Shown here: one piece after another, positions 1 to 64,000 of the stretch | How the letters are laid out: every line of letters starts with the position of its first letter | How positions within the stretch are numbered: the stretch's first letter is position 1 | Source: Actinomycetota bacterium | GTDB taxonomy: Bacteria; Actinomycetota; Actinomycetes; Nanopelagicales; Nanopelagicaceae | Assembly (NCBI GenBank): GCA_016870365.1 | Contig: VGBW01000004.1 | Location: 1-64,000, forward strand | Direction: 5' to 3' | Length of the DNA stretch: 64,000 bases | Position numbers and translations under genes: made by a program | The notes under the pieces: generated by a model | What the model was told of the DNA's origin: nothing | The model's input: only the letters and a program-made list of their open reading frames with translations | The model's database searches: none

Positions 1-109
1 GAAAGCTATAGACATCCTGCTCATCTAGAATGTCCTTCATCCAGACAAATGAGATGCCCCACATGGCAGCTACCCCAAGGAGAGCCCAGGGGGCTAATCT
101 AAGTTGCAC
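1..109 (-). CDS. EamA/DMT-family transporter, N-terminal fragment (runs off left edge)
   Basis: A frame opens with GTG at 109-107 on the minus strand and stays open to the window edge, giving 36 codons. The start MQLRLAPWALLGVAAMWGIS followed by FVWMKDIL resembles the first membrane helix of EamA (drug/metabolite exporter) permeases. The GTG shares its first G with the TAG stop of the upstream endonuclease IV gene (TAGTG), so the two are probably translationally coupled. A GAGGG Shine-Dalgarno lies in the last codons of that gene. It is the last visible member of the minus-strand operon that starts at the TPP riboswitch near 4.1 kb. Substrate cannot be told from 36 residues. Confidence 0.7.
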   Translation of the reverse strand, partial: MQLRLAPWALLGVAAMWGISFVWMKDILDEQDVYSF

Positions 110-990
110 TATTTATCCCTCATTTTCTTATCCCTCATTTTCATCAGCATGGCCACTTCTTTTCCATGCTCTGGCTCTTCACCCGGGGTTTCTAGGATTA
201 ATGGCGCATCTGCAATAGCTGGGTGGGCTAGGAGTTCGGCAAATGCTTCGATTCCTATCTCGCCCTCTCCTAGATTCTGATGCCTGTCTTTAAGAGAGCC
301 AAGCACATCCATTGAATCGTTGGCATGGATTAAATGGATGCGCTCAACACCGGCAACCTCAACCAGTAGGTCAATAGTTGCCTTCATTCCACCTTTACTT
401 TTGATGTCATGACCTGCTGCAAATACATGGCAAGTATCAAGACAGATACCAACCTTGGGATGCCACTCCAGGGCTTCAAAGTAATTATCTAGATCTTCAA
501 GACGCTTAACTAGTGACTGACCTTGGCCGGCTGTTGGTTCAAGCAGGAGCCATGGGTCTTGCTCATTCAACTCTTCTAGTATCGGCATCATCCCCTCACG
601 AATCTGTTTCAAGGCCTTTTTGACATTTCCTTCATCAACGGCCGATCCAGTATGAATCACGACACCTTTAGCTTCTATTTCGCGCCCACGTTTGAGAGAA
701 TACTTCGTCGAAGCTAATGAATTCCTATAGGTGCCTTCAGTTGGTGATCCTAGATTGATAAGAAATGGTGCATGGATATATGTCTCAATATCTAGTTCTC
801 TTGCCTTTTCAATGAATACTTCATCGGCATCATGATTTGTTTCTGGCATAGCCCAGCCTCGGGGATTCGAGGCAAAAACCTGAATTGCCTCAGCCTGAAT
901 AGTTTTGGCATATTCAATTGCGCGCTTAGCCATACCACCTGAGGTTGGCACATGCGCACCAAGGCGAGGTCTTCTCTCTGCTTTGGGCAC
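109..990 (-). CDS. nfo: Endonuclease IV (AP endonuclease)
   Basis: This 293-residue protein is a deoxyribonuclease IV: a zinc-dependent TIM-barrel enzyme that cuts DNA 5' of abasic sites in base excision repair. The N-terminus carries LGAHVPTSGG, followed by IQVFASNPRGW, YIHAPFLINL, VIHTGSA, LLLEPTAGQG, GICLDTCHVFAAGHD, HLIHANDS and LILETPGEE, which supply the usual His/Glu/Asp metal ligands. Start is GTG at 990, four bases after the stop of the PASTA kinase gene, with an AGGG ribosome site. The last ten residues contain the duplicated pentapeptide KMRDK, from a perfect 15-bp tandem DNA repeat. Confidence 0.95.
   Translation of the reverse strand: MPKAERRPRLGAHVPTSGGMAKRAIEYAKTIQAEAIQVFASNPRGWAMPETNHDADEVFIEKARELDIETYIHAPFLINLGSPTEGTYRNSLASTKYSLKRGREIEAKGVVIHTGSAVDEGNVKKALKQIREGMMPILEELNEQDPWLLLEPTAGQGQSLVKRLEDLDNYFEALEWHPKVGICLDTCHVFAAGHDIKSKGGMKATIDLLVEVAGVERIHLIHANDSMDVLGSLKDRHQNLGEGEIGIEAFAELLAHPAIADAPLILETPGEEPEHGKEVAMLMKMRDKKMRDK
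113..142. repeat. Perfect 15-bp tandem duplication at the 3' end of nfo
   Basis: Bases 113-127 and 128-142 are identical (ttatccctcattttc). The repeat is in frame and duplicates KMRDK at the C-terminus of endonuclease IV. On the minus strand each copy contains GAGGGATAA, so the copy nearest the stop provides the ribosome site of the downstream transporter gene and the other copy is a spare. Confidence 0.9.
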
Positions 991-994
991 TTAA

Positions 995-2905
995 TCACCC
1001 TACAGTGATTGTGACAGTTGAGCCACGTTTCACTTTTTCTCCCACTTTAGGTGAGATGTTGGTGACAACTTTGGTCTTCTTATTGCCTACTTTCTTGACA
1101 ATTACCTTCAATTCCAGGTCTTTAAGGGTATCGACGGCCTCGGCTTGACTTAGGGAGAACAGATTAGGGATAAAGATAAACTGTGATCCCTTAGAAACCG
1201 TTAAAGTAATGACGCTTCCCTTATCGATATCTCCACCGCTTGGCATCTGGCTAATTACTGCTCCTATAGGAAGATCTTCACTAAAGACATACTTAGTCTC
1301 AACGTCAAAACCTGCTTCAGTAAGTTCATTAAGTGCCTGCTCTCCGCTCTTTCCTTCATAGCTTGAAACTCCGACCTGCTCAATGCCTTTGGAGACATAT
1401 AGAGTTACTTGGCTATCGCGCTTAATGCGCTCGCCAACTGCCGGAGTGCTTCGCATGACAAATCCTTTAGGGAATTCCGTTGAGAACTCCTCTATTACTT
1501 GACCAGGAAGCAATTTACTATCCAGAATCAAGCCTTGAGCAATCTCTACCTTTAGGCCTTGAAGAGTTGGGACGACATATCGCTCCTTACCTTTTGAAAT
1601 TGTGACCTCAACTGTTCCATTAGGGTCAATTCGCCCGCCTCCTGCAGGATTTGAGTTAATCACCCTATTTTCTGGGATTTCTTCGCTGAATTCTTCTCGT
1701 TCAACTCTTAGATCAATGCCAAGATCGGCTAATTCACCAGTTGCTTCTTTGACCGTTAAGCCAGCAAGGGATGGAACAATCACTTTTGACCCAGGGCCAA
1801 CGATTGCATACCAAATACCAACTCCAATGGCTAATGCAATGAAAGCTGCTATCTTTCGATTGCGTTTGACGCGCTTGGATAACACCTTCTTACGGGTTGC
1901 AGAACTTTTCTCTTTTTTCATGGCGGTCTCCTGGGTCTTGGGAAGTGCAACTTCAATCTCTTTTTTCCTAGACAGGCGCTTTGTGCCAACCTTCTTGCCG
2001 GGCGTTCTTATGGCAAGTGGTGGTAGGTCAAGTTCTAAACTTAGCTGTCTCTTACGAGGATCTAACTTCTCAGAGAGCTCACGTAGTTTCTCTAGCATGA
2101 CCACTGCATCTCTTGGTCGTTTATCAGGATCGATATTAGTAGCCGATAGGACAAGTTCATCAATTTCTGTAGAGAGTCCAAGTTTAAGTGTTGAAGGAGC
2201 AGGTACTCGCTCATTTACATGTTTAATCGCTACCTGAACCGGATCTTCTCCGTGATAAGGCTTCTGTCCAGTCAAGATTTCAAAGAGAACAATTCCAAGT
2301 GAGTAGATATCACTTCTAGCATCTGCTACTCCACGTTGAACTTGTTCAGGGGAGAGATATGAAACACTTCCTAGAATGACACTTGATTCAGCGGTCATAG
2401 TGTTTCCGAGTAAGGCCCCTCTAGCCAAACCAAAGTCAGCAATCTTTATTCGCCCCTCTTTAGAGACCAAAATGTTCTCAGGTTTTATATCCCTATGAAC
2501 AATTCCTAACTTATGGGCCGCAGCCAGAGCGCTAGCAACTGGAGTGATAATCGATAAGGACCGCTCAACAGATAGTGCGCCCTGCTCAACTATGTAATCT
2601 CTTAGAGTTGCACCTTCTACCAATTCCATGACAATGAATACGCATGGAACCCCACCTTGATTCCATCCTTGATCCAAAACGGCAACGATACTGGGATGAG
2701 ATAGCGATGCGGCAGCTTTCGCCTCCCTGATAAATCTTGAGACAAATTGCTCATCTTGGGCAAGATGAGAATGCATGATCTTTACTGCAACGTGTCGATC
2801 AAGTCTTAAATCTATAGCGGCATAAATAGTCGCCATTCCGCCAGAGCCAACAACGCGGGTTAGCTGATAGCGCCCATCGATGATTTCCCCAGTTAAGTCT
2901 GACAC
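995..2905 (-). CDS. Transmembrane Ser/Thr protein kinase with four PASTA domains (PknL/PknB type)
   Basis: The 636-residue protein has a Hanks-type kinase domain (about residues 13-275): glycine loop VGSGGMATIY, ATP lysine K42, catalytic HRDIKPEN (D139), DFG at 157-159 and an activation loop rich in Thr/Ser. A basic linker and one membrane helix follow near residue 350, then four PASTA repeats (about 372-636) that in this family sense peptidoglycan or lipid II outside the cell. Start is GTG at 2905, nine bases after the preceding kinase gene. By gene order relative to idsA/crtE, metF, the DUF3040 gene and mraZ it matches mycobacterial pknL better than pknB, which sits with pbpA/rodA; this is inference from synteny. 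It lies in the operon headed by the TPP riboswitch. Confidence 0.93.
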   Translation of the reverse strand: MSDLTGEIIDGRYQLTRVVGSGGMATIYAAIDLRLDRHVAVKIMHSHLAQDEQFVSRFIREAKAAASLSHPSIVAVLDQGWNQGGVPCVFIVMELVEGATLRDYIVEQGALSVERSLSIITPVASALAAAHKLGIVHRDIKPENILVSKEGRIKIADFGLARGALLGNTMTAESSVILGSVSYLSPEQVQRGVADARSDIYSLGIVLFEILTGQKPYHGEDPVQVAIKHVNERVPAPSTLKLGLSTEIDELVLSATNIDPDKRPRDAVVMLEKLRELSEKLDPRKRQLSLELDLPPLAIRTPGKKVGTKRLSRKKEIEVALPKTQETAMKKEKSSATRKKVLSKRVKRNRKIAAFIALAIGVGIWYAIVGPGSKVIVPSLAGLTVKEATGELADLGIDLRVEREEFSEEIPENRVINSNPAGGGRIDPNGTVEVTISKGKERYVVPTLQGLKVEIAQGLILDSKLLPGQVIEEFSTEFPKGFVMRSTPAVGERIKRDSQVTLYVSKGIEQVGVSSYEGKSGEQALNELTEAGFDVETKYVFSEDLPIGAVISQMPSGGDIDKGSVITLTVSKGSQFIFIPNLFSLSQAEAVDTLKDLELKVIVKKVGNKKTKVVTNISPKVGEKVKRGSTVTITVG

Positions 2906-2914
2906 GTGGGAATT

Positions 2915-3484
2915 TTAGATGAAATTTGCTCCATCAATGCGGATAGTGGCGCAATCGCGAGTGTTGTCTGCAGCAAAGTGGAAATTCTCTCGCATCTGCC
3001 AGATCTCCATCTCCTTTTCAAGGTATGCGCCATCTCTTTGCAAGACACGTTGCAAACCCACCTGAGCTGAAATTTCAATCCAAATCAACTCATCTAGGAA
3101 TTTTCTAATTGTCTTCTGACCGGCTCCCACCCCTTCTAGAATCAAGATGTCTGGAAAAGAGAATTCAAGTAGGGGGCCAAATTTGGATTCGAGCCAGTCA
3201 TATTTTCTATATTTGAAAGGCTTTCCCTGCGATACGGGAGAGCAGATATTTATGTCCAGAACTTTGCCGAGGGCTGGAGTTAGCGCACTCTGCCAACCAT
3301 CATAGAGATCATCCATATGCACAATCTCAACTCTGGCTTCTTTGATGTTTTCTTTAAGACGATTAGCAAGAGTTGTCTTTCCTGCCCCTGCGGGGCCATC
3401 GATAGCAACTATTCGTCCTGCGTTATCTAAGGCTCTCCCTCTTTTAATGCTGGTAACGATTTGGCTAATTGTGGGCTGATTCAT
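2915..3484 (-). CDS. P-loop kinase, uridine kinase-like; candidate vitamin or nucleoside salvage kinase
   Basis: Taking ATG at 3484 (one base after the pnuC-family stop, TAATATG) gives 189 residues; a longer upstream frame would run deep into the transporter gene. Walker A is GPAGAGKTT (residues 30-38), followed by an acidic HMDDLYDGW segment and LILEGVGAGQ, as in uridine kinase/nicotinamide riboside kinase-like P-loop enzymes. No specific substrate is recognised. Position is informative: it directly follows a PnuC-family transporter under a TPP riboswitch, and PnuC-type carriers depend on intracellular phosphorylation to trap substrate. A role in thiamine phosphorylation is a testable inference; nicotinamide riboside or a pyrimidine are alternatives. 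Confidence 0.75.
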   Translation of the reverse strand: MNQPTISQIVTSIKRGRALDNAGRIVAIDGPAGAGKTTLANRLKENIKEARVEIVHMDDLYDGWQSALTPALGKVLDINICSPVSQGKPFKYRKYDWLESKFGPLLEFSFPDILILEGVGAGQKTIRKFLDELIWIEISAQVGLQRVLQRDGAYLEKEMEIWQMRENFHFAADNTRDCATIRIDGANFI

Positions 3485-3485
3485 A

Positions 3486-4070
3486 TTAGATTCGATTTGA
3501 GCTACTTGATAACTTCCTCCAACGGTATAGTCCGAAGAAAGCAATAACGGTGAATACGCCATAGAGCAAAGCAGTGAACCAATATCCCTGATTGGCATAG
3601 TGATAGGTGCCGAAAATGTCAATCACAATCCAGGCAATCCAAGTTTCATTTCTCTGAAGCACCATAGCAATTTGTGCCAGAGTACTTGAGACAAGTATGA
3701 ATGAATCTGGAAGAGTTGCAGCGGCGCCGATACTTTCAAGAGCTGGTGCGCTGATGAGCCAAGAGGCAATCAAAGCTGAGACCCAGATAAGTCTCTCCTT
3801 ATTATTCATATATCTTGGAGCAACCCCAGATGGCTTCCATCCTAGCCAGCCCCAGATTGCTGCTGCGATGAAGACAAATTGGAGAAGTGCGCTAGCAATG
3901 AGATTTACTTGATAAAAGAAGATTGCATAAAGGGATGCACTTACTACATACCAAGGCCAGGTAATTCTCGCCCCACGCGCCCCAAGGAGGACTGCAGCAA
4001 ATGAGGTAATGACGGCGCTTAACTCCAGGGCTGATACTTCATATCCCCATGCAGTGAATAAGGTAAACAT
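3486..4070 (-). CDS. PnuC-family vitamin transporter, probably thiamine-type (PnuT)
   Basis: The 194-residue integral membrane protein has about seven helices and the PnuC-family C-terminal stretch TLAQIAMVLQRNETWIAWIV followed by DIFGTYHY, then a final helix and a basic tail. PnuC-family proteins are facilitators for nicotinamide riboside, thiamine (PnuT) or riboflavin (PnuX). Sequence alone does not tell which, but the leader carries a TPP riboswitch, which favours thiamine. ATG at 4070 follows an AAGGGAG ribosome site that forms the 3' end of the aptamer. The P-loop kinase gene starts one base downstream of the stop. Confidence 0.88.
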   Translation of the reverse strand: MFTLFTAWGYEVSALELSAVITSFAAVLLGARGARITWPWYVVSASLYAIFFYQVNLIASALLQFVFIAAAIWGWLGWKPSGVAPRYMNNKERLIWVSALIASWLISAPALESIGAAATLPDSFILVSSTLAQIAMVLQRNETWIAWIVIDIFGTYHYANQGYWFTALLYGVFTVIAFFGLYRWRKLSSSSNRI

Positions 4071-4077
4071 GTTTTTA

Positions 4078-4158
4078 TCTCCCTTCCAGTTCGCATTACC
4101 GAGCTGGTCTTTCGGTCGACCTTCGATGAGGTCCTCTCAGCCAACTTTTGGCTCCCGA
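4078..4158 (-). promoter_or_regulatory. TPP (thiamine pyrophosphate) riboswitch
   Basis: Read on the minus strand, the leader has the THI-box elements in order: CGGGAGCCAA, hairpin AGCCAA-AAG-TTGGCT (P2) running into the conserved GGCTGAGAG, P3 hairpin GACCT-CATCGA-AGGTC, then CCAG-cTCG-gtaatg-CGA-a-CTGG (P4/P5) and AAGGGAG. The final AAGGGAG is also the ribosome site, about nine bases before the ATG at 4070, so ligand binding would be expected to hide it and block translation. P1 is weak (ATC/GAT plus neighbours). No terminator hairpin with a T-run is present. Confidence 0.87.
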
Positions 4159-4167
4159 TTAGTAGAA

Positions 4168-4177
4168 AGAATAGCAT
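4168..4177. promoter_or_regulatory. Overlapping divergent -10 elements (riboswitch operon and crtYc)
   Basis: On the minus strand TATTCT (4173-4168) fits the TANNNT -10 and would start the transcript near 4161, just before the riboswitch aptamer. On the plus strand TAGCAT (4172-4177) lies six bases before the crtYc GTG at 4184, predicting a leaderless crtYc mRNA. The two elements share two bases, so the promoters should be mutually exclusive. Seen in sequence; promoter function is inferred. Confidence 0.5.
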
Positions 4178-4183
4178 TAGCCC

Positions 4184-4516
4184 GTGCTCAAGTTTGGTTA
4201 TTTCGCGATGCTCGCCTTTACGGTTGTAGGCTCATTCTGGCTTGAGATTTTCTTAAAGGTTGGAGTTATGCGAAGGATTAAGCGAGCGCTGCTGGCAATC
4301 CTTCCTACTGCAACGATATTTCTGATCTGGGACTACTACGCAGTTACCTCTAGACACTGGTTCTTTGATGAGCAACAAGTGGTTGGAATCTTTGGTCCTG
4401 CCGGCGTTCCACTTGAAGAATTCCTCTTCTTTCTCGTCGTCCCCCTAGCTGCTCTCATGACTATTGAAGCTGTTAGGCGAGTAAAGCCCCTTTGGACTTA
4501 TGGTGATGAGCAATGA
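4184..4516 (+). CDS. crtYc: Lycopene cyclase, CrtYc-type subunit
   Basis: The 110-residue protein has three hydrophobic helices and the lycopene cyclase domain segment FGPAGVPLEEFLFFLVVPLA, whose PLEE acidic pair is conserved in heterodimeric CrtYc/CrtYd cyclases of actinobacteria. With CrtYd it closes the ends of lycopene to beta- (or epsilon-) rings in the membrane. Start GTG at 4184 sits six bases after a TAGCAT -10 and has no ribosome site, consistent with leaderless expression; ATG at 4208 is an alternative. The stop overlaps crtYd by four bases (ATGA). Confidence 0.88.
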   Translation: MLKFGYFAMLAFTVVGSFWLEIFLKVGVMRRIKRALLAILPTATIFLIWDYYAVTSRHWFFDEQQVVGIFGPAGVPLEEFLFFLVVPLAALMTIEAVRRVKPLWTYGDEQ

Positions 4517-4818
4517 GTTATACCCAGCTAGCTCTACTCTCTATTCCTCTGGTTTTCGTCTTCGATGTCTACATAACTAAATCTAGGATTCTAACAAGAA
4601 AGAGTTTTTGGAACGCCTACGCGATCATGCTCTTCTTTCAGATTATTACCAATTGGTGGCTAACCTCAAGAGGAATCCTTACCTACAATCCTGAAGTAAT
4701 AATTGGAGTTCGTATTGCTTCTGCTCCAGTTGAAGATCTCTTGTTTGGATTCTCTATGATTGTCATGGTGATTTCCCAATGGATCTATTGGGGAAGAAGG
4801 GGAGTGCAGGTAAACTAG
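4513..4818 (+). CDS. crtYd: Lycopene cyclase, CrtYd-type subunit
   Basis: The 101-residue partner of CrtYc has three helices and the family segment VRIASAPVEDLLFGFSMIVM, with the PVED motif mirroring PLEE in CrtYc. It is translationally coupled to crtYc through an ATGA overlap. Its TAG stop at 4816-4818 overlaps the TAG stop of the convergent crtB by two bases. Product depends on the partner: beta-carotene, gamma-carotene or an epsilon analogue. Confidence 0.88.
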   Translation: MSYTQLALLSIPLVFVFDVYITKSRILTRKSFWNAYAIMLFFQIITNWWLTSRGILTYNPEVIIGVRIASAPVEDLLFGFSMIVMVISQWIYWGRRGVQVN

Positions 4819-5723
4819 CGAGAGGCCAGAGCTGAGAAATAAGCAGGAAGTGCAGTCCTTGCCCGTCTCCAATTAGAAGTCTTAGCCCTCTTGGTAAAGA
4901 TCTGATAATCAATTTTTTCAACTTCATCAACAATTCCACAGTAGAGCTCACTTGCTGCTCTAATGCAGGCACGAGCATCAGGGCTTAATAGCTCAATTCC
5001 CTTATCTGCTTCCTTCTGTAACTGCCGCACGCGTGCGATCTGGAACTTGAGTGCTTGGATGATTTCAGGACTTACTACTCGCCTCTCTAGCATCTGGCGT
5101 TCCACGCCAAATGAGGCTAACTCCGCCATTGGTAGATAGATGCGCCCCCGCTGGAGATCCTCCCCAACATCCCTGATGAAGTTAGCTAATTGGAAAGCTA
5201 TTCCTAGTTTTTCCGCAGGGATGAGCGCCTCAGACTCTTTGCCCTTAACTGTTCCTAGAACATGGACCATCTCAAGCCCAATTACTGCAGCTGATCCATA
5301 GACATATTCCATCAGATCTTCATATTTGTCATACTGAGTCACTGTTAAATCCATCGCCATTGAGTGGAAAAATGCTTCAAAGTAGGCAATAGGGATCATG
5401 AAGCGTTGCACAGTGTCAACTAGGGCTCTTCCTATATGGTCACTACTTCGGCCCATGTAAATATCTGATAAGAGTTGATCACTCCATTTACCAAGAGCAT
5501 CAACTTTTTCTTGATTGGAAAGAGTTGAAGATAGATCATCAACAATTTCATCGGCATAGCGAGCAAAACCATAGAGAGCATGAACATAAGGGCGCTTTGC
5601 TTTGGGAAGTAGGAGAGTGGCTAAGTAGTAAGTCTTCCCATGAAGGGAGTTGAGTCGCTTGCACTCTAGATAAGATTTGCGTAGCTCTAGATCAATGATT
5701 CCAGCAGCGCTTAACTCATCCAT
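4815..5723 (-). CDS. crtB: Phytoene synthase
   Basis: The 302-residue squalene/phytoene synthase joins two geranylgeranyl diphosphates head to head to make phytoene. First aspartate-rich motif is YADEIVDD and second is RDVGEDLQRGRIYLP, both intact, with YVYGSAAVIGLEM between them. ATG at 5723 is one base after the crtI stop (TAGTATG). It is the last gene of the crtE-crtI-crtB unit and ends convergent with crtYd. Confidence 0.95.
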   Translation of the reverse strand: MDELSAAGIIDLELRKSYLECKRLNSLHGKTYYLATLLLPKAKRPYVHALYGFARYADEIVDDLSSTLSNQEKVDALGKWSDQLLSDIYMGRSSDHIGRALVDTVQRFMIPIAYFEAFFHSMAMDLTVTQYDKYEDLMEYVYGSAAVIGLEMVHVLGTVKGKESEALIPAEKLGIAFQLANFIRDVGEDLQRGRIYLPMAELASFGVERQMLERRVVSPEIIQALKFQIARVRQLQKEADKGIELLSPDARACIRAASELYCGIVDEVEKIDYQIFTKRAKTSNWRRARTALPAYFSALASR

Positions 5724-5724
5724 A

Positions 5725-7206
5725 CTATTTTACTGGCCCCAAGATTCTCTCTGCCGCAAGTCTTCCTGAGATAAGCACCATTGGGACTCCAACTCCCGGC
5801 TGGGTTCCGCTTCCAGTAAAGACCACGTTCTCATAACCTTTAGCCATATTACTTGGCCTAAATGGACCAGTTTGGAGGAAGGTGTGAGCACTAGCAAATG
5901 GCGCACCCCGCTCCATCCCCATCTCCTGCCAATCAAGTGGAGTTGTTACATGTTCGACTTCAACAGAATTTCCAAAGTCTTCATATCCTCGCGCCTGCAT
6001 AGTGGCATACATCTGATCTTTATAAACGCTCTTCATCTTCTTCCAATCGATACCAGCATCCAGGTTGGGCGTTGGGAAAAGTATGTAGTAACTATGTTTT
6101 CCACTTGGAGCAAGACTGGCATCATCTTTAGAGGGAAGCGTGACTAGAAGACTAGGGTCGCTCATTAGCTGTTTTTTCGTTATTAATTCATCAAAGACGC
6201 CATCCCAGGAGTTACCAAAGTGAATGTTGTGATGGGCTAGGTGATCATAACTCTTGGAAGAACCGGCCAAGATGGTTACACACGATGGAGAGTAATTCAG
6301 TCTCTTGACTGAAATTGGAGTCTTACCAAGCAATTCCCTCCAAGCAACAGGCAGATCTGGATTTAGTACTAATACATCACATTCAATTCTCTGACCGTCA
6401 CTAGTCATGACTGCAGTTGCTCGAGACCCGTTCTTCTCAACCTTTGTCACCGTGGTGTTGTATTCAAAGGTGACTCCATGTCTTGTCGCAGCTCCTGCAA
6501 GGGCCCTTGGAACTGCATGCATGCCGCCCTTAGGAAAGAAGACTCCATTTACTGAGTCCATATAAGCAATTACGGCATATATTGCTAGCGCTTGCTGGGG
6601 AGAGACTCCGGCATACATCGCCTGGAAAGAGTAGACGCGCTGAGTTCTAGGATCCTTGAGGAATTGCGAGACCTTAGGTGCTAGTTTTCTAAAGCCACCG
6701 AGGGCAATCAAGCGAGCAAGATTGGGAGTTAGTAGATTTAAAGGAGAGTCAATGTTTCTATCGATGAAATCATTCATCTCATACTTATACAACTTAGTGA
6801 CGAAGTCTACATACCTTCTATATCCAGCAGCTTCATCTGCGTTGATATTTTGGGCAATCTCAGCCTCCATCTGCTCAGTATTGGCATGAACATCTAGTTG
6901 AGAACCATCGGCATAGAAGGCGCGATATAAGGGTTTGAGTGGCATTAGCTCTAGCCAATCTTCAATCCTCTCTCCAACGCAGGCAAGAGCATCAGCAATC
7001 AGACCAGGCATTGTCAAAACACTTGGCCCGGTATCAAAGGAGTAACCATCTTTCTTCATAAGGCCATTTCGACCACCCGGAACTGCTTCGCGCTCCAGAA
7101 CAATTACTTCGCGCCCAGCACCTGCCAATCTAAGAGCGCAACTAAGTCCGGCAAGGCCCGCGCCAACGACAACTACTCGGTCAGTTTTTCCTTTAACTTT
7201 TCGCAC
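5725..7206 (-). CDS. crtI: Phytoene desaturase (lycopene-forming)
   Basis: The 493-residue flavoprotein begins with a dinucleotide-binding fold (VVVVGAGLAGLSCALRLA, ERxxxPGGR), has YSFDTGPSVLTMP, and ends with GSGTQPGVGVPMVLISGRL, the CrtI-family FAD signature. CrtI introduces the double bonds that convert phytoene to lycopene. Start is GTG at 7206, one base after the crtE stop. A second CrtI-like paralogue lies at 9728-11236; this copy, in operon with crtE and crtB, is the natural phytoene desaturase. Confidence 0.94.
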   Translation of the reverse strand: MRKVKGKTDRVVVVGAGLAGLSCALRLAGAGREVIVLEREAVPGGRNGLMKKDGYSFDTGPSVLTMPGLIADALACVGERIEDWLELMPLKPLYRAFYADGSQLDVHANTEQMEAEIAQNINADEAAGYRRYVDFVTKLYKYEMNDFIDRNIDSPLNLLTPNLARLIALGGFRKLAPKVSQFLKDPRTQRVYSFQAMYAGVSPQQALAIYAVIAYMDSVNGVFFPKGGMHAVPRALAGAATRHGVTFEYNTTVTKVEKNGSRATAVMTSDGQRIECDVLVLNPDLPVAWRELLGKTPISVKRLNYSPSCVTILAGSSKSYDHLAHHNIHFGNSWDGVFDELITKKQLMSDPSLLVTLPSKDDASLAPSGKHSYYILFPTPNLDAGIDWKKMKSVYKDQMYATMQARGYEDFGNSVEVEHVTTPLDWQEMGMERGAPFASAHTFLQTGPFRPSNMAKGYENVVFTGSGTQPGVGVPMVLISGRLAAERILGPVK

Positions 7207-7207
7207 T

Positions 7208-8269
7208 CTAAAGACTCCGTTGCGTTGTCATGGTAGCCATCTCTTCTAAAACCGAGACAACACTTGCCTCAACCTGGCCATCTCGCAACGCAGAGATCGC
7301 TTTATCTCTAAGCTCTGTGATGAGCTTCTCAACTTGAGCAATCGCGCCAGAGCTAGAAATGATCTCCTGAAGTTGAAGGATTTGAGTTCTATCAAGACCC
7401 TCTTTGCCAAGTGATGCTGAGAGCAGATCACGATCTTTCTGATCCACTAGCTCCATGGTTAGGGCGATAAGAACTGTCCGCTTTCCCTCCCTTAGATCAT
7501 CACCTGCTGGCTTTCCAGTGACATCTGGATCTCCAAATACCCCTAGGAGATCATCGCGCAATTGAAATGCCTCACCGAGTGGGAGTCCAAAGGAAGAATA
7601 GGTGTTCATAAGCTCTTTCTTGCCGGAAAGAGCTGCGCCGAAATGAAGTGGACGCTCAATCGAATATTTGCCTGATTTAAATCGAGCAACTTTGAGTGCT
7701 CTATCAATACTAGTTGTCGCAAGTGCTCCTTCTAAGACATCAAGGTATTGACCCGCCATTAGTTCATCTCTCATATCGCCAAATACTGATTGAACTTGAA
7801 GAAGTTCATCCCCGCTAATTCCTGACTCAACCAATAAACGATCCGCCCAAACTAGAGCCAGATCTCCCAGAAGAATCGCAGAGGAGCTTCCAAATCTTTC
7901 AGAGCTGCCATTATATGAAGCGTCTTGGTGATATTGTTGAAAGGCTTTATGAATTGCTGGTTTGTTTCTTCTTGTATTAGAGCCATCCATCAAATCATCA
8001 TGGATGAGTGCGCAGACGTGAACTAACTCTAAAGATGTGCAGGCACGCAAGACTTCAGCTCTTGGCTCTGCCCCGCTTCCTAAATAACCTAAATAAGCAA
8101 AGATGGGCCTAAATCTCTTGCCACCTTGCGTAATAAAATCTGACATAGCCTTGGCAACAGGTGCTAACTCTGGGCCAATGCCAAGTAGTGAAACGCTTCT
8201 CTCAGCGGCAAATGAGGCCAAAGTCTTATCTATCTCGGCGCGAAGCTGGGACAGGTCAGGTGAATTCAC
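7208..8269 (-). CDS. crtE: Geranylgeranyl diphosphate synthase (polyprenyl synthetase)
   Basis: The 353-residue trans-isoprenyl diphosphate synthase has the first aspartate motif HDDLMDGS with the following RRxxPAIH, and the second motif QLRDDLLGVFGD. Next to crtI and crtB it should supply C20 geranylgeranyl diphosphate. It occupies the place of idsA2 beside metF in mycobacteria, so a general role in isoprenoid supply is also possible. Start is GTG at 8269; only 24 bases separate it from the divergent metF start, so its promoter must overlap metF. Confidence 0.93.
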   Translation of the reverse strand: MNSPDLSQLRAEIDKTLASFAAERSVSLLGIGPELAPVAKAMSDFITQGGKRFRPIFAYLGYLGSGAEPRAEVLRACTSLELVHVCALIHDDLMDGSNTRRNKPAIHKAFQQYHQDASYNGSSERFGSSSAILLGDLALVWADRLLVESGISGDELLQVQSVFGDMRDELMAGQYLDVLEGALATTSIDRALKVARFKSGKYSIERPLHFGAALSGKKELMNTYSSFGLPLGEAFQLRDDLLGVFGDPDVTGKPAGDDLREGKRTVLIALTMELVDQKDRDLLSASLGKEGLDRTQILQLQEIISSSGAIAQVEKLITELRDKAISALRDGQVEASVVSVLEEMATMTTQRSL

Positions 8270-8279
8270 GGCGCAACGG

Positions 8280-8285
8280 TACCCT
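8280..8285 (+). promoter_or_regulatory. Candidate -10 for leaderless metF
   Basis: TACCCT fits TANNNT and ends eight bases before the metF ATG. There is no purine-rich ribosome site between them. Weak evidence because no clear -35 is visible. Confidence 0.3.
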
Positions 8286-8293
8286 CCCGCTAT

Positions 8294-9142
8294 ATGGATA
8301 GCGTCCCTACCTTCTCTGTTGAGTTCTTTCCGCCTAAGGATCAGGCCGGAGAGGAGCGCCTCTGGGGCGCCCTAAAGGCCCTTGAACTTTATAAACCTGA
8401 TTTTGTTTCGGTTACTTATGGAGCAGGTGGTTCTACCAGAGATCGCACGGTAAGAATCACATCGGAGATAACATCACGAAGTGGAATATCTACCATCGCA
8501 CATCTCACCTGCGTTGGCTCTAGCAAAGATGAACTAGTTGAAATTCTTAAGCAATATAGAGGTTCGGGAATCAAATCAATTCTTGCCCTGCGGGGAGATC
8601 CAAAGGGAGGGCCTGGCGTGAAGTGGGAGAGTACAGCTGGAGGCTTTGATCACGCAGATCAATTGGTTTCTCTCGCATCGCAGATGGGCTTTGAAGTTGG
8701 AGTGGCGGCATTCCCCGATGGTCATCCGGCATCAAATGGCAACTATGAGCAAGATATAGAAGTACTTCTTGAAAAAGAGCGTCGCGGAGCAAGATTTGCC
8801 ACAACCCAGTTCTTTTTTGATATTAAGGGCTATTTCAATTTAGTAAATGAGATAAGAGCTTTCGGCTCAAGGTTAGATATCTATCCCGGAATTCTTCCGA
8901 TTACTAACAGAGCTCAATTGAAGAAAATGGCAGAACTTGGCGGAACCCCAATACCAAGTGATATTCAAAGTAGAGTTGAAAGAGCAGGAGAGCGTTCAGC
9001 TGATGTTGCAAGGGTTGGAATTGACATTGCCAGTGAATTATCTAAAGAGCTTCTAGAAAGTGGGGTTCCTGGCTTACACTTCTATACTATGAATAGCGCA
9101 ACGCCAACCATTGAGATAATCAAGAGGATTGGCCTACGATGA
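8294..9142 (+). CDS. metF: 5,10-methylenetetrahydrofolate reductase
   Basis: The 282-residue TIM-barrel flavoprotein reduces methylenetetrahydrofolate to methyltetrahydrofolate for methionine synthesis. Family motifs are VEFFPPKD near the N-terminus, VTYGAGGSTRDRT, HLTCVGSSKDEL, ALRGDP, and the C-terminal PGLHFYTMN. A divergent position next to the prenyl synthase gene is shared with mycobacteria. ATG at 8294 lacks a ribosome site. The last four bases overlap the next gene (ATGA). Confidence 0.94.
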   Translation: MDSVPTFSVEFFPPKDQAGEERLWGALKALELYKPDFVSVTYGAGGSTRDRTVRITSEITSRSGISTIAHLTCVGSSKDELVEILKQYRGSGIKSILALRGDPKGGPGVKWESTAGGFDHADQLVSLASQMGFEVGVAAFPDGHPASNGNYEQDIEVLLEKERRGARFATTQFFFDIKGYFNLVNEIRAFGSRLDIYPGILPITNRAQLKKMAELGGTPIPSDIQSRVERAGERSADVARVGIDIASELSKELLESGVPGLHFYTMNSATPTIEIIKRIGLR

Positions 9143-9768
9143 AAAAGTCAGAGTTCTTTAACTCTTGGGGCGCTCTTCACGGGGGAGCACAGATCAGGGG
9201 AGTAGTTCGAGCCTGGCTTGAGATCTCATTTCTGCTCTGCAAACCCTTGGCAGCCATGAGAGTAACGCCAAACTCACTTTCAATTCTTGGGCTTTTTCTG
9301 GGTGCGGGCCTGCTGGTAACGATTGAAAATGATTGGGCTATTGCTTTTCTAGCCCTTTCTCTAATTGCCGATGGGCTTGATGGATCCTTGGCAATACTCA
9401 CTGGCAAGGTCAGCAAGTGGGGAGCTTTATTGGATGGCTTTATCGATCGAGTGGTTGAATCACTCTGGGCATATAGCCTCTATCTACTCGGCGCCCCGTA
9501 TCAATTGGTATTGATCGCTTGGCTAGCAGCATTTCTTCAAGAATATGTACGCACAAGGGCGGCATCTCTTGGAGTTACTCAACTTGGGGTTGTGACCATA
9601 GGGGAGCGGCCCATTAGAGCCAGTATTCTATTTATTGCGCTCGTTGCAAGAGCAGTAGATATGGACTTAGCAATACTTCTTTCTCAAATCTGGGCAGTTC
9701 TTCAGGTCATGTCTTTATTGACAGTGCTTAGTTTTCTTCGACCGCTTCTGCGACAATCTCGGCGCTAA
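9139..9768 (+). CDS. CDP-alcohol phosphatidyltransferase family membrane protein
   Basis: The 209-residue protein has several membrane helices and the CDP-alcohol phosphotransferase signature in the form DGLDGSLAILTGKVSKWG followed by ALLDGFIDR. The aspartates that bind the two metals are all present, but the normally conserved Arg of DGxxAR is Ile here. Family members transfer a phosphoalcohol from a CDP-linked donor during phospholipid synthesis. The acceptor is not evident. It is coupled to metF by ATGA, and its last 41 bases overlap the convergent CrtD-like gene. Confidence 0.8.
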   Translation: MKKSEFFNSWGALHGGAQIRGVVRAWLEISFLLCKPLAAMRVTPNSLSILGLFLGAGLLVTIENDWAIAFLALSLIADGLDGSLAILTGKVSKWGALLDGFIDRVVESLWAYSLYLLGAPYQLVLIAWLAAFLQEYVRTRAASLGVTQLGVVTIGERPIRASILFIALVARAVDMDLAILLSQIWAVLQVMSLLTVLSFLRPLLRQSRR

Positions 9769-11236
9769 TTCCAACCAAAGGCAGCCCGCCTCCAGGATGA
9801 GTAGAACCTCCAACTAAGAATAGATTCTTAATTTTTGAGCGATTACGTGCTCGCCAAAATGCAGATCTTGCTCCATTGCTAGATGTTCCATAAATAGAAC
9901 CTCCTGGGGCGCTAACACTCTTGGCTAGATCTGCAGGGCTTCTATATTCAATTACTTCAAGTCTTGAGCGAATATCTAGACCTCTTGCCTCCATAAGATC
10001 TATGATGTGATGGCTATATTCTGTTGCACTCTTCTCATCCCAATCAAAGCCAACCCCAGGTTCATGGCGAGGAGCATTAATCAATACTGACCAACTCTCG
10101 TCGGCTCCATTGCGCCTCATCTTGGCATCAAGGGGATTGCAGATATAGATTGCTGGATCTTCCACGGGCTTCTTCTTTCCAAAAATAGAATCAAATTCGG
10201 CGTCGTAGTCCTTAGGGAAGAAAACGGTGTGATGACCAAGTTCTGATGAACCGCGTAGACCAAGTAGCAGTGAGAATCCAGATAGTGAGGCAGTGGCTTT
10301 GTTCAGCGATTTACGTGCCCTCTTGGTTTTAGAGGTTTTCTCAAGTAGTTGGTTATAGACTAGCTCTGCATCAGAATTGGCGATAACAACATCACTTATG
10401 TGGATCTGGCCATTTGCTAATTTGACTCCACTCGCCATCCCAGATTTAGTGATGATCTGAGCCACTTTGGTGTTGAGTTGGAGTTCAACTCCGAGATCAC
10501 TTAAACGAGTTTCAAGAGATTTGGCTAGCGTGCCAACTCCACCGCTTACATGCCAGGCACCAAAGGCCTCTTCAACAAAGACAATAGTTAGAAGGACTGC
10601 AGGAACCTTTCTGGGATCAGAGCCGGTGTAGGTGGCATAGCGATCAATTATCTTTCCGATATGAACATTGTCGGTATAGCTCCTAACCAAATCTCTAAGG
10701 GAGGTAAAAGGAGCGATAGTTTTCAAATCACGAAGAAGCGATGGGGTTCTTATCATCTCTAAGGGAGAGCGAAGCTCACTTTCAATGAAATTCTGCCTTG
10801 AGGCATCCCACATCTTCTCTGCCCTGATTAGTAATTGGTGCCAAGCATCTCCTGCCTGAACTCCGAAGCTTTTGGCTATGGCAGAGACGGTGCCGCTATG
10901 TGAAAGATTTGGGAAAGTGACCCTCTTGCCATCATCGAAGATATAGGTGAAGGAGGGATCTACAGGGTCTAGTTGGGCAATATGTTCTAAGCGTTTGCCA
11001 GTCTTGACAAAGAGATCTCTGTAGACAGCAGGAAGAGTTAGTAGTGAGGGGCCAGTATCGAAAGAAAATCCTGAGATGGTTTCAGTTCGACACTTGCCAC
11101 CAGCAAAGCTTGCTGCTTCAAATACTTTTACCTTATGTCCTCGTTTTGCCAGGCGGGCAGCAACAGCCATTCCACCCATACCAGAGCCAATAACAATCAC
11201 TGATTTTGAAACCTTGCTCACCCTATGATGGCTCAT
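9728..11236 (-). CDS. CrtI/CrtD-like carotenoid desaturase (FAD-dependent)
   Basis: ATG at 11236 gives 502 residues and an ATGA overlap with the glycosyltransferase gene upstream; a longer in-frame start would run into that gene. The protein has SVIVIGSGMGGMAVAARLA at the N-terminus, FSFDTGPSLLTLP, and GGSTHPGGGLPLVGISAEI at the C-terminus. These mark a phytoene desaturase-related enzyme distinct from crtI. In a cluster with CruF- and CruG-like genes it is best read as CrtD, the C-3',4' desaturase of myxol- or deinoxanthin-type pathways. A different oxidation step cannot be excluded. Confidence 0.85.
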   Translation of the reverse strand: MSHHRVSKVSKSVIVIGSGMGGMAVAARLAKRGHKVKVFEAASFAGGKCRTETISGFSFDTGPSLLTLPAVYRDLFVKTGKRLEHIAQLDPVDPSFTYIFDDGKRVTFPNLSHSGTVSAIAKSFGVQAGDAWHQLLIRAEKMWDASRQNFIESELRSPLEMIRTPSLLRDLKTIAPFTSLRDLVRSYTDNVHIGKIIDRYATYTGSDPRKVPAVLLTIVFVEEAFGAWHVSGGVGTLAKSLETRLSDLGVELQLNTKVAQIITKSGMASGVKLANGQIHISDVVIANSDAELVYNQLLEKTSKTKRARKSLNKATASLSGFSLLLGLRGSSELGHHTVFFPKDYDAEFDSIFGKKKPVEDPAIYICNPLDAKMRRNGADESWSVLINAPRHEPGVGFDWDEKSATEYSHHIIDLMEARGLDIRSRLEVIEYRSPADLAKSVSAPGGSIYGTSSNGARSAFWRARNRSKIKNLFLVGGSTHPGGGLPLVGISAEIVAEAVEEN

Positions 11237-12321
11237 AGTTTTCTTCCTCGCCAACGAAGATCGCCTCGATATTTCCTTATCCAAGAAAGAGCTATCAGAG
11301 ATATCCATATTGCGGCACTCAAGGGATGAAGCAGTGAGGCACTTGGGATAGTTCGAGTTTTGATTGCACTTAGGATTCTTGTAATGACAATTGCAAAATA
11401 GAGATACCAGCCGAAGAGTGATCCTGATAGAGCAGATACAATGGGAAGAATTGAGGTGAGAATCAGTAAAGATATTGCAACAAAAGCACCTAGAGGATTA
11501 ACAAATGCGCTCCATTGCGACTTGGCATAGCCTTCAATTAGTTGAGTAGCGCTGGTATACATTCGGCATTGCGCGACCTTGGAACCATCTGCCACGCCAC
11601 CTCTAAATCCAGCTTTCACCAGATTTCTAGCTAGGTGGAGATCATCTAATACCTCACCCTTAACTCCTTGATGCCCATCACACTCAAAATATGCTTGGCG
11701 CTTAATCACCATGAATTGACCATTAGCCACAACGGTTGAAGGCCTTGGCCATTTCTGTGAGATTCGAAGGGGCAGACTCGTAAACCATGACCATTGAAGA
11801 AGGGGTTGGGTTAAGCGTTCTAAAAATGTTATGGCAATTTGCCGCGGATAAGGAGAAATGAATTCCCAATTCCATGAATTCAAAGATTGAATCGTCTCTG
11901 AAATAGCTGTTGGAGTTAGCCTTACATCAGCATCTAGAAATACCAAGTACTGGCCCCTTGCAGATTTGGCTAATTGATAGCAGGCAAAGTTCTTTCCCAG
12001 CCAACCCTCTTCTAGACCTTTGCCCACAATCACTTTTGTCTTGCCCCCAGATAACTCTGCTAGCAATTCTTTAGTGTTATCACTCGAGGAGTCATCAAGA
12101 AGAATAATCTCGAAGTCATTCAAATTGACCTGCCCGATAAGTGAGCTGATTAAGTCATGGACATTTTCAGCCTCATTGCGCATAGGTACTAAAATTGAGA
12201 CAGATTGATCAATGATTGCACGGCTTTTATCGTCAACTACCCTTATAGAGAGGTAGTTGAAGATCGCAAAAAAGAGCATCAATGCGATAAGAATGGCAGA
12301 GACACTTAAGAGAAAAGTCAT
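11233..12321 (-). CDS. Family 2 glycosyltransferase, CruG/CrtQ-like carotenoid glycosyltransferase
   Basis: The 362-residue protein has an N-terminal membrane anchor, a GT-A fold with SILVPMRNEAENV, IILLDDSSSDNT, the DxD-type LVFLDADVRL, and GEVLDDLHLARNLVKAG, then two to three C-terminal helices. This layout is that of CruG (carotenoid 2'-O-glycosyltransferase) and staphylococcal CrtQ. It lies between a CruF-like gene and a CrtD-like gene, so the likely acceptor is a hydroxylated carotenoid. Sugar donor and site are unknown. ATG start; coupled to the downstream desaturase by ATGA. Confidence 0.82.
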   Translation of the reverse strand: MTFLLSVSAILIALMLFFAIFNYLSIRVVDDKSRAIIDQSVSILVPMRNEAENVHDLISSLIGQVNLNDFEIILLDDSSSDNTKELLAELSGGKTKVIVGKGLEEGWLGKNFACYQLAKSARGQYLVFLDADVRLTPTAISETIQSLNSWNWEFISPYPRQIAITFLERLTQPLLQWSWFTSLPLRISQKWPRPSTVVANGQFMVIKRQAYFECDGHQGVKGEVLDDLHLARNLVKAGFRGGVADGSKVAQCRMYTSATQLIEGYAKSQWSAFVNPLGAFVAISLLILTSILPIVSALSGSLFGWYLYFAIVITRILSAIKTRTIPSASLLHPLSAAIWISLIALSWIRKYRGDLRWRGRKL

Positions 12322-12326
12322 TTTCC

Positions 12327-13133
12327 TTAGTCTCGGCGACCATATTTGACTGATAAGGAGTACCAGATTACAAGGGCGCCTAGGGCCGTTCCTCCAATGA
12401 GTGCCACCCCTGGTCTATCAAAGTGGAAAGTATTGATTGCGATTCCACCAATCCAACTCCAAGCAAGAAAGAATTCAGGAACAGCTCTACTTGAACCAAA
12501 GGAGCGTCTTTTCTTAGGAAGGAATATATCAAGTAGTGCCATTAGCCCCATCCCGGTTAATAGCCATCCAAAAGTATTGGAAAGTGGAATCTCAGGTTGA
12601 AACGGCACGCTCCTGCCACTTACCTCCCAACTCCAACGACCAGCAGAGACCATCTGTGGATCTAGGAATAGATCCCAGGCCATAAGGCCGTAGCCGCCAA
12701 CTAGAAAGACAAAATTTGGAGCAACGCGTCTAGCAGCGATGAAGACCGAGTGGGCCATCATGATCCAGGCAAAGGGAACAACTAAAGGAACATCAAAGAT
12801 CTGATAGCCAAGCGATGGCGAATATTCATAACTTCCAAAGGGCCAGGTAGTTCTCATTCCTACTTGTTCAATTATTAAAGCGTAGGTGAAGGTTATGAAG
12901 AGAAATCTCAAAGCATAGGTAAGGCCATATGCAAAAAGGGCGTGAAGCAACATTGCTCCTGCCGCCCAGTAAACAGTTGCGATAGTGACTAGACGTAGGC
13001 GCTCGCCTTCGATCAGGGGATAGGAGAGTTGCAGCGCTATAGCAACGGATAGAACAGCTAACAAGACAAAGTTTTTCCAAGCGCTTATCGTGCGCCGCGA
13101 ATCTCGCTTCGGACGAGAATTGGGGATAGACAT
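12327..13133 (-). CDS. CruF-like carotenoid 1',2'-hydratase (DUF422 family)
   Basis: The 268-residue protein has about seven membrane helices with the DUF422/CruF signatures EQVGMRTTWPFGSYEYS, VPLVVPFAWIMM, LMAWDLFLDPQMVSAGRWSW and the C-terminal WSWIGGIAINTFHFDRP. CruF adds water across the terminal double bond of an acyclic psi end of gamma-carotene or bisanhydrobacterioruberin. It precedes the glycosyltransferase by five bases and follows the CrtA-like gene by 14, in one operon. ATG start. Confidence 0.87.
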   Translation of the reverse strand: MSIPNSRPKRDSRRTISAWKNFVLLAVLSVAIALQLSYPLIEGERLRLVTIATVYWAAGAMLLHALFAYGLTYALRFLFITFTYALIIEQVGMRTTWPFGSYEYSPSLGYQIFDVPLVVPFAWIMMAHSVFIAARRVAPNFVFLVGGYGLMAWDLFLDPQMVSAGRWSWEVSGRSVPFQPEIPLSNTFGWLLTGMGLMALLDIFLPKKRRSFGSSRAVPEFFLAWSWIGGIAINTFHFDRPGVALIGGTALGALVIWYSLSVKYGRRD

Positions 13134-13147
13134 GGCTTAATTCTGCC

Positions 13148-13807
13148 TTATAGGGAGCCCTTAGATTCAATGAGGGCAAAACGTGAAAACATCTCCTCGG
13201 CATACCAAGCGTGGCGATGTGTGGCCTTGATCGCCTCTTTATGAGCAGCACCTGAGTAGGCAAAATTCTTAACTGCTTCTGCTGTTTCCCAGATCGAGAG
13301 AGTTCCCTGCAATCCAATTGGGGCTTCACCTATTCCAATAGCAGAAATCAATCCAGGGCAGGAGTGAAGGCTTGCAGTAACCGGAGGGACTGAGTTCCAG
13401 AAGATTACGTTCTTACGCCACTTAATTCTGGCTCGAGTGATTGCAACTATTTTGCCACTCCAATTCGCGGGAGCACCGGGGATGTCCTTAAATGGTCTCT
13501 TCTTTGACCAGGCGCCATTGACTGATATCGGAGACAGTTGAGCGTAGAATCGTGATTGAGATCTTCTGGCCCAACGCTCAATTATTTTTGCATTAGCAAT
13601 ATCCGAATCTTTATCGACAACAACTAAGAGGCCCCAGCGAAGAGGATCAGCATCCTTTGGGGTAAAAGTTTCACCTTTGCCTGCCCCGAGTAACTTCCAA
13701 AATTTCACATCACCCCTTCTTGCAAGGTATAGGCGGTCTAGTCCCATATGCAAGATTGCCCAAGGAATATAGCGAGCCTTAATCTTCCAAAAGAAAACCA
13801 GAATCAC
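13148..13807 (-). CDS. Spheroidene monooxygenase (CrtA)-like protein
   Basis: The 219-residue soluble protein has MGLDRLYLARRGDVKFWKLL, GAGKGETFTPKDADPLRWGL, GKIVAITRARIKW and a C-terminal GLQGTLSIWETAEAVKNFAY followed by RHAWYAEEMFSRF. These resemble the CrtA (acyclic carotenoid 2-ketolase/hydroxylase) family. In purple bacteria CrtA acts after hydratase CrtC and desaturase CrtD; here the equivalents would be CruF and the CrtD-like gene, all in the same operon. Start GTG at 13807 overlaps the hydrolase stop by four bases (GTGA). Confidence 0.75.
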   Translation of the reverse strand: MILVFFWKIKARYIPWAILHMGLDRLYLARRGDVKFWKLLGAGKGETFTPKDADPLRWGLLVVVDKDSDIANAKIIERWARRSQSRFYAQLSPISVNGAWSKKRPFKDIPGAPANWSGKIVAITRARIKWRKNVIFWNSVPPVTASLHSCPGLISAIGIGEAPIGLQGTLSIWETAEAVKNFAYSGAAHKEAIKATHRHAWYAEEMFSRFALIESKGSL

Positions 13808-14598
13808 TTTGCAATTCCTGCAGCTTTCCTTATCTCATCAATTACATCATAGGGACTGTCCCACATTGGAGCATGGCCGGTCTCTGGAAAAATAATCCAT
13901 CTGGCATGTTTTGGCGCCAGGGATTTTTCTTGGCAGCTAGTCTCAGGAAGAGTCCTATCAGAATCACCAAAGATTATAGTCACCGGAATTGATTCAGGTA
14001 TATGGCGATCAAAGCGCTTTAATAGCATGCCATCCCAAGCTGGGTAGTAGCCCTGCGCACTCGACATGGCAATCACCGCATCAAGACAGAGTTCATATGA
14101 GAACTCCTGCCAACGCGGACTAACATCAGCAAAACCTAACCTACGAGCAGGTGCAAAATGCAACATTGTTGGCGCTAATTTGATGGTGTATTTGGAAAGA
14201 AATCGCGCTCGTGCAGTCCCCGGATATCTGGCGTTATAGGGATTAAGCCACAATCCGGCAGGGGCAATACCAACTAGAGACCTAACTCGTATGGGAGCTA
14301 TCGCTGCCATCTCCATGGCAATCCATCCTCCAAGTGAGTTACCAGCCAGGTGAAAGCTATCGATGGCCTCTTCACTCAATTGATCCAAAACTTTAAGTGC
14401 CAAGGAATAGGGATCCATGGATTCACCTCTTTGGAGAGGCGTTTTTCCATGCCCTGGAAGATCAAGGCTAATTACCGAAAAGTCTTTATCCAAGGTTGAA
14501 CGAATGGGCTTCCAGGCGGTGCTGGCAGATCCCATGCCATGGATTAGAACTAGTGGATCTCCAGCACCACTTTTTTCCATACTCCATTTAGGAGACAT
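13804..14598 (-). CDS. Alpha/beta hydrolase in the carotenoid operon
   Basis: The 264-residue alpha/beta hydrolase has an oxyanion HGMGSASTAW segment, nucleophile elbow GNSLGG (Ser88), acid FGDSD and catalytic histidine ETGHAPMWDSP, so it looks catalytically complete. Its substrate is not recognisable. Coupling to the CrtA-like gene by a GTGA overlap suggests a role in the carotenoid pathway, for example ester or acyl-group handling, but this is only context. It overlaps the membrane-protein gene upstream by 11 bases. Confidence 0.82.
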   Translation of the reverse strand: MSPKWSMEKSGAGDPLVLIHGMGSASTAWKPIRSTLDKDFSVISLDLPGHGKTPLQRGESMDPYSLALKVLDQLSEEAIDSFHLAGNSLGGWIAMEMAAIAPIRVRSLVGIAPAGLWLNPYNARYPGTARARFLSKYTIKLAPTMLHFAPARRLGFADVSPRWQEFSYELCLDAVIAMSSAQGYYPAWDGMLLKRFDRHIPESIPVTIIFGDSDRTLPETSCQEKSLAPKHARWIIFPETGHAPMWDSPYDVIDEIRKAAGIAK

Positions 14599-14971
14599 GA
14601 ATTCGCTTTTTTCGTAGAAGATTGTAGAAGGCTACGGTGATTATGAAAGCCGCAATCGCATTGATCCTTTCAGGTTCAGATCTTGAAAGTAGATTTGCCA
14701 ATGAGCTAAGGAGTCCCAGAAGAAAAAAGAACTTTAGTATTCCGGTCTTTACCTTATCTATTCCACGACTTGCTAAGAAGTAAGTGTACGCTTGAGAGAT
14801 AACGACGATGGTAGTTAATATGTAGAGCGCCCTAACCCAGTTTGGAAATCCTTCAAACTGACCTCCAACTGCTCTGTCAAAGGCATACGATGCATTAAGG
14901 GTAACGCCAACGACAAGAATCAGATTCCACAGAAAACACAAATAGACAGCAATTTGAAAAATACGCTTCAC
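14588..14971 (-). CDS. Small four-helix membrane protein, unknown function
   Basis: I prefer GTG at 14971, one base after the stop of the deacylase gene, giving 127 residues; GTG at 15001 would add ten residues. Four hydrophobic segments are visible (VYLCFLWNLILVVGV, LYILTTIVVISQAYTY, ILKFFFLLGLLSSLA, INAIAAFIITVAFYN) with a basic RKKR tail. I do not recognise a family. It is embedded between ybaK and the hydrolase with overlapping ends and is probably co-transcribed with the carotenoid genes. Confidence 0.65.
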   Translation of the reverse strand: MKRIFQIAVYLCFLWNLILVVGVTLNASYAFDRAVGGQFEGFPNWVRALYILTTIVVISQAYTYFLASRGIDKVKTGILKFFFLLGLLSSLANLLSRSEPERINAIAAFIITVAFYNLLRKKRIHVS

Positions 14972-14972
14972 T

Positions 14973-15461
14973 TCATGGACCGACTTTTGCGCTGGTTGCA
15001 CCTGATGCTATTAATAACTCTTGATATGTGGTCGGAAATACAGCGTGAGGATGACCAGCTGCAGCCCAAATAACTTGATAATCACCTAAGGCTTCATCAA
15101 TCAACGTCATACCAGGCGCCTTTATCCAGCCAAGTGGGGCAACTCCCCCCACAGAGTATCCCGAAATCTCTTTGACATAATCGGCATCTGCCCTCTCTAG
15201 AGATGAAACCTGTAGGAGAACTGCAACCAATTTTGTATCGACTCTATGACGGCCTGAAGTAATTACAAGAAGTGATCTCTGATCTGGCATCTTAAAAACT
15301 AGCGATGAGGCAATCTGGCCAACCTCAATACCAAGTGCCGCTGCAGCCTCCGCAGCACTTCTCGCACTGTTGCTGAGAATCTTTATCTTTCCTGGAATTG
15401 CATGCTTATCAAAGGCTGCTTGAGCGCGCTTAACCGCAGCCTTTTCTAGTATGGAATCCAT
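14973..15461 (-). CDS. YbaK/EbsC-family aminoacyl-tRNA deacylase
   Basis: The 162-residue protein matches the YbaK/ProX editing domain family: SARSAAEAAAALGIEVGQIA, SLVFKMPD, LLVITSGRHRVDTKL, GYSVGGVAPLGW and the C-terminal AAAGHPHAVFPTTYQEL. These proteins clear mischarged tRNA, such as Cys- or Ala-tRNA(Pro). The conserved Lys in VFK and the GGVAP(L/F)G loop are present. ATG at 15461, nine bases after arsC ends; it may head the run of overlapping genes leading to the carotenoid operon. Confidence 0.88.
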   Translation of the reverse strand: MDSILEKAAVKRAQAAFDKHAIPGKIKILSNSARSAAEAAAALGIEVGQIASSLVFKMPDQRSLLVITSGRHRVDTKLVAVLLQVSSLERADADYVKEISGYSVGGVAPLGWIKAPGMTLIDEALGDYQVIWAAAGHPHAVFPTTYQELLIASGATSAKVGP

Positions 15462-15470
15462 AGTTGGATT

Positions 15471-15866
15471 CTAGAGAGTGGCTATCAAATCTCTTACCAG
15501 CGACTTAATCTGATCTCGTATTGGACGGATGGCATCAACGCTCAGCCCTGCAGGATCATCTACTTCCCAATCAAAATAACGCTTACCGGGATAGAGGGGG
15601 CAAGCATCGCCACATCCCATAGTGATAACAACATCTGAGGCCTCAACTGCTTGATTGGTGAGTATCTTTGGACTCTGCGCGCCTAGGTCAATGCCTTCTT
15701 CTCGCATCGTTGCAACAACTGCTGGACTTATTGAATCCGAGGGAGCAGATCCGGCGCTTCTTACCTCAACCCGATCTCCAGCAAGTTCTCGTAGATAGCC
15801 AGCTGCTATTTGCGAGCGACCTGCGTTATGCACACAGACAAAAAGAACAGAGGCTCTCTTGTTCAA
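15471..15866 (-). CDS. arsC: Arsenate reductase ArsC (low-molecular-weight phosphatase fold)
   Basis: The 131-residue protein begins VLFVCVHNAGRSQIAAGYL, with the Cx5R loop C11-R17, and has the resolving-cysteine stretch VITMGCGDACPLYPG and the aspartate WEVDDPAG. This is thioredoxin-type ArsC, which reduces arsenate to arsenite. Start is TTG at 15866 with an AAAGGA ribosome site seven bases upstream; no better ATG exists. No arsenite exporter of the Acr3/ArsB type is next to it; a TauE/SafE permease lies upstream. Confidence 0.92.
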   Translation of the reverse strand: MNKRASVLFVCVHNAGRSQIAAGYLRELAGDRVEVRSAGSAPSDSISPAVVATMREEGIDLGAQSPKILTNQAVEASDVVITMGCGDACPLYPGKRYFDWEVDDPAGLSVDAIRPIRDQIKSLVRDLIATL

Positions 15867-15888
15867 AGAGAATCCTTTCTCTCTTCAA

Positions 15889-16638
15889 TCATGAGATATT
15901 CCACGTCTCTACAAGAGTGAAGGCGGCAATGGCAAACACAAAGAGCGCAAATGCTCGCTTGAGGGTTGTCGGCGAGAGCTTTGAGCTATGGCGTGATGCC
16001 GGACGTGAAACAAGCAGGGCCATAAGGGCGATAACGATTGGAATTGACCAATTAACCTCGTCCCAATGGCGAAAGTGAGCAAAGAAGCCAGTAAGGGTAT
16101 TGATGGTGATTATGAAAAGAGATGTTCCCGCAGCTTTTGTGGGCGCAATGTTATAGAAGAGAACCAAGATTGGTATGGCCAGAAAGCCTCCTCCAATTCC
16201 AAATAGGCCAGTGATTGCGCCAATGATTAGAGAAATAGCAATTAAGGCAAAGGGTGAAATCTTTCGCTCACTAGATTGTTTGGGGGATGGAAGAAGCATG
16301 GATGAACCAGCAACTATCAAAACCATGGCAAAGCCAGTAAGAATTATCTTCTCTGGTATTTCTGGAAGAAAATAAGCACCGGTGAAGTTTGTGCTAAGCC
16401 CGATTGCCCAAATTACAAGTGATTCTTTTATTAATATCTCATTCTTTCTGAGTTTTGGCAGAGCCCCAGAGGCAGCACCAATGAAGACCACGATGAGAGA
16501 TGCAGTTGTTGCTTGAACTGGATTAAAGCCAAAAATATAGATTAGGGCTGGGACTGCCAGCATCGAGCCACCGGCTCCGACATATCCAAGAACCAAGCCA
16601 ATTGCGATGCCGGTAAGAATTGCTACCGCTATCTCCAC
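15889..16638 (-). CDS. TauE/SafE-family sulfite/anion exporter
   Basis: The 249-residue membrane protein has two internally related halves typical of TauE/SafE permeases: GLVLGYVGAGGSMLAVPALI near the N-terminus and GAITGLFGIGGGFLAIPILV in the second half, plus AAGTSLFIITINT. Members move sulfite, sulfoacetate and related anions. GTG start at 16638 with a poor ribosome site. It lies 22 bases upstream of arsC. Its substrate here is unknown. Confidence 0.9.
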   Translation of the reverse strand: MEIAVAILTGIAIGLVLGYVGAGGSMLAVPALIYIFGFNPVQATTASLIVVFIGAASGALPKLRKNEILIKESLVIWAIGLSTNFTGAYFLPEIPEKIILTGFAMVLIVAGSSMLLPSPKQSSERKISPFALIAISLIIGAITGLFGIGGGFLAIPILVLFYNIAPTKAAGTSLFIITINTLTGFFAHFRHWDEVNWSIPIVIALMALLVSRPASRHSSKLSPTTLKRAFALFVFAIAAFTLVETWNIS

Positions 16639-16660
16639 GGGAAGAGGCTATCTAAGCCAA

Positions 16661-16701
16661 TAGAAAAACCCCCGCTATTAAGTGCTTACTATCGGGGGTT
16701 T
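16661..16701 (-). terminator. Rho-independent terminator downstream of the DoxX gene
   Basis: AAACCCCCG (16666-16674 on plus) and CGGGGGTTT (16693-16701) form a nine-pair stem with an 18-base loop. On the minus strand the stem is followed by a short T-run (TTTTTC), which suits termination of the DoxX transcript before the TauE/SafE gene. Confidence 0.75.
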
Positions 16702-16727
16702 CTGGCGCTAATTCAAATCTTGTTCAA

Positions 16728-17141
16728 CTAGAGATTAAAGATTCCTTCGGTAATCGTTGGGCCAAATTCGCCGCCACTTCCAACCAAGACAAAGATAACT
16801 AGGGCAGCTCCAGCTAGGGCAAGATTCTTCATGAAGTTTGCCATCTCAGCCTGCTTGGCCTGCTCATCGGTGATGGTCCAGAAGTCATGCATCTTAAATG
16901 CAGAAAGTAGAAGAAAAATTGCTAGGAGAAGTGCACCTAAATCAGCATAGATACCAAGTGCGACATATAGGCCACCAATGATCAACATTAATCCAGTAAC
17001 AATTACCGATAACTTAGCTGCCGGGACTTTCTTGTATTGCGCATATCCCGTCATTGCCTGAAGTCTTGCTAAGTGAGCCACTCCAGATGAGATAAATAGT
17101 AGAGAGAATAAGACTCTTGCGATGATGAAAACTATGTCCAC
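16728..17141 (-). CDS. DoxX-family membrane protein
   Basis: The 137-residue protein has four membrane helices. It starts FIIARVLFSLLFISSGVAHL and has the DoxX-type FKMHDFWTI segment followed by an acidic loop. DoxX proteins are linked to redox and sulfur homeostasis but are poorly defined. Start GTG at 17141 has an AGGGGG ribosome site. It is a single gene flanked by a terminator downstream. Confidence 0.85.
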   Translation of the reverse strand: MDIVFIIARVLFSLLFISSGVAHLARLQAMTGYAQYKKVPAAKLSVIVTGLMLIIGGLYVALGIYADLGALLLAIFLLLSAFKMHDFWTITDEQAKQAEMANFMKNLALAGAALVIFVLVGSGGEFGPTITEGIFNL

Positions 17142-17196
17142 TTAAACCCCCTGTTCATTCCGATTGCTTGGACTTTAGTTTACGGCAGGTCACATG

Positions 17197-17249
17197 AAAC
17201 CCCCGCTGATTCATCGGCCGTGTTTCCTCCAATATCTAGGGGGGATTTT
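17197..17249 (-). terminator. Possible terminator after the 5'-nucleotidase gene
   Basis: On the minus strand CCCCCC (from 17244-17239) can pair with GGGGGTTT (from 17204-17197) across a loop of about 34 bases, followed by TTTC. The loop is long and the stem imperfect, so this is a weak call. Confidence 0.3.
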
Positions 17250-17264
17250 CACCAAATTGCTAAT

Positions 17265-19250
17265 CTAGGGTAGCCAGGTGAAGCGACCTTCCCCGGAGGT
17301 CTTGCTGTAGCGACTGTCACTAGATGGAATCTCCGGCAACCCCGCTGCATTTTTCGGGAAGCTTAAGAGATAGTCATAGAGAGCTTGTTCGTATGAGACT
17401 CCAAATCCAACTTTTACTAGCTTGGCTAGAGTTGGATAGTTATCTCCACCCTCTGCTGTGAAGTTGTTGGTAACAATCGTAACCGTTGGGGCATTTGCCA
17501 CTACTGCTCCATCTTTAACCAGAGCGCGACCATCGTTAAGAGTTACATCTCTAACTCTAGTGCCAGCTGTGGTTATGTTTCCGGCATAAGAGTCACCGGT
17601 GGGACTTGAAACCACGATAGCAGTTCCACTTCTTGAGCAGGTTACTTTCATTCCGCCAACTTGAAGAAATTGTCCTCCTCCTGATGTGCTAACAGCGCAC
17701 GATCTCTCCAGTATCTCTTTGATATCGGAAGCCCGCACATTGGTAGTTGCTACTAGGCGATTATCAAAGGGGAGAAGATCAAAGGTGTTACCACGGCTAA
17801 TGGCTCCGATAACTCCAGTTGTAGGGAGAGTGACACCACCATTTTGTCTAATACCACCACCATTTTGCAGAGCAACGACAGGATTTGCACTCCCCGCAGC
17901 GGGTAGATTCGCTCCAGCTGCTCTATTGCTATAGGCATGCAAGAAGGAGTCTGCAACTAAGTTTCCACCGTTGGTCTCAGCAGTTCTTACTCCCAGCACC
18001 GTGGCACTTCCACGATCGGTGGCAAAGACAACTTGGCTCGATGCAAACGGCTTAGCAAAGCCAGCCAGGCATGCCTTTAGCGGAACCTCCATAGCTTCAA
18101 TAATCTTGGCATCAGGGGTGACCGCATCCTGCACCTCAAGTGCCTTAGATACCGTTGAAGCCGGAATTACACGTCGTGGGTAAGAGGTGGTTTTGTTGTA
18201 AGAGCTCACTTTTCCTTGGGCATCAAATGTGACATCAAAGCGGCCGAGATAGCTGTAGTTGCCCTTTGTGGTAATTAGCGGAATATCCAGGCCGTTAGCA
18301 TCTTTGACCATCTCAGGATATTTGCCCACAGGCTTACCCTCACCAGGAATCAACTGAGTTGATTCTGCTACATCTGGATTGGTCAAAAGGTCATCTCCGC
18401 CACCAGCTATGGCAATATCAACATTCTTTAAGAGGGATATCAATTGCTTATCATAGGCAACGCCCTGGAGATGGCTTACCAGAATAATCTTGTTTACGCC
18501 CCGAGCTTGCAGTTCCGCAACTTGCTTATTTACCAAGGCTGCTGTGGTGGCGATATCGGAGGAAGTCAACTTTGAAGTTCCAGGGGAGGAGATAGTCCTA
18601 AGCATTGGAGTGATAGCACTAACTACTCCGAAGATTGCGCCAGTGGTGTAATCCTTATGAACATATGACCGCCCCAGGGTCTTGCCAATCATTACCCCAC
18701 GGAGAATCGGCTCCCGCTTACTAATGAGTGGGGATAAATCAGCGTTAGCTGAGAAATCCATATTTCCAGAAATAAATGGATAGCGGTTCTTGCTGGAGAA
18801 GGATTGGATGTAACGCTTTAGAAATCCGGTTCCATAATCAAACTCATGATTGCCCAGAACGTGAAGGTCATAAGGCATCAAAGATTGTGCAACTCCATCA
18901 TAAACAGTTGCTGTAGAGGCGCTATTCGCGGGTTCTGAACAGATCAAGTTCTTACTGGCCAAGAATGAATCGCCTGCATAGACTGAGAGCAGCGCATTTC
19001 TTGCAGCCTTAGCAGCTTTAACCTCACGCTTCATAACTGATGAGAATGCTGCAGCGCTGCCATAGATCAATGTTCCTTGCGCTGTCTTAAATGATTGATC
19101 AGGCAAGAGGGCAGACTCACCATCATTGTTATGCAGGATGGTTAGCGTGACAGCAAAGCCTGGCTCTGTGTAGAAACTGGCGTGGGCAAGTGACATCTGA
19201 GCGACCAGTGAGGCTGCTGCTATCGCCACAACTATTTTCTTAAGTCTCAA
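17265..19250 (-). CDS. Secreted 5'-nucleotidase/metallophosphatase (UshA-like)
   Basis: TTG at 19250, preceded by GGAGG five to six bases away, gives 661 residues starting MRLKKIVVAIAAASLV and a signal peptide ending near AHA-SFY. The upstream extension of the frame lacks a ribosome site and would bury the signal peptide. The metallophosphatase domain shows LTILHNNDGES, YAGDSF, VLGNHEFDYG and LVSHLQG. The C-terminal nucleotidase domain shows GGNLVADSFLHAYS, LQNGGGIRQNGG and FDLLPFDNRL. It should release phosphate and nucleosides from extracellular nucleotides, a scavenging role in nutrient-poor water. It is monocistronic. Confidence 0.9.
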   Translation of the reverse strand: MRLKKIVVAIAAASLVAQMSLAHASFYTEPGFAVTLTILHNNDGESALLPDQSFKTAQGTLIYGSAAAFSSVMKREVKAAKAARNALLSVYAGDSFLASKNLICSEPANSASTATVYDGVAQSLMPYDLHVLGNHEFDYGTGFLKRYIQSFSSKNRYPFISGNMDFSANADLSPLISKREPILRGVMIGKTLGRSYVHKDYTTGAIFGVVSAITPMLRTISSPGTSKLTSSDIATTAALVNKQVAELQARGVNKIILVSHLQGVAYDKQLISLLKNVDIAIAGGGDDLLTNPDVAESTQLIPGEGKPVGKYPEMVKDANGLDIPLITTKGNYSYLGRFDVTFDAQGKVSSYNKTTSYPRRVIPASTVSKALEVQDAVTPDAKIIEAMEVPLKACLAGFAKPFASSQVVFATDRGSATVLGVRTAETNGGNLVADSFLHAYSNRAAGANLPAAGSANPVVALQNGGGIRQNGGVTLPTTGVIGAISRGNTFDLLPFDNRLVATTNVRASDIKEILERSCAVSTSGGGQFLQVGGMKVTCSRSGTAIVVSSPTGDSYAGNITTAGTRVRDVTLNDGRALVKDGAVVANAPTVTIVTNNFTAEGGDNYPTLAKLVKVGFGVSYEQALYDYLLSFPKNAAGLPEIPSSDSRYSKTSGEGRFTWLP

Positions 19251-19413
19251 AGTTTCCTCCGCGAGGTTTGGTTGAGTTTTTGCTAGTTGGCTTTCGGGAG
19301 GGGAAGGACCTGTTGAACAGGTCAAGGCTATCTCTCAGGCTTGGCGGGTAGATGGAGGAGTGGGTTAACGGGCTGTAGATGTTTGATTAGGCATCATGGC
19401 TAGCAAGGAGATT

Positions 19414-19440
19414 TGAGGGGGTCAGGGGGTAGGTATAGTA
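19414..19440 (+). promoter_or_regulatory. Promoter of the SOS cassette
   Basis: A -10 TATAGT (19435-19440) is preceded at 15 bases by TTGAGG (19414-19419). Initiation is expected about seven bases past the -10, near 19447-19450, which is at or just before the ATG at 19450. The transcript would then be leaderless, and the LexA box lies directly over the start site. Confidence 0.55.
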
Positions 19441-19441
19441 T

Positions 19442-19457
19442 TCGAACAAATGTTCGA
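19442..19457. promoter_or_regulatory. LexA (SOS) box overlapping the DUF6504 start codon
   Basis: TCGAACAAATGTTCGA is a perfect palindrome outside its four-base centre and matches the actinobacterial/Gram-positive SOS operator GAAC-N4-GTTC. The ATG at 19450-19452 lies within it, and the following codons encode Phe-Glu from the right arm. LexA bound here would cover the transcription start. Binding itself is inferred. Confidence 0.88.
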
Positions 19458-19761
19458 AAAGCCAGAGAATCAGAGACCGGAGATCTACCTATCCGGCGGT
19501 GAGCCAATTGAGTTCACCTATAAGGGCCAGCGCTATCGAATTCATGGCCTTCTTACCTCTTGGCATGAATCTGGTGGCTGGTGGAATAGAGCGAGCGATG
19601 GCTTATTTCGCCCAGATGATGGTGGACGGATTTTATGGCGCGTAGAAGCAGCTCCTGTTGGCGTGATGAAAACTTTTGAAATAGAACGCATTGAAGCAAT
19701 TCCAGAAGGGGCTAGCGCTCCCGGCCTTTGGCAGGTTCGCCCCACCTCAAGACCGGCATGA
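19450..19761 (+). CDS. DUF6504 family protein, first gene of SOS cassette
   Basis: The 103-residue protein shows EIYLSGGEPIEFTYKGQRYR and HESGGWWNRASDGLFRPDDG, then WRVEAAP, resembling small actinobacterial DUF6504 proteins. No catalytic motif is recognised. It opens an operon with dnaE2 and dinB (ATGA overlap with dnaE2), so a role in damage tolerance is likely by context, possibly as an accessory to the polymerase pair where other bacteria have ImuA. The ATG is inside the LexA box and there is no ribosome site. Confidence 0.8.
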   Translation: MFEKPENQRPEIYLSGGEPIEFTYKGQRYRIHGLLTSWHESGGWWNRASDGLFRPDDGGRILWRVEAAPVGVMKTFEIERIEAIPEGASAPGLWQVRPTSRPA

Positions 19762-22700
19762 GTTTTACCCATCTACATCTTGCTAGTGGATTTTCATTTA
19801 AATATGGAACCACTCTTCCTCACCTTTTAGTCGAAAAGGCTCGTGACTTTGGCATGAGATCACTTGCTCTAACTGATCGCGATGGTTTATATGGCGCGAT
19901 TCGATTTACACAAAGCTGTGTTGAAAATGGAATTACTCCAATTATTGGAGTTGATATCGCTTGCAAGAATCAAAGTCGAATCACACTCCTTGCCACCCCA
20001 GGTAAAGGTTGGAGGTCTTTAGTAAGAGTTGTTAGTGAACTTAAAAGCTATGGCGAGTGTGATTTAAGCTTTCTAAAGAGACATTCAAATCACACCAGCA
20101 ACCTGATATCGCTACAAGGCCCTGACTCCCTGCTTGCTAGAGCTATCACCAATCGTCAATATGGGAGAGCGCTATCGCTATATAACGATAGCCGCGAGTT
20201 ATTTCAAAGCCAAGTAATCGAAGTTGTCTCTCACCTAACTTATGGAGATGGTCCTAGATCCACCACCCATGCTGCCAGGATGCTTGGTTTTGCTGAAGAT
20301 AATGATTTACCAGCAGTGTTTACCAATGCTGCCAGAATGCTCTTAAGGCAGGATGCTCCGATAGCAGATATTCTTGATGCTAGCCGAAGGCTCCTGCCGC
20401 TTCATAAAAATGTTGTAGAGCGAGAAAATAGCGAGGCTTTTCTTAAAAGCTCTCAAGAGATGCATCACTTAGCAGAGATAATTACTCGCGCCGCAGGCCA
20501 GCGCAACGGCCGTAAATTACTAAGTGCTACCCAAGACCTTGCCAAGCAGGCAGAGCTATCACCTAGCCAAGATATCGGCCTGGGATCTATCCATCTTCCA
20601 GAGCCCGAGCTTTTAGGAGCTAAAAGCCAAGAGGAACTAACCCTCCAATTAAGACAGCGGGCGATAGCTGGAATTAATTGGCGTTATGGCCAGAGCAATA
20701 ATGAGGTCAGCCAAAGGCTAGAAGAAGAGTTAGCTATCATTAAGAGCCTAGGTTTTGAGTCATATTTCCTAACTGTTGCTGATATTACAGATCGAGCACG
20801 CAGCTCTGGAATTAGAGTAGCGGCGCGAGGCAGTGGAGCTGGATCACTTATCTGCCATCTTCTAGGAATCTCTGGAGTTGAGCCACTCTCACTAGGTTTA
20901 TTGATGGAGCGATTCTGCTCTCCGCTTCGCAGAGCTCTGCCTGATATCGATATCGATGTGGAATCTGCTAGAAGATTAGAAATCTATGATCAGGTATTTG
21001 CAAATTACCCAGAGCGATCTGCAACTGTTGCGATGTTTGATACCTATAGAGCTCGCCATGCCATAAGAGATGTAGGAGCAGCTCTCTCACTTGCTCCCAT
21101 GGAGATAGATCTAGTTGCTAAATCACTGCCCCATATCAGAGCTCGTAATATCTCCCAGGCCCTAATAAATCTTCCTGAACTTGCTAATTTAAATTTAACT
21201 AGCCCTACCTGGAAGATGGCAGTTGGCCTTGCAGAACGCTTAGATGGCCTACCTAGAAATATTGCAATGCATCCTTGCGCAATAGTGATCTCTAGCGCTG
21301 AGCTATATCAGTGGGCCCCAGTTGAGATAAATGCTAGCAATTACCTAATGGTGCAGTGGGATAAAGATGATGTGGAAGCGATCGGACTTTTAAAGCTAGA
21401 TATTTTAGGAGTTCGGATGCAATCATCTCTGGCCTATGCCATATCTGAGATAGAGCGAAGCACTGGCAAAAATATAGATATTGATGCAATAGCTTTAGAT
21501 GATAGTGAGACATTTTCACTAATCCAATCTGCTAAGACCTTAGGCATCTTTCAAATAGAGAGTCCAGGGCAGCGTGAATTGGTTGGAAAGCTAACCCCAG
21601 AGACTTTCACCGATTTAATAATTGACATCTCACTTTTTAGGCCAGGGCCAGTCAAAAGCGACATGATCACCCCATTTCTAAATACCCGCCAAGGTTTTAA
21701 AACTAGGGAGATATTCCACCCTGATTTAAGCGAAATCTTGAGTGATACCCATGGGGTAGTGGTATTTCATGAACAAGTTATTGAGATTATTGCCACCTTA
21801 GCTGGGTCATCCCTTGCCGAAGCTGATGAGAAGAGGAGGGCTCTTGGTAGCAAAGAGGGGCAGCAAGGGGTCTGCGATTGGTTCTTTCCTAAAGCTTTAT
21901 CAAGAGGCTATGAGCTAAAAGTTATTACTCAAATCTGGGATGTCTTAAGAGCCTTTGCCTCCTTTGGATTCTGCAAAGCCCATGCTGCTGCCTTTGCTCT
22001 TCCCACCTATCAATCTGCTTGGTTGAAGCGCCATTACCCGGCAGCTTTTCTTTCCGGAGTTCTAACCCATGAACCTGGTATGTATCCCAAGCGCTTGCTA
22101 TTAGATGAGGCTAGACGCAATGGATTAACTATCGCCCCCCTTGATATCAATCACTCTGATATCAGCTATCGAGTTGAAGGTGATGATCAGAGAAGCATCC
22201 GGCTATCTCTTAGCGATATTTCAGGAATTAGCAGCTCTGAAGTATCAGCAATCATCACCAATCGTCCCTATCTAGATCTAGCTGATTTCATCCATCGCAG
22301 CTCGGTAAGTAGGCCAACCTCTGAGGCTTTATTAATGGTAGGAGCCTTTGATCAGCTCTATGGCAATGAGATAAATCGTCGAGATTTACTACTGCATCTA
22401 AATGATTTATATAAATGGTCTGGTAGCAGTAGAACTAAGGTGGTTAGCGGCTCACAACTAACCCTAGGCTTTACCCCCACTCTATCTAAGACGGGCCTGC
22501 CTGATTTAGAGGATCATGAGCTGGTAAGAAATGAAGTTAAGTACCTAGGGATGGATGTCTCTCATCATATGATTGAGTTTTATGCCGAATTCCTCAATGA
22601 AATCGGAGCGATAAAATCTAATCAGCTACTAGATCAAAGGTCAGGATCTTTAGTATTAGTAGCTGGAGTTAAAGTAGCGCTACAAACCCCACCAGTCCGC

Positions 22701-22934
22701 TCGGGTAAAAGAGTTATCTTTCTAACCCTTGATGATGGATATGGTTGTAGTGATGCCACATTCTTTGAAGGCGCTCAACATAGCTATGCCGAGGTGCTCT
22801 ATAACTCGCAGCTACTATTAATTCGCGGTGCTACCCGCAGAACCGGGCTACGCGGTATCTCACTTAGGGCTATCGCAGCATGGGATTTATCAGTGGCTTA
22901 TCAAAAGTGGCGTAGCCTAGCCATCTGTGAGTGA
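19758..22934 (+). CDS. dnaE2: Error-prone DNA polymerase III alpha subunit DnaE2
   Basis: ATG at 19758 overlaps the preceding stop (ATGA) and gives 1058 residues starting MSFTHLHLASGFSFKYG, the PHP domain. The polymerase active site PDIDIDVES lies near residue 395, with ARGSGAGSLICHLLG before it and FGFCKAHAAAFALPTYQSAW later; an OB-fold region near the C-terminus follows. Length and lack of a long C-terminal tau-binding tail match DnaE2 rather than DnaE1 (present at 49451-52984). DnaE2 performs SOS-induced translesion synthesis. The first metal-binding motif is HLHLASG in place of HxHxxYS. Confidence 0.92.
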   Translation: MSFTHLHLASGFSFKYGTTLPHLLVEKARDFGMRSLALTDRDGLYGAIRFTQSCVENGITPIIGVDIACKNQSRITLLATPGKGWRSLVRVVSELKSYGECDLSFLKRHSNHTSNLISLQGPDSLLARAITNRQYGRALSLYNDSRELFQSQVIEVVSHLTYGDGPRSTTHAARMLGFAEDNDLPAVFTNAARMLLRQDAPIADILDASRRLLPLHKNVVERENSEAFLKSSQEMHHLAEIITRAAGQRNGRKLLSATQDLAKQAELSPSQDIGLGSIHLPEPELLGAKSQEELTLQLRQRAIAGINWRYGQSNNEVSQRLEEELAIIKSLGFESYFLTVADITDRARSSGIRVAARGSGAGSLICHLLGISGVEPLSLGLLMERFCSPLRRALPDIDIDVESARRLEIYDQVFANYPERSATVAMFDTYRARHAIRDVGAALSLAPMEIDLVAKSLPHIRARNISQALINLPELANLNLTSPTWKMAVGLAERLDGLPRNIAMHPCAIVISSAELYQWAPVEINASNYLMVQWDKDDVEAIGLLKLDILGVRMQSSLAYAISEIERSTGKNIDIDAIALDDSETFSLIQSAKTLGIFQIESPGQRELVGKLTPETFTDLIIDISLFRPGPVKSDMITPFLNTRQGFKTREIFHPDLSEILSDTHGVVVFHEQVIEIIATLAGSSLAEADEKRRALGSKEGQQGVCDWFFPKALSRGYELKVITQIWDVLRAFASFGFCKAHAAAFALPTYQSAWLKRHYPAAFLSGVLTHEPGMYPKRLLLDEARRNGLTIAPLDINHSDISYRVEGDDQRSIRLSLSDISGISSSEVSAIITNRPYLDLADFIHRSSVSRPTSEALLMVGAFDQLYGNEINRRDLLLHLNDLYKWSGSSRTKVVSGSQLTLGFTPTLSKTGLPDLEDHELVRNEVKYLGMDVSHHMIEFYAEFLNEIGAIKSNQLLDQRSGSLVLVAGVKVALQTPPVRSGKRVIFLTLDDGYGCSDATFFEGAQHSYAEVLYNSQLLLIRGATRRTGLRGISLRAIAAWDLSVAYQKWRSLAICE

Positions 22935-24126
22935 TCAGATGGGCGAGCATTCTACGATACTTCATGTCGATATGGATGCCTTCTATGCCTCGGTCTCAGA
23001 GTTGGATTATCCGCAATATAGAGGAAAGCCTTTGGTAGTTGGCGCCGGAGCCAGGGGGGTAGTTCTTTCGGCAAATTATGCTGCTAGAAAATTTGGCATA
23101 AAAGCTGCAATGCCAGTATCGAGAGCAAAGCGAATGGCGCCAAGTGCCATATTTATTTCCCCAGATCATGAGCGTTACTCTCAAGTCTCCAGAAAAGTCA
23201 TGGAGATTTTCTTTCAATTTACTCCGCATGTGGAGCCGCTCTCACTAGATGAAGCATTTCTTGATGTCACCGGATCAAAGAGATTGTTTGGTAGTGGTCG
23301 CCAAATTGCTGAGGCGATAAGACAGAGAATCTTCTCATCAGAGAAGATCACCTGCTCTGTGGGAATCGCTACTACCAAGTTTATTGCCAAATTAGCCTCG
23401 GGCCGCTGTAAACCAAATGGCATGCTGGAAATTGCCCATGATCGCGTATTGACCTTTCTACACCCACTTCCAGTCTCTGAAATCTGGGGGGTTGGGCCAA
23501 AAACTAATGAAGAGCTGCAGCGTTTAGGGCTGCGCACTGTTGCCGATATTGCCAATACCCCACTTGAAACTCTGAAGCGAGCACTTGGTCCAAGTGCTGG
23601 CGTCTCACTCTATGAACTTGCTTGGGCTAGAGATTATCGAGAAGTTATTGCCGATGCTCCAGAGAAGAGCATTAGCGCTGCAGAGACATTTGGCTATGAT
23701 CTAGAAGATCAAGAGGAGATATCTAGAGAGCTACTTCGATTAACCGAGAGAGCTACAGGGCGCCTAAGGTCTCGCCAATTGCGTAGTAAAACCATCGGTC
23801 TTAAGGTTCGCTTCTCTGACTTTTCAAATCTAACTCGTTCTAAGACTTTGCCTCTTGCCATAAATGGCAGCCATGAAATCTATGAAGTGGTTAAAGATCT
23901 CTACCTTGCGCTAAAGATTGGCGGGTCACGAATTCGCCTTCTTGGAGTCTCGCTTGAGCAATTAGTGGATCAAAGTGGCGCTGTTGAGCAGATGGAGCTT
24001 GGGGAGCGCGAAGTTGGATGGAGCCAAGCGCAGGTGGCTATTGATAGGGCGATTGCTCGTTTTGGTAGTGGCTCTGTAAAACCTGCTCGCCTCATTGGTC
24101 AGGGCGATGATGCTGAGGAAGATTGA
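22927..24126 (+). CDS. dinB: Y-family DNA polymerase IV (DinB)
   Basis: The 399-residue protein has catalytic acidic residues intact: LHVDMDAFYAS near the N-terminus and PLSLDEAFLDVTG near residue 105. TCSVGIATTKFIAKLAS, WGVGPKTNEEL (helix-hairpin-helix) and a C-terminal little-finger domain follow. It is therefore an active Pol IV, not the non-catalytic ImuB that accompanies DnaE2 in many bacteria. GTG at 22927 overlaps dnaE2 by eight bases; ATG at 22939 is an equally good start. Possible clamp-binding stretches are EQLVDQ and EQMEL. Confidence 0.92.
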   Translation: MSDQMGEHSTILHVDMDAFYASVSELDYPQYRGKPLVVGAGARGVVLSANYAARKFGIKAAMPVSRAKRMAPSAIFISPDHERYSQVSRKVMEIFFQFTPHVEPLSLDEAFLDVTGSKRLFGSGRQIAEAIRQRIFSSEKITCSVGIATTKFIAKLASGRCKPNGMLEIAHDRVLTFLHPLPVSEIWGVGPKTNEELQRLGLRTVADIANTPLETLKRALGPSAGVSLYELAWARDYREVIADAPEKSISAAETFGYDLEDQEEISRELLRLTERATGRLRSRQLRSKTIGLKVRFSDFSNLTRSKTLPLAINGSHEIYEVVKDLYLALKIGGSRIRLLGVSLEQLVDQSGAVEQMELGEREVGWSQAQVAIDRAIARFGSGSVKPARLIGQGDDAEED

Positions 24127-24169
24127 TAGCGATTTCCCATCCTCTCGACTTTCCAGATAGCCCCGCCTC

Positions 24170-24175
24170 TACTAT
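24170..24175 (+). promoter_or_regulatory. Candidate -10 for the DUF3040 gene
   Basis: TACTAT fits TANNNT and ends ten bases before ATG at 24186, so the transcript would have a leader of only a few bases. No ribosome site is visible in between. Confidence 0.4.
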
Positions 24176-24185
24176 CCTGACCCTT

Positions 24186-24551
24186 ATGCCACTATCCGAG
24201 CATGAAAAGCGCCTCTTGGCCGAGATGGAGCAGGCCCTTGCTGCCGATGATCCTCGCCTAATTTCAACCTTTAGCGGCAAGAGTCCTTCAAGGAGTCGGG
24301 TGGTAATTGGTTTTGGCTTTATTCTTGCGGGAATCTTTATCCTCTTTGGCGGATTAATCTCTCAGGTGCCATTAGTTGGGGTTGTTGGCTTCATCACCTC
24401 ACTCATTGGAGCCGTTCTTGCCATCTCAAATCTTGGGGGCCTGATGAATGGGGTCATCTCCAAAGCCCAGAACAAGGGGTCAAAGAAGGGTCCCAGAAAG
24501 TGGAGTCAGGGCTTTGAGCAGAGATGGGATCGCCGCAATCTGGGTGAATAG
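24186..24551 (+). CDS. DUF3040 family membrane protein
   Basis: ATG at 24186 yields 121 residues beginning MPLSEHEKRLLAEMEQALAA then DDPRLIS, the hallmark of actinobacterial DUF3040 proteins, followed by two membrane helices (VVIGFGFILAGIFILFG and LVGVVGFITSLIGAVLA) and a basic C-terminus. A longer in-frame start at 24123 lacks family similarity in the added part. Function is unknown. The gene usually sits just upstream of mraZ in actinobacteria, as it does here. A strong terminator follows. Confidence 0.87.
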   Translation: MPLSEHEKRLLAEMEQALAADDPRLISTFSGKSPSRSRVVIGFGFILAGIFILFGGLISQVPLVGVVGFITSLIGAVLAISNLGGLMNGVISKAQNKGSKKGPRKWSQGFEQRWDRRNLGE

Positions 24552-24574
24552 GGAAGTTCAAAAGGAAAGAGCTG

Positions 24575-24596
24575 CCCGCCTCTGGCGGGTTTTTTT
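24575..24596 (+). terminator. Rho-independent terminator after the DUF3040 gene
   Basis: CCCGCC (24575-24580), loop TCT, GGCGGG (24584-24589), then seven T residues. This is a textbook intrinsic terminator and separates the DUF3040 unit from the mraZ operon. Confidence 0.93.
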
Positions 24597-24645
24597 ATGC
24601 CCAATAGCAGCAAATGGAGGGGCCGATTGGCCAACCCCTTGGAGC

Positions 24646-24690
24646 GTGGAGACAGGTGGTTGAAAATGGAGGAAAAGGGAGTAGAGTGGG
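24646..24690 (+). promoter_or_regulatory. MraZ box: five TGG-type repeats at exact 10-bp spacing
   Basis: GTGGA (24646), GTGGT (24656), ATGGA (24666), AGGGA (24676) and GTGGG (24686) start exactly ten bases apart. MraZ of Escherichia coli is known to bind TGGGN direct repeats separated by five-base spacers in front of its own operon. The array lies 55-100 bases upstream of the mraZ start, so autoregulation of the division cluster is likely. Two of the five repeats depart from TGG(A/G)N (GTGGT and AGGGA). Confidence 0.75.
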
Positions 24691-24744
24691 GAATTAAGCA
24701 ATACGGGGGTTCTGCACAGTAGGTAACTAGGGGAGGTCTTTGAA

Positions 24745-25176
24745 GTGTTTCTTGGCACCCACGAACCTCGCCTTGATGAGAAGGGGCGGTTGATTCTTCC
24801 CGCCAAATTCCGTGATGAGTTGGCATCAGGATTAGTAATCACTAAAGGACAAGAGCGTTGTCTCTTTGTCTTTCCATCTGCTGAATTTGCTCGAATCACT
24901 GAGCAATTAAGACGAGCACCCCTTACTGCAAAGGCTGCCCGTGACTACATGCGCGTGATGTTTGCCGGAGCTCACGATGAGATTCCAGATAAGCAAGGTC
25001 GCGTAATGATTCCTGCTGGTCTTAGAGAGTATGCAGATTTGGAAAAAGAGTGCGTAGTGATCGGTGCAAATACTCGGGTTGAGATTTGGGACTTCAAGGC
25101 TTGGAAGAGCTATCTCAAAGATCGTGAAAAAGGTTTTGCCGATGTTTCAGAGGAGGTGTTTCCAGGCCTCTTTTAA
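24745..25176 (+). CDS. mraZ: Transcriptional regulator MraZ
   Basis: The 143-residue protein has two SpoVT/AbrB-like halves: [20 protein letters not shown] at the N-terminus and [20 protein letters not shown] in the middle. MraZ is a ring-shaped DNA-binding repressor of the dcw operon. Start GTG at 24745 follows a GGGGAGG ribosome site. The five-repeat array upstream is the probable operator. It is the first gene of the mraZ-to-ftsQ run. Confidence 0.95.
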
Positions 25177-25200
25177 AAGGGGCAAGAAATAAAACTGTCC

Positions 25201-25301
25201 TCTCTCTTCTGGCCACCGCCGACCTTCAAAGAAACGGCGCCCCTTCCCCGGTGCCGTTTATCCCCCGCAATCCGTCGGCCGGCGGTGACCAGAGAAGAGA
25301 G
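25201..25301 (+). ncRNA. Structured leader between mraZ and rsmH, mraW RNA motif-like
   Basis: A long outer stem is formed by CTCTCTTCT-GG..ACCGCC (25202-25220) and GGCGGT..CC..AGAAGAGAG (25281-25301). Inside it is a hairpin AAACGGC (25232-25238) with GCCGTTT (25253-25259), extended by CC/GG. A cis-acting 'mraW RNA motif' upstream of rsmH (mraW) is known in Actinobacteria. Position and nested architecture fit, but I could not align it to the family model. Nothing coding is seen in this 173-base gap. Confidence 0.65.
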
Positions 25302-25349
25302 TGAAACAAGAGTGAGAGTGGTTAATCCAACAAGAGAGGGAATGTAGGG

Positions 25350-26297
25350 ATGAGGCTAGAGCATACATCAGTTCTACTTAATCGCTGCATCGCTGTTTTA
25401 TCAACCTCTCTGGAGAACAAAGGAGAGCCCGTATTAGTGGATGCCACATTAGGCTTAGGCGGGCATTCATTGGCACTCTTGGAGAAATTTCCTAACTTAA
25501 GAATTATCGGTATTGATAGAGATAAGAGCGCGATTGATAAAGCCAGTCAACGTTTAGCTTCGCACTTAGATCGCATCACTATTTTTCATGCAGTTTATGA
25601 CCAGACTCCCAAACTACTTGATTCCCTTGGAATTTGGGCAGTCGATGGAATCCTCTTTGATCTTGGCACCTCATCGATGCAATTGGGTCAATCCGAGCGT
25701 GGCTTCTCCTACGCTCAGAGCGCTCCACTTGATATGCGCATGGATCAAAGCAGTGGAATAACTGCCCAAGAGGTTCTAGATAACTATTCCAGGGGCGACC
25801 TAATCCGCATCATTCGCCAGTATGGTGAAGAGAGATTTGCGCAAAGAATTGTCGACAACATCATTGCAGAAAGAACTACTGGCTCAATAAAGAGCACTAG
25901 TGATCTAGCAGAGTTGATTAAGAGATCAATTCCTGCTCCAGCAAGACGCCTTGGAGGAAATCCGGCTAAGCGAACTTTCCAGGCACTTCGTATTGAGGTC
26001 AATCAAGAACTAGCGACTTTAGAGCGAGCCATCCCACTCTGTCTTGAGCGATTAAACCTTGGTGGTCGGATGGTTGTGATGTCTTTTCAATCTCTAGAAG
26101 ACAAAATTGTCAAAAAGATCTTTGCTCAGGCAACCCAATCAAAAACCCCAGTTGGTCTACCAGTGGAAATCAAAGCTCTCTCGGCAAAGTTCTCCTTAGT
26201 CTTTAGCGGTAGCCAAAAGGCTAGTGATGCTGAGATCTTAGAAAACTCTCGGGCAAAGTCGGTAAGGCTTCGCGCAATTGAGCGGGTGGCTGCTTAA
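25350..26297 (+). CDS. rsmH: 16S rRNA (cytosine-1402-N4)-methyltransferase RsmH
   Basis: The 315-residue SAM-dependent methyltransferase (MraW) has HTSVLLNRCI at the start, VDATLGLGGHSLALL (SAM site), GIDRDKSAI, FDLGTSSMQL, ERGFSYAQSAPLDMRMD and RTFQALRIEVNQEL, followed by VVMSFQSLEDKIVK. It modifies the ribosomal P-site base C1402. ATG start. The stop and the next ATG overlap by one base (TAATG). Confidence 0.95.
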   Translation: MRLEHTSVLLNRCIAVLSTSLENKGEPVLVDATLGLGGHSLALLEKFPNLRIIGIDRDKSAIDKASQRLASHLDRITIFHAVYDQTPKLLDSLGIWAVDGILFDLGTSSMQLGQSERGFSYAQSAPLDMRMDQSSGITAQEVLDNYSRGDLIRIIRQYGEERFAQRIVDNIIAERTTGSIKSTSDLAELIKRSIPAPARRLGGNPAKRTFQALRIEVNQELATLERAIPLCLERLNLGGRMVVMSFQSLEDKIVKKIFAQATQSKTPVGLPVEIKALSAKFSLVFSGSQKASDAEILENSRAKSVRLRAIERVAA

Positions 26298-26719
26298 TGG
26301 CTCTCTCAGTACTTAGCCCAGCATTTGAGCGATCAAAGAAACTAGCAATTGAGAAATCATCAAATGCAATCCTCAAACTCGTTCCAGAACTTCGCCCAAC
26401 GTCTAGGGAGCAAGCAACAGATCGCCTCTTTTATTCAATCGTTGGAGCCATATTGTCACTTGGCCTTTTGGGACTTCTTGGAATAAATATCCTTCTGGAA
26501 AATGATGCAGTAAGAGTTAGGGAGTTAAAGATTGAGGCGATAATGGTAAATGAAGAGCGCGAAGAGGCGCTTAGACAAGTAGCTCTGCTTTCCACATCTG
26601 AGTCGCTGGCAGAGCGCGCTCTCTCCCTTGGAATGATTCCAAGTAGCTCACCAACGTTTCTGGATATCTCAATTCCCTTCGCTCCTGAGCAAGAAAAGGT
26701 GGTCAAAGCCAAGCCATGA
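26297..26719 (+). CDS. ftsL: FtsL-like septum formation protein
   Basis: The 140-residue protein has a cytoplasmic N-terminus, one membrane helix (LFYSIVGAILSLGLLGLLGI), a predicted coiled-coil (VRELKIEAIMVNEEREEAL followed by RQVALL) and a LAERALSLGMIP segment typical of FtsL/DivIC proteins. Identification rests mainly on topology and position between rsmH and ftsI, because FtsL is poorly conserved. It overlaps ftsI by four bases (ATGA). Confidence 0.8.
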   Translation: MALSVLSPAFERSKKLAIEKSSNAILKLVPELRPTSREQATDRLFYSIVGAILSLGLLGLLGINILLENDAVRVRELKIEAIMVNEEREEALRQVALLSTSESLAERALSLGMIPSSSPTFLDISIPFAPEQEKVVKAKP

Positions 26720-28563
26720 GCCACCACAAGTTAGTAGAGAGAAGGATTAGCTACCTCGTTGCTATCTCCTCGGTAATTCTTCTAGCTTTTGCAGTTCGTT
26801 TGATTGATATTCAAGGCGTCAGGGCGGCCAACTTCGCCAATAAAGTTGATAACGAATTAACAAAGAGGTCAGTGATTATGGCTCCGCGTGGAGCCATAAC
26901 TGATATCAATGGCACAGAATTTGCTAGAAGCGTTAGCGCTTATCGAATCTTGGTAGATCAGGCGATAGTGGATCACCCTAAAGAGCTGGCAGAACTTGCA
27001 GCGCCGATACTCGATGTTGATCAAAATTGGCTTAGGCAACAATTAGTTGGCGAGAGAAGATATGTAGTAATCAGCCAGGCGGTCAAGCCTCAAGTTTGGC
27101 GAAAACTAGAGTCAGCGGTTGATGCCTACAACCAAGAGATTTCTGGGAGAAAAAATGGCCTAGCGAAAAGACTGATGGGGTTATTTGCTGAACGAATCTA
27201 TGTTCGCGAGTATCCTGAAGGTGATTTAGGAGCGGCAGTAATTGGATTCATCAATAGGGCAGGTGCTGGGGCTGCAGGACTGGAATACAGCATGAATTCA
27301 ACTTTAAGCGGAATTGATGGCCATTACACCTACGCAGATGCAGCAGGCACAATTATTCCTGGAACTCAGAAAATTACCGCAGAGGCGGTTCGGGGAAGCA
27401 CCGTCAGGTTAACTATCGATAGAGATGTGCAGTGGGTGGCACAAGATGCAATAAGGACTGTAGTTAAGAGTTCTCGGGCACTTTCTGGCACGGTAATTGT
27501 TATGGATCCAGCAACTGGTGAAGTGCTAGCTCATGCAACTTATCCTTCATTTACACCGGGGGACACCAAAGGTGTAGACCCCTATCGCTGGAAGAACCCT
27601 TCGGTGCAAGAAGTTTATGAACCAGGCTCTGTCGGAAAAGTGATGACTATTGCTGCCGCCCTGGAAGAGGGCAAGATTTCACCTGAGACAGTGATGACTA
27701 TTCCTTGGAAATTGAAGCGCTCCAATAAAGTATTCAGCGATCATGAAAAACATCCCACTCAGCGTTTAACCCTCACCGGAGCGCTTGCTACCTCTAGTAA
27801 TACTGGAGCAATAAAAGTGGGGGAGATGCTCTCTAATGACAAGCTTCACTCATATCTAAAGAAGTTTGGAATTGCTGAAAAAGCTAATTCCGGTCTTCCT
27901 GGCGAGGAAACTGGAAAGCTGCATGACGTTAAGGATTGGTCTGGAACAACTGCTCCAGCTGTGGCATTTGGTCAGGGTTATTCACTTACCGCCCTTCAGG
28001 CAACATCAGTCTTTGCAACTATTGCCAACGATGGCCTTCGCGTGACCCCTACCTTGATTGCTGGCATTAGCGATGGAGCGGGGAGATATGCCCCGGCAAG
28101 TCAGCAAAAATCAGTAAGGGTGATTAGCGCAGATACTGCAGAGAAGATGCGCTTAATGATGGAGAGCGTTGCCACCAACCGAGGAACCGCAGCATCAGCT
28201 GCCATCGATGGTTATCGCGTTGCTGGGAAAACTGGAACTGCGCAGAGGTATAACCCTAAATGCGGTTGCTACAGCGGATATACTGCTTCGTTTATCGGGT
28301 TTGCTCCGGCAGATAAACCCGAGTATGTAGTCTCGGTAACCATTCAAGATCCTAAGGGTCTTCACTGGGGAGGATATCTGGGGGGCCCAGTATTCAAGAA
28401 AGTGATGAGCTTTGTTCTAGAGGATAAAGCGATTCGTCCCACAGCTCCTGCAACAACAGGCTATGTTCTTACCGAGAAAGAGTTAAAGGCCAAGATTGAA
28501 TTGATGACCGGTGGGGCGCAAGCATCGGGTGCTAAGAGAGATCAAGTGAGCGAAAATGGCTGA
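26716..28563 (+). CDS. ftsI: Septal peptidoglycan transpeptidase FtsI (PBP3 class)
   Basis: The 615-residue class B penicillin-binding protein has an N-terminal membrane anchor (YLVAISSVILLAFAVRLID), a dimerisation domain with RGAITDINGTEFA, and a transpeptidase domain. Active-site motifs are EPGSVGK (nucleophile Ser near 305), SSN near 359 and KTG near 504. It cross-links septal peptidoglycan with FtsW. It overlaps both ftsL and murE, so all three are translationally coupled. Confidence 0.95.
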   Translation: MSHHKLVERRISYLVAISSVILLAFAVRLIDIQGVRAANFANKVDNELTKRSVIMAPRGAITDINGTEFARSVSAYRILVDQAIVDHPKELAELAAPILDVDQNWLRQQLVGERRYVVISQAVKPQVWRKLESAVDAYNQEISGRKNGLAKRLMGLFAERIYVREYPEGDLGAAVIGFINRAGAGAAGLEYSMNSTLSGIDGHYTYADAAGTIIPGTQKITAEAVRGSTVRLTIDRDVQWVAQDAIRTVVKSSRALSGTVIVMDPATGEVLAHATYPSFTPGDTKGVDPYRWKNPSVQEVYEPGSVGKVMTIAAALEEGKISPETVMTIPWKLKRSNKVFSDHEKHPTQRLTLTGALATSSNTGAIKVGEMLSNDKLHSYLKKFGIAEKANSGLPGEETGKLHDVKDWSGTTAPAVAFGQGYSLTALQATSVFATIANDGLRVTPTLIAGISDGAGRYAPASQQKSVRVISADTAEKMRLMMESVATNRGTAASAAIDGYRVAGKTGTAQRYNPKCGCYSGYTASFIGFAPADKPEYVVSVTIQDPKGLHWGGYLGGPVFKKVMSFVLEDKAIRPTAPATTGYVLTEKELKAKIELMTGGAQASGAKRDQVSENG

Positions 28564-30061
28564 GATGCGTCGCTTTGAGCCAAATGTTAAAAAGCTTGGC
28601 GATGTGGCATCTTTTTTAGGAGTTGAAATTAGTGAAAAGTTTAAGTCCCTTAAGATAACGGGTCTTTCTAGTTCTTCAAATCGAATTACAGAGGGAGCGC
28701 TATTTATAGCTCTCCCTGGTGAGAAACATCATGGGGCGCGATTTGCTTTAGATGCTCAAAAAGCTGGTGCTATTGCATTGCTGACTGATATGCAAGGCGC
28801 AGATCTTGCCTCAGCATTACTTGGAGATTTCCCAATTTTGAAGATAGAAAACCCGAGAGCTAAGAGTGGCTACTTGGCAGATTGGTTTAATCAATCTCCC
28901 AGCAGAGCGCTATTTCTTGCCGGAATCACGGGGACAAATGGCAAGACCACGACCTCATTTCTACTTAGGCAAATCTGGGAATTTGCTTGGGTGGATTCTG
29001 GCCTCATTGGAACTATTGGAATTGAAATTGGCCGGGATAGTTTTGCCGCTAGCCACACTACTCCAGAGGCCGATCAACTCCATAACATCCTCTCTATCAT
29101 GCAAGAGAGACATCTGCGCGCAGCCGCTGTCGAGGTAAGTAGCCATGCGCTAGCACTAAATCGTGTAGATGGAGCCTTCTTCTCTGCTGCTGCCTTTACC
29201 AATCTGACACAAGATCATCTTGATTTTCATGGCAATATGGAGAATTACTACCAAGCCAAGAAGAAACTCTTTGAAGCCCAGCTCTGCCAAGCAGCCTTCA
29301 TAAATATCGATAATGCTTATGGAGCCAGGCTAGCAAGTGAGATTTCACTAACCCCCACTACTATCTCTCGTACAAATAGCAAAGCTCATTGGTATTACCA
29401 AGGAATCAAGAACACCTCTAAGGGCTATGAAGTTATTGTCAGAGGCAGGGATGGAATTCTCATTTCAGGTCAACTAAATCTAATAGGAGAACATAATCTA
29501 GATAATGCACTCATGGCTATGGTAATAGCTTATGAAAGTGGGGTCGATCCGCTAGTAATTGGAAACTCCCTAGCAACTCTTAAAGGAGCCCCTGGTCGAC
29601 TAGAAGTGATTGATTGTGGGCAAGAATTCTTAGCCTTAGTTGATTATGCTCACACCCCAGATGCCGTTGAGAAGGTTCTGGCAACGCTAAGAAAAATCAC
29701 CGATTCCAAGATAATCGCAATCCTGGGCTGTGGGGGTAATCGCGATAGATCTAAACGTTCTCTGATGGGAAAGGCTCTTGATTCTGGAAGTGATATCGCC
29801 ATCTTCACCAGCGATAATCCAAGAGATGAAGACCCTGAGCAAATATTGAAAGATATGCTCGGTTCACTCGAGGTTAAGTCACCTAGTGCTGTAATCGTAG
29901 ATCGCCAAGTAGCCATCAGATATGGCGTTGAGAGAGCCGAAGCCGGAGATGTCCTGGTGGTCTTAGGTAAGGGACACGAAGTAGGCCAAGAGATTAGGGG
30001 AGTCAAAATTCCATTTAGCGACCAAGGGATCTTAAGAAAATACATCGAGGCCGAATTATGA
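28556..30061 (+). CDS. murE: UDP-MurNAc-tripeptide synthetase MurE (meso-DAP type by motif)
   Basis: The 501-residue Mur ligase adds the third residue of the stem peptide. The ATP loop is GITGTNGKTTTSFLL; VEVSSHALALNRVDG, FTNLTQDHLDFHG and VDYAHTPDAVEK are family markers. The substrate-recognition motif reads DNPRDEDP, the form associated with meso-diaminopimelate rather than lysine. ATG at 28556 overlaps ftsI by eight bases; the stop overlaps murF by four. Confidence 0.95.
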   Translation: MAEMRRFEPNVKKLGDVASFLGVEISEKFKSLKITGLSSSSNRITEGALFIALPGEKHHGARFALDAQKAGAIALLTDMQGADLASALLGDFPILKIENPRAKSGYLADWFNQSPSRALFLAGITGTNGKTTTSFLLRQIWEFAWVDSGLIGTIGIEIGRDSFAASHTTPEADQLHNILSIMQERHLRAAAVEVSSHALALNRVDGAFFSAAAFTNLTQDHLDFHGNMENYYQAKKKLFEAQLCQAAFINIDNAYGARLASEISLTPTTISRTNSKAHWYYQGIKNTSKGYEVIVRGRDGILISGQLNLIGEHNLDNALMAMVIAYESGVDPLVIGNSLATLKGAPGRLEVIDCGQEFLALVDYAHTPDAVEKVLATLRKITDSKIIAILGCGGNRDRSKRSLMGKALDSGSDIAIFTSDNPRDEDPEQILKDMLGSLEVKSPSAVIVDRQVAIRYGVERAEAGDVLVVLGKGHEVGQEIRGVKIPFSDQGILRKYIEAEL

Positions 30062-31443
30062 TTCAAATGAGCATGGCACAGATGGCTCAAATTATGGGGG
30101 GCATAACCCATGGAGATCTCCAAGTAGGAAGTGCGGCTAGCTTCCAGTTTGATTCAAGGCAGATTACTCCTGGGGATGTCTTTTTAGCACTTAAGGGCGA
30201 GAAGGGCGATGGCCATGATTACATCGCTGAAGCAGTCAAAAAGGGAGCGGTTTTAAGTATTTGTAAGCGTCCAGTTTCCACTCCTCATATTTTGGTAAAT
30301 GATGTCCTGATAGCCTTAGCAAAATTAGCCTCTCATGTAAGAGCTGAGCTCAAAGACTTAAGAGTAGTTGGAATTACCGGGAGCCAGGGAAAGACCACAA
30401 CTAAGGATCTACTCCTCTCAATTCTTAGTAATGAAGGTGAAACGATCGCCTCCATGGACTCTTTCAATAATGAGCTGGGCGTTCCTTTGACCCTTCTTCG
30501 CTGCACAAAGACGAGTAAATATTGCATCCTGGAAATGGGTGCCAGGAACAGTGGAGATATCACTGCTCTTACCGCCCTTGCCAATCCTAATGTTGGGGCC
30601 GTTCTTATAGTTGGAAATGCTCACGTTGGCCAATTCGGATCTCAAGAAGTGATTGCCAAGACTAAGGGTGAGTTGATTGCTGGTTTAGGAAAGGGCGCCG
30701 TTGCAGTCCTTGGAACTTATGATTCTTTTACCCCAAATATGCCAAGTGCAGAGGGTGTAAAGAGGGTTACCTTTGGCGTTGACGCAAAATGCGATATTCG
30801 CGCCGCTGATATTGAAGCCAGGGGAGGCTTTGCTCACTTTGACTTAGTAATTGGCAGTGAGCGCCAGGCGGTAGCGTTACAAATCCTCGGCCTTCATCAG
30901 ATTTCGAATGCTCTTGCGGCCGCTGCCATCGCTAGCTCTCTAGGCGTAAGTGTCAGTCGAATTGCCTCGGCTCTTTCCAATCATCAGTCACTTAGTAAAT
31001 GGCGCATGGAATTAGATGAAGGAAATGGTTTAACACTGATTAATGATTCTTATAATGCAAATCCTGAGAGTATTGAGGCCGCCCTTAGGGTTTTAGCCCT
31101 ACTTGCTCAAGAACGAGGTGGTCGCTCCTGGGCCTTTTTGGGGCAAATGCATGAGTTAGGCCAGGCTTCAGATCAGTTGCATGAAGAAATTGGGAAGAGC
31201 GCGCAAAATTTAGGAATTGATTTCTTGGTAGCCATCAATAGCAAGTCCTATCTAAGCAAGATTGATCCTGCGACAATCACAGTTCGATATTTCCCTAGCT
31301 GGCAAGAATCCCTAAGTGTCTTTTCCGAATTTAATCCAGGCGATGTCGTACTAGTAAAAGCCTCCAGGGCTGAGAAACTAGATGAATTAGCCAGTGCCAT
31401 TAAGACCAGGGTTATGATCGAGCCCGAAGGGGAGAGTAGATGA
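30058..31443 (+). CDS. murF: UDP-MurNAc-pentapeptide synthetase MurF
   Basis: The 461-residue ligase adds D-Ala-D-Ala to the UDP-MurNAc-tripeptide. It shows FDSRQITPGDVFLALKGEKG, the ATP loop GITGSQGKTTTKDLL, FNNELGVPLTLL, ILEMGARNSGDI and INDSYNANPESIEAAL. Coupled by ATGA to both neighbours. Confidence 0.95.
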   Translation: MIQMSMAQMAQIMGGITHGDLQVGSAASFQFDSRQITPGDVFLALKGEKGDGHDYIAEAVKKGAVLSICKRPVSTPHILVNDVLIALAKLASHVRAELKDLRVVGITGSQGKTTTKDLLLSILSNEGETIASMDSFNNELGVPLTLLRCTKTSKYCILEMGARNSGDITALTALANPNVGAVLIVGNAHVGQFGSQEVIAKTKGELIAGLGKGAVAVLGTYDSFTPNMPSAEGVKRVTFGVDAKCDIRAADIEARGGFAHFDLVIGSERQAVALQILGLHQISNALAAAAIASSLGVSVSRIASALSNHQSLSKWRMELDEGNGLTLINDSYNANPESIEAALRVLALLAQERGGRSWAFLGQMHELGQASDQLHEEIGKSAQNLGIDFLVAINSKSYLSKIDPATITVRYFPSWQESLSVFSEFNPGDVVLVKASRAEKLDELASAIKTRVMIEPEGESR

Positions 31444-32498
31444 GAGGCATATTAATTTCAGGGGCAACTGCATTTCTGATTAGCTTTTTACTTACCCCGG
31501 TATTCATTGAGCTCTTGTTGCGCAAAGGCTATGGCCAGCAGATTAGAGATGATGGTCCAAAGAGCCATCACACCAAGCGTGGAACTCCAACAATGGGTGG
31601 GGTAATCCTGATTCTGGCAGCAATTGCTGGTTATTTGATCTCACATCTATTTACTGGCGCAGCTTTAACCACTTCGGCAGTATTGGTAATCGGCCTAATT
31701 GTTTGTCTTGGCTTAATCGGATATTTGGATGATTGGCTAAAGGTAGTTAGGCAGCGTTCACTAGGGCTTAAGGCTAAGGAGAAGTTGCTAACTCAAGGAA
31801 TCATTGCGGGAGTATTTGGCTATTTGGCTACCAGATTTCCTGATGACCTCGGACTAACGCCAATGTCGCAGTATCTATCAACAGTTAGAGATACTTCGAT
31901 AAAGCTCGGAATGGCGCTACTGATTCTCCTAGCAATCTTGATGGTGCTTGGTGCAAGTAACGGAGTCAATCTAACCGATGGCCTAGATGGTCTAGCCACA
32001 GGGGCAGCAGTATTATCATTTCTGGCATTCGTTCTCATCGGTGTCTGGGAGTTTGGTCAGCGCTGCGAAGTGGTAAGTGGCGGCAATTGTTACAACGTGC
32101 GCGATCCATTAGATCTTGCAGTTCTTGCATCAGCTCTTGCTGGATCTTGTGCCGGATTTCTCTGGTGGAATGCCTCTCCGGCAAGAATCTTTATGGGAGA
32201 TACTGGCTCTCTAGCCCTCGGTGGGGCGCTAGCTGGCCTTGCTATGGCACTTCGAATTGAGCTTCTGCTGATTCCTATCGGCGGGTTATTTGTAATCATC
32301 ACTCTCTCTGTGATCATTCAGACCGGCTACTTCAAAATAAGCGGTGGCAAAAGAGTGTTTAAGATGGCACCGCTTCAACATCACTTTGAACTACTTGGTT
32401 GGGGCGAGGTAACTATTGTTATTCGATTCTGGATTGTGGCAGGTTTATGTGTAGCTGCTGGCCTTGGACTCTTCTATGCTCAGTGGGTCGTTGCGTGA
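31440..32498 (+). CDS. mraY: Phospho-MurNAc-pentapeptide translocase MraY
   Basis: The 352-residue polytopic enzyme makes lipid I from UDP-MurNAc-pentapeptide and undecaprenyl phosphate. It has about ten helices and the motifs DDGPKSHHTKRGTPTMGG, IGYLDDWLKV (catalytic aspartates), GVNLTDGLDGLATG, FMGDTGSLALGG and APLQHHFELLGW. ATG overlaps murF; TGA overlaps the murD GTG. Confidence 0.96.
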   Translation: MRGILISGATAFLISFLLTPVFIELLLRKGYGQQIRDDGPKSHHTKRGTPTMGGVILILAAIAGYLISHLFTGAALTTSAVLVIGLIVCLGLIGYLDDWLKVVRQRSLGLKAKEKLLTQGIIAGVFGYLATRFPDDLGLTPMSQYLSTVRDTSIKLGMALLILLAILMVLGASNGVNLTDGLDGLATGAAVLSFLAFVLIGVWEFGQRCEVVSGGNCYNVRDPLDLAVLASALAGSCAGFLWWNASPARIFMGDTGSLALGGALAGLAMALRIELLLIPIGGLFVIITLSVIIQTGYFKISGGKRVFKMAPLQHHFELLGWGEVTIVIRFWIVAGLCVAAGLGLFYAQWVVA

Positions 32499-33862
32499 GC
32501 CAGAGTTTTCTAGATTCTTTGGGCGGCGCTAAGTGCATTCTCTTTGGCGCGGGAGTTACTGGGGCTCCCACGCTCGAGCTTTTGATGTCCAAAGGCGCAT
32601 CGGTGATCTCAGTTGATGAGAAAGTTGCCGGATTTGGGATAAGAAATGAATTGAGAAGTGAGGATTTAGCCGGAGTAAAGCTTGCAGTTGTCTCTCCAGG
32701 CTGGAGAGTTGATCATCCATTTATTTCGCTTGTTAGAAGCGCTGGAATTGAATTGATCAGCGAAATTGATCTTGCCTGGAGAGTTAAAGAGCAAATCTGC
32801 CCCAATCAACGCTGGATAGGACTCACTGGCACCAACGGAAAAACCACCGCCATTCAGATGCTTGAATCTATGCTTATCCAATCTGGAATTAAGGCAAAAG
32901 CTTGTGGCAACGTGGGATATACCGCCCTTGAGGCGGTGGTGAATTCCGGGGCCGATGTTTTGGCGCTAGAACTCTCATCATTTCAATTAGAGTGGAGCAA
33001 TCTGGCCCACCTGGAATCGGCAGCTATTTTGAATATTGCTCAAGATCATATTGATTGGCATCAGAGCTTTGAGAATTACTTAGCCGCTAAGTTAAAGATC
33101 GCTGATCTCTCAGAATTAGTCATCCTAAATAGGGATGATGAATATCTTATAGAGAGCATAAGAAGATTCCCCAAGAAGGTTATCTGGATATCACTGCAAG
33201 TTCCTGCCAAAGGCGAAATTGGATTAGTTGAAAATCTAATTGTTGATCGCGCATTTGTTGATGGTGATGCTGTAGCCCTATTTGAACTGCTAGATGTGAG
33301 TCCATCTGTAGGCCATAATGTTTCAAATGCGATGGCTGCCGCAGCCCTTGCCAGAAGTGTCGGAGCGAGCCCTAGCGCAATAGCGGCAGCATTAAGAAGT
33401 TTTAGATTGGATCATCATCGACTTGAGATGGTTTTTGCTAGAGGCGGAATAACTTTCATCGATGATTCAAAAGCAACAAATCCCCATGCCGCGATTGCAG
33501 CTCTTCACTCGCAGATGCAGTCAATCTGGATTGGCGGCGGTCTTGCAAAGGGAGCGGCGATGGATGAGCTAGCCAGAAGATGCAAGAGTCGAATAAGAGC
33601 TGCGATATTAATCGGAAGTGATGCCTCCCTGATTAGAAGCGCACTATTAAAGGAGTCTCCAAATCTTGCTATATACATGACCGATCCTAACTTGAAGGGG
33701 ATAGAGGTAATGCGCCAGGTCATGGATATTGTCAAAGACTTTGCAGTAAGTGGAGATGTGGTTTTGCTGGCCCCGGCTTGTGCTTCGATGGATCAATTTA
33801 ACGATTATGCCGATCGTGGCGATAGCTTTACCCAAGCAGCGAAGGAGGCATTTGGTGAGTAA
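32495..33862 (+). CDS. murD: UDP-MurNAc-L-Ala--D-Glu ligase MurD
   Basis: GTG at 32495 overlapping the mraY stop (GTGA) gives 455 residues starting MSQSFLDSLGGAKCI; an in-frame ATG 96 bases upstream lies inside mraY and is rejected. Motifs are LFGAGVTG, VVSPGWRVDHP, GLTGTNGKTTAIQML, LSSFQLEW, NIAQDHIDWH and FIDDSKATNPHAA. It adds D-glutamate in the cytoplasm. Its end overlaps ftsW by eight bases. Confidence 0.94.
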   Translation: MSQSFLDSLGGAKCILFGAGVTGAPTLELLMSKGASVISVDEKVAGFGIRNELRSEDLAGVKLAVVSPGWRVDHPFISLVRSAGIELISEIDLAWRVKEQICPNQRWIGLTGTNGKTTAIQMLESMLIQSGIKAKACGNVGYTALEAVVNSGADVLALELSSFQLEWSNLAHLESAAILNIAQDHIDWHQSFENYLAAKLKIADLSELVILNRDDEYLIESIRRFPKKVIWISLQVPAKGEIGLVENLIVDRAFVDGDAVALFELLDVSPSVGHNVSNAMAAAALARSVGASPSAIAAALRSFRLDHHRLEMVFARGGITFIDDSKATNPHAAIAALHSQMQSIWIGGGLAKGAAMDELARRCKSRIRAAILIGSDASLIRSALLKESPNLAIYMTDPNLKGIEVMRQVMDIVKDFAVSGDVVLLAPACASMDQFNDYADRGDSFTQAAKEAFGE

Positions 33863-35033
33863 GTCAAAGCCACTATTCTCTACTCCAGCCTCTGCTTACT
33901 ATTTAATTTTGGGCTCAGCGGTTGCGCTCTCATTGCTGGGCTTAGTGATGGTTTTGAGCGCATCATCGGTTAAATCTTTAAGAGAATCAGGTAATTCATT
34001 TAGTTTTGTCGCGCGTCAAGCCCTATTTCTGATTGTGGCAGCAGGACTTGCTTGGGTGACGATGAAGCTTAGATATGAAATCTGGAAGCCGATTGCTCAG
34101 GTCTCATTGATTCTTTCCTGCGCCCTCTTAATACTTCCTCAAATTAGTGGAATCGGGAAAGCCGTTGGTGGGAACACCAACTGGATTGGTATCGGAATCT
34201 TTACGCTCCAACCCAGTGAATTCGCCAAGTTAGGCTTGATTCTTTGGTGTGCGCTAAGGCTCCATCTCCATGATCAGAGAGCGAGTGAGGAAATACCAAG
34301 CAATCCTGCTCGATTGATAGTTCCTGGATTTGCTTTGATAATGACGCTAATAATGATTGGTAATGATCTTGGTACGGCAGTGGTGGTCACCGGATTCATC
34401 GCGGGCATTCTCTACATTTCGGGACTTCCTTTAAGAGTATTTGCAGTTTTAAGCCTTGTCGGAATTGGTGTCTTTGCCGCCTTTGTTCTGCCAAGTGCTA
34501 CTCGCATGAATCGCTTCTCGGCATTCTTTAATCCCTTTTCCGAGGAGAATTATCAAGATGTTGGTTGGCAGCAGGCCCATAGCATCATGGGACTTGCCTC
34601 AGGAGGAGCGCTGGGAACAGGTCTTGGAAGTAGTAAGCAGAAGTGGGGCAGTCTTCCTGAAGTGCACACTGACTTTATTTTTGCAGTAATTGGAGAAGAG
34701 TTAGGATTGCTAGGGACTCTAGCAACTCTTGCTCTATTTGGAATCCTAATTCTTGGAATATTTAAAGTAGCACTAAATGCACAGAATTCATTTGATCGCT
34801 ATGTCTGTGCAGGCATTGGATGTTGGATCGCAGCACAAGTACTTCTAAATATCGGAACAGTAATTAGCGTAATTCCAGTTGTCGGAGTGACTCTGCCGCT
34901 GATTTCCTATGGTGGCTCTTCTCTTATTGCCACCCTCATCGCCCTCGGCTTTGTTCTAGGAGTTCTTCGACGAGATCCCCAAATTGCGTCCGAGATTCGC
35001 CAGCGTAGGGCGGCAAGAACTGCGAGAGGATAG
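33855..35033 (+). CDS. ftsW: Septal peptidoglycan glycosyltransferase FtsW
   Basis: Start GTG at 33855 (overlapping murD by eight bases) gives 392 residues beginning MSKSKPLFSTPASAYYLILG; the longer upstream frame is a murD shadow. SEDS-family markers are LVMVLSASS, GGNTNWIGIGIFTLQPSEFA, GNDLGTAVVV, HSIMGLASGGALGTGLG, HTDFIFAVIGEELG and VVGVTLPLISYGGSS. About ten membrane helices. Works with FtsI at the septum. No attached cytoplasmic extension of note. Confidence 0.94.
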   Translation: MSKSKPLFSTPASAYYLILGSAVALSLLGLVMVLSASSVKSLRESGNSFSFVARQALFLIVAAGLAWVTMKLRYEIWKPIAQVSLILSCALLILPQISGIGKAVGGNTNWIGIGIFTLQPSEFAKLGLILWCALRLHLHDQRASEEIPSNPARLIVPGFALIMTLIMIGNDLGTAVVVTGFIAGILYISGLPLRVFAVLSLVGIGVFAAFVLPSATRMNRFSAFFNPFSEENYQDVGWQQAHSIMGLASGGALGTGLGSSKQKWGSLPEVHTDFIFAVIGEELGLLGTLATLALFGILILGIFKVALNAQNSFDRYVCAGIGCWIAAQVLLNIGTVISVIPVVGVTLPLISYGGSSLIATLIALGFVLGVLRRDPQIASEIRQRRAARTARG

Positions 35034-35038
35034 AGCCC

Positions 35039-36130
35039 ATGGCGCAGCGCGTGGTCTTAGCTGGCGGAGGAACTGCTGGACATATTGAGCCAGCGCTAGC
35101 AGTCGCTGAAGCTCTGTTGCTCAAGGACCCAAGAATCTCTTGTGAATTCATAGGAGTCCTACGTGGACTTGAATCGTTATTGGTTCCCAAGAGAGGTCAT
35201 CGCATCCATTATATTCCAAAGGCTTCATTTCCGAGAAGATTTTCACCGAAGATTATTCTCTTTCCAATTCTCATAATAGCAGCGACATTGAAGGCTAGAG
35301 TAATTATCAAGCGAGCTGACTTAGTAATTGGATTTGGGGGATATGTTTCGACTCCAACATATCTAGCCGCTTGGAGCCTTAAGGTTCCTATTTTGATCCA
35401 CGAGGCTAATGCCAAACCAGGTCTTGCCAATAGACTGGGGCGGCGCTTTGCCAAAGTGACTGCAGTAAATTTTGAAAAGGTTGCCAAGGATTGGCCAGGT
35501 TCGGTCTTAGTTGGGATGCCAATTCGCCAATCACTGAACAATCTTGCAGAGCAATCCAATAGGTCAAGCTTTAGAGAGCTTAACTGTCAGAGTTGGGGAT
35601 TTGATCCAAAACTTCAGATAGTAGCGGTATTTGGTGGCTCACTCGGATCTACTCACATCAACTCGGTTATTGCAGAATTCCTAGAGAAATATTGCGATAG
35701 ATATACCAAGGTTCAGATAATCCATGCTTTAGGAATCAATAACGAGCTTCCTGGGGCAAGTAACAATTATCTACCCCTACCCTACTTTCACGATATGGCC
35801 GCCATCTATGGCAGCGCAGATCTTCTGATCACTCGCTCAGGGGCGGTTACCTGCTCAGAGCTGGTCTCGCTGGGAAAATACTCAATACTGATTCCCTTGC
35901 CTCATGGAAATGGCGAGCAAATTGATAATGCGACGGCTCTAGTGGCTCAGGGCTCAGCGCTAATGGTGGCAAATGATGACTTCTCAGCAGAGTGGCTAAA
36001 CCAAAACTTATCGATAGCTCTAGATTGCGCAGCAAGATATCAGCCAAAATCCATAGGTTCTAACTCCAAGGCAGCGATGAGAATTGCCGAGCTTGCTCAA
36101 GATCTGCTCTCAAAAGCAGGCGCTAAATGA
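35039..36130 (+). CDS. murG: UDP-GlcNAc:lipid I GlcNAc transferase MurG
   Basis: The 363-residue GT28 enzyme converts lipid I to lipid II at the inner membrane face. It has VVLAGGGTAGHIEPALAVAE, VIGFGGYVSTPTYLAA, LIHEANAKPGLANRLG, VFGGSLGSTHIN and the donor site LLITRSGAVTCSELVSLGKY followed by PLPHGNGEQIDNA. ATG five bases after ftsW; ATGA overlap with murC. Confidence 0.95.
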   Translation: MAQRVVLAGGGTAGHIEPALAVAEALLLKDPRISCEFIGVLRGLESLLVPKRGHRIHYIPKASFPRRFSPKIILFPILIIAATLKARVIIKRADLVIGFGGYVSTPTYLAAWSLKVPILIHEANAKPGLANRLGRRFAKVTAVNFEKVAKDWPGSVLVGMPIRQSLNNLAEQSNRSSFRELNCQSWGFDPKLQIVAVFGGSLGSTHINSVIAEFLEKYCDRYTKVQIIHALGINNELPGASNNYLPLPYFHDMAAIYGSADLLITRSGAVTCSELVSLGKYSILIPLPHGNGEQIDNATALVAQGSALMVANDDFSAEWLNQNLSIALDCAARYQPKSIGSNSKAAMRIAELAQDLLSKAGAK

Positions 36131-37524
36131 GCGCTCAAATAATTCGTGATTGGAGGAAGGCCCGAGTTCACTTTGTAGGTATCGGTGGCTCGGGAATGAG
36201 TGGAATTGCCAGGATCATGGCCTCAAGGGGTGCGCAAGTTTCAGGCTCAGATTTGCATGATTCTTCGATGCTTGATGGCTTAAGAAGTTTGGGAGCAAAG
36301 ATCTACATTGGCCATAGCCCAGAAAATCTAGGTAGCGCAGAATTAGTGATTAAATCAAGTGCGATTCCTCCAAGTAATCCAGAGCTTGCGGCGGCGCTGA
36401 AGAACGGCATACCAGTTTTGGAGCGAGCCGCAGCTCTTGCTGAGTTAATGATTGGCACTCGCTCTGTTGCAGTTGCTGGAACCCATGGAAAGACCACAAC
36501 TGCATCGATGTTAACGGTAGCGCTTCAGCATGCAGGATTTGATCCATCCTTTGCCATAGGAGCAACAGTTAGTAACTCTGGAACCAATGCTCATCAAGGC
36601 TCCGGAGATACCTTCGTCGTTGAAGCTGATGAATCAGATGGCTCATTTACCGCCTATAGACCTTTGGGTGTAATAATTACCAATATCGAATTAGATCATG
36701 TTGATAATTTTGCAACTCTTGCTCAGATCGATCAGATATTTGATGACTTTGTCGCCACCATCAGGCCGGGGGGCTTTTTGGCTATCTGCAGCGATGATCC
36801 AGGAGCACTTGGATTAGTAAAGAGAGTCAAGGAGAAGGGCGCTGCTATTTCCATCGCTACCTATGGAATAGATAGTGAGGCAGACCTGCGCCTTGATCGT
36901 ATTCATCTTGAACCAAGGCGCGCGCAGGCCAGAGTTAGTCATAACGGTCGGGTCTTAGGGAAGGTAGAACTGGCCATCACTGGCCGCCATAATCTTCTCA
37001 ATGCTGGGGCAGCGCTACTTGCAGGCCTTGAACTTGGTGCAAATGCCAATGATCTGCTTGAAGGTTTATCTCTATTTAGTGGAGCCAGAAGACGCTTTGA
37101 AATAAAGGGTATCTGCCAGGGAATAACCGTTATTGATGATTACGGGCATCATCCAACTGAGATTAGGGCAACTCTTGAAAGCGCCAGGCTATATGCTCAA
37201 GGTGGTCGGGTAATCACAGTTTTCCAACCTCATAGATACTCTAGAACTCAAGTATTTGCCAGCGAATTTGCCAAAGCGCTGTCGGCATCTGATTACACCT
37301 ACTTACTTGAGATATATCCCGCTGGCGAGAAAGAGATTGCAGGAGTTAGCTCCCTTCTAATTTCAAAAGAAATGGATAGCAAAGTACATAGCTATCAACC
37401 TTCGATACCCGAGGTCGTCGAATCGGTGGTAAAGATGGCAAAGAGTGGAGATTTGATTCTTACCTTGGGGGCAGGGGACATCAGCTCTCTTGGTAAATTA
37501 ATCGCAGAGGCAATCGAATCCTAA
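36127..37524 (+). CDS. murC: UDP-MurNAc--L-alanine ligase MurC
   Basis: The 465-residue ligase attaches L-Ala to UDP-MurNAc. Motifs are VHFVGIGGSGMSGIARIM, VSGSDLHDS, ATP loop VAGTHGKTTTASML, VVEADESDGSF, NIELDHVDNF, DDYGHHPTEIRATL and FQPHRYSRTQ. All parts look intact. It closes the run of Mur ligases and is four bases upstream of ftsQ. Confidence 0.95.
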   Translation: MSAQIIRDWRKARVHFVGIGGSGMSGIARIMASRGAQVSGSDLHDSSMLDGLRSLGAKIYIGHSPENLGSAELVIKSSAIPPSNPELAAALKNGIPVLERAAALAELMIGTRSVAVAGTHGKTTTASMLTVALQHAGFDPSFAIGATVSNSGTNAHQGSGDTFVVEADESDGSFTAYRPLGVIITNIELDHVDNFATLAQIDQIFDDFVATIRPGGFLAICSDDPGALGLVKRVKEKGAAISIATYGIDSEADLRLDRIHLEPRRAQARVSHNGRVLGKVELAITGRHNLLNAGAALLAGLELGANANDLLEGLSLFSGARRRFEIKGICQGITVIDDYGHHPTEIRATLESARLYAQGGRVITVFQPHRYSRTQVFASEFAKALSASDYTYLLEIYPAGEKEIAGVSSLLISKEMDSKVHSYQPSIPEVVESVVKMAKSGDLILTLGAGDISSLGKLIAEAIES

Positions 37525-37528
37525 TTGC

Positions 37529-38296
37529 ATGAGATTACATCTAAGGCTAACTCTTCTAATTTCATTAATTCTTTCTGGCACACTTATTTATCTTTTGGGA
37601 TTTAGCCAGGTATTTGTAGTCAAAGAGATCAAGATTGGTATCAAGGACAAAGAAATTGCGACTCGAGTAGAGCAGATGTTAGCCCAGCCACCTGCAGTTG
37701 TTGAACTTGGGGATCAAATAGCGCGGGTTGATCGTCGCCAACTCGCCAATCGACTGCGGCAATTTGCTCTGGTGGAAAATGTGGAAGTAGATCGAAATCT
37801 AATCAGTGGTAGATTACTGGTAAAGGTATTTTCCAGATCTCCGATAGCTAGGCTTACCTCAACTACAAGTCCCCAGAGTGCCAACGTAGGATTTATGGAC
37901 TCAGGTCTTGATTACTTTTATCTTCCCAGGCAGGATATCGATCAAGCTATCAGCTCTGGAGATCTGAGCTGGCAGCAGATACCTGAGTTAACTCTGCCGG
38001 CTACAACAAGCGGCGAGGAAGTTAGCCAATTAAGGGCTGGCGCTCGAGAACTAATAGAGCTATTTGGCCAAGAGCTTGCCGCGAAAGGTTTTGCGTTACA
38101 GCGAGTTAGCGCTAGAGATGGCGATAGTTTTATCACCTCGGCCAACTATTCAGGGCGTAGTATCGAAATCTCCTGGGGCAATACCAGCGATCTTGGGCTA
38201 AAAGTCGAAGTAATACAGCGCTTATTAGCATTGGATGGGAATGAAACAGTTCGCAGAATCAATCTAAGAGATCCGCTGAAACCAACAGCTCGATAG
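37529..38296 (+). CDS. ftsQ: FtsQ-like cell division protein (POTRA domain)
   Basis: The 255-residue protein has one N-terminal membrane helix (LTLLISLILSGTLIYLLGF), a POTRA-like region (VFVVKEIKIGIKDKEIATRV onward) and the FtsQ/DivIB segment ENVEVDRNLISGRLLVKVFS followed by RSPIARL. Sequence identity in this family is low, so the call depends on topology and position between murC and ftsZ. It bridges cytoplasmic division proteins to FtsL/FtsW/FtsI. Confidence 0.85.
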   Translation: MRLHLRLTLLISLILSGTLIYLLGFSQVFVVKEIKIGIKDKEIATRVEQMLAQPPAVVELGDQIARVDRRQLANRLRQFALVENVEVDRNLISGRLLVKVFSRSPIARLTSTTSPQSANVGFMDSGLDYFYLPRQDIDQAISSGDLSWQQIPELTLPATTSGEEVSQLRAGARELIELFGQELAAKGFALQRVSARDGDSFITSANYSGRSIEISWGNTSDLGLKVEVIQRLLALDGNETVRRINLRDPLKPTAR

Positions 38297-38377
38297 ATAA
38301 AGTATTTCCTTAACTAATCGTGTCGGTCTTTGCCAGAGGCTGGCTGCACAACTACTTTTGTGCGTGGAATGAAACTG

Positions 38378-38408
38378 AACCCTAAGTCTAAAGTTGAGAA
38401 TTAGGGTT
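38378..38408 (+). promoter_or_regulatory. Inverted repeat in the ftsQ-ftsZ gap
   Basis: AACCCTAA (38378-38385) and TTAGGGTT (38401-38408) are perfect inverted copies separated by 15 bases, ending 20 bases before the ftsZ GTG and just before GGAGAGAG. There is no T-run, so it is not an intrinsic terminator. It could be a regulator site or an RNA hairpin near the ribosome site. Confidence 0.5.
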
Positions 38409-38427
38409 TGGAGAGAGACGAGAGAGA

Positions 38428-39555
38428 GTGGCGACACCACAGAATTATCTAGCAGTCATCAAAGTAGTTGGCATTGGCGGCGGTGGCGTTAATGCAGTTA
38501 ATCGCATGATCGATGTTGGACTAAAAGGCGTTGAGTTCATTGCCATTAACACTGATGCACAAGCTCTTCTGATGAGTGATGCTGATGTCAAATTAGATAT
38601 TGGAAGGAAACTAACTCGTGGACTTGGCGCCGGAGCTGTTCCTGAAATTGGCAGGCAAGCAGCAATTGATCACACCGAAGAAATCGAAGAAGTATTACGT
38701 GGCTCAGATATGGTTTTTGTGACAGCGGGTGAGGGCGGTGGCACTGGAAGTGGTGGAGCGCCAATTATTGCCAAGATTGCTAAAGAGGCAGGGGCTTTAA
38801 CAGTTGGAGTGGTAACACGTCCATTTAGTTTTGAAGGCAAACGCCGTGCGATGCAAGCAGACGAAGGAATTGAAAATCTTCGCTCTGAAGTTGACACTCT
38901 TATTGTCATTCCGAATGATCGCCTACTTTCAATCTCTGATCGCTCGATCTCTGCACCAGAGGCATTCAAAACCGCTGATCAAGTCTTGCTCTCAGGAGTT
39001 CAAGGAATTACTGATTTGATTACCACGCCAGGTCTAATCAATCTTGATTTTGCCGATGTAAAAAGCGTCATGGATGGAGCAGGTTCTGCTCTCATGGGAA
39101 TCGGCTCTGCCAGAGGTGAGGCCAGATCTACCCGAGCTGCTGAACTTGCAATCTCGTCCCCTCTACTTGAGGCATCAATCGATGGCGCCCATGGAGTTCT
39201 TCTCTCAATTGCTGGTGGATCAGATCTTGGTCTATTTGAGATCAGCGAAGCAGCCGAGTTGGTGGCCAAATGTGCTCACCCTGATGCCAACATCATCTTT
39301 GGAACTGTGATCGATGATGCCCTTGGTGATGAGGTAAGAGTGACGGTCATTGCTGCGGGATTTGATGGGGGAGCGCCAAAGAAGGTATCTGTTCCAGTTA
39401 TCTCAACAACTAGTTTAAATGGTCATGCCGATCCCATCGCTGCAAATGATCCAATAGCAGTTGCGATGGATACCCCAGGAACTCCCAGAAGAAGGATAAC
39501 TTTTGAGGAGTTAGTGGCAGAAGATGATATTGATATCCCAGATTTCATGAAGTAG
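38428..39555 (+). CDS. ftsZ: Cell division GTPase FtsZ
   Basis: The 375-residue tubulin homologue starts [17 protein letters not shown] and has NTDAQALL, the T4 loop [12 protein letters not shown] near residue 104 (GS where GT is usual), [15 protein letters not shown] and the T7 region [11 protein letters not shown]. The linker is short and the C-terminal tail [10 protein letters not shown] is the conserved site for SepF and other partners. Start is GTG at 38428 after GAGAGAGA. The 131-base gap upstream suggests its own promoter. No ftsA is present, as in other actinobacteria. Confidence 0.96.
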
Positions 39556-39566
39556 TAAAGCCCCAA

Positions 39567-40250
39567 ATGTCGAGGTCGCTCTTTACCTCGCGCCATGGTG
39601 GCTTTAGTAGTAATGAATTTCAAAGTTTGAACCTGGCAAGCCATGTTGGCGATGAAGCAATAGTAGTTGAGGCCAATCGTGAGTTACTTGCTAGAGAGTT
39701 AGGCATAAAGCGCAGCGATCTATTCTTTATGCGCCAGGTTCATGGCTCAAAGGTCGCGGAGATTGATGAGAGCTCCTCGCATTTGCAAGAGCCAGAGGCC
39801 GATGCGCTATTTACCAAAAGAAGCGGCATCGCACTTGCGGTTTTGACTGCAGATTGCATACCCCTCCTTCTATCTTCGCCATCTGCAATAGCGGCAGTGC
39901 ATATAGGCAGAAAAGGCCTGGTTGCAGGGGTAGTTGAGGCAACCCTTGAAAGATTTGAAAGTTATGGGATAGTTCCAAGTGAAATTAGCGCATCCCTCGG
40001 AGCATCAATATGTGGCAACTGTTATCAAGTCAGCCTTGAAATCTATCGCCGAGTGGTTAATCAGATAGGCAAATGTGCAACTGATGAGGAGAAGAGATGC
40101 CTTGATTTAGAGGCAGGGGTTATCTCTATCTTAAAGGAGCGTGGGATAGTCTGGAGTTCTACAGGCCAGTGCAGCAAACATAGCCCAGGATATTTCTCAT
40201 ATCGTCGTGATGCAAAAACTGGAAGGCAGGCGGGGGTGATCATCAGATGA
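39567..40250 (+). CDS. YfiH/PgeF family protein (multicopper-like polyphenol oxidase/purine nucleoside phosphorylase fold)
   Basis: The 227-residue protein has the zinc-site residues of the YfiH family: MRQVHGSKV, LTADCIPLLL and AAVHIGRKGLVAGVV, with GASICGNCYQVS later. Members act in peptidoglycan quality control or purine nucleoside phosphorolysis. The usual HAGWRG is HIGRKG here. It lies between ftsZ and yggS as in most actinobacteria and overlaps yggS by four bases. Confidence 0.9.
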   Translation: MSRSLFTSRHGGFSSNEFQSLNLASHVGDEAIVVEANRELLARELGIKRSDLFFMRQVHGSKVAEIDESSSHLQEPEADALFTKRSGIALAVLTADCIPLLLSSPSAIAAVHIGRKGLVAGVVEATLERFESYGIVPSEISASLGASICGNCYQVSLEIYRRVVNQIGKCATDEEKRCLDLEAGVISILKERGIVWSSTGQCSKHSPGYFSYRRDAKTGRQAGVIIR

Positions 40251-40915
40251 GCGCTAGAGAGAGTCAGATCAGAAGCGCTCTTGATAAGATCAAAGCTCAG
40301 CTCAAGCCTGGGGTGGAGTTGATCGTCGTTACCAAGACTTTTCCAGTAAGTGACCTTGAAATCCTCTATCTTCTTGGCGAGCGTCACTTTGGGGAGAATC
40401 GTCAGAGCGAGTTAAGTAAGAAGTCAGAGGCTCTTGCCAAGGACATCCATTGGCATTTTCAAGGAGGGCTACAGAGTAATAAGTTAAGAGCCATAGTTTC
40501 GGTTGCTTCCTATATCCACTCACTTGATGAGATTCGTCATGCAGTCAAAATCTCAGAGTTGGCGTTAGAGCTAAATAAGCGGCAGAGATGCTTTATTCAG
40601 GTTAATCTAGATGCAGATGAGTTAGCTAGCCGAGAAAGTAATAGAAGTGGAGTAGACCCAAAGGAATTTGTAGCCTTTGCCGAGAGCCTGATTGCGTTAG
40701 CAGGCATTGACGTTGTAGGAGTTATGGGGATAGCACCTCTAAATAGCGATCCCAGGCCGGGCTTTGAAATCTTGAGGAATTTGAGTCAAGAACTATTGAA
40801 AATGGCTCCAAAGGCCAGTGGTATCTCATCGGGAATGAGTGGGGATTATCAGATTGCTATGGAATATGGTGCGACACATATCAGGCTCGGTAGCTCAATC
40901 CTCGGGCAGAGATAG
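40247..40915 (+). CDS. PLP homeostasis protein (YggS/ProsC family)
   Basis: The 222-residue single-domain alanine-racemase-like barrel binds pyridoxal phosphate without a catalytic role. The PLP lysine is K30 in VVTKTFP; FGENRQSEL, WHFQGGLQSNK, SLDEIRHA and the C-terminal SGMSGDYQIAMEYGATHIRL followed by GSSILG are characteristic. Coupled by ATGA to yfiH. Confidence 0.93.
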   Translation: MSARESQIRSALDKIKAQLKPGVELIVVTKTFPVSDLEILYLLGERHFGENRQSELSKKSEALAKDIHWHFQGGLQSNKLRAIVSVASYIHSLDEIRHAVKISELALELNKRQRCFIQVNLDADELASRESNRSGVDPKEFVAFAESLIALAGIDVVGVMGIAPLNSDPRPGFEILRNLSQELLKMAPKASGISSGMSGDYQIAMEYGATHIRLGSSILGQR

Positions 40916-40924
40916 CTAGGCGGG

Positions 40925-40930
40925 TAAAAT
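40925..40930 (+). promoter_or_regulatory. Candidate -10 for leaderless sepF
   Basis: TAAAAT ends six bases before the sepF ATG at 40937, the same arrangement as before the VIT-family gene at 59828. An internal promoter giving leaderless sepF mRNA is likely. Confidence 0.5.
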
Positions 40931-40936
40931 CAGGAT

Positions 40937-41386
40937 ATGACGAGTGCCTTGAGAAAAATGACCAACTACCTAGGTCTAACCGAAGATGATGGATCTAGCG
41001 AAGTAGCATCACCTGGAAATAAGGTTGCCCCAGTAAGGCGCGAGAGCAAGTCACTCAGCGTTGCTCCATCTATGAGTAGCCGGGCAAAGCCTGCAGAGCC
41101 GGCCGCTATTGATCGCATCGTTACTATCACGCCACGTTTCTATAGTGAAGCTCGTGCAATTGGTGAGTATTACCGTGAAGGAAATCCGGTAATTATGAAC
41201 CTAAGCGATATGGAGGATTCAGAGCGGAAGAGATTAATTGATTTTGCCTCCGGCTTAGTCTTTGGTCATGCCGGAACAATCGAGCGTGTGACTTCAAAAG
41301 TATTTCTCCTAACACCACCAAATGTGATGGTCAGCTCAGAGGATAAGACGGCAGCTGCCAACGCTAGCTTTTTTAACCAGAGTTGA
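40937..41386 (+). CDS. sepF: Cell division protein SepF
   Basis: The 149-residue protein starts MTSALRKMTNYLGLTEDDG, an amphipathic membrane-binding helix, then a flexible linker and the globular SepF domain: IVTITPRFYSEARAIGEYYR, NPVIMNLSDMEDSERKRLID and FASGLVFGHAGTIERV. SepF anchors FtsZ to the membrane in bacteria without FtsA. A -10-like TAAAAT precedes the ATG directly. Confidence 0.94.
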   Translation: MTSALRKMTNYLGLTEDDGSSEVASPGNKVAPVRRESKSLSVAPSMSSRAKPAEPAAIDRIVTITPRFYSEARAIGEYYREGNPVIMNLSDMEDSERKRLIDFASGLVFGHAGTIERVTSKVFLLTPPNVMVSSEDKTAAANASFFNQS

Positions 41387-41398
41387 TTTAATTCTGCT

Positions 41399-41677
41399 GT
41401 GATAGATGTCAGCGGCTGGATTGTCCTTGCTCTAAACCTTTTTCTCTTCGCTCTCTTTGCTCGCTTGATTCTTGATTATGTCAGGATGTTTCGCCCGGAC
41501 TGGCGTCCACGAGGAATTATTCTTCCCGCTGCCGAAATAATTTATGTGATCACTGACAAGCCTCTAGGTTTTGTCCGCCGCTTTATCCCCCCGCTTCGCA
41601 TGGGACCAGTAGCTCTTGATCTGTCATTTATTGTGCTCTTCTTCGGCATACAAATTCTTATTGCATTGATTCGCTAG
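41399..41677 (+). CDS. YggT family membrane protein
   Basis: The 92-residue protein has two membrane segments (IVLALNLFLFALFARLILDY and LDLSFIVLFFGIQILIALI) around a loop with the YggT signature DKPLGFVRRFIPPLRMGPVA. Function is not well defined, though it sits with sepF in most actinobacteria. Start GTG at 41399. In relatives divIVA usually follows; here kynU follows instead. Confidence 0.9.
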   Translation: MIDVSGWIVLALNLFLFALFARLILDYVRMFRPDWRPRGIILPAAEIIYVITDKPLGFVRRFIPPLRMGPVALDLSFIVLFFGIQILIALIR

Positions 41678-41722
41678 AACCTTGTCCTAGCCAGCAACTT
41701 CTCAAGAAGGGAATACCTGACC

Positions 41723-41728
41723 TAGACT
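41723..41728 (+). promoter_or_regulatory. Candidate -10 for leaderless kynU
   Basis: TAGACT fits TANNNT and ends seven bases before ATG at 41736. The linking sequence CAAGGTT is nearly the same as CAAGGTC before trpB. A palindrome CTTCT-CA-AGAAG lies 17-28 bases upstream of the -10. Confidence 0.45.
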
Positions 41729-41735
41729 CAAGGTT

Positions 41736-43001
41736 ATGGAACGCGGCCAAGCCCTAGCTCTAGATGCCCAGGATGATCTAAGGCAATATCGAGATCAATT
41801 TGTAATTACCGATCCCAATACGTGCTATCTAGATGGTAATTCTTTAGGTCGTCTGCCTCATGCCACGGTAGAGGCAATTAGTGATTTTCTTACCCAAGAG
41901 TGGGGGTCAAAGGTCGTTACCGGTTGGGAGAATTGGATTGATGAAGCCCAGACTGTTGGAGACTTGATTGGGCGAAGCGCCCTGGGGGCCGGTGCGGGTC
42001 AAGTTCTAGCCTGTGACACCACCTCTGTGAATCTCTATCAATTAGCCCTAGCCGCAATAAGGGCAAGGCCCGATAGGAAAACCATGATTATTGATGCCGC
42101 TAATTTTCCAACCGATCGTTACATAATGGCCGGTATTGCAAAGAGCCTAGGCTTGAATCTAACCACCATTGATAATGAAGATAGCGCCCTTAGTGAAAGT
42201 GAATTGATTACACCAGAACTACTAAAAGGCTATCTCTCAGATGATGTGGCCTTGGTTTCACTGCAAGTCGTGCAATATCGCTCAGGTGCTAGGCAGGATA
42301 TCAAGGCCCTTACTGAATTAGTAAAGAGTTATGGAGCCTTAATGCTCTGGGATGCAGCCCACGCAGTGGGATCTGTGGTCCTTGATTTTGATAAGAACTC
42401 AGTTGATCTGGCAGTTGGCTGCACCTACAAGTACGGAAACTCAGGACCAGGATCTCCTGCCTGGTTATATGTCTCAAGGCAGATGCAGAACCAACTACAA
42501 GTTCCAATCCAAGGATGGTTCGCCCAACGAGATCAATTCGCTATGGGTCCAGATTTTGAAAGAGTTGAAAGCATTCGGGGCTTTCAAATAGCCAGTCCTT
42601 CGCTAATTGGACTGCGCTGTGTTAAGAGCGCATTTGAAATGATCGAAGAGGCAGGAATTTCTGCCATCCAGGCAAAAGCTGCGATTGGAACTGAGATGAT
42701 GATTGAATTATCTGAGAAGTGGCTTGAACCACTAGGTTTCTCACTCAATACGCCAAGAAGTTCCGGCAAGCGTGGAGGACATATATCTCTCTGTCATCCA
42801 GAGGCGGGTAAAATTGCTATTGCTCTGCGCAAGTACGCCAATGTGATTCCAGACTTTCGTGCTCCCAATTCGATAAGAGTCGCTATCTCGCCCCTAGTTA
42901 ACTCCTATGTAGAGGTTTATGACGGGTTTCAAAGAATCAGAGATTTAGTAAGCACTCGTCAGTATGAGAAAGTCAGTGATGCAGAGGTTCGAGTCACATG
43001 A
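41736..43001 (+). CDS. kynU: Kynureninase
   Basis: The 421-residue PLP enzyme cleaves kynurenine to anthranilate and alanine. Family motifs are CYLDGNSLGRLP, NFPTDRY, YRSGARQDI, WDAAHAVG, the PLP lysine in GCTYKYGNSGPGSPAW (about K232), IQGWFAQRD, FQIASPSLIGL and FRAPNSIRVAISPL. It forms a two-gene unit with tryptophan 2,3-dioxygenase (ATGA overlap). No kynurenine formamidase lies beside it. Confidence 0.93.
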   Translation: MERGQALALDAQDDLRQYRDQFVITDPNTCYLDGNSLGRLPHATVEAISDFLTQEWGSKVVTGWENWIDEAQTVGDLIGRSALGAGAGQVLACDTTSVNLYQLALAAIRARPDRKTMIIDAANFPTDRYIMAGIAKSLGLNLTTIDNEDSALSESELITPELLKGYLSDDVALVSLQVVQYRSGARQDIKALTELVKSYGALMLWDAAHAVGSVVLDFDKNSVDLAVGCTYKYGNSGPGSPAWLYVSRQMQNQLQVPIQGWFAQRDQFAMGPDFERVESIRGFQIASPSLIGLRCVKSAFEMIEEAGISAIQAKAAIGTEMMIELSEKWLEPLGFSLNTPRSSGKRGGHISLCHPEAGKIAIALRKYANVIPDFRAPNSIRVAISPLVNSYVEVYDGFQRIRDLVSTRQYEKVSDAEVRVT

Positions 43002-43792
43002 GTCAAAGCGATGACGCCGCCCTTACCTATAGCTCCTATCTGAAGGTTGGCGAGTTACTCAAACTGCAACAACCACTCTCTGAAGGCCCTGAGCATGATG
43101 AGTTGTTGTTCATCGTGACCCATCAAACCTATGAACTCTGGTTTAAGGAGTTGATCCATGAATTTCTTGCTGCGCAAAGAAGTCTTGAATCCGGCGATAC
43201 TCATTACTCACTATCTATTCTGGGTCGAATTAGAACAATCCTAAAAATCTGTGTTGCTCAGATCGACATTCTTGAGACGATGACCCCGCTGCAATTCAAT
43301 TCATTCCGCGATCGCCTAGGAGCTTCCAGCGGTTTTCAGTCTGCGCAATTTAGAGAAGTCGAAGCAATCCTTGGAAGACGCGACCAAAAAGCTGTATCGC
43401 ACCTTCTGCCAGAGGATAAGCAGCGGGTTGAGAATGTGATGCAGCAACCAAGCATTTGGGATAGCGCACTTAAGTATTTTGATGGACGAGGATTTAGTAT
43501 TAGAAAGGAAATTTTGAACCGTGATTTCGCTTTGAGCTATCAACCGAATGAGGCTGTGCAAGAGGCTCTGCTTGAACTTCATAGGAAAGATCCTGAAGGC
43601 TCACTTATCTGTGAGCGCTTAGTGGATATCGATGAAGGCCTGCAAGAGTGGCGCTATCGCCATGTAAAAATGGTGGAGAGAACTATTGGGCATAAGAGTG
43701 GAACTGGTGGCTCAAGTGGTACCGCATATCTTTCTTCAACTCTGTTTAATCCAGTATTTCCTGATCTCTGGCAGATTAGAAGTAGGTTTTAA
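42998..43792 (+). CDS. kynA: Tryptophan 2,3-dioxygenase
   Basis: The 264-residue haem enzyme opens the indole ring of tryptophan to N-formylkynurenine. It shows LTYSSYLKVGELLKLQ, HDELLFIVTHQTYELWFKEL, QFNSFRDRLGASSGFQSAQF, EWRYRHVKMVERTIG followed by HKSGTGGSSG, and a C-terminal FPDLWQIRSRF, all typical of bacterial TDO. Its TAA overlaps the convergent ileS stop by two bases. Confidence 0.94.
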   Translation: MSQSDDAALTYSSYLKVGELLKLQQPLSEGPEHDELLFIVTHQTYELWFKELIHEFLAAQRSLESGDTHYSLSILGRIRTILKICVAQIDILETMTPLQFNSFRDRLGASSGFQSAQFREVEAILGRRDQKAVSHLLPEDKQRVENVMQQPSIWDSALKYFDGRGFSIRKEILNRDFALSYQPNEAVQEALLELHRKDPEGSLICERLVDIDEGLQEWRYRHVKMVERTIGHKSGTGGSSGTAYLSSTLFNPVFPDLWQIRSRF

Positions 43793-46700
43793 GCCCTACT
43801 TAGTCTTAGGCAAAGGCCGAGCTCTTGATCACTTGGCTTTAGGCTCGGATCTCTTTCAAATGAGAGAGCTAGAACCTCTTCACTTATCCAGGCGATTCCA
43901 TCCTGAATTGCCTTCGATGATGATATATCTGAGTTCCACTTCACATGGATGCGATCACTGACATCAAATCCTGCGGTCTTTCGCTCATCTTGAATGGCGC
44001 GAATAGCCTCTCTAACAATGCCTTTTGCGATCAGTTCATCAGTTAGTTTCAAATCCATAGCGACGCTCTCACCTGAGTGTGAAGCCACTGCCCAACCAGT
44101 TCTTGGGGTTTCAGTAATAACGAGATCATCCTCGGTAATCTCTACTGAGTTTGTGTCATAGGAAATTGATGCTTTCCCATCTTTTCTTATCTGACCAACT
44201 AGAGCTTGGGCATTAGAAGAGGTGATGGCCTTCGATATTGCTTGAACCTCGCCGCCAAATCTTGCTCCAAGTGAGCGGAAATTAGCCTTGATAGAGATTT
44301 CAACTAGATCTGCTCCAGCGCTAGAAAGATCATCTAAGGATTCAACATTGAGTTCATCTGAGATTTGATCGCGAAGTTCAACATCTAGCGACTTCCAGCC
44401 AGGAGCTGCAATTAGCGCTCGAGAAAGAGGCTGGCGAATCTTTACGCCAGATTGCGCCCTAGATGCTCGACCGAGCTCAACTAGCCTTCTGGTTAGAGCA
44501 ACAGATTTGGAGAGTTCTTTATCAATTAATGAATCATCACTGACAGGAAAATCTGCCAGGTGGACTGAAATAGGTCCATCCTCTTCAACAACGCAAATAA
44601 GTTCTTGCCAGACATGTTCAGTAATGAATGGCACCATAGGGGCCATTAGTAAGGTGACGTTCTTTAGACAGTGATGCAGGGTGGAGAGAGCTGGGCTATC
44701 GCCATCCCAGAATCTTCTTCTCGATCGCCTGACATACCAATTGGATAAATCGTCGATGAATGTGGCAATTGCCGAGCCAGCCAACTGGGAATCAAAATCG
44801 GTTAGAGCTTGATCAACTAATGCAATTAGTTGATTTAATTCGCTTAAAATCCAACGATCCAATATTGAAAGTTGAGTGGAGTTAGTTATTGGAGTTGGGG
44901 AGTAATTAGCAGCTGAGGCATAGAGGGTTAGAAAGGAGACCGTGTTCCAATAGGTAAGTAAGGTCTTTCTTACGACTTCTGAGATGGCTTCATGGCTAAC
45001 ACGTCTTGCACTCCATGGAGAACCAGCAGCGAGCATGTACCAACGGACCGCATCTGCTCCATGTTTATCCATAAGCGCCATTGGCTCAAGGACATTGCCT
45101 AAATGCTTACTCATCTTGCGACCATCTTTATCCAAGATATGCCCTAGGCAGAGCACGGTTTTATAGGAGGATTTATCAAATACCAGAGTTCCAATAGCCA
45201 TCAAGGTATAGAACCAACCGCGGGTCTGATCAATTGCCTCGCATATAAAGTCAGCAGGATAGGCCTGGTTAAACCTCTGATCAGATCCTTGACTATGGGG
45301 ATATCCCCATTGAGCAAAGGGCATGGCACCTGAGTCATACCAACAATCAATAACTTCAGGGGTTCGCACCATCTGTGATGGACAACTAAGGCATTTAAAG
45401 ACAATCTCATCGACAAAAGGTCTATGAAGTTCCAGATCAGTCAAATCCCTCCCGTATCGCGCCTGCAATTGCGCCTTTGAAGCAAAGGCCTCTTCATGCT
45501 TGTTTTCGCAGCGCCAGATAGGAAGGGGAGTTCCCCAATAGCGATTGCGAGAGAGAGCCCAATCGATATTGTTATTTAACCAATCGCCATAGCGACCCGT
45601 TCTTACTGTCTCTGGATGCCAATCGGTAGCGGCATTTTCTCGCAATAACTCTTCTTTGATTTTGGTAGTTCTGATGTACCAAGAAGGTTGGGCGTAATAG
45701 ATCAGGGGAGTATGACATCTCCAGCAATGTGGGTAGGAGTGCTCATATTGCTGATGTTTATAGAGCGCTGCAGATTTCTTAAGCACTTTGATTAGGACTC
45801 TATCTGCTTGCTTAAAGAACATGCCACCAACTGTTGGAATGTTTGATTCAAATTCACCATTGGGAGCAATTGGGTTGATCACCGGTAGGCCATATTTGCG
45901 ACAAGTCTGTAAGTCATCTGCGCCAAATGCTGGTGCTTGATGAACCAATCCGGTTCCATCTTCAGTAGTCACATAGTCAGCAAGGACTACATAATGAGCA
46001 TCTGGAATATCAACAAAGTCAAAGGGGCGTTGATACTTAGTCTTCTCTAATTGATTTCCCTTCAACTTTCTTAAGACCTCATAACCGCCATCTATCGCCT
46101 CAACTAGGCTTTCTGCGATCACCAAGACTTCCGAGGTGACCTCCTTTTCAGAATCGGCCTTAGTTCTAACCACCAAATAATCAACATCTGGGTTTACGGC
46201 AATTGCGGTATTAGAGACCAAGGTCCAAGGGGTAGTAGTCCAGACTAGAAGTGATGCCCCAAGATCTTTTAGCTCCCCTTCAGTAATTGGAAAGCGCAAG
46301 TAAAGGCTCGGGTCAGTAACGCTCTCATAGCCTAGAGCTATCTCATGATCTGAAAGACCTGTGCCACATCTTGGACAATAAGGAGCTACGCGAGAATCTT
46401 GGACTAGTAGGCCTTTGCTATGAATTTGAGCAAGAGACCACCAGACACTCTCAATATATTCGTTAGACATCGTCCAATAAGCCTGATCAAAATCGACCCA
46501 GAAGCCCATCCGTTCAGTCATCTCAGTAAATGCGCCAACATGTCTTTGCACTGAATGACGACACTTTTCATTAAAGGCAGCTATTCCATATTTTTCGATA
46601 TCGCCTTTTGCCGAGAATCCAAGTTCCTTTTCAACTTCAATCTCCACAGGAAGGCCATGGCAATCCCAACCGGCGTTGCGAATGACATATTTACCCTTCA

Positions 46701-46935
46701 TCGTTTGAAAACGAGGAAATACATCCTTAAATACTCGAGCTTCAATATGATGTGTTCCCGGTAATCCGTTAGCGGTAGGCGGTCCTTCATAAAAAGTCCA
46801 ACTCTGTCCACCTTGGCGCATTCTGACGCTGCTATGGAAAATGTCTTGGGCTTGCCAGAAACCTAGAATTTCATGTTCTACTTTCGGAAGATCGATGGAG
46901 GCAGGTAGTGCTAAGTAAGGTGAAGTGCTTGCCAC
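43789..46935 (-). CDS. ileS: Isoleucyl-tRNA synthetase (type 2, eukaryote-like)
   Basis: The 1048-residue class I synthetase has the HIGH element as GTHHIEARVFKDVFPRF, a large CP1 editing domain, CWYDSGAMPFAQWGYP, and the KMSKS loop as DGRKMSKHLGN. A C-terminal anticodon-binding region with RSRRRFWDGD follows. The GTHHIEARVFKD and KMSKH forms are those of the IleRS2 group, which is intrinsically less sensitive to mupirocin. Start GTG at 46935 lies five to six bases from a GAGGGGG ribosome site controlled by the T-box leader. Confidence 0.96.
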   Translation of the reverse strand: MASTSPYLALPASIDLPKVEHEILGFWQAQDIFHSSVRMRQGGQSWTFYEGPPTANGLPGTHHIEARVFKDVFPRFQTMKGKYVIRNAGWDCHGLPVEIEVEKELGFSAKGDIEKYGIAAFNEKCRHSVQRHVGAFTEMTERMGFWVDFDQAYWTMSNEYIESVWWSLAQIHSKGLLVQDSRVAPYCPRCGTGLSDHEIALGYESVTDPSLYLRFPITEGELKDLGASLLVWTTTPWTLVSNTAIAVNPDVDYLVVRTKADSEKEVTSEVLVIAESLVEAIDGGYEVLRKLKGNQLEKTKYQRPFDFVDIPDAHYVVLADYVTTEDGTGLVHQAPAFGADDLQTCRKYGLPVINPIAPNGEFESNIPTVGGMFFKQADRVLIKVLKKSAALYKHQQYEHSYPHCWRCHTPLIYYAQPSWYIRTTKIKEELLRENAATDWHPETVRTGRYGDWLNNNIDWALSRNRYWGTPLPIWRCENKHEEAFASKAQLQARYGRDLTDLELHRPFVDEIVFKCLSCPSQMVRTPEVIDCWYDSGAMPFAQWGYPHSQGSDQRFNQAYPADFICEAIDQTRGWFYTLMAIGTLVFDKSSYKTVLCLGHILDKDGRKMSKHLGNVLEPMALMDKHGADAVRWYMLAAGSPWSARRVSHEAISEVVRKTLLTYWNTVSFLTLYASAANYSPTPITNSTQLSILDRWILSELNQLIALVDQALTDFDSQLAGSAIATFIDDLSNWYVRRSRRRFWDGDSPALSTLHHCLKNVTLLMAPMVPFITEHVWQELICVVEEDGPISVHLADFPVSDDSLIDKELSKSVALTRRLVELGRASRAQSGVKIRQPLSRALIAAPGWKSLDVELRDQISDELNVESLDDLSSAGADLVEISIKANFRSLGARFGGEVQAISKAITSSNAQALVGQIRKDGKASISYDTNSVEITEDDLVITETPRTGWAVASHSGESVAMDLKLTDELIAKGIVREAIRAIQDERKTAGFDVSDRIHVKWNSDISSSKAIQDGIAWISEEVLALSFERDPSLKPSDQELGLCLRLSRA

Positions 46936-47137
46936 AAATACCCCCTCGAAATTCGAATATGACTCTTTCGATCTCTTGGAGGGGCGATCTAAGTAACGAC
47001 CGCGGTACCACCCGCCTTGCAGCTTGCGCTGCCGCTTCCTTAAAAACTTACCGCCGGTTCTAGATGAGCTTCTTGCTCATTTCTTCCAACTCGCTCACAG
47101 GTGATGGCCTGGTCATCGCGATATCTGATGTAAGCAC
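46936..47137 (-). promoter_or_regulatory. T-box leader of ileS (translational type)
   Basis: On the minus strand the invariant T-box GGGTGGTACCGCGG (47013-47000) is present; its TGGT bulge pairs with the ACCA end of tRNA-Ile. Downstream, CCCCTCC (46984-46978) can pair with the ribosome site GAGGGGG (46947-46941), so uncharged tRNA would free the ribosome site rather than prevent termination. An ATC isoleucine specifier candidate lies in AGATATCGCGAT (about 47125-47114). Actinobacterial ileS T-boxes are known to act on translation with a shortened stem I; the exact specifier loop needs folding. Confidence 0.9.
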
Positions 47138-47141
47138 GCTC

Positions 47142-47147
47142 ATTCTA
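47142..47147 (-). promoter_or_regulatory. Candidate -10 of the ileS T-box transcript
   Basis: TAGAAT on the minus strand (47147-47142) fits the -10 consensus and would start the leader near 47135, just ahead of the proposed stem I. Confidence 0.45.
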
Positions 47148-47201
47148 GCCTATAGCGGGGCGAGTGGCATTTGAATCGATAAACCTTTAGCCTTCGCCGT
47201 T

Positions 47202-48017
47202 GTGGTATTGAAAAAGAAAGTCCGCTCGGCGGTTGCCAAATCTAAGAGGAAATCTCGCCCAACTAAGGCAAAACCGAAGGCAAAGAATTTAAAGCAAAAG
47301 GCTAAGAAATCTCCTAAGAGAAAGGCTGCGCCAAAGAAAGTTGCAGCAAGAAAACCACCTGGAAAGAAAACTCAAGTTCGCTCCACTCTTGCTAACAAGT
47401 CACTACCTAAGAAAGCTCCGGCTCAGATAATGAAGGGCGCACATAAGACTGCACTTACCAGCAGTACTGCCAAAGGTGGAGCTACAACAATTTCAGTTTA
47501 TAAGCCAGAGATTGAGGCAAGTGATTTAGTCGTCGTTCCAGAAAAGCGACTGGTGATGCCACCACCCGTTAGGGCGCAAAAGCCAGGCAAGAAAGCTCCA
47601 GCCCTAAAGCCGATCAAGACGGCTCCTGTCCCCTTTGTTCTCGCTGGCGAGGAATCATGGAGCGTAAGCGAGATTAAGGCAGTTAGGTCGGAGCTTTCAA
47701 AAGACTTAGTGAGATTAAAGAAAGAACTTGAAGCGATTGAAAGTGAGATGGACGACCTAATTGAAGCATCAGGAGTGGGCGCAGGAGATGATCAAGCCGA
47801 TGCTGGTGCTAAAACATTTGAACGTGAACATGAGATATCTCTGGTATATAACGCTAGAGATATGGTTTTGCAGACCGAGCGAGCATTAGAGCGAATCGAT
47901 ACCAAGACCTATGGGCGATGTGAGGATTGTGGAAGTGCGATTGGGAAAGCTCGTCTCCAAGTTTTTCCTCGTGCCACCCTTTGCATGTTATGCAAACAGA
48001 AGGAAGAGCGCCGATAA
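47202..48017 (+). CDS. DksA/TraR zinc-finger protein with lysine-rich histone-like N-terminus
   Basis: The 271-residue protein has a lysine/alanine/proline-rich basic N-terminal part (about residues 1-85, with repeats such as KAKPKAK and KKSPKRKAAPKK), a linker, a coiled coil (SELSKDLVRLKKELEAIESE) and a C-terminal zinc finger GRCEDCGSAIGKARLQVFPR ending CMLC. The C-terminus is the DksA/TraR fold that binds the RNA polymerase secondary channel; the basic tail suggests DNA or RNA binding. GTG at 47202 has little ribosome-site signal. It sits upstream of lspA with an overlap. Confidence 0.88.
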   Translation: MVLKKKVRSAVAKSKRKSRPTKAKPKAKNLKQKAKKSPKRKAAPKKVAARKPPGKKTQVRSTLANKSLPKKAPAQIMKGAHKTALTSSTAKGGATTISVYKPEIEASDLVVVPEKRLVMPPPVRAQKPGKKAPALKPIKTAPVPFVLAGEESWSVSEIKAVRSELSKDLVRLKKELEAIESEMDDLIEASGVGAGDDQADAGAKTFEREHEISLVYNARDMVLQTERALERIDTKTYGRCEDCGSAIGKARLQVFPRATLCMLCKQKEERR

Positions 48018-48508
48018 GGTCGTCGGGTGCTAACTGCGCGCGACGACTCTTCATAATAATTACGGTCTCAATCTTTGCACTTGACTTGATCAGCAAAAAT
48101 TGGGCGTTTTCTTATCTGCAATACCGAGAGCCAGTAAGGGTTATAGGTGATTTTCTCCAATTGACTTTTTCCACAAACTCGGGAGCTGCTTTTAGTTTAG
48201 TTGGTGATGCCACTTTAATTTTGAGCTCTTTGAAACTCTGTGTAGCTGCATTCATTCTCTACTTCATTCGCAAAGTCACTAGTGCTTCTTGGGCAATTGC
48301 TTTAGCCCTACTACTTGGCGGAGTGCTGGGGAATTTGATGGACCGCGCCTTTAGACCCCCTGCACCTTGGAGGGGTGAGGTTATTGATTGGATTGAGCTT
48401 CCTAATTGGACGGTCTTTAACATTGCAGACTCTGCCATTGTGATCTCAGCGATCTTGATGAGCCTTCTAGCCATTCGAAAAATTGAGCCTTATAGACGAG
48501 GTATCTAG
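47990..48508 (+). CDS. lspA: Lipoprotein signal peptidase (signal peptidase II)
   Basis: ATG at 47990, inside the end of the dksA-like gene (28-base overlap), gives 172 residues; the first membrane helix begins only about 20 residues later. Four helices are seen. Catalytic aspartates lie in GNLMDR (about 117) and FNIADSAI (about 147), with FSTNSGAAFSL earlier. It cleaves prolipoprotein signal peptides after Lgt modification (lgt at 59002). The stop overlaps the rluD GTG (TAGTG). Confidence 0.92.
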   Translation: MQTEGRAPIRSSGANCARRLFIIITVSIFALDLISKNWAFSYLQYREPVRVIGDFLQLTFSTNSGAAFSLVGDATLILSSLKLCVAAFILYFIRKVTSASWAIALALLLGGVLGNLMDRAFRPPAPWRGEVIDWIELPNWTVFNIADSAIVISAILMSLLAIRKIEPYRRGI

Positions 48509-49437
48509 TGGAGCGCGAGAAAAGGGCGATCCAGATAGATGAGGCCTTAGATGGCCAGAGGGTCGATACCGCTTTATCGAAGACGTTAGAGCTTTCAAGA
48601 AGTGTGGTGGCAGATCTACTTAATGCCGGAAATGTTTTGCAAGGAAAGAGACCTCTTTCAAAATCAGATCGTGTTAGCGCAGGGGATCGTTTAACAGTTC
48701 TAATGCCAGCCCGCTATGATCCATTGGAATTGAAAGAAACACCGATTGAAACACTTGAGATAATCTATGACGATGATGATGTTGTAGTGGTTAATAAACC
48801 AGTAGGATGCGCCGCACATGCCAGCCCTGGTTGGATGGGTCCGACTGTTGTTGGCGCTCTTCTTGCCAGGGGATATCGAATATCAACTACCGGACCGCAA
48901 GAGCGACAAGGAATAGTACAAAGACTTGATGCCGGAACTTCAGGTTTGATGTTATTGGCAAAGCATGAAGGCTCCTACATTTCGATGAAGAATCAATTTA
49001 GGAAGCGTAGTATCGAAAAAGTTTATCGCATACTAATTCAAGGCCACATTGATCCAGCTGAAGGAAGTATCGATGCGCCAATTGGCCGACATCCAAGAGA
49101 GGATTATCGTTTTGCAGTTGTTGCAGATGGCAAAGCCAGTATTACCCACTATGAATTAATTGAGTATTATCAAGGCGCATCTCTATTGAAAGTCGTTCTA
49201 GAAACTGGAAGAACTCATCAGATTAGAGTTCACTTCAATGCACTGCGCCACCCTCTAGTTGGCGATCTGGCATATGGAGCAGATCCAGTCCTGGCAGCGC
49301 GCTTGGAGTTAGAGCGACCTTGGCTGCATGCAATAGAGCTATCTTTTAATCAACCCTCAAGTGATGAGCGAATCATCCTAAATGCCCCACTGCCAGAGGA
49401 TCTAACGCGCGCCCTTGCGTTGCTCTCGGTCAAGTGA
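48508..49437 (+). CDS. RluD-family 23S rRNA pseudouridine synthase
   Basis: The 309-residue protein has an N-terminal S4 RNA-binding domain (GQRVDTALSKTLELSRSVVA) and a catalytic domain with VVVNKPVGCAAHASPGW, the catalytic aspartate in VQRLDAGTSGLML (about D140), KVYRILIQGH and TGRTHQIRVHFNALRHPLVG. RluA/RluD members modify helix 69 of 23S rRNA; the exact target is inferred from position after lspA, a conserved actinobacterial order. Confidence 0.9.
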   Translation: MEREKRAIQIDEALDGQRVDTALSKTLELSRSVVADLLNAGNVLQGKRPLSKSDRVSAGDRLTVLMPARYDPLELKETPIETLEIIYDDDDVVVVNKPVGCAAHASPGWMGPTVVGALLARGYRISTTGPQERQGIVQRLDAGTSGLMLLAKHEGSYISMKNQFRKRSIEKVYRILIQGHIDPAEGSIDAPIGRHPREDYRFAVVADGKASITHYELIEYYQGASLLKVVLETGRTHQIRVHFNALRHPLVGDLAYGADPVLAARLELERPWLHAIELSFNQPSSDERIILNAPLPEDLTRALALLSVK

Positions 49438-49450
49438 GAGCAAGGGAGTA

Positions 49451-52400
49451 GTGTCGCCGACCGTGAGCCAGGGTTTTGTCCATCTACATGTCCATACCGA
49501 GTATTCGATGCTCGATGGAGCTGCCCGCGTGGAAAAACTAGCTCAAGAGGTTGCTCGCTCAGGTGATGGCGCGATTGCTATGACCGATCATGGAAATGTA
49601 TTTGGCGCCTTTGATTTCTACAAGACTATGAAGGGTGCTGGCGTCAAGCCGATTATTGGAATTGAAGCCTATGTAGCTCCGGAATCTAGATTTGATAGGA
49701 AACGGGTTAAATGGGCTGAAGGCGGAGAAGACGATATCTCAGGCGGTGGGGCATATACCCATATGACGCTCTGGGCTGAAAATAATGTTGGTCTTGCCAA
49801 TATCTTTCGCCTTTCATCTTTGGCTTCGCTAGAAGGTTTTTATTACAAACCCAGAATGGATCGAGAGCTACTCTCCAAATTTAGCCAAGGCGTTATTGCA
49901 ACCACCGGTTGCCCGGCAGGCGAGATTCAGACGCGGATCAGGATGGGCGCTTATAACGAAGCGAGAGCAGCTGCGGCAAATTATCGCGACATCTTCGGAG
50001 CTGATAATTACTTTGTTGAGATTATGGATCATGACATCGAAATTGAGAGACGAGTCAAGGATGATTTGCTTAAATTGTCTAAAGAACTTGGACTGCCGCT
50101 TGTGGCGACAAATGATCTTCACTATACCTATGCTGAAGATGCCAAACATCATGCCGCACTTCTTTGTATTCAATCAGCTAGCACACTGGCTGATCCAAAG
50201 AGATTCAAATTTGAAAACGAGGAATTCTATCTCAAAGATGCTAAGGCAATGCGTCGGATCTTTAAAGATTTAGAGGTTGCTTGCGATAACACGTTACTTA
50301 TTGCTGAGCGTTGCAATATCACCATGCGCGAGAATGAGAACCTGCTTCCCAAATTTGCTGTCCCAGACGGTGAAAGCGAGAACTCTTGGCTAGTCAAGCA
50401 GGGTGAGCGAGGCTTATTGGAGAGATTTGGCGTAAAGAGCATGGATCAGGTGCCGCCGCAATATCAAGCACGACTTCACTTTGAACTAGACGTTATGACT
50501 AAGATGGGATTTGCGGGATACTTCTTGGTTGTTGGTGACTTAGTTTCTCATGCTAAGAAAGAGGGCATCCGTGTTGGTCCTGGAAGAGGATCCGCTGCGG
50601 GTTCACTAGTTTCTTATTCTTTAGGAATTACAGGACTTGATCCGATCAAGCACGGATTGCTCTTTGAGCGCTTCTTGAATCCAGATCGCATCTCTATGCC
50701 TGATATCGACTTAGACTTCGATGAGCGTCGACGCTCAGAGATGATTAGGTATGCCACCCATAAATATGGTGATGATCGCGTGGCTCAGATTATTACCTAC
50801 GGAACCATCAAATCGAAAGCGGCGATTAAAGATGCTACCCGAGTTCTAGGTTATCCATATGCGCTAGGTGAACGGTTAACTAAAGCGCTGCCGTCTTCAA
50901 TTATGGGGAAAGACATTTCACTTCAAGGCGTTTTTGATAAGGAAAACGAGAGATTTGGGGAGGCTCAAGAGTTTAGAAACATTTATGAAACTGATCCTGA
51001 TTCAAAAACCATTGTTGATATGGCCAAGGGGCTAGAGGGACTTAAGCGGCAGTGGTCAGTCCATGCTGCAGGGGTGATCCTTAGTAGGGATCCATTAATT
51101 GATGTGATTCCAATTCATCGAAGAGACTCAGATGGATCGATTATCACTCAATTTGATATGGGTGCATGCGAGGCAACGGGGCTCTTAAAGATGGACTTTC
51201 TGGGGCTACGCAATCTCTCAGTCCTTGATGATTGCCTAGAAAATATCAAGAGCAATCAAGGAGAGACAATTGTCCTGGAATCCTTAGAGCTTTCAGATAA
51301 GAAGACTTTTGGATTGCTTTCAAGAGGGGAGACCCTTGGAGTATTCCAATTAGATAGCGCACCGATTCGAGCGTTGCTTAGATCAATGGCTCCAGATTGC
51401 TTTGAAGACATTTCAGCTGTTATTGCACTCTATCGCCCAGGACCTATGGGTGTAAATGCTCATAATGATTATGCAGATCGCAAGAATAAACGCAAAAGAA
51501 TTGAACCAATTCATCCCGAGTTAAGGGCGGCCCTTGATGAAATTCTGGCAGATACCTATGGGCTTATTGTCTATCAAGAGCAAGTCATGGCAATCGCACA
51601 AAAACTTGCTGGCTTTTCTCTAGGTCGAGCAGATCTGCTGCGTAAAGCTATGGGAAAAAAGAATAAAGAGATTCTTGATAAAGAGTATGTTCACTTCGAA
51701 GAGGGCATGCGTAATAATGGATTTTCCAGCATAGCGATTGAGGAACTATGGAAGACGCTAATTCCATTCTCGGACTATGCCTTCAATCGAGCTCATAGCG
51801 CAGGCTATGGAGTGCTTTCGTTTTGGACTGCCTATCTCAAGGCTAACTACCCAACTGAATATATGGCAGCTCTGCTTACTAGCGTCAGGGATGATAAAGA
51901 TAAGTCAGCCCTTTACCTAAATGAGTGTCGCAGAATGGGTATCAAGGTCCTTGCTCCCGATGTTAATTTCTCAAATGCTGAGTACACCCCAGGTGGAAGT
52001 GATATTCGATTTGGACTAACTGCCATTAGGAATATTGGAGAAAATGTCGTGGCATCAATTGTTAAGAATCGTAAGGAGAAGGGCAAGTACACCTCCTTTG
52101 GTGATTTCCTGGCAAAAGTTGAGGGCACAGTCTGTAATAAGAAAACTATCGAGTCCCTTATTAAAGCCGGCGCCTTTGATTCTTTGGGCCATTCTCGTAA
52201 AGGCCTTATGAGCATTTATCTAGAGGCCATTGATTCAGTATTAGAAGAAAAACGCGCACAAGCCATTGGTCAATTTGATCTATTTGGTGGTGCAAACGAA
52301 ATTAGCGCAAACGGCATCGCGACTCTGGCGCTTGAAGTAAGTGATCAAGAGTGGGAAAAGGCACTACTTCTTGCTTATGAGCGAGAGATGCTAGGTCTTT

Positions 52401-52984
52401 ATGTTTCAGATCATCCACTGCTTGGCGTTGAACACGTCTTGAGAAATGCAACTGATACAACAATTAGTCAGATTATAGATGATGGAGTCGTTCATGATCA
52501 GGTCATTACTATCGCAGGGCTAATCACAGCAGTACAACGTAAGGTTAGTAGGCAAGGTCAATCTTGGGCGATTGTCACAGTTGAAGATTTAGAGGGAGCA
52601 ATTGATGTTCGCTTCTTCTCATCTACCTATCAAACACATGCACTAAATTTAATTGAGGATCGAATCGTTGTTATTCGTGGAAGAATAGATAAACGCGAGG
52701 AGACACCACAGATAACAGCTTTAGAGTTAAGTCTTCCAGATATTAATCAGGCTCCTATCGGACCACTTGTAATCAAACTTGAAGCTGAAAGATGCACGCC
52801 TCCTGTTGTTGATCGTATGAAGGAAATTCTGCGCTCCCATCCTGGGACCAGGGAAGTTCATCTAAGAATTGAAGGCGGCACAAGAAACACCATCCTTAAG
52901 CTAGATGATGGATTGAAAATCACCGCATCTCCGAGTTTGAGTGCAGACTTAAAGTCAATCCTCGGTCCAGATTGTTTGGTTTAA
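49451..52984 (+). CDS. dnaE1: Replicative DNA polymerase III alpha subunit DnaE1
   Basis: GTG at 49451, just after AAGGGAG, gives 1177 residues; GTG at 49463 is an alternative. The PHP domain begins FVHLHVHTEYSMLDGAARV. The palm shows VGPGRGSAAGSLVSYSLGIT and active site MPDIDLDFDERRR near residue 417. Later come YRPGPMGVNAHNDYADRK, IVYQEQVMAIAQKLAGFSLG, FNRAHSAGYG and an OB-fold near VITIAGLITAVQRKVSRQGQ. It is the main chromosomal replicase, distinct from the SOS-linked DnaE2. Confidence 0.95.
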   Translation: MSPTVSQGFVHLHVHTEYSMLDGAARVEKLAQEVARSGDGAIAMTDHGNVFGAFDFYKTMKGAGVKPIIGIEAYVAPESRFDRKRVKWAEGGEDDISGGGAYTHMTLWAENNVGLANIFRLSSLASLEGFYYKPRMDRELLSKFSQGVIATTGCPAGEIQTRIRMGAYNEARAAAANYRDIFGADNYFVEIMDHDIEIERRVKDDLLKLSKELGLPLVATNDLHYTYAEDAKHHAALLCIQSASTLADPKRFKFENEEFYLKDAKAMRRIFKDLEVACDNTLLIAERCNITMRENENLLPKFAVPDGESENSWLVKQGERGLLERFGVKSMDQVPPQYQARLHFELDVMTKMGFAGYFLVVGDLVSHAKKEGIRVGPGRGSAAGSLVSYSLGITGLDPIKHGLLFERFLNPDRISMPDIDLDFDERRRSEMIRYATHKYGDDRVAQIITYGTIKSKAAIKDATRVLGYPYALGERLTKALPSSIMGKDISLQGVFDKENERFGEAQEFRNIYETDPDSKTIVDMAKGLEGLKRQWSVHAAGVILSRDPLIDVIPIHRRDSDGSIITQFDMGACEATGLLKMDFLGLRNLSVLDDCLENIKSNQGETIVLESLELSDKKTFGLLSRGETLGVFQLDSAPIRALLRSMAPDCFEDISAVIALYRPGPMGVNAHNDYADRKNKRKRIEPIHPELRAALDEILADTYGLIVYQEQVMAIAQKLAGFSLGRADLLRKAMGKKNKEILDKEYVHFEEGMRNNGFSSIAIEELWKTLIPFSDYAFNRAHSAGYGVLSFWTAYLKANYPTEYMAALLTSVRDDKDKSALYLNECRRMGIKVLAPDVNFSNAEYTPGGSDIRFGLTAIRNIGENVVASIVKNRKEKGKYTSFGDFLAKVEGTVCNKKTIESLIKAGAFDSLGHSRKGLMSIYLEAIDSVLEEKRAQAIGQFDLFGGANEISANGIATLALEVSDQEWEKALLLAYEREMLGLYVSDHPLLGVEHVLRNATDTTISQIIDDGVVHDQVITIAGLITAVQRKVSRQGQSWAIVTVEDLEGAIDVRFFSSTYQTHALNLIEDRIVVIRGRIDKREETPQITALELSLPDINQAPIGPLVIKLEAERCTPPVVDRMKEILRSHPGTREVHLRIEGGTRNTILKLDDGLKITASPSLSADLKSILGPDCLV

Positions 52985-53072
52985 GCAAAGATAACCCTCT
53001 ACCAGATAAGTGCTATCGCAATTAGAATAGCCAGATGCGCTTTGCCAAAATCCTTAGAAGTCTTGCTTAAGA

Positions 53073-53798
53073 ATGAACAAATTGGAGCTATTGCCTGCAG
53101 TTGATGTTCGCTCCGGCCAGGCAGTTCGCTTGACTAAAGGCGATCTGGAGCAGCAAAGCAAATATGGATCTGCTCTTGATGCTGCACTTGAATTTGAAAG
53201 CGCGGGAGCAGAGTGGATTCACTTAGTTGATCTAGATGCAGCCTTTGGCACTGGCTCCAATTACGATCTCTTAGTCAAACTGGTTGGCAAATTAGATACA
53301 AAGGTTCAACTATCCGGTGGAATTCGAGATGAAGAATCTTTGGTGCGAGCACTTGCTACAGGTTGCCACCGAATTAACTTGTCTACCTCAGCCCTAGAAG
53401 ATCCGGCTTGGTGTGAATCTGCCATCAAACGTTTTGGTGCCAGGATTGCGGTAGGACTTGATGTGAGAGAGAGAACTTTGGCAGCCCGTGGGGGTAGACA
53501 GGATGTGGGAGATCTCTTTGATGCCCTGGAGCGTTTGGATAGCTATGGCTGTTCTAGATATGTAATAACAGACGTCAATAGAGATGGAACTCTTCAGGGG
53601 CCGAACTTAGATTTACTCAAATCAGTATGCGCTGCAACAAATCGGCCGATAATTGCCTCGGGGGGAGTTTCACAGCTAAGTGATATTCAATCTCTTCGAG
53701 AATTGACAGAAATAGGTGTTGAAGGAAGTATTGTTGGCAAAGCCTTATATTCACAGAATTTCACCATTGAACAAGCTCTAGAAGTGGCATCCAAATGA
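53073..53798 (+). CDS. priA: Phosphoribosyl isomerase A (HisA/TrpF bifunctional)
   Basis: The 241-residue TIM barrel begins [19 protein letters not shown], with catalytic Asp in [49 protein letters not shown] and the second Asp in [15 protein letters not shown], then [11 protein letters not shown]. The actinobacterial PriA isomerises both ProFAR (histidine) and phosphoribosyl anthranilate (tryptophan). The trp genes that follow lack trpF, which supports the dual role. Confidence 0.92.
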
Positions 53799-53831
53799 GA
53801 CAGTTAAGTTTTGATATTACCAAGGACTTCG

Positions 53832-53846
53832 TTCGAATGATTCGAA
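53832..53846. promoter_or_regulatory. Palindrome upstream of trpE (candidate operator)
   Basis: TTCGAAT-G-ATTCGAA is a perfect inverted repeat around one base, 32 bases before the trpE ATG. It does not fit the LexA box GAAC-N4-GTTC. A transcription factor site for tryptophan control is the likeliest reading; no leader peptide with tandem Trp codons is visible in this 80-base gap. Confidence 0.5.
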
Positions 53847-53878
53847 TTTTTCAAACTAAAGCTGTAAAGGATCATTAA

Positions 53879-55384
53879 ATGGAGCGATTAAGTCTAGAGC
53901 AGTTTCGCGCATACGCCAGGGAATATAACGTTATTCCGGTGGCTCAATCGCTATTGGCAGATAATGAAACTCCGCTGACTCTCTATTCCAAGTTAGCTAA
54001 AGATCGCGAAAATACATTCCTTCTAGAGTCAGCGGAGCATGGCGGAGCATGGTCTAGATATTCATTTATCGGCCTAAGAAGTGAAGCCACGCTAACTGAG
54101 AAAGACGGAGTTGCTCACTGGCTTGGAACTATGCCGGCAGGAGCTCCAAGTGGTATTGATCCTTTAGAAGCGCTACAAATTGCCGCTAAACATTTGCGCT
54201 CGCCAAAGATCGAAAATCTGCCACCTCTCACTGGCGGATTGGTTGGCTATTTGGGATATGACGCAGTGCGAAGACTTGAGAAACTTCCCAAAATAGCAAC
54301 AGATGAATTAAAGCTTCCAGAAATTGCTTTTATGCTGACTACGGACTTAGCTGTTTATGATCACCTGCAAGGTATTGTGATCTTGATAGCAAATGCCATA
54401 AATTGGGATGGTTCTGATGAAAGAGTCGATCAGGCCTATCAATCGGCTATCAAAAGACTTGATCAAATGCAGGCAGCGCTCTTAGAAAAACTAGATAGCA
54501 ATATCTCTCACATTGTAGAAAAGAGTGCTCCAAGTTTTACTGCCAATTTCACTCAAGATCGATTCTGCCAGAGTGTAGAAGCAATAAAGGAGCAGATTAG
54601 ATCGGGGGAGGCTTTCCAAGTTGTCTTATCTCAGAGATTTACTATGGATTGCCAGGCATCCTCGCTTGATGCATATCGAATGTTAAGACTTCATAATCCA
54701 AGTCCCTATATGTATCACTTCAGATTTGCAGATGGCTTAAGTGTTGTTGGTTCAAGTCCTGAGGCACTTGTGAAAGTCACTGGATCTGAAGTGATGGTTC
54801 ATCCAATTGCCGGAACTAGAAAACGATCGACAAATCAAGAGGAAGATTTAAGGCTAGGAGAGGAACTTCTTGCAGATCCAAAAGAGCGCGCTGAGCATTT
54901 GATGTTAGTTGACCTTGGAAGAAATGACTTAGGAAGAGTCTGCGCTGCAGGGAGTGTAAATGTCGTTGAGTTCATGCAGATTGAGAGATATTCCCATGTC
55001 ATGCATATCGTCTCAACCGTCACTGGAGAGCTAGATAGGTCCAAATCAGCGGTGGAAGCTTTATACGCAGTATTTCCTGCGGGAACTCTCTCTGGCGCAC
55101 CAAAGCCAAGAGCAATGGAGATAATTGAAGAGCTAGAGCCATCGAGGCGAGGAATCTATGGCGGAGCAATTGGATATATAGATTTCACGGGAAACCTTGA
55201 CACATGTATTGCAATTAGAACTGCAGTAATTAATGGCAAGAAAGCATATGTGCAGGCAGGAGCTGGAATAGTTGCTGATTCAAATCCAATTAGTGAATAT
55301 GAAGAGTGCTTAAACAAGGCAGCAGCAGTACTCGGGGCAATTGGAGCAGCAAACTCACTTGTGCCTCTTACGGAAAAGGCTTAG
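53879..55384 (+). CDS. trpE: Anthranilate synthase component I
   Basis: The 501-residue chorismate-binding enzyme has the feedback site LLESAEHGGAWSRYSFIG near the N-terminus and the catalytic part with GEAFQVVLSQRF, HNPSPYMYHFRF, PIAGTRKRSTN, EHLMLVDLGRNDLGRV, FPAGTLSGAPKPRAMEII and VQAGAGIVADSNP. The LLES motif predicts tryptophan feedback inhibition. AAGGA precedes ATG by seven bases. The amidotransferase TrpG is not in this window. Confidence 0.96.
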   Translation: MERLSLEQFRAYAREYNVIPVAQSLLADNETPLTLYSKLAKDRENTFLLESAEHGGAWSRYSFIGLRSEATLTEKDGVAHWLGTMPAGAPSGIDPLEALQIAAKHLRSPKIENLPPLTGGLVGYLGYDAVRRLEKLPKIATDELKLPEIAFMLTTDLAVYDHLQGIVILIANAINWDGSDERVDQAYQSAIKRLDQMQAALLEKLDSNISHIVEKSAPSFTANFTQDRFCQSVEAIKEQIRSGEAFQVVLSQRFTMDCQASSLDAYRMLRLHNPSPYMYHFRFADGLSVVGSSPEALVKVTGSEVMVHPIAGTRKRSTNQEEDLRLGEELLADPKERAEHLMLVDLGRNDLGRVCAAGSVNVVEFMQIERYSHVMHIVSTVTGELDRSKSAVEALYAVFPAGTLSGAPKPRAMEIIEELEPSRRGIYGGAIGYIDFTGNLDTCIAIRTAVINGKKAYVQAGAGIVADSNPISEYEECLNKAAAVLGAIGAANSLVPLTEKA

Positions 55385-55389
55385 ATATC

Positions 55390-56169
55390 ATGAGCGTTCT
55401 TGGTTCAATTATTGCTGGCGTGTTGGAGGATCAAGCCCTACGCCAAGTCTCTAACTCTGAATTAGAGGAGAGGATGGCACGAGCTGCTAAACCTTTGGAT
55501 GTACTAGCAACCCTTAGCAAAGAGAAGTTCTCAATAATTGCTGAAGTCAAGCGCTCTAGTCCTAGCAAAGGATCACTTGCTCAAATACCAGCTCCTGAAA
55601 GGCTGGCACGTCAATATCAAGATGGTGGGGCAGCGGTTATCAGCGTACTAACTGAGCGAAGATGCTTCGGAGGATCGCTAGAAGACTTTTCAAAAGTCAG
55701 AAAAGAAGTCTCTATCCCAATGCTACGAAAGGACTTTATAGTCAACGAGTATTTAGTGAGGGAATCAAGAGCTCATGGCGCAGATCTAATACTTTTAATC
55801 GTTGCAGCGCTATCAGATAGCCAGCTCAGTGAGCTCTATCAACTAGTGACAACTCTTGGCATGCAGGCACTCATTGAGATTCATAATCAAGAAGAACTTG
55901 ACAGAGCACTAGAGATTAGCCCGAAGATAATTGGAGTAAATGCACGTAATCTAAAGACATTAGAAATTGACAAGGGTAATTTTCAAATTCTTCTGCCCAT
56001 GATTCCAGCAGGCGTATATCGAATCGCCGAATCTGGGATGTCAGGGCCCAAAGATGCACTCGAGGCTTTAATTGCTGGAGCAGACGCAATCTTGATAGGG
56101 GAAGCTTTAGTTAAATCTGATGATCCAGCCGATAGCGTTCGTCAATTCTTAAATGTCGCAAAGCCTTAA
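55390..56169 (+). CDS. trpC: Indole-3-glycerol phosphate synthase
   Basis: ATG at 55390, five bases after trpE, gives 259 residues; an earlier in-frame ATG lies inside trpE. Motifs are [62 protein letters not shown] and [15 protein letters not shown]. It closes the indole ring from CdRP. trpD and trpF are absent between trpE and trpC. Confidence 0.95.
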
Positions 56170-56176
56170 GAGAAAG

Positions 56177-56182
56177 TATACT
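56177..56182 (+). promoter_or_regulatory. Candidate internal -10 for leaderless trpB
   Basis: TATACT ends seven bases before the trpB ATG at 56190 in the 20-base gap after trpC. It suggests that trpBA can be transcribed separately from trpEC. Confidence 0.5.
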
Positions 56183-56189
56183 CAAGGTC

Positions 56190-57380
56190 ATGGAGCGAAC
56201 CGAAATTGTTGGCCACTTTGGCCCCTACGGCGGACGCTTTGTCCCAGAGGCTCTAATTGGGGCATTAGATGAATTAGAAGCGGCTAATAACTCTGCTTCT
56301 AAAGATCCGGAATTTCAAAAAGAACTTAATCATTTACATAAAACCTACACTGGCAGACCCTCGATCATTACTGAGGCGAAAAGATTTGCCGAACATGCTG
56401 GGAACGCCCGAATTTTGCTCAAGCGTGAAGATCTGAATCACACTGGCAGTCACAAGATAAATAATGTCCTGGGACAGGCACTTCTCACTAAACGCATGGG
56501 CAAGAAGAGAATTATTGCTGAAACTGGTGCTGGTCAACATGGCGTGGCCTCGGCAACTGCTGCAGCGCTATTGGGCCTGGAGTGTGTGGTTTATATGGGC
56601 GAAGAAGATACAAAACGCCAAGCATTAAATGTGGCAAGAATGAAGTTGCTTGGCGCAACCGTTGTTCCAGTTACGACTGGCTCTAGAACTTTAAAGGATG
56701 CAATTAATGAGGCGATGCGTGATTGGGTGACAAATGTTGCATCAACTCATTACTTATTAGGAACTGTTGCAGGTCCTCATCCTTTCCCAACGATGGTTAG
56801 AGATTTTCATCGCATCATTGGAATTGAAGCAAGGCAGCAAGTATTGGAGATGACCGGAAGACTTCCTGATGCTGTCCTAGCTTGCGTTGGTGGGGGATCT
56901 AATGCCATCGGTATTTTCCATCCCTTTCTTGATGATCAAAAGGTCCGCTTGATTGGTCTTGAAGCAGGCGGATCTGGAGTTGAAAGTGGTAAACATGCCG
57001 CAACTATTGTTGGTGGCACTCCCGGTGTTCTTCACGGCACCAGGTCTTATCTTCTTCAAGATAGCGATGGTCAAACTATTGAGTCTCATTCAATTTCTGC
57101 TGGCCTTGATTATCCAGGAGTAGGTCCTGAACATGCATACCTTCATGACATTGGACGAGCGGAGTATCGAGCAATTACTGATGATCAAGCGATGCATGCT
57201 TTCTCACTGTTTTCAAAGTGTGAAGGGATAATTCCTGCTATCGAAACCGCTCATGCACTCGCTGGCGCTCTACAAGTTGGCAATGAGTTAGGAAGTGGAA
57301 CAATCCTGCTTATCAATCTCTCCGGGCGCGGCGATAAAGATGTTCAAACAGCTGCGCAATACTTCGGGATTCCTCTTTAG
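56190..57380 (+). CDS. trpB: Tryptophan synthase beta chain
   Basis: The 396-residue PLP enzyme starts [20 protein letters not shown], has the PLP lysine in [15 protein letters not shown] (about K89), [19 protein letters not shown], the phosphate loop [12 protein letters not shown] and [13 protein letters not shown]. This is the TrpB1 type that pairs with TrpA. A TATACT box directly precedes it. Confidence 0.96.
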
Positions 57381-57394
57381 GATTATTAACAGCG

Positions 57395-58189
57395 ATGAGT
57401 AGAGAGAGTTTGGCTCAGGTATTTGCACGTGCAAGAAGTGAGGATCGCGCAGCCTTAATCGGTTATATGCCAGCGGGCTTCCCAAGTCTTGAAGGATCTA
57501 AGGAAATAATTAAGGCGTTAGTTGATGGTGGGGTAGATATTGTTGAAGTGGGCTTTGCTTATAGCGATCCAGTTATGGATGGAGCAATAATTCAAGAGGC
57601 TGCTGAGATTGCCTTGAGAAATAGGACTGGAGCTAAGGAAGTCTTGGATGTGGTCTCAAGTGTAAGCGTTCCCTCTCTAGTTATGTCTTACTGGAATCCT
57701 ATTGAGCGATATGGAGTAAAGGAGTTCACAAAGGCTCTTGCCGAAGTTGGAGGTGTTGGAGTTATTACTCCAGATTTAACTATTGAGGAGTCAGGCGAAT
57801 GGATTGAAGAAACAGAGAGAAATGATTTGAGCCGCGTCTATGTTGTAGCTCCCAGCACAGATGATTCAAGATTAGTCAAAGTTGCTGAAAGGTGCTCTGG
57901 GTTTATTTATGCTGCAAGTCTTATGGGAGTAACAGGGGCCAGAAATTCTCTCTCAGATAGCGCCAGCCAACTAGTATCAAGACTTCGCAAGATTACAGAT
58001 CTTCCTATCGCTGTTGGGCTTGGAGTTTCAACGTGGGAGCAAGCTGCAAGCGTTGCCAAGTTTGCCGATGGGGTCATTGTGGGCTCAGCATTTATTGAGT
58101 TAGTGCTTCAAGCAGCAGATATAGAGCAGGCATGTAAGAGCGTTGCCTCACTTGCCCGGCAATTATCAGATGGGGTCAGAAAGGGCTAA
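57395..58189 (+). CDS. trpA: Tryptophan synthase alpha chain
   Basis: The 264-residue TIM barrel has ALIGYMPAGFPSLEGS, VDIVEVGFAYSDPVMDGAII (catalytic Glu and Asp), SYWNPIERYGV, GVITPDLTIEESGEW, YAASLMGVTGAR, VGLGVSTWEQAA and ADGVIVGSAFIELV. It makes indole for TrpB. It ends the trp operon. Confidence 0.95.
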   Translation: MSRESLAQVFARARSEDRAALIGYMPAGFPSLEGSKEIIKALVDGGVDIVEVGFAYSDPVMDGAIIQEAAEIALRNRTGAKEVLDVVSSVSVPSLVMSYWNPIERYGVKEFTKALAEVGGVGVITPDLTIEESGEWIEETERNDLSRVYVVAPSTDDSRLVKVAERCSGFIYAASLMGVTGARNSLSDSASQLVSRLRKITDLPIAVGLGVSTWEQAASVAKFADGVIVGSAFIELVLQAADIEQACKSVASLARQLSDGVRKG

Positions 58190-58258
58190 GTCGGCTAGTT
58201 TTAGGATGTTGGTTTAGACTTATGTCGACAACAGTAAGGAGAATTTGAAGGAGTAAAA

Positions 58259-59005
58259 GTGCCAAAGGAGCCGCGCCAAAGAAAAGTGAGTAGTACAGGT
58301 AAATCCAGAGACACAGTAACGAGAAACATTGTCATTGGCATGATCGCACTTGTGGTCTTATCTGGGGTTATCTTCACAGTTTTGGATAAGAGGTCTGGTG
58401 CTAGCGTTGCGGTTCCTGCATCAATTGAGAGTATTTCTTCGGCCAATAATGGCGATCCAGTGATACCAACAATCTCACCAGAGGCAGATTACGGCGTGGT
58501 ATTTAATGCCGATAGTCCACTAAGGATTGATGTTTGGGAAGACTTCCAGTGTCCTTATTGCAAGTTCTTTGAAGATGCTATGGGTGACTATCTAGAGACT
58601 TTGATTAGAGAAAAGCAGGCACAAGTGATCTATCACATAGCGTCGTTTATAGGCCAAGAATCAGTTCGCGCCGCTAATGCCGCAAGTTGTGCTGTTCCAG
58701 AGGGAAGGTTCATTGAGTATCACAGAGCGCTATATCATATTCAAGGTGGAGAGAACAGTGGCTTGTTTTCAAATAGGAACTTAGTTGAAGTTGGCACGCG
58801 GCTTGGTATTACCAGTGATAGCTTTGCCAGCTGCGTTAACGATAATCAATCAGGTGATGTGGTCAAAAATGTCGCATCATCGATGAAGAAAAACGGTGTA
58901 GAGGGAACTCCAACTGTATTTATCAATGGCAAACCATGGAATCGCACCACCTCTGAATTTAGACTTGAGGAATTTAAGGCAGCGGTCGAAGCAGCTAAGC
59001 AGTGA
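58259..59005 (+). CDS. Membrane-anchored DsbA-like thiol-disulfide oxidoreductase
   Basis: The 248-residue protein has a basic N-terminus, one membrane helix (about 24-43) and an extracytoplasmic thioredoxin fold of the DsbA/DSBA-like type: DVWEDFQCPYCKFFED with Cys98 and Cys101, an inserted helical region, and the cis-proline loop GVEGTPTVFINGKPW. It probably oxidises or isomerises exported thiols. Start GTG at 58259; its end overlaps lgt by GTGA. Confidence 0.9.
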   Translation: MPKEPRQRKVSSTGKSRDTVTRNIVIGMIALVVLSGVIFTVLDKRSGASVAVPASIESISSANNGDPVIPTISPEADYGVVFNADSPLRIDVWEDFQCPYCKFFEDAMGDYLETLIREKQAQVIYHIASFIGQESVRAANAASCAVPEGRFIEYHRALYHIQGGENSGLFSNRNLVEVGTRLGITSDSFASCVNDNQSGDVVKNVASSMKKNGVEGTPTVFINGKPWNRTTSEFRLEEFKAAVEAAKQ

Positions 59006-59823
59006 TCTTTGCTGCTATTCCTTCCCCAACTCAATCTCAAATAGAGATTGGGCCGCTTACTTTTCACTTCTACGCTCTATGCATCATCGTTGGGATTATT
59101 GCTGCTCTTTACATTGGAAATAGGAGATATGTCGCACTTGGTGGTAAGGCTGAGGTAGTTAACGATGTAGCAATCTATGCAGTTCCATTTGGAATCATCG
59201 GTGGTCGTCTTTATCACGTGATTTCCTCTCCACAAGCTTATTTTGGAGAAAATGGTGATCCGCTTAGTGCGCTATATATATGGCAGGGTGGCCTTGGAAT
59301 CTGGGGAGCAATTTCCCTTGGACTTCTTGGCGCATGTATTGGATATCGAAGAAATAGGTCACGCGCTGAGATTTCTTTCGCAAGCTTTGCCGACGCGCTA
59401 GCTCCGGGGCTTTTAGTTGCCCAAGGAATTGGTCGTTGGGGAAATTGGTTTAATAAAGAAATTTTTGGGCGGGAGTTAAACGCCCCCTGGGCTCTTGAGA
59501 TCCCATTAGCCTACCGACCTATTGGATATACAAGCGTTGAGACATTTCATCCAGTTTTCCTATATGAATTCATTTGGTGCTTCATAGCAGCCTTCATTTT
59601 GATAAGGGTGGGGTCTAGAAAGAAGTTTGTTCCAGGTTCCATATTTGCTATGTATGTCGCCCTGTATTGCATGGGGCGAGCCTTGATTGAGACTATCCGA
59701 ATTGATGAGGCGAACTTGATTTTAGGCGTCAGACTAAATGTTTGGACGAGTGTGATCTTGCTCTTTGGTTCACTCATCTACTTGCGCCAGAATCAATTAC
59801 CAAGAGATTCGAGTGTAAAATAG
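59002..59823 (+). CDS. lgt: Prolipoprotein diacylglyceryl transferase
   Basis: The 273-residue membrane enzyme moves diacylglycerol onto the lipobox cysteine. Motifs are IGPLTFHFYALCIIVGIIAA, GIIGGRLYHVI, WQGGLGIWGA, the Lgt signature GRWGNWFNKEIFGRE and HPVFLYEFIWC. Seven helices are expected. Start GTG at 59002 overlaps the DsbA-like stop. Confidence 0.95.
   Translation: MIFAAIPSPTQSQIEIGPLTFHFYALCIIVGIIAALYIGNRRYVALGGKAEVVNDVAIYAVPFGIIGGRLYHVISSPQAYFGENGDPLSALYIWQGGLGIWGAISLGLLGACIGYRRNRSRAEISFASFADALAPGLLVAQGIGRWGNWFNKEIFGRELNAPWALEIPLAYRPIGYTSVETFHPVFLYEFIWCFIAAFILIRVGSRKKFVPGSIFAMYVALYCMGRALIETIRIDEANLILGVRLNVWTSVILLFGSLIYLRQNQLPRDSSVK
59816..59821 (+). promoter_or_regulatory. Candidate -10 for the leaderless VIT-family gene
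   Basis: TAAAAT at the end of lgt ends six bases before GTG at 59828, the same layout as before sepF. Confidence 0.4.
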
Positions 59824-59827
59824 GTTC

Positions 59828-60535
59828 GTGAGCCAACCTGGATTAGGGATACGAAAAGCTAAGCATCGCACACAAAGAGCTGGATGGCTCAGGGCTGCAG
59901 TCTTAGGTGTCAATGATGGGCTGGTTTCATCGGCAGCATTGATGATTGGAATTGTTTCAGCCCAGAAGAATGACTATGTAATTACCGTTGGCTTAGCAGG
60001 AATCGCAGCAGGAGCCATGTCTATGGCTGTTGGTGAGTATGTCTCTGTCAAGTCACAGAATGACATCGAAGAATCTGATCGAGTTTTAGAACTAGAGCAT
60101 CATCGGATTGATCCCAAGGGAGAGCTTGAGGAGTTAACTCAGATCTATCAGGGGCGAGGATTGACTAGAGCAACTGCAGAAAAAGTTGCCCAAGAACTTC
60201 ATGCCCATGACGCACTTGGTGCTCATCTGCGCGATGAGTTGGGCCAGTATGAGTTGACCAAGGCGCGCCCCATGCAAGCAGCGATTGCTTCAGCACTTAG
60301 CTTCACATTTGGAGGAGCAATTCCACTTCTTGGCGCTCTCTCGCCAAGTCTTGAGGGGAAAGCCCTGTCAATTGTGGCAATTACATTCCTGGGCCTGCTT
60401 GTTGCAGGAGTAGTCAGCGCTAAGACTTCAGGCTCGAAAATCTGGCGACCCACCCTTCGGATTCTCTTTGGTGGCGCCTTGGGAATGGCCATAACGGCAT
60501 CGGTTGGCCAGATCGCCCATATCTCTGGACTCTAG
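59828..60535 (+). CDS. VIT/CCC1-family iron/manganese transporter
   Basis: The 235-residue membrane protein starts after a basic head with LRAAVLGVNDGLVSSAALMI, the family's first helix, then AGAMSMAVGEYVSVKSQNDI, a cytoplasmic acidic helix pair (SDRVLELEHHR, GELEELTQIYQGRGL) that corresponds to the metal-binding hub, and two to three C-terminal helices. VIT1/CCC1 carriers export Fe(II) or Mn(II) from the cytoplasm. GTG start. Spaced four bases from lgt. Confidence 0.9.
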   Translation: MSQPGLGIRKAKHRTQRAGWLRAAVLGVNDGLVSSAALMIGIVSAQKNDYVITVGLAGIAAGAMSMAVGEYVSVKSQNDIEESDRVLELEHHRIDPKGELEELTQIYQGRGLTRATAEKVAQELHAHDALGAHLRDELGQYELTKARPMQAAIASALSFTFGGAIPLLGALSPSLEGKALSIVAITFLGLLVAGVVSAKTSGSKIWRPTLRILFGGALGMAITASVGQIAHISGL

Positions 60536-60664
60536 AGGGCGCCAAAAGAAAGCAGGTTCTTGATAGACTCGTGCTCCTCTTAGGGCCGTCGTTGTCCCAG
60601 TAACTTTGAGAAGAAATAAAAAAACAACTCGAAGTAAACAATAATTTCTTGGTGGGAGCGATAA

Positions 60665-63600
60665 GTGGTCTTTTCATCTCTACCAAAGGCAGTAGGTCTA
60701 TATGACCCTGCCAACGAGCATGATGCTTGTGGTGTTGCGATGGTGGCTACGCTTAACAAAGTCCCCACCCATGACATCATCGCTAAAGGATTAATTGCCT
60801 TAGGGAACTTGGAGCATCGTGGTGCATCTGGCGCTGAAGTAAATAGCGGTGATGGCGCAGGAATATTGATCTGTATCCCAGATCAATTCTTTCGAGAAGT
60901 TCTCTCATTTGAACTGCCTGCCACACTTAGCTATGCAGCAGGAGTGGCATTTTTGCCCAAGAATTTTTCAAACAAAGCTCGCATTGAGCAGATTGCTAGC
61001 CAAGAGAATCTAAAGGTTCTAGGTTGGCGCAAGCTCCCAATTAACCCCACATCTATTGGAGCGACAGCGTTATCGGTCATGCCTGAGTTTGAACAGATAT
61101 TCATTTCATCAGATGATGGAACATCTGACTTAGATTTGGATCGAAGGGCATTTTGCTTTAGAAAGAGAGTGGAGCATGAACTTTCCATATATTTTCCCTC
61201 TCTATCAAGTAGAACAATCGTTTACAAGGGAATGCTTACCACAAGCCAATTAGAAGAATTCTTTCCGGATCTTTCAGATCCTCGTCTAGTCTCTCCACTT
61301 GCCTTAGTGCATTCAAGATTTTCTACAAATACTTTTCCATCTTGGCCACTTGCACATCCTTATCGACTCATCGCCCATAATGGTGAAATAAATACGGTAA
61401 AGGGAAATCGTAATTGGATGGCAGCGCGCGAAGCACTCTTAGAAAGTGATTTGATCCCCGGGAATCTAACCCGCCTTTTCCCAATAGTTGATCCCTCAGG
61501 AAGTGATTCTGCCTCCTTTGATGAAGTATTAGAGCTGCTCTATTTGGGCGGGCGCTCCCTGGCGCACTCAATTCTTATGATGATTCCTGAGGCTTGGGAA
61601 AATCACGAGACTATGCCTGAAAAACTAAAGAACTTCTATCGTTTCCATGCGTCTGTTATGGAGCCTTGGGATGGACCTGCCTGCGTCACTTTCACTGATG
61701 GAAAACAAATTGGCGCGGTGTTAGATCGAAATGGTTTACGTCCATCTCGCTACTGGGTAACAGATGATGGTTTAGTGGTTCTAGCAAGTGAGGTTGGAGT
61801 CTTAGATATTCCGCAAGAGAAAGTGATCCGAAAGGGAAGGCTTCAACCAGGACGCATGTTCCTAGTTGACATCCACTCAGGTCGCATTATCGAGGATGAG
61901 GAGATCAAAGAGAGCCTGGCAAATAACGCACCCTATGGTGAATGGCTTCATGCAGGAATTGTGCGTCTATCAGAATTACCAGCACGAGAGCACATTACTT
62001 ATCCGCACTCCTCAGTGCTAAGAAGGCAGAGAGCATTTGGTTATACCGAAGAAGAATTAAGAGTGATTATTACCCCGATGGCAAGAAGTGGAATTGAGCC
62101 CATTGGATCAATGGGAACTGATACCCCCATCGCAGCACTTTCTGGCAAGCCACGTCTCTTATTCGATTACTTCGCACAGCTTTTTGCTCAAGTGACCAAT
62201 CCACCTCTTGATGCCATAAGAGAGGAGCTAGTTACCTCACTTGGGGGATCCATTGGTCCAGAACATAATCTACTTGATCCCGGTCCAGCATCTTGCAGAC
62301 AGATATCTTTAGCTTTTCCGGTAATTGACAATGATGAGCTTGCCAAAATAATTAATGTAAATGCGGATAACAATCATCCAGGATTATCGACCTATGTAGT
62401 TCGCGGCCTCTTCCCAGTTTCAGAAGCTGGTCAAGGATTGCAAGAGAGAATTGAGGAGATAGGGACAGAAGTATCAGAGGCTATTGCCCAAGGCGCCAGA
62501 ATAATTGTTCTCTCCGATCGCGATGGGGACGCCGAGAACGCGCCGATCCCATCTCTGCTTCTAACCTCTTCTGTGCACCATCACCTAATTCGTGAAAAAA
62601 CTAGAACCAAGGTGGGCCTAGTTGTTGAAAGTGGTGAGGTTAGAGAGGTCCATCATGTTGCGCTCCTAATTGGCTATGGCGCAGCAGCGGTTAATCCTTA
62701 TCTGGCCATGGAGAGCGCTGAAGATTTGGTCTTAACCGGAGTTATTACTGGAATTACACCAGAGAGGGCTGTTAGAAACTTAATAAAGTCTTTGGGTAAA
62801 GGCGTATTGAAAGTGATGTCTAAGATGGGCATTTCAACCATTGCCTCATATACCGGAGCCCAAGTCTTTGAAGCAATTGGATTATCAGAGGCTTTAGTAA
62901 ATGAGTACTTTGTCGGAACTACTTCGAGACTTGGAGGAGTAGATCTTGAAGTTATTGCGCAAGAGACAATTGCGCGCCATCACATCGCCTATCCACCGGG
63001 GGGAGAAGTTCCGGGTTCAAAACGACTTCCAATTGGCGGGGAGTATCAATGGCGACGAGATGGCGAACCACATTTATTTGATCCAGAGACGGTCTTTGCT
63101 TTGCAGCATGCCACAAGGTCAAAGCGCTATGACATTTTCCAGAGATATACCAAGAGAGTTGATGATCAATCAAGAGCCCTAATGACACTTCGAGGCCTTT
63201 TCTCCTTCAACGAAGACTTGAGAGCTCCTGTCGCCATTGAAGAGGTCGAGCCAATTTCTGAGATATTGAAGAGATTTTCAACCGGAGCTATGTCTTATGG
63301 CTCAATTTCCCAAGAAGCCCACGAGACATTAGCAATAGCAATGAATCGTATGGGAGCAAAATCAAATACCGGCGAAGGAGGAGAAGATCCCGAGCGCTTT
63401 ACTCCTCTTGCTAATGGCGATTCGACAAGATCTGCAATTAAACAAGTTGCTTCAGGACGATTTGGAGTAACTAGTGAGTATCTAGTCAACGCTGATGACA
63501 TTCAGATAAAGATGGCGCAAGGTGCAAAACCTGGTGAGGGTGGTCAATTACCAGGAAATAAGGTTTATCCCTGGATTGCCAAGGTTCGCTACTCAACTCC

Positions 63601-64000
63601 AGGTGTTGGCTTAATCTCTCCACCTCCACATCACGATATTTACTCCATTGAAGATTTAGCTCAGTTGATTCATGATCTAAAAAATGCAAATAACAAGGCG
63701 CGTATCCATGTAAAACTCGTTGCTGAAGTCGGCGTTGGAACAGTTGCCGCAGGAGTCAGCAAAGCCCATGCCGATGTTGTTTTGATATCAGGACATGATG
63801 GTGGAACTGGAGCTTCCCCATTAACTTCTCTTAAGCATGCTGGATCCCCGTGGGAGTTAGGTTTAGCTGAAACCCAGCAAACGCTGATGCTAAATGGACT
63901 TCGCGATCGCATCGTGGTTCAAACTGATGGTCAGATGAAAACTGGAAGAGATGTCGTAATTGCTGCCTTACTCGGAGCTGAAGAATTTGGCTTTGCCACC
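60665..64000 (+). CDS. gltB: Glutamate synthase large subunit, N-terminal part (runs off right edge)
   Basis: The frame runs from GTG at 60665 (GGGAG ribosome site at 60654-60658) to the window end, 1112 codons, without a stop. The propeptide [10 protein letters not shown]... leaves Cys22 in [10 protein letters not shown] as the mature N-terminal nucleophile of the glutaminase domain. [27 protein letters not shown] and, in the FMN domain, [60 protein letters not shown] and [11 protein letters not shown] follow. About 400 residues, including the iron-sulfur and GXGXG regions, lie beyond the edge. The 129-base gap upstream is A-rich with no clear operator. Confidence 0.95.

Follow-up and report, generated by a model that had tools for sequence, protein, structure and literature searches.

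A carotenoid tailoring block in a Nanopelagicales genome, orthologous to the Salinispora sioxanthin locus and predicted to act on the open end of a monocyclic carotenoid

The window, by which we mean the whole 64,000-nucleotide stretch of DNA that was analysed, comes from a Nanopelagicales (acI-like) actinobacterium, a tiny freshwater organism. Five carotenoid tailoring genes had been claimed in an earlier note at 9728-14598 on the minus strand, and profile matches far beyond chance confirmed these identities. The genes are tightly packed and are transcribed in the order abH-crtA-cruF-GT2-crtD, and crtE-I-B and crtYc/Yd adjoin them. The genes of the region, as read from the sequence, are the following.

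4184-4818, plus strand: crtYc-crtYd, heterodimeric lycopene cyclase (beta ring); TIGR03462 above cut-off for both
4815-5723, minus strand: crtB, phytoene synthase; NF045686, 1.4e-62
5725-7206, minus strand: crtI, phytoene desaturase; TIGR02734, 505 bits (cut-off 238); CrtI clade in the tree
7208-8269, minus strand: crtE-like prenyl diphosphate synthase; NCBIfam GFPPS_Mycobact, 7.2e-99, 331 bits
8294-9142, plus strand: metF, methylenetetrahydrofolate reductase; PF02219, 1.1e-80; conserved neighbour
9139-9768, plus strand: CDP-alcohol phosphatidyltransferase; PF01066; convergent with crtD; conserved neighbour
9728-11308, minus strand: crtD-like, predicted 1'-hydroxycarotenoid 3',4'-desaturase; NF045637, 2e-97; TIGR02734 above cut-off
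11233-12321, minus strand: GT2, CruG/HpnB-like, presumed carotenoid 1'-O-glycosyltransferase; PF00535, 8.8e-21
12327-13133, minus strand: cruF, predicted carotenoid 1',2'-hydratase; PF04240, 1.2e-32; TIGR03460, 1.8e-27
13148-13807, minus strand: crtA-like, predicted carotenoid psi-end 2'-oxygenase, most likely a 2'-hydroxylase; NF045923, 9.2e-47; GTG start
13804-14598, minus strand: abH, alpha/beta hydrolase; Pfam Abhydrolase_6, 1.6e-24; G-N-S-L-G nucleophile motif
14588-15001, minus strand: 137-aa membrane protein; overlaps of 29 and 11 bp with its neighbours
14973-15461, minus strand: YbaK-like aminoacyl-tRNA editing protein; PF04073, 2.6e-23; kept upstream neighbour

The description of the five genes as mostly overlapping was half right. 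Overlaps were found between abH and crtA (4 bp) and between GT2 and crtD, whereas crtA and cruF are spaced by 14 bp and cruF and GT2 by 5 bp. The GT2/crtD overlap is 76 bp only with the first ATG of crtD; a start at codon 25 (ATG, position 11236), which is the probable one, shortens it to 4 bp. The operon extends past the hydrolase, with the overlapping genes for the 137-aa membrane protein and the YbaK-like protein lying upstream at 14588-15461. No match and no family was obtained for the 137-aa protein in a Pfam search.

Each of the five genes was conserved, in the same order, in related genomes; IMCC26077 is one relative with this block. Among 100 loci with crtA, crtA-cruF-GT2-crtD occurred in order in 57, and several others were cut by contig ends; the order ybaK (abH) crtA was found in 41 and crtD-(pgsA)-(metF)-crtE in 32. 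The hydrolase adjoins crtA in 24 of these loci, chiefly in Nanopelagicales and also in Kineococcus; it is confined mainly to Nanopelagicales, and its role in the pathway is putative. The crtA-cruF-GT2-crtD block is not peculiar to the window genome. Its synteny extends over many families of Actinomycetota, which shows it to be an ancient module belonging to the phylum as a whole. The Salinispora locus reads ybaK-crtA-(GNAT)-cruF-GT2-crtD, followed by the CDP-alcohol phosphatidyltransferase gene and metF on the opposite strand and then by crtE, as in the window. Import from purple bacteria was rejected, as long branches separate their CrtA and CrtD from the actinobacterial proteins. A secondary carotenoid branch is reportedly present in all acI clades.

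The earlier reading of the desaturase as CrtD-like was borne out by phylogeny. The window protein fell inside the CrtD clade, and the CrtI sequences formed a separate clade (99/98) that excluded it. The NF045637 score was slightly above that of crtI_fam, and the nearest solved structure was the gamma-carotene desaturase 4REP with 224 bits, compared to 172 bits for CrtI (4DGK). All three lines of evidence (tree, HMM and closest solved structure) place the protein with CrtD rather than CrtI; a second phytoene desaturase was ruled out by the tree and the PDB ranking. Its scores of 327 and 244 bits were below the NCBIfam equivalog cut-offs (580 or 500 bits), and the Salinispora CrtD homologue, at 310 bits, was also under the equivalog cut-off. 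CruF passed the curated cut-off of 25 for the Caroten_synth domain (PF04240, 114 bits) and scored 97 bits with the specific model TIGR03460, under the cut-off of 155. GT2, CrtA, CrtD and CruF were all under the equivalog cut-offs of the named families when compared with the specific models.

The CrtA-like protein matched NF045923 with 159 bits over residues 10-218, indicating full-length similarity to CrtA. The equivalog cut-off for the Rhodobacter-type spheroidene monooxygenase (300 bits) was missed by this protein and reached in none of the 26 matching genomes in the phylum; by sequence, the protein should not be called a spheroidene monooxygenase. Alignment of the window, actinobacterial, Deinococcus and purple CrtA proteins revealed 28 invariant positions, including H189 and W201. 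A sequence search of solved structures gave no match for the CrtA-like protein; its AlphaFold model (pLDDT 91.5), compared by fold instead, had a duplicated ferredoxin-like/ABM monooxygenase fold.

CrtA enzymes can carry out one or two hydroxylations, and some continue from the hydroxyl to the ketone. A 2'-oxo group had been expected in the earlier note, so that CrtA would oxidise C2' twice and give a 1'-glycosyloxy-3',4'-didehydro-2'-oxo monocyclic carotenoid like the spheroidenone branch of purple bacteria. The match to the purple-bacterial spheroidene monooxygenase model, the 34-38% identity to purple CrtA and the ability of family members to reach the ketone are consistent with this. However, the actinobacterial CrtA proteins form their own clade, set apart by a very long branch from purple CrtA in a tree without the flavobacterial CrtA-OH, and the two groups differ in a conserved segment (GEAPIGLQGT / GEVPLLHQVT). 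The syntenic pathway, which is the closest one with a known product, leads to sioxanthin in Salinispora, a 1'-glucosyloxy-2'-hydroxy-3',4'-didehydro carotenoid. A CrtA relative outside purple bacteria, the flavobacterial (Nonlabens) CrtA-OH, is likewise a 2'-hydroxylase; CrtY, CruF, CrtD and CrtA-OH of Nonlabens in E. coli gave deoxymyxol, which carries a 2'-OH. A 2'-ketone is unlikely on this evidence, and by analogy the window enzyme most likely acts as a 2'-hydroxylase rather than a 2'-ketolase.

GT2 scored 101 bits with CruG and 96 bits with HpnB, an ambiguous result as both are below the cut-offs (600 and 379). Its counterpart at the syntenic position in Salinispora shares 38% identity with it. 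GT2 homologues adjoin CruF in Cytobacillus, Niallia and Deinococcus deserti, so that CruF lies next to GT2 in Bacillota and Deinococcus too. The genomic context of GT2 is clearly carotenogenic and supports a carotenoid glycosyltransferase. If GT2 were a true CruG, acting on the 2'-OH supplied by CrtA, the product would be a myxoxanthophyll-type glycoside (deoxymyxol 2'-glycoside); CruG, a 2'-O-glycosyltransferase, is its best NCBIfam match, and a 2'-OH is predicted. In contrast, its score lies far under the CruG cut-off and is nearly tied with that for HpnB, and the syntenic Salinispora GT2, which goes with a 1'-glucoside, scores higher with HpnB than with CruG. Glycosylation at 2'-O is quite improbable.

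Our preferred reading, with a probability of about 0.7, is that these genes form the tailoring half of a pathway for monocyclic carotenoids in actinobacteria and correspond, by orthology and synteny, to the Salinispora sioxanthin locus; the CrtA-like protein would be the C2' hydroxylase and GT2 would add a 1'-O sugar. Orthology with that locus backs two claims of the earlier note, namely that CruF, CrtD, a carotenoid glycosyltransferase and a CrtA-type oxygenase modify a monocyclic carotenoid at its psi end, and that the end group is of the 1'-glycosyloxy, 3',4'-didehydro type. CrtE, CrtB and CrtI would produce lycopene, and CrtYc/Yd would close one end to a beta ring, giving gamma-carotene. 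CruF would then hydrate C1'-C2' at the open end to form the 1'-OH, CrtD would desaturate C3'-C4', the CrtA-like ABM-fold oxygenase would hydroxylate C2' and GT2 would transfer a sugar onto the 1'-O. The sequence itself gives the identities of the genes, their order and conservation and the clades of their proteins; from these we infer this reaction order, the regiochemistry, the hydroxyl rather than keto group and the identity of the sugar. By analogy, the product made from gamma-carotene is most likely a glycosylated, hydroxylated orange pigment like sioxanthin.

Searches of the genome (96% complete) found no gene for a CrtW-type ketolase, for CrtZ or for a CrtU-like enzyme, so the beta ring is probably left unmodified. 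Apart from crtI and crtD, PF01593 matched just two FAD proteins in the genome, both unrelated or distant, and no CrtU-type desaturase/methyltransferase for an aromatic (phi) ring, which points to a beta-ring variant and not sioxanthin itself. A distant CrtO-like FAD protein encoded elsewhere in the genome (104 bits, cut-off 1000) might ketolate the ring.

The genome also encodes a fenestrated opsin, closest to the xanthorhodopsin/Gloeobacter rhodopsin group, with a helix-E Trp-Gly pair. Given this opsin and crtYc/Yd, the pathway could mainly serve beta-carotene and retinal, with the tailoring genes minor, but this is highly improbable, as the Blh beta-carotene dioxygenase was not found in the window genome by a search that detects it in 8 of the 41 genomes in the relatives set, and nearly all same-genus genomes keep the tailoring block with or without a Blh found. 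It is doubtful, though conceivable from the sequence, that the cluster makes a monocyclic carotenoid bearing a 2'-hydroxyl and a 1'-sugar but no 4-keto group, and that this pigment sits in the native opsin fenestration as a light-harvesting antenna. If so, abundant lake actinobacteria would possess their own salinixanthin-like antenna, whose chemistry, with neither a 4-keto group nor a ring hydroxyl, would be of a third type. The use of such a carotenoid by freshwater opsins becomes testable, and xanthorhodopsin work keeps the question open. The idea that the module generally exists to supply an opsin antenna was rejected, since Salinispora, Micromonospora, Frankia and others carry the module and only 1 of 6 more distant CrtA-bearing genomes of the relatives set has an opsin.

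Nanopelagicales are among the commonest lake bacteria, and their pigments are nearly uncharacterised. The suggestion that such a product may be undescribed in these bacteria stands for the pigment chemistry only; the genes occur widely among Actinomycetota, and acI carotenoid operons have been reported. A passage of PMC8113403 credits transcribed acI carotenoid and retinal operons to Dwulit-Smith et al. 2018, and PMC11577799 describes freshwater actinobacterial carotenoid pathways as lacking biochemical characterisation except for two dioxygenases. The gene set is largely known, and its product in these abundant lake bacteria is a predicted one. Reading the block as the beta-ring counterpart of the sioxanthin locus corrects the expected C2' chemistry from a ketone to an alcohol. 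It also supplies exact masses for the expected compounds, namely 552.43 for 1'-hydroxytorulene, 568.428 for deoxymyxol and 730.481 Da for the hexoside, compared with 728.465 Da for a 2'-oxo product and 714.486 Da for one lacking the 2'-oxygen. Assignment of the Aquiluna IMCC13023 carotenoid of m/z 591.4946 to the sodium adduct of deoxymyxol (591.418) was rejected, the gap of 0.08 Da being too large.

The spheroidene/spheroidenone pathway of purple bacteria (CrtC, CrtD, CrtF, CrtA) shares psi-end hydration, 3,4-desaturation and C2 oxidation by CrtD- and CrtA-family enzymes. It uses CrtC and methylation (CrtF) where the window has CruF and glycosylation (GT2), and its CrtA clade is distant. The parallel drawn earlier with a CrtC-CrtD-CrtA gene order is not literal, since in purple bacteria crtD is next to crtC, and crtA is found on the far side of crtB-crtI. 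Salinixanthin and its 4-deoxo form (Salinibacter, Rhodothermus) are monocyclic carotenoid glucosides with a 2'-OH, and the Rhodothermus 4-deoxo hydroxylated form is an acylated version of the product predicted here; in this type, however, the sugar is acylated, and in Rhodothermus no homologue of CruF or CrtA has been recognised, nor an unequivocal CrtD. The myxol pathway of Nonlabens/Flavobacterium (CrtY, CruF, CrtD, CrtA-OH, CrtZ) has CruF, CrtD and CrtA-OH-type steps, expressed there in E. coli, but no glycosyltransferase is reported for that cluster, and its ring is hydroxylated by CrtZ, a family not found in the window genome. The sioxanthin pathway of Salinispora (Micromonosporaceae) differs in its phi (aromatic) ring, where a beta ring is predicted for the window from CrtYc/Yd and the lack of a detected CrtU-like gene, and in a GNAT gene between crtA and cruF, where the window has an alpha/beta hydrolase before crtA. 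It shares with the window orthologous crtA, cruF, GT2 and crtD in the same order, ybaK, the CDP-alcohol phosphatidyltransferase gene, metF and crtE at the same flanking positions, and a psi-end group identical to that predicted here.

The five genes from which the earlier note had derived a 2'-oxo, 1'-glycosyloxy, 3',4'-didehydro carotenoid were found as claimed, with strong family identities for all. The carotenoid run was tightly packed and started further upstream, with two genes that overlap at their ends and also overlap the start of the run. Two further genes lie downstream of the five, and beyond metF crtE-crtI-crtB is faced by crtYc-crtYd.

14588-15461: YbaK-like gene and gene for a 137-aa membrane protein
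9728-14598, minus strand: genes for alpha/beta hydrolase, CrtA-like protein, CruF, GT2 and CrtD-like desaturase
8294-9768, opposite strand: CDP-alcohol phosphatidyltransferase gene and metF

The YbaK-like neighbour, an editing protein, is retained from Nanopelagicales to Micromonosporaceae. The genome is 1.29 Mb in size and 96% complete, and the G+C content of the window is about 46%. Because its genes match contigs labelled Nanopelagicales or Nanopelagicaceae (protein identity up to 81-83%; contigs L114 and L157), the host is an acI-type freshwater actinobacterium. Elsewhere in the window (19728-22934), a 1068-aa ORF resembling an error-prone DnaE-type polymerase was recognised by eye only.

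The second CrtI-like desaturase was confirmed as CrtD-like. It scored 327 bits with the CrtD model (NF045637) versus 323 bits with the general crtI model (TIGR02734), with which the neighbouring crtI reached 505 bits. The closest solved structure was the gamma-carotene desaturase 4REP (224 bits), followed by the phytoene dehydrogenase 4DGK (172 bits), and in the maximum-likelihood tree the phytoene desaturases formed one supported clade (99/98) that left it outside. The CruF-like hydratase had a clear Pfam assignment. For the GT2, the HMM alone does not decide, as CruG (101 bits) and HpnB (96 bits) were nearly tied; its presumed role as a carotenoid glycosyltransferase is favoured by neighbourhood, since it adjoins cruF throughout the actinobacterial loci and, in Cytobacillus, Niallia and Deinococcus deserti records, its homologues are encoded on the same strand as a CruF gene and no more than about 1.4 kb away from it.

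The full-length CrtA-like protein scored 159 bits, far short of the 300-bit Rhodobacter-type cut-off, which was likewise not attained by any of the 26 genomes with a match in the sample from the phylum. Purple CrtA and the window-type protein fell into separate clades. The predicted structure was confident (pLDDT 91.5) and showed a duplicated ferredoxin-like fold, with ABM-type monooxygenases, the heme enzyme aldoxime dehydratase and the heme-binding HmoB among the top matches. As the TM-scores were modest (0.3 to 0.6), we infer heme use from this model rather than assert it. H189 was invariant in all sequences compared, including the purple ones. At the position of a second histidine of purple CrtA (LLHQ), the window's protein and most actinobacterial ones have leucine.

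Of 24 same-genus genomes, 22 had CrtA (21 of 23 besides the window's own); the two without it were incomplete assemblies. In the relatives set it was found in 29 of 41 genomes. A scan of 84,980 species, one genome each, yielded 572 or more relatives, and nearly all of the best 80 belonged to Actinomycetota. The order crtA-cruF-GT2-crtD occurred in 57 of 100 loci with crtA, and crtD-(pgsA)-(metF)-crtE, with metF and the phosphatidyltransferase gene wedged in on the opposite strand, in 32, including Salinispora; many of the remaining loci were interrupted by contig ends. Geodermatophilaceae (Geodermatophilus and Blastococcus; loci L080-L082, L085-L087, L092, L094-L098, L101 and L104-L106) had none of cruF, GT2 and crtD within about 10 kb of their crtA. 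Some deep lineages had a CrtO-like ketolase gene between crtA and cruF (226 bits at L072:8254-9810, from a deep-branching actinomycetote), and low-identity matches of the same sort were seen in loci L070, L075 and L113; these sequences point to 4-keto forms of the pigment. A Deinococcus taeanensis plasmid (L160:9878-10663) bears a CrtA-like gene, annotated as hypothetical protein, with no further carotenoid gene less than 10 kb away. Actinobacterial crtA also occurred on contigs whose titles name Bifidobacterium breve or Spirochaetaceae (L133, L148, L153 and L090), in the first three within entire freshwater-type carotenoid clusters, and these MAG labels therefore look wrong.

The hydrolase, with a G-N-S-L-G motif and a 4-bp overlap with crtA, stood directly upstream of crtA in 24 of the 100 loci. 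Its occurrence was mostly limited to Nanopelagicales; more distant copies were found in Kineococcus (L099) and at loci L109 and L155. An acylating or deacylating action on the glycoside is conceivable, as is a role unconnected with the pigment, and we leave its function unassigned.

At the ring end, crtYc/Yd were present; the window's genome gave no match to the FA_desaturase family (which holds CrtW) or the FA_hydroxylase family (which holds CrtZ), and no CrtU candidate. A distant CrtO-like FAD oxidoreductase, encoded away from the cluster (L163:850-2391, contig C6), scored 104 bits versus 1000 and matched no solved structure. An unmodified beta ring is thus the expectation from gene content. 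The genome also encodes an opsin (L002:1420-2232; G000:C10:36373-37065) near the xanthorhodopsin/Gloeobacter rhodopsin group, whose helix-E Trp-Gly pair aligns with the Gloeobacter protein; the corresponding glycine in xanthorhodopsins makes the opening for the carotenoid. Since Blh was not found in this genome by a search that detected it in 8 relatives, retinal may come from outside, as already proposed for other freshwater actinobacteria. Any antenna role of the pigment is secondary, because the tailoring block also occurs in lineages without a detected opsin.

The psi-end tailoring enzymes of the earlier interpretation (CruF, CrtD, glycosyltransferase and CrtA types) were supported, but its 2'-ketone was not. 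The Salinispora mooreana locus runs ybaK, crtA, a GNAT-like gene, cruF, GT2 and crtD; next come the phosphatidyltransferase gene and metF, both on the other strand, and after them crtE. This matches the window gene for gene, except for the hydrolase and small membrane protein of the window and the GNAT-like gene of Salinispora. The latter (L118:10708-11277, between crtA and cruF) was labelled by reading the sequence, had no NCBIfam match and could modify the pigment; a similar crtA-cruF gap, apparently with the same gene, was seen in other Micromonosporaceae. By our analysis, crtA, cruF, GT2 and crtD can account for every group at the open end of sioxanthin, the 1'-glucosyloxy-2'-hydroxy-3',4'-didehydro carotenoid of Salinispora, of whose synthesis only some steps were characterised according to a modelling paper. 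Nonlabens CrtY, CruF, CrtD and CrtA-OH in E. coli gave deoxymyxol, which bears a 2'-hydroxyl. Because of these two comparisons, C2' most likely carries a hydroxyl rather than a ketone; since CrtA enzymes are able to hydroxylate twice, this is likely rather than proven. The product, as hexoside, is expected to be C46H66O7 (730.481 Da), an acylated form of which is made by Rhodothermus marinus alongside salinixanthin. New here are the placement of the block in the sioxanthin type and the corrected predicted product.
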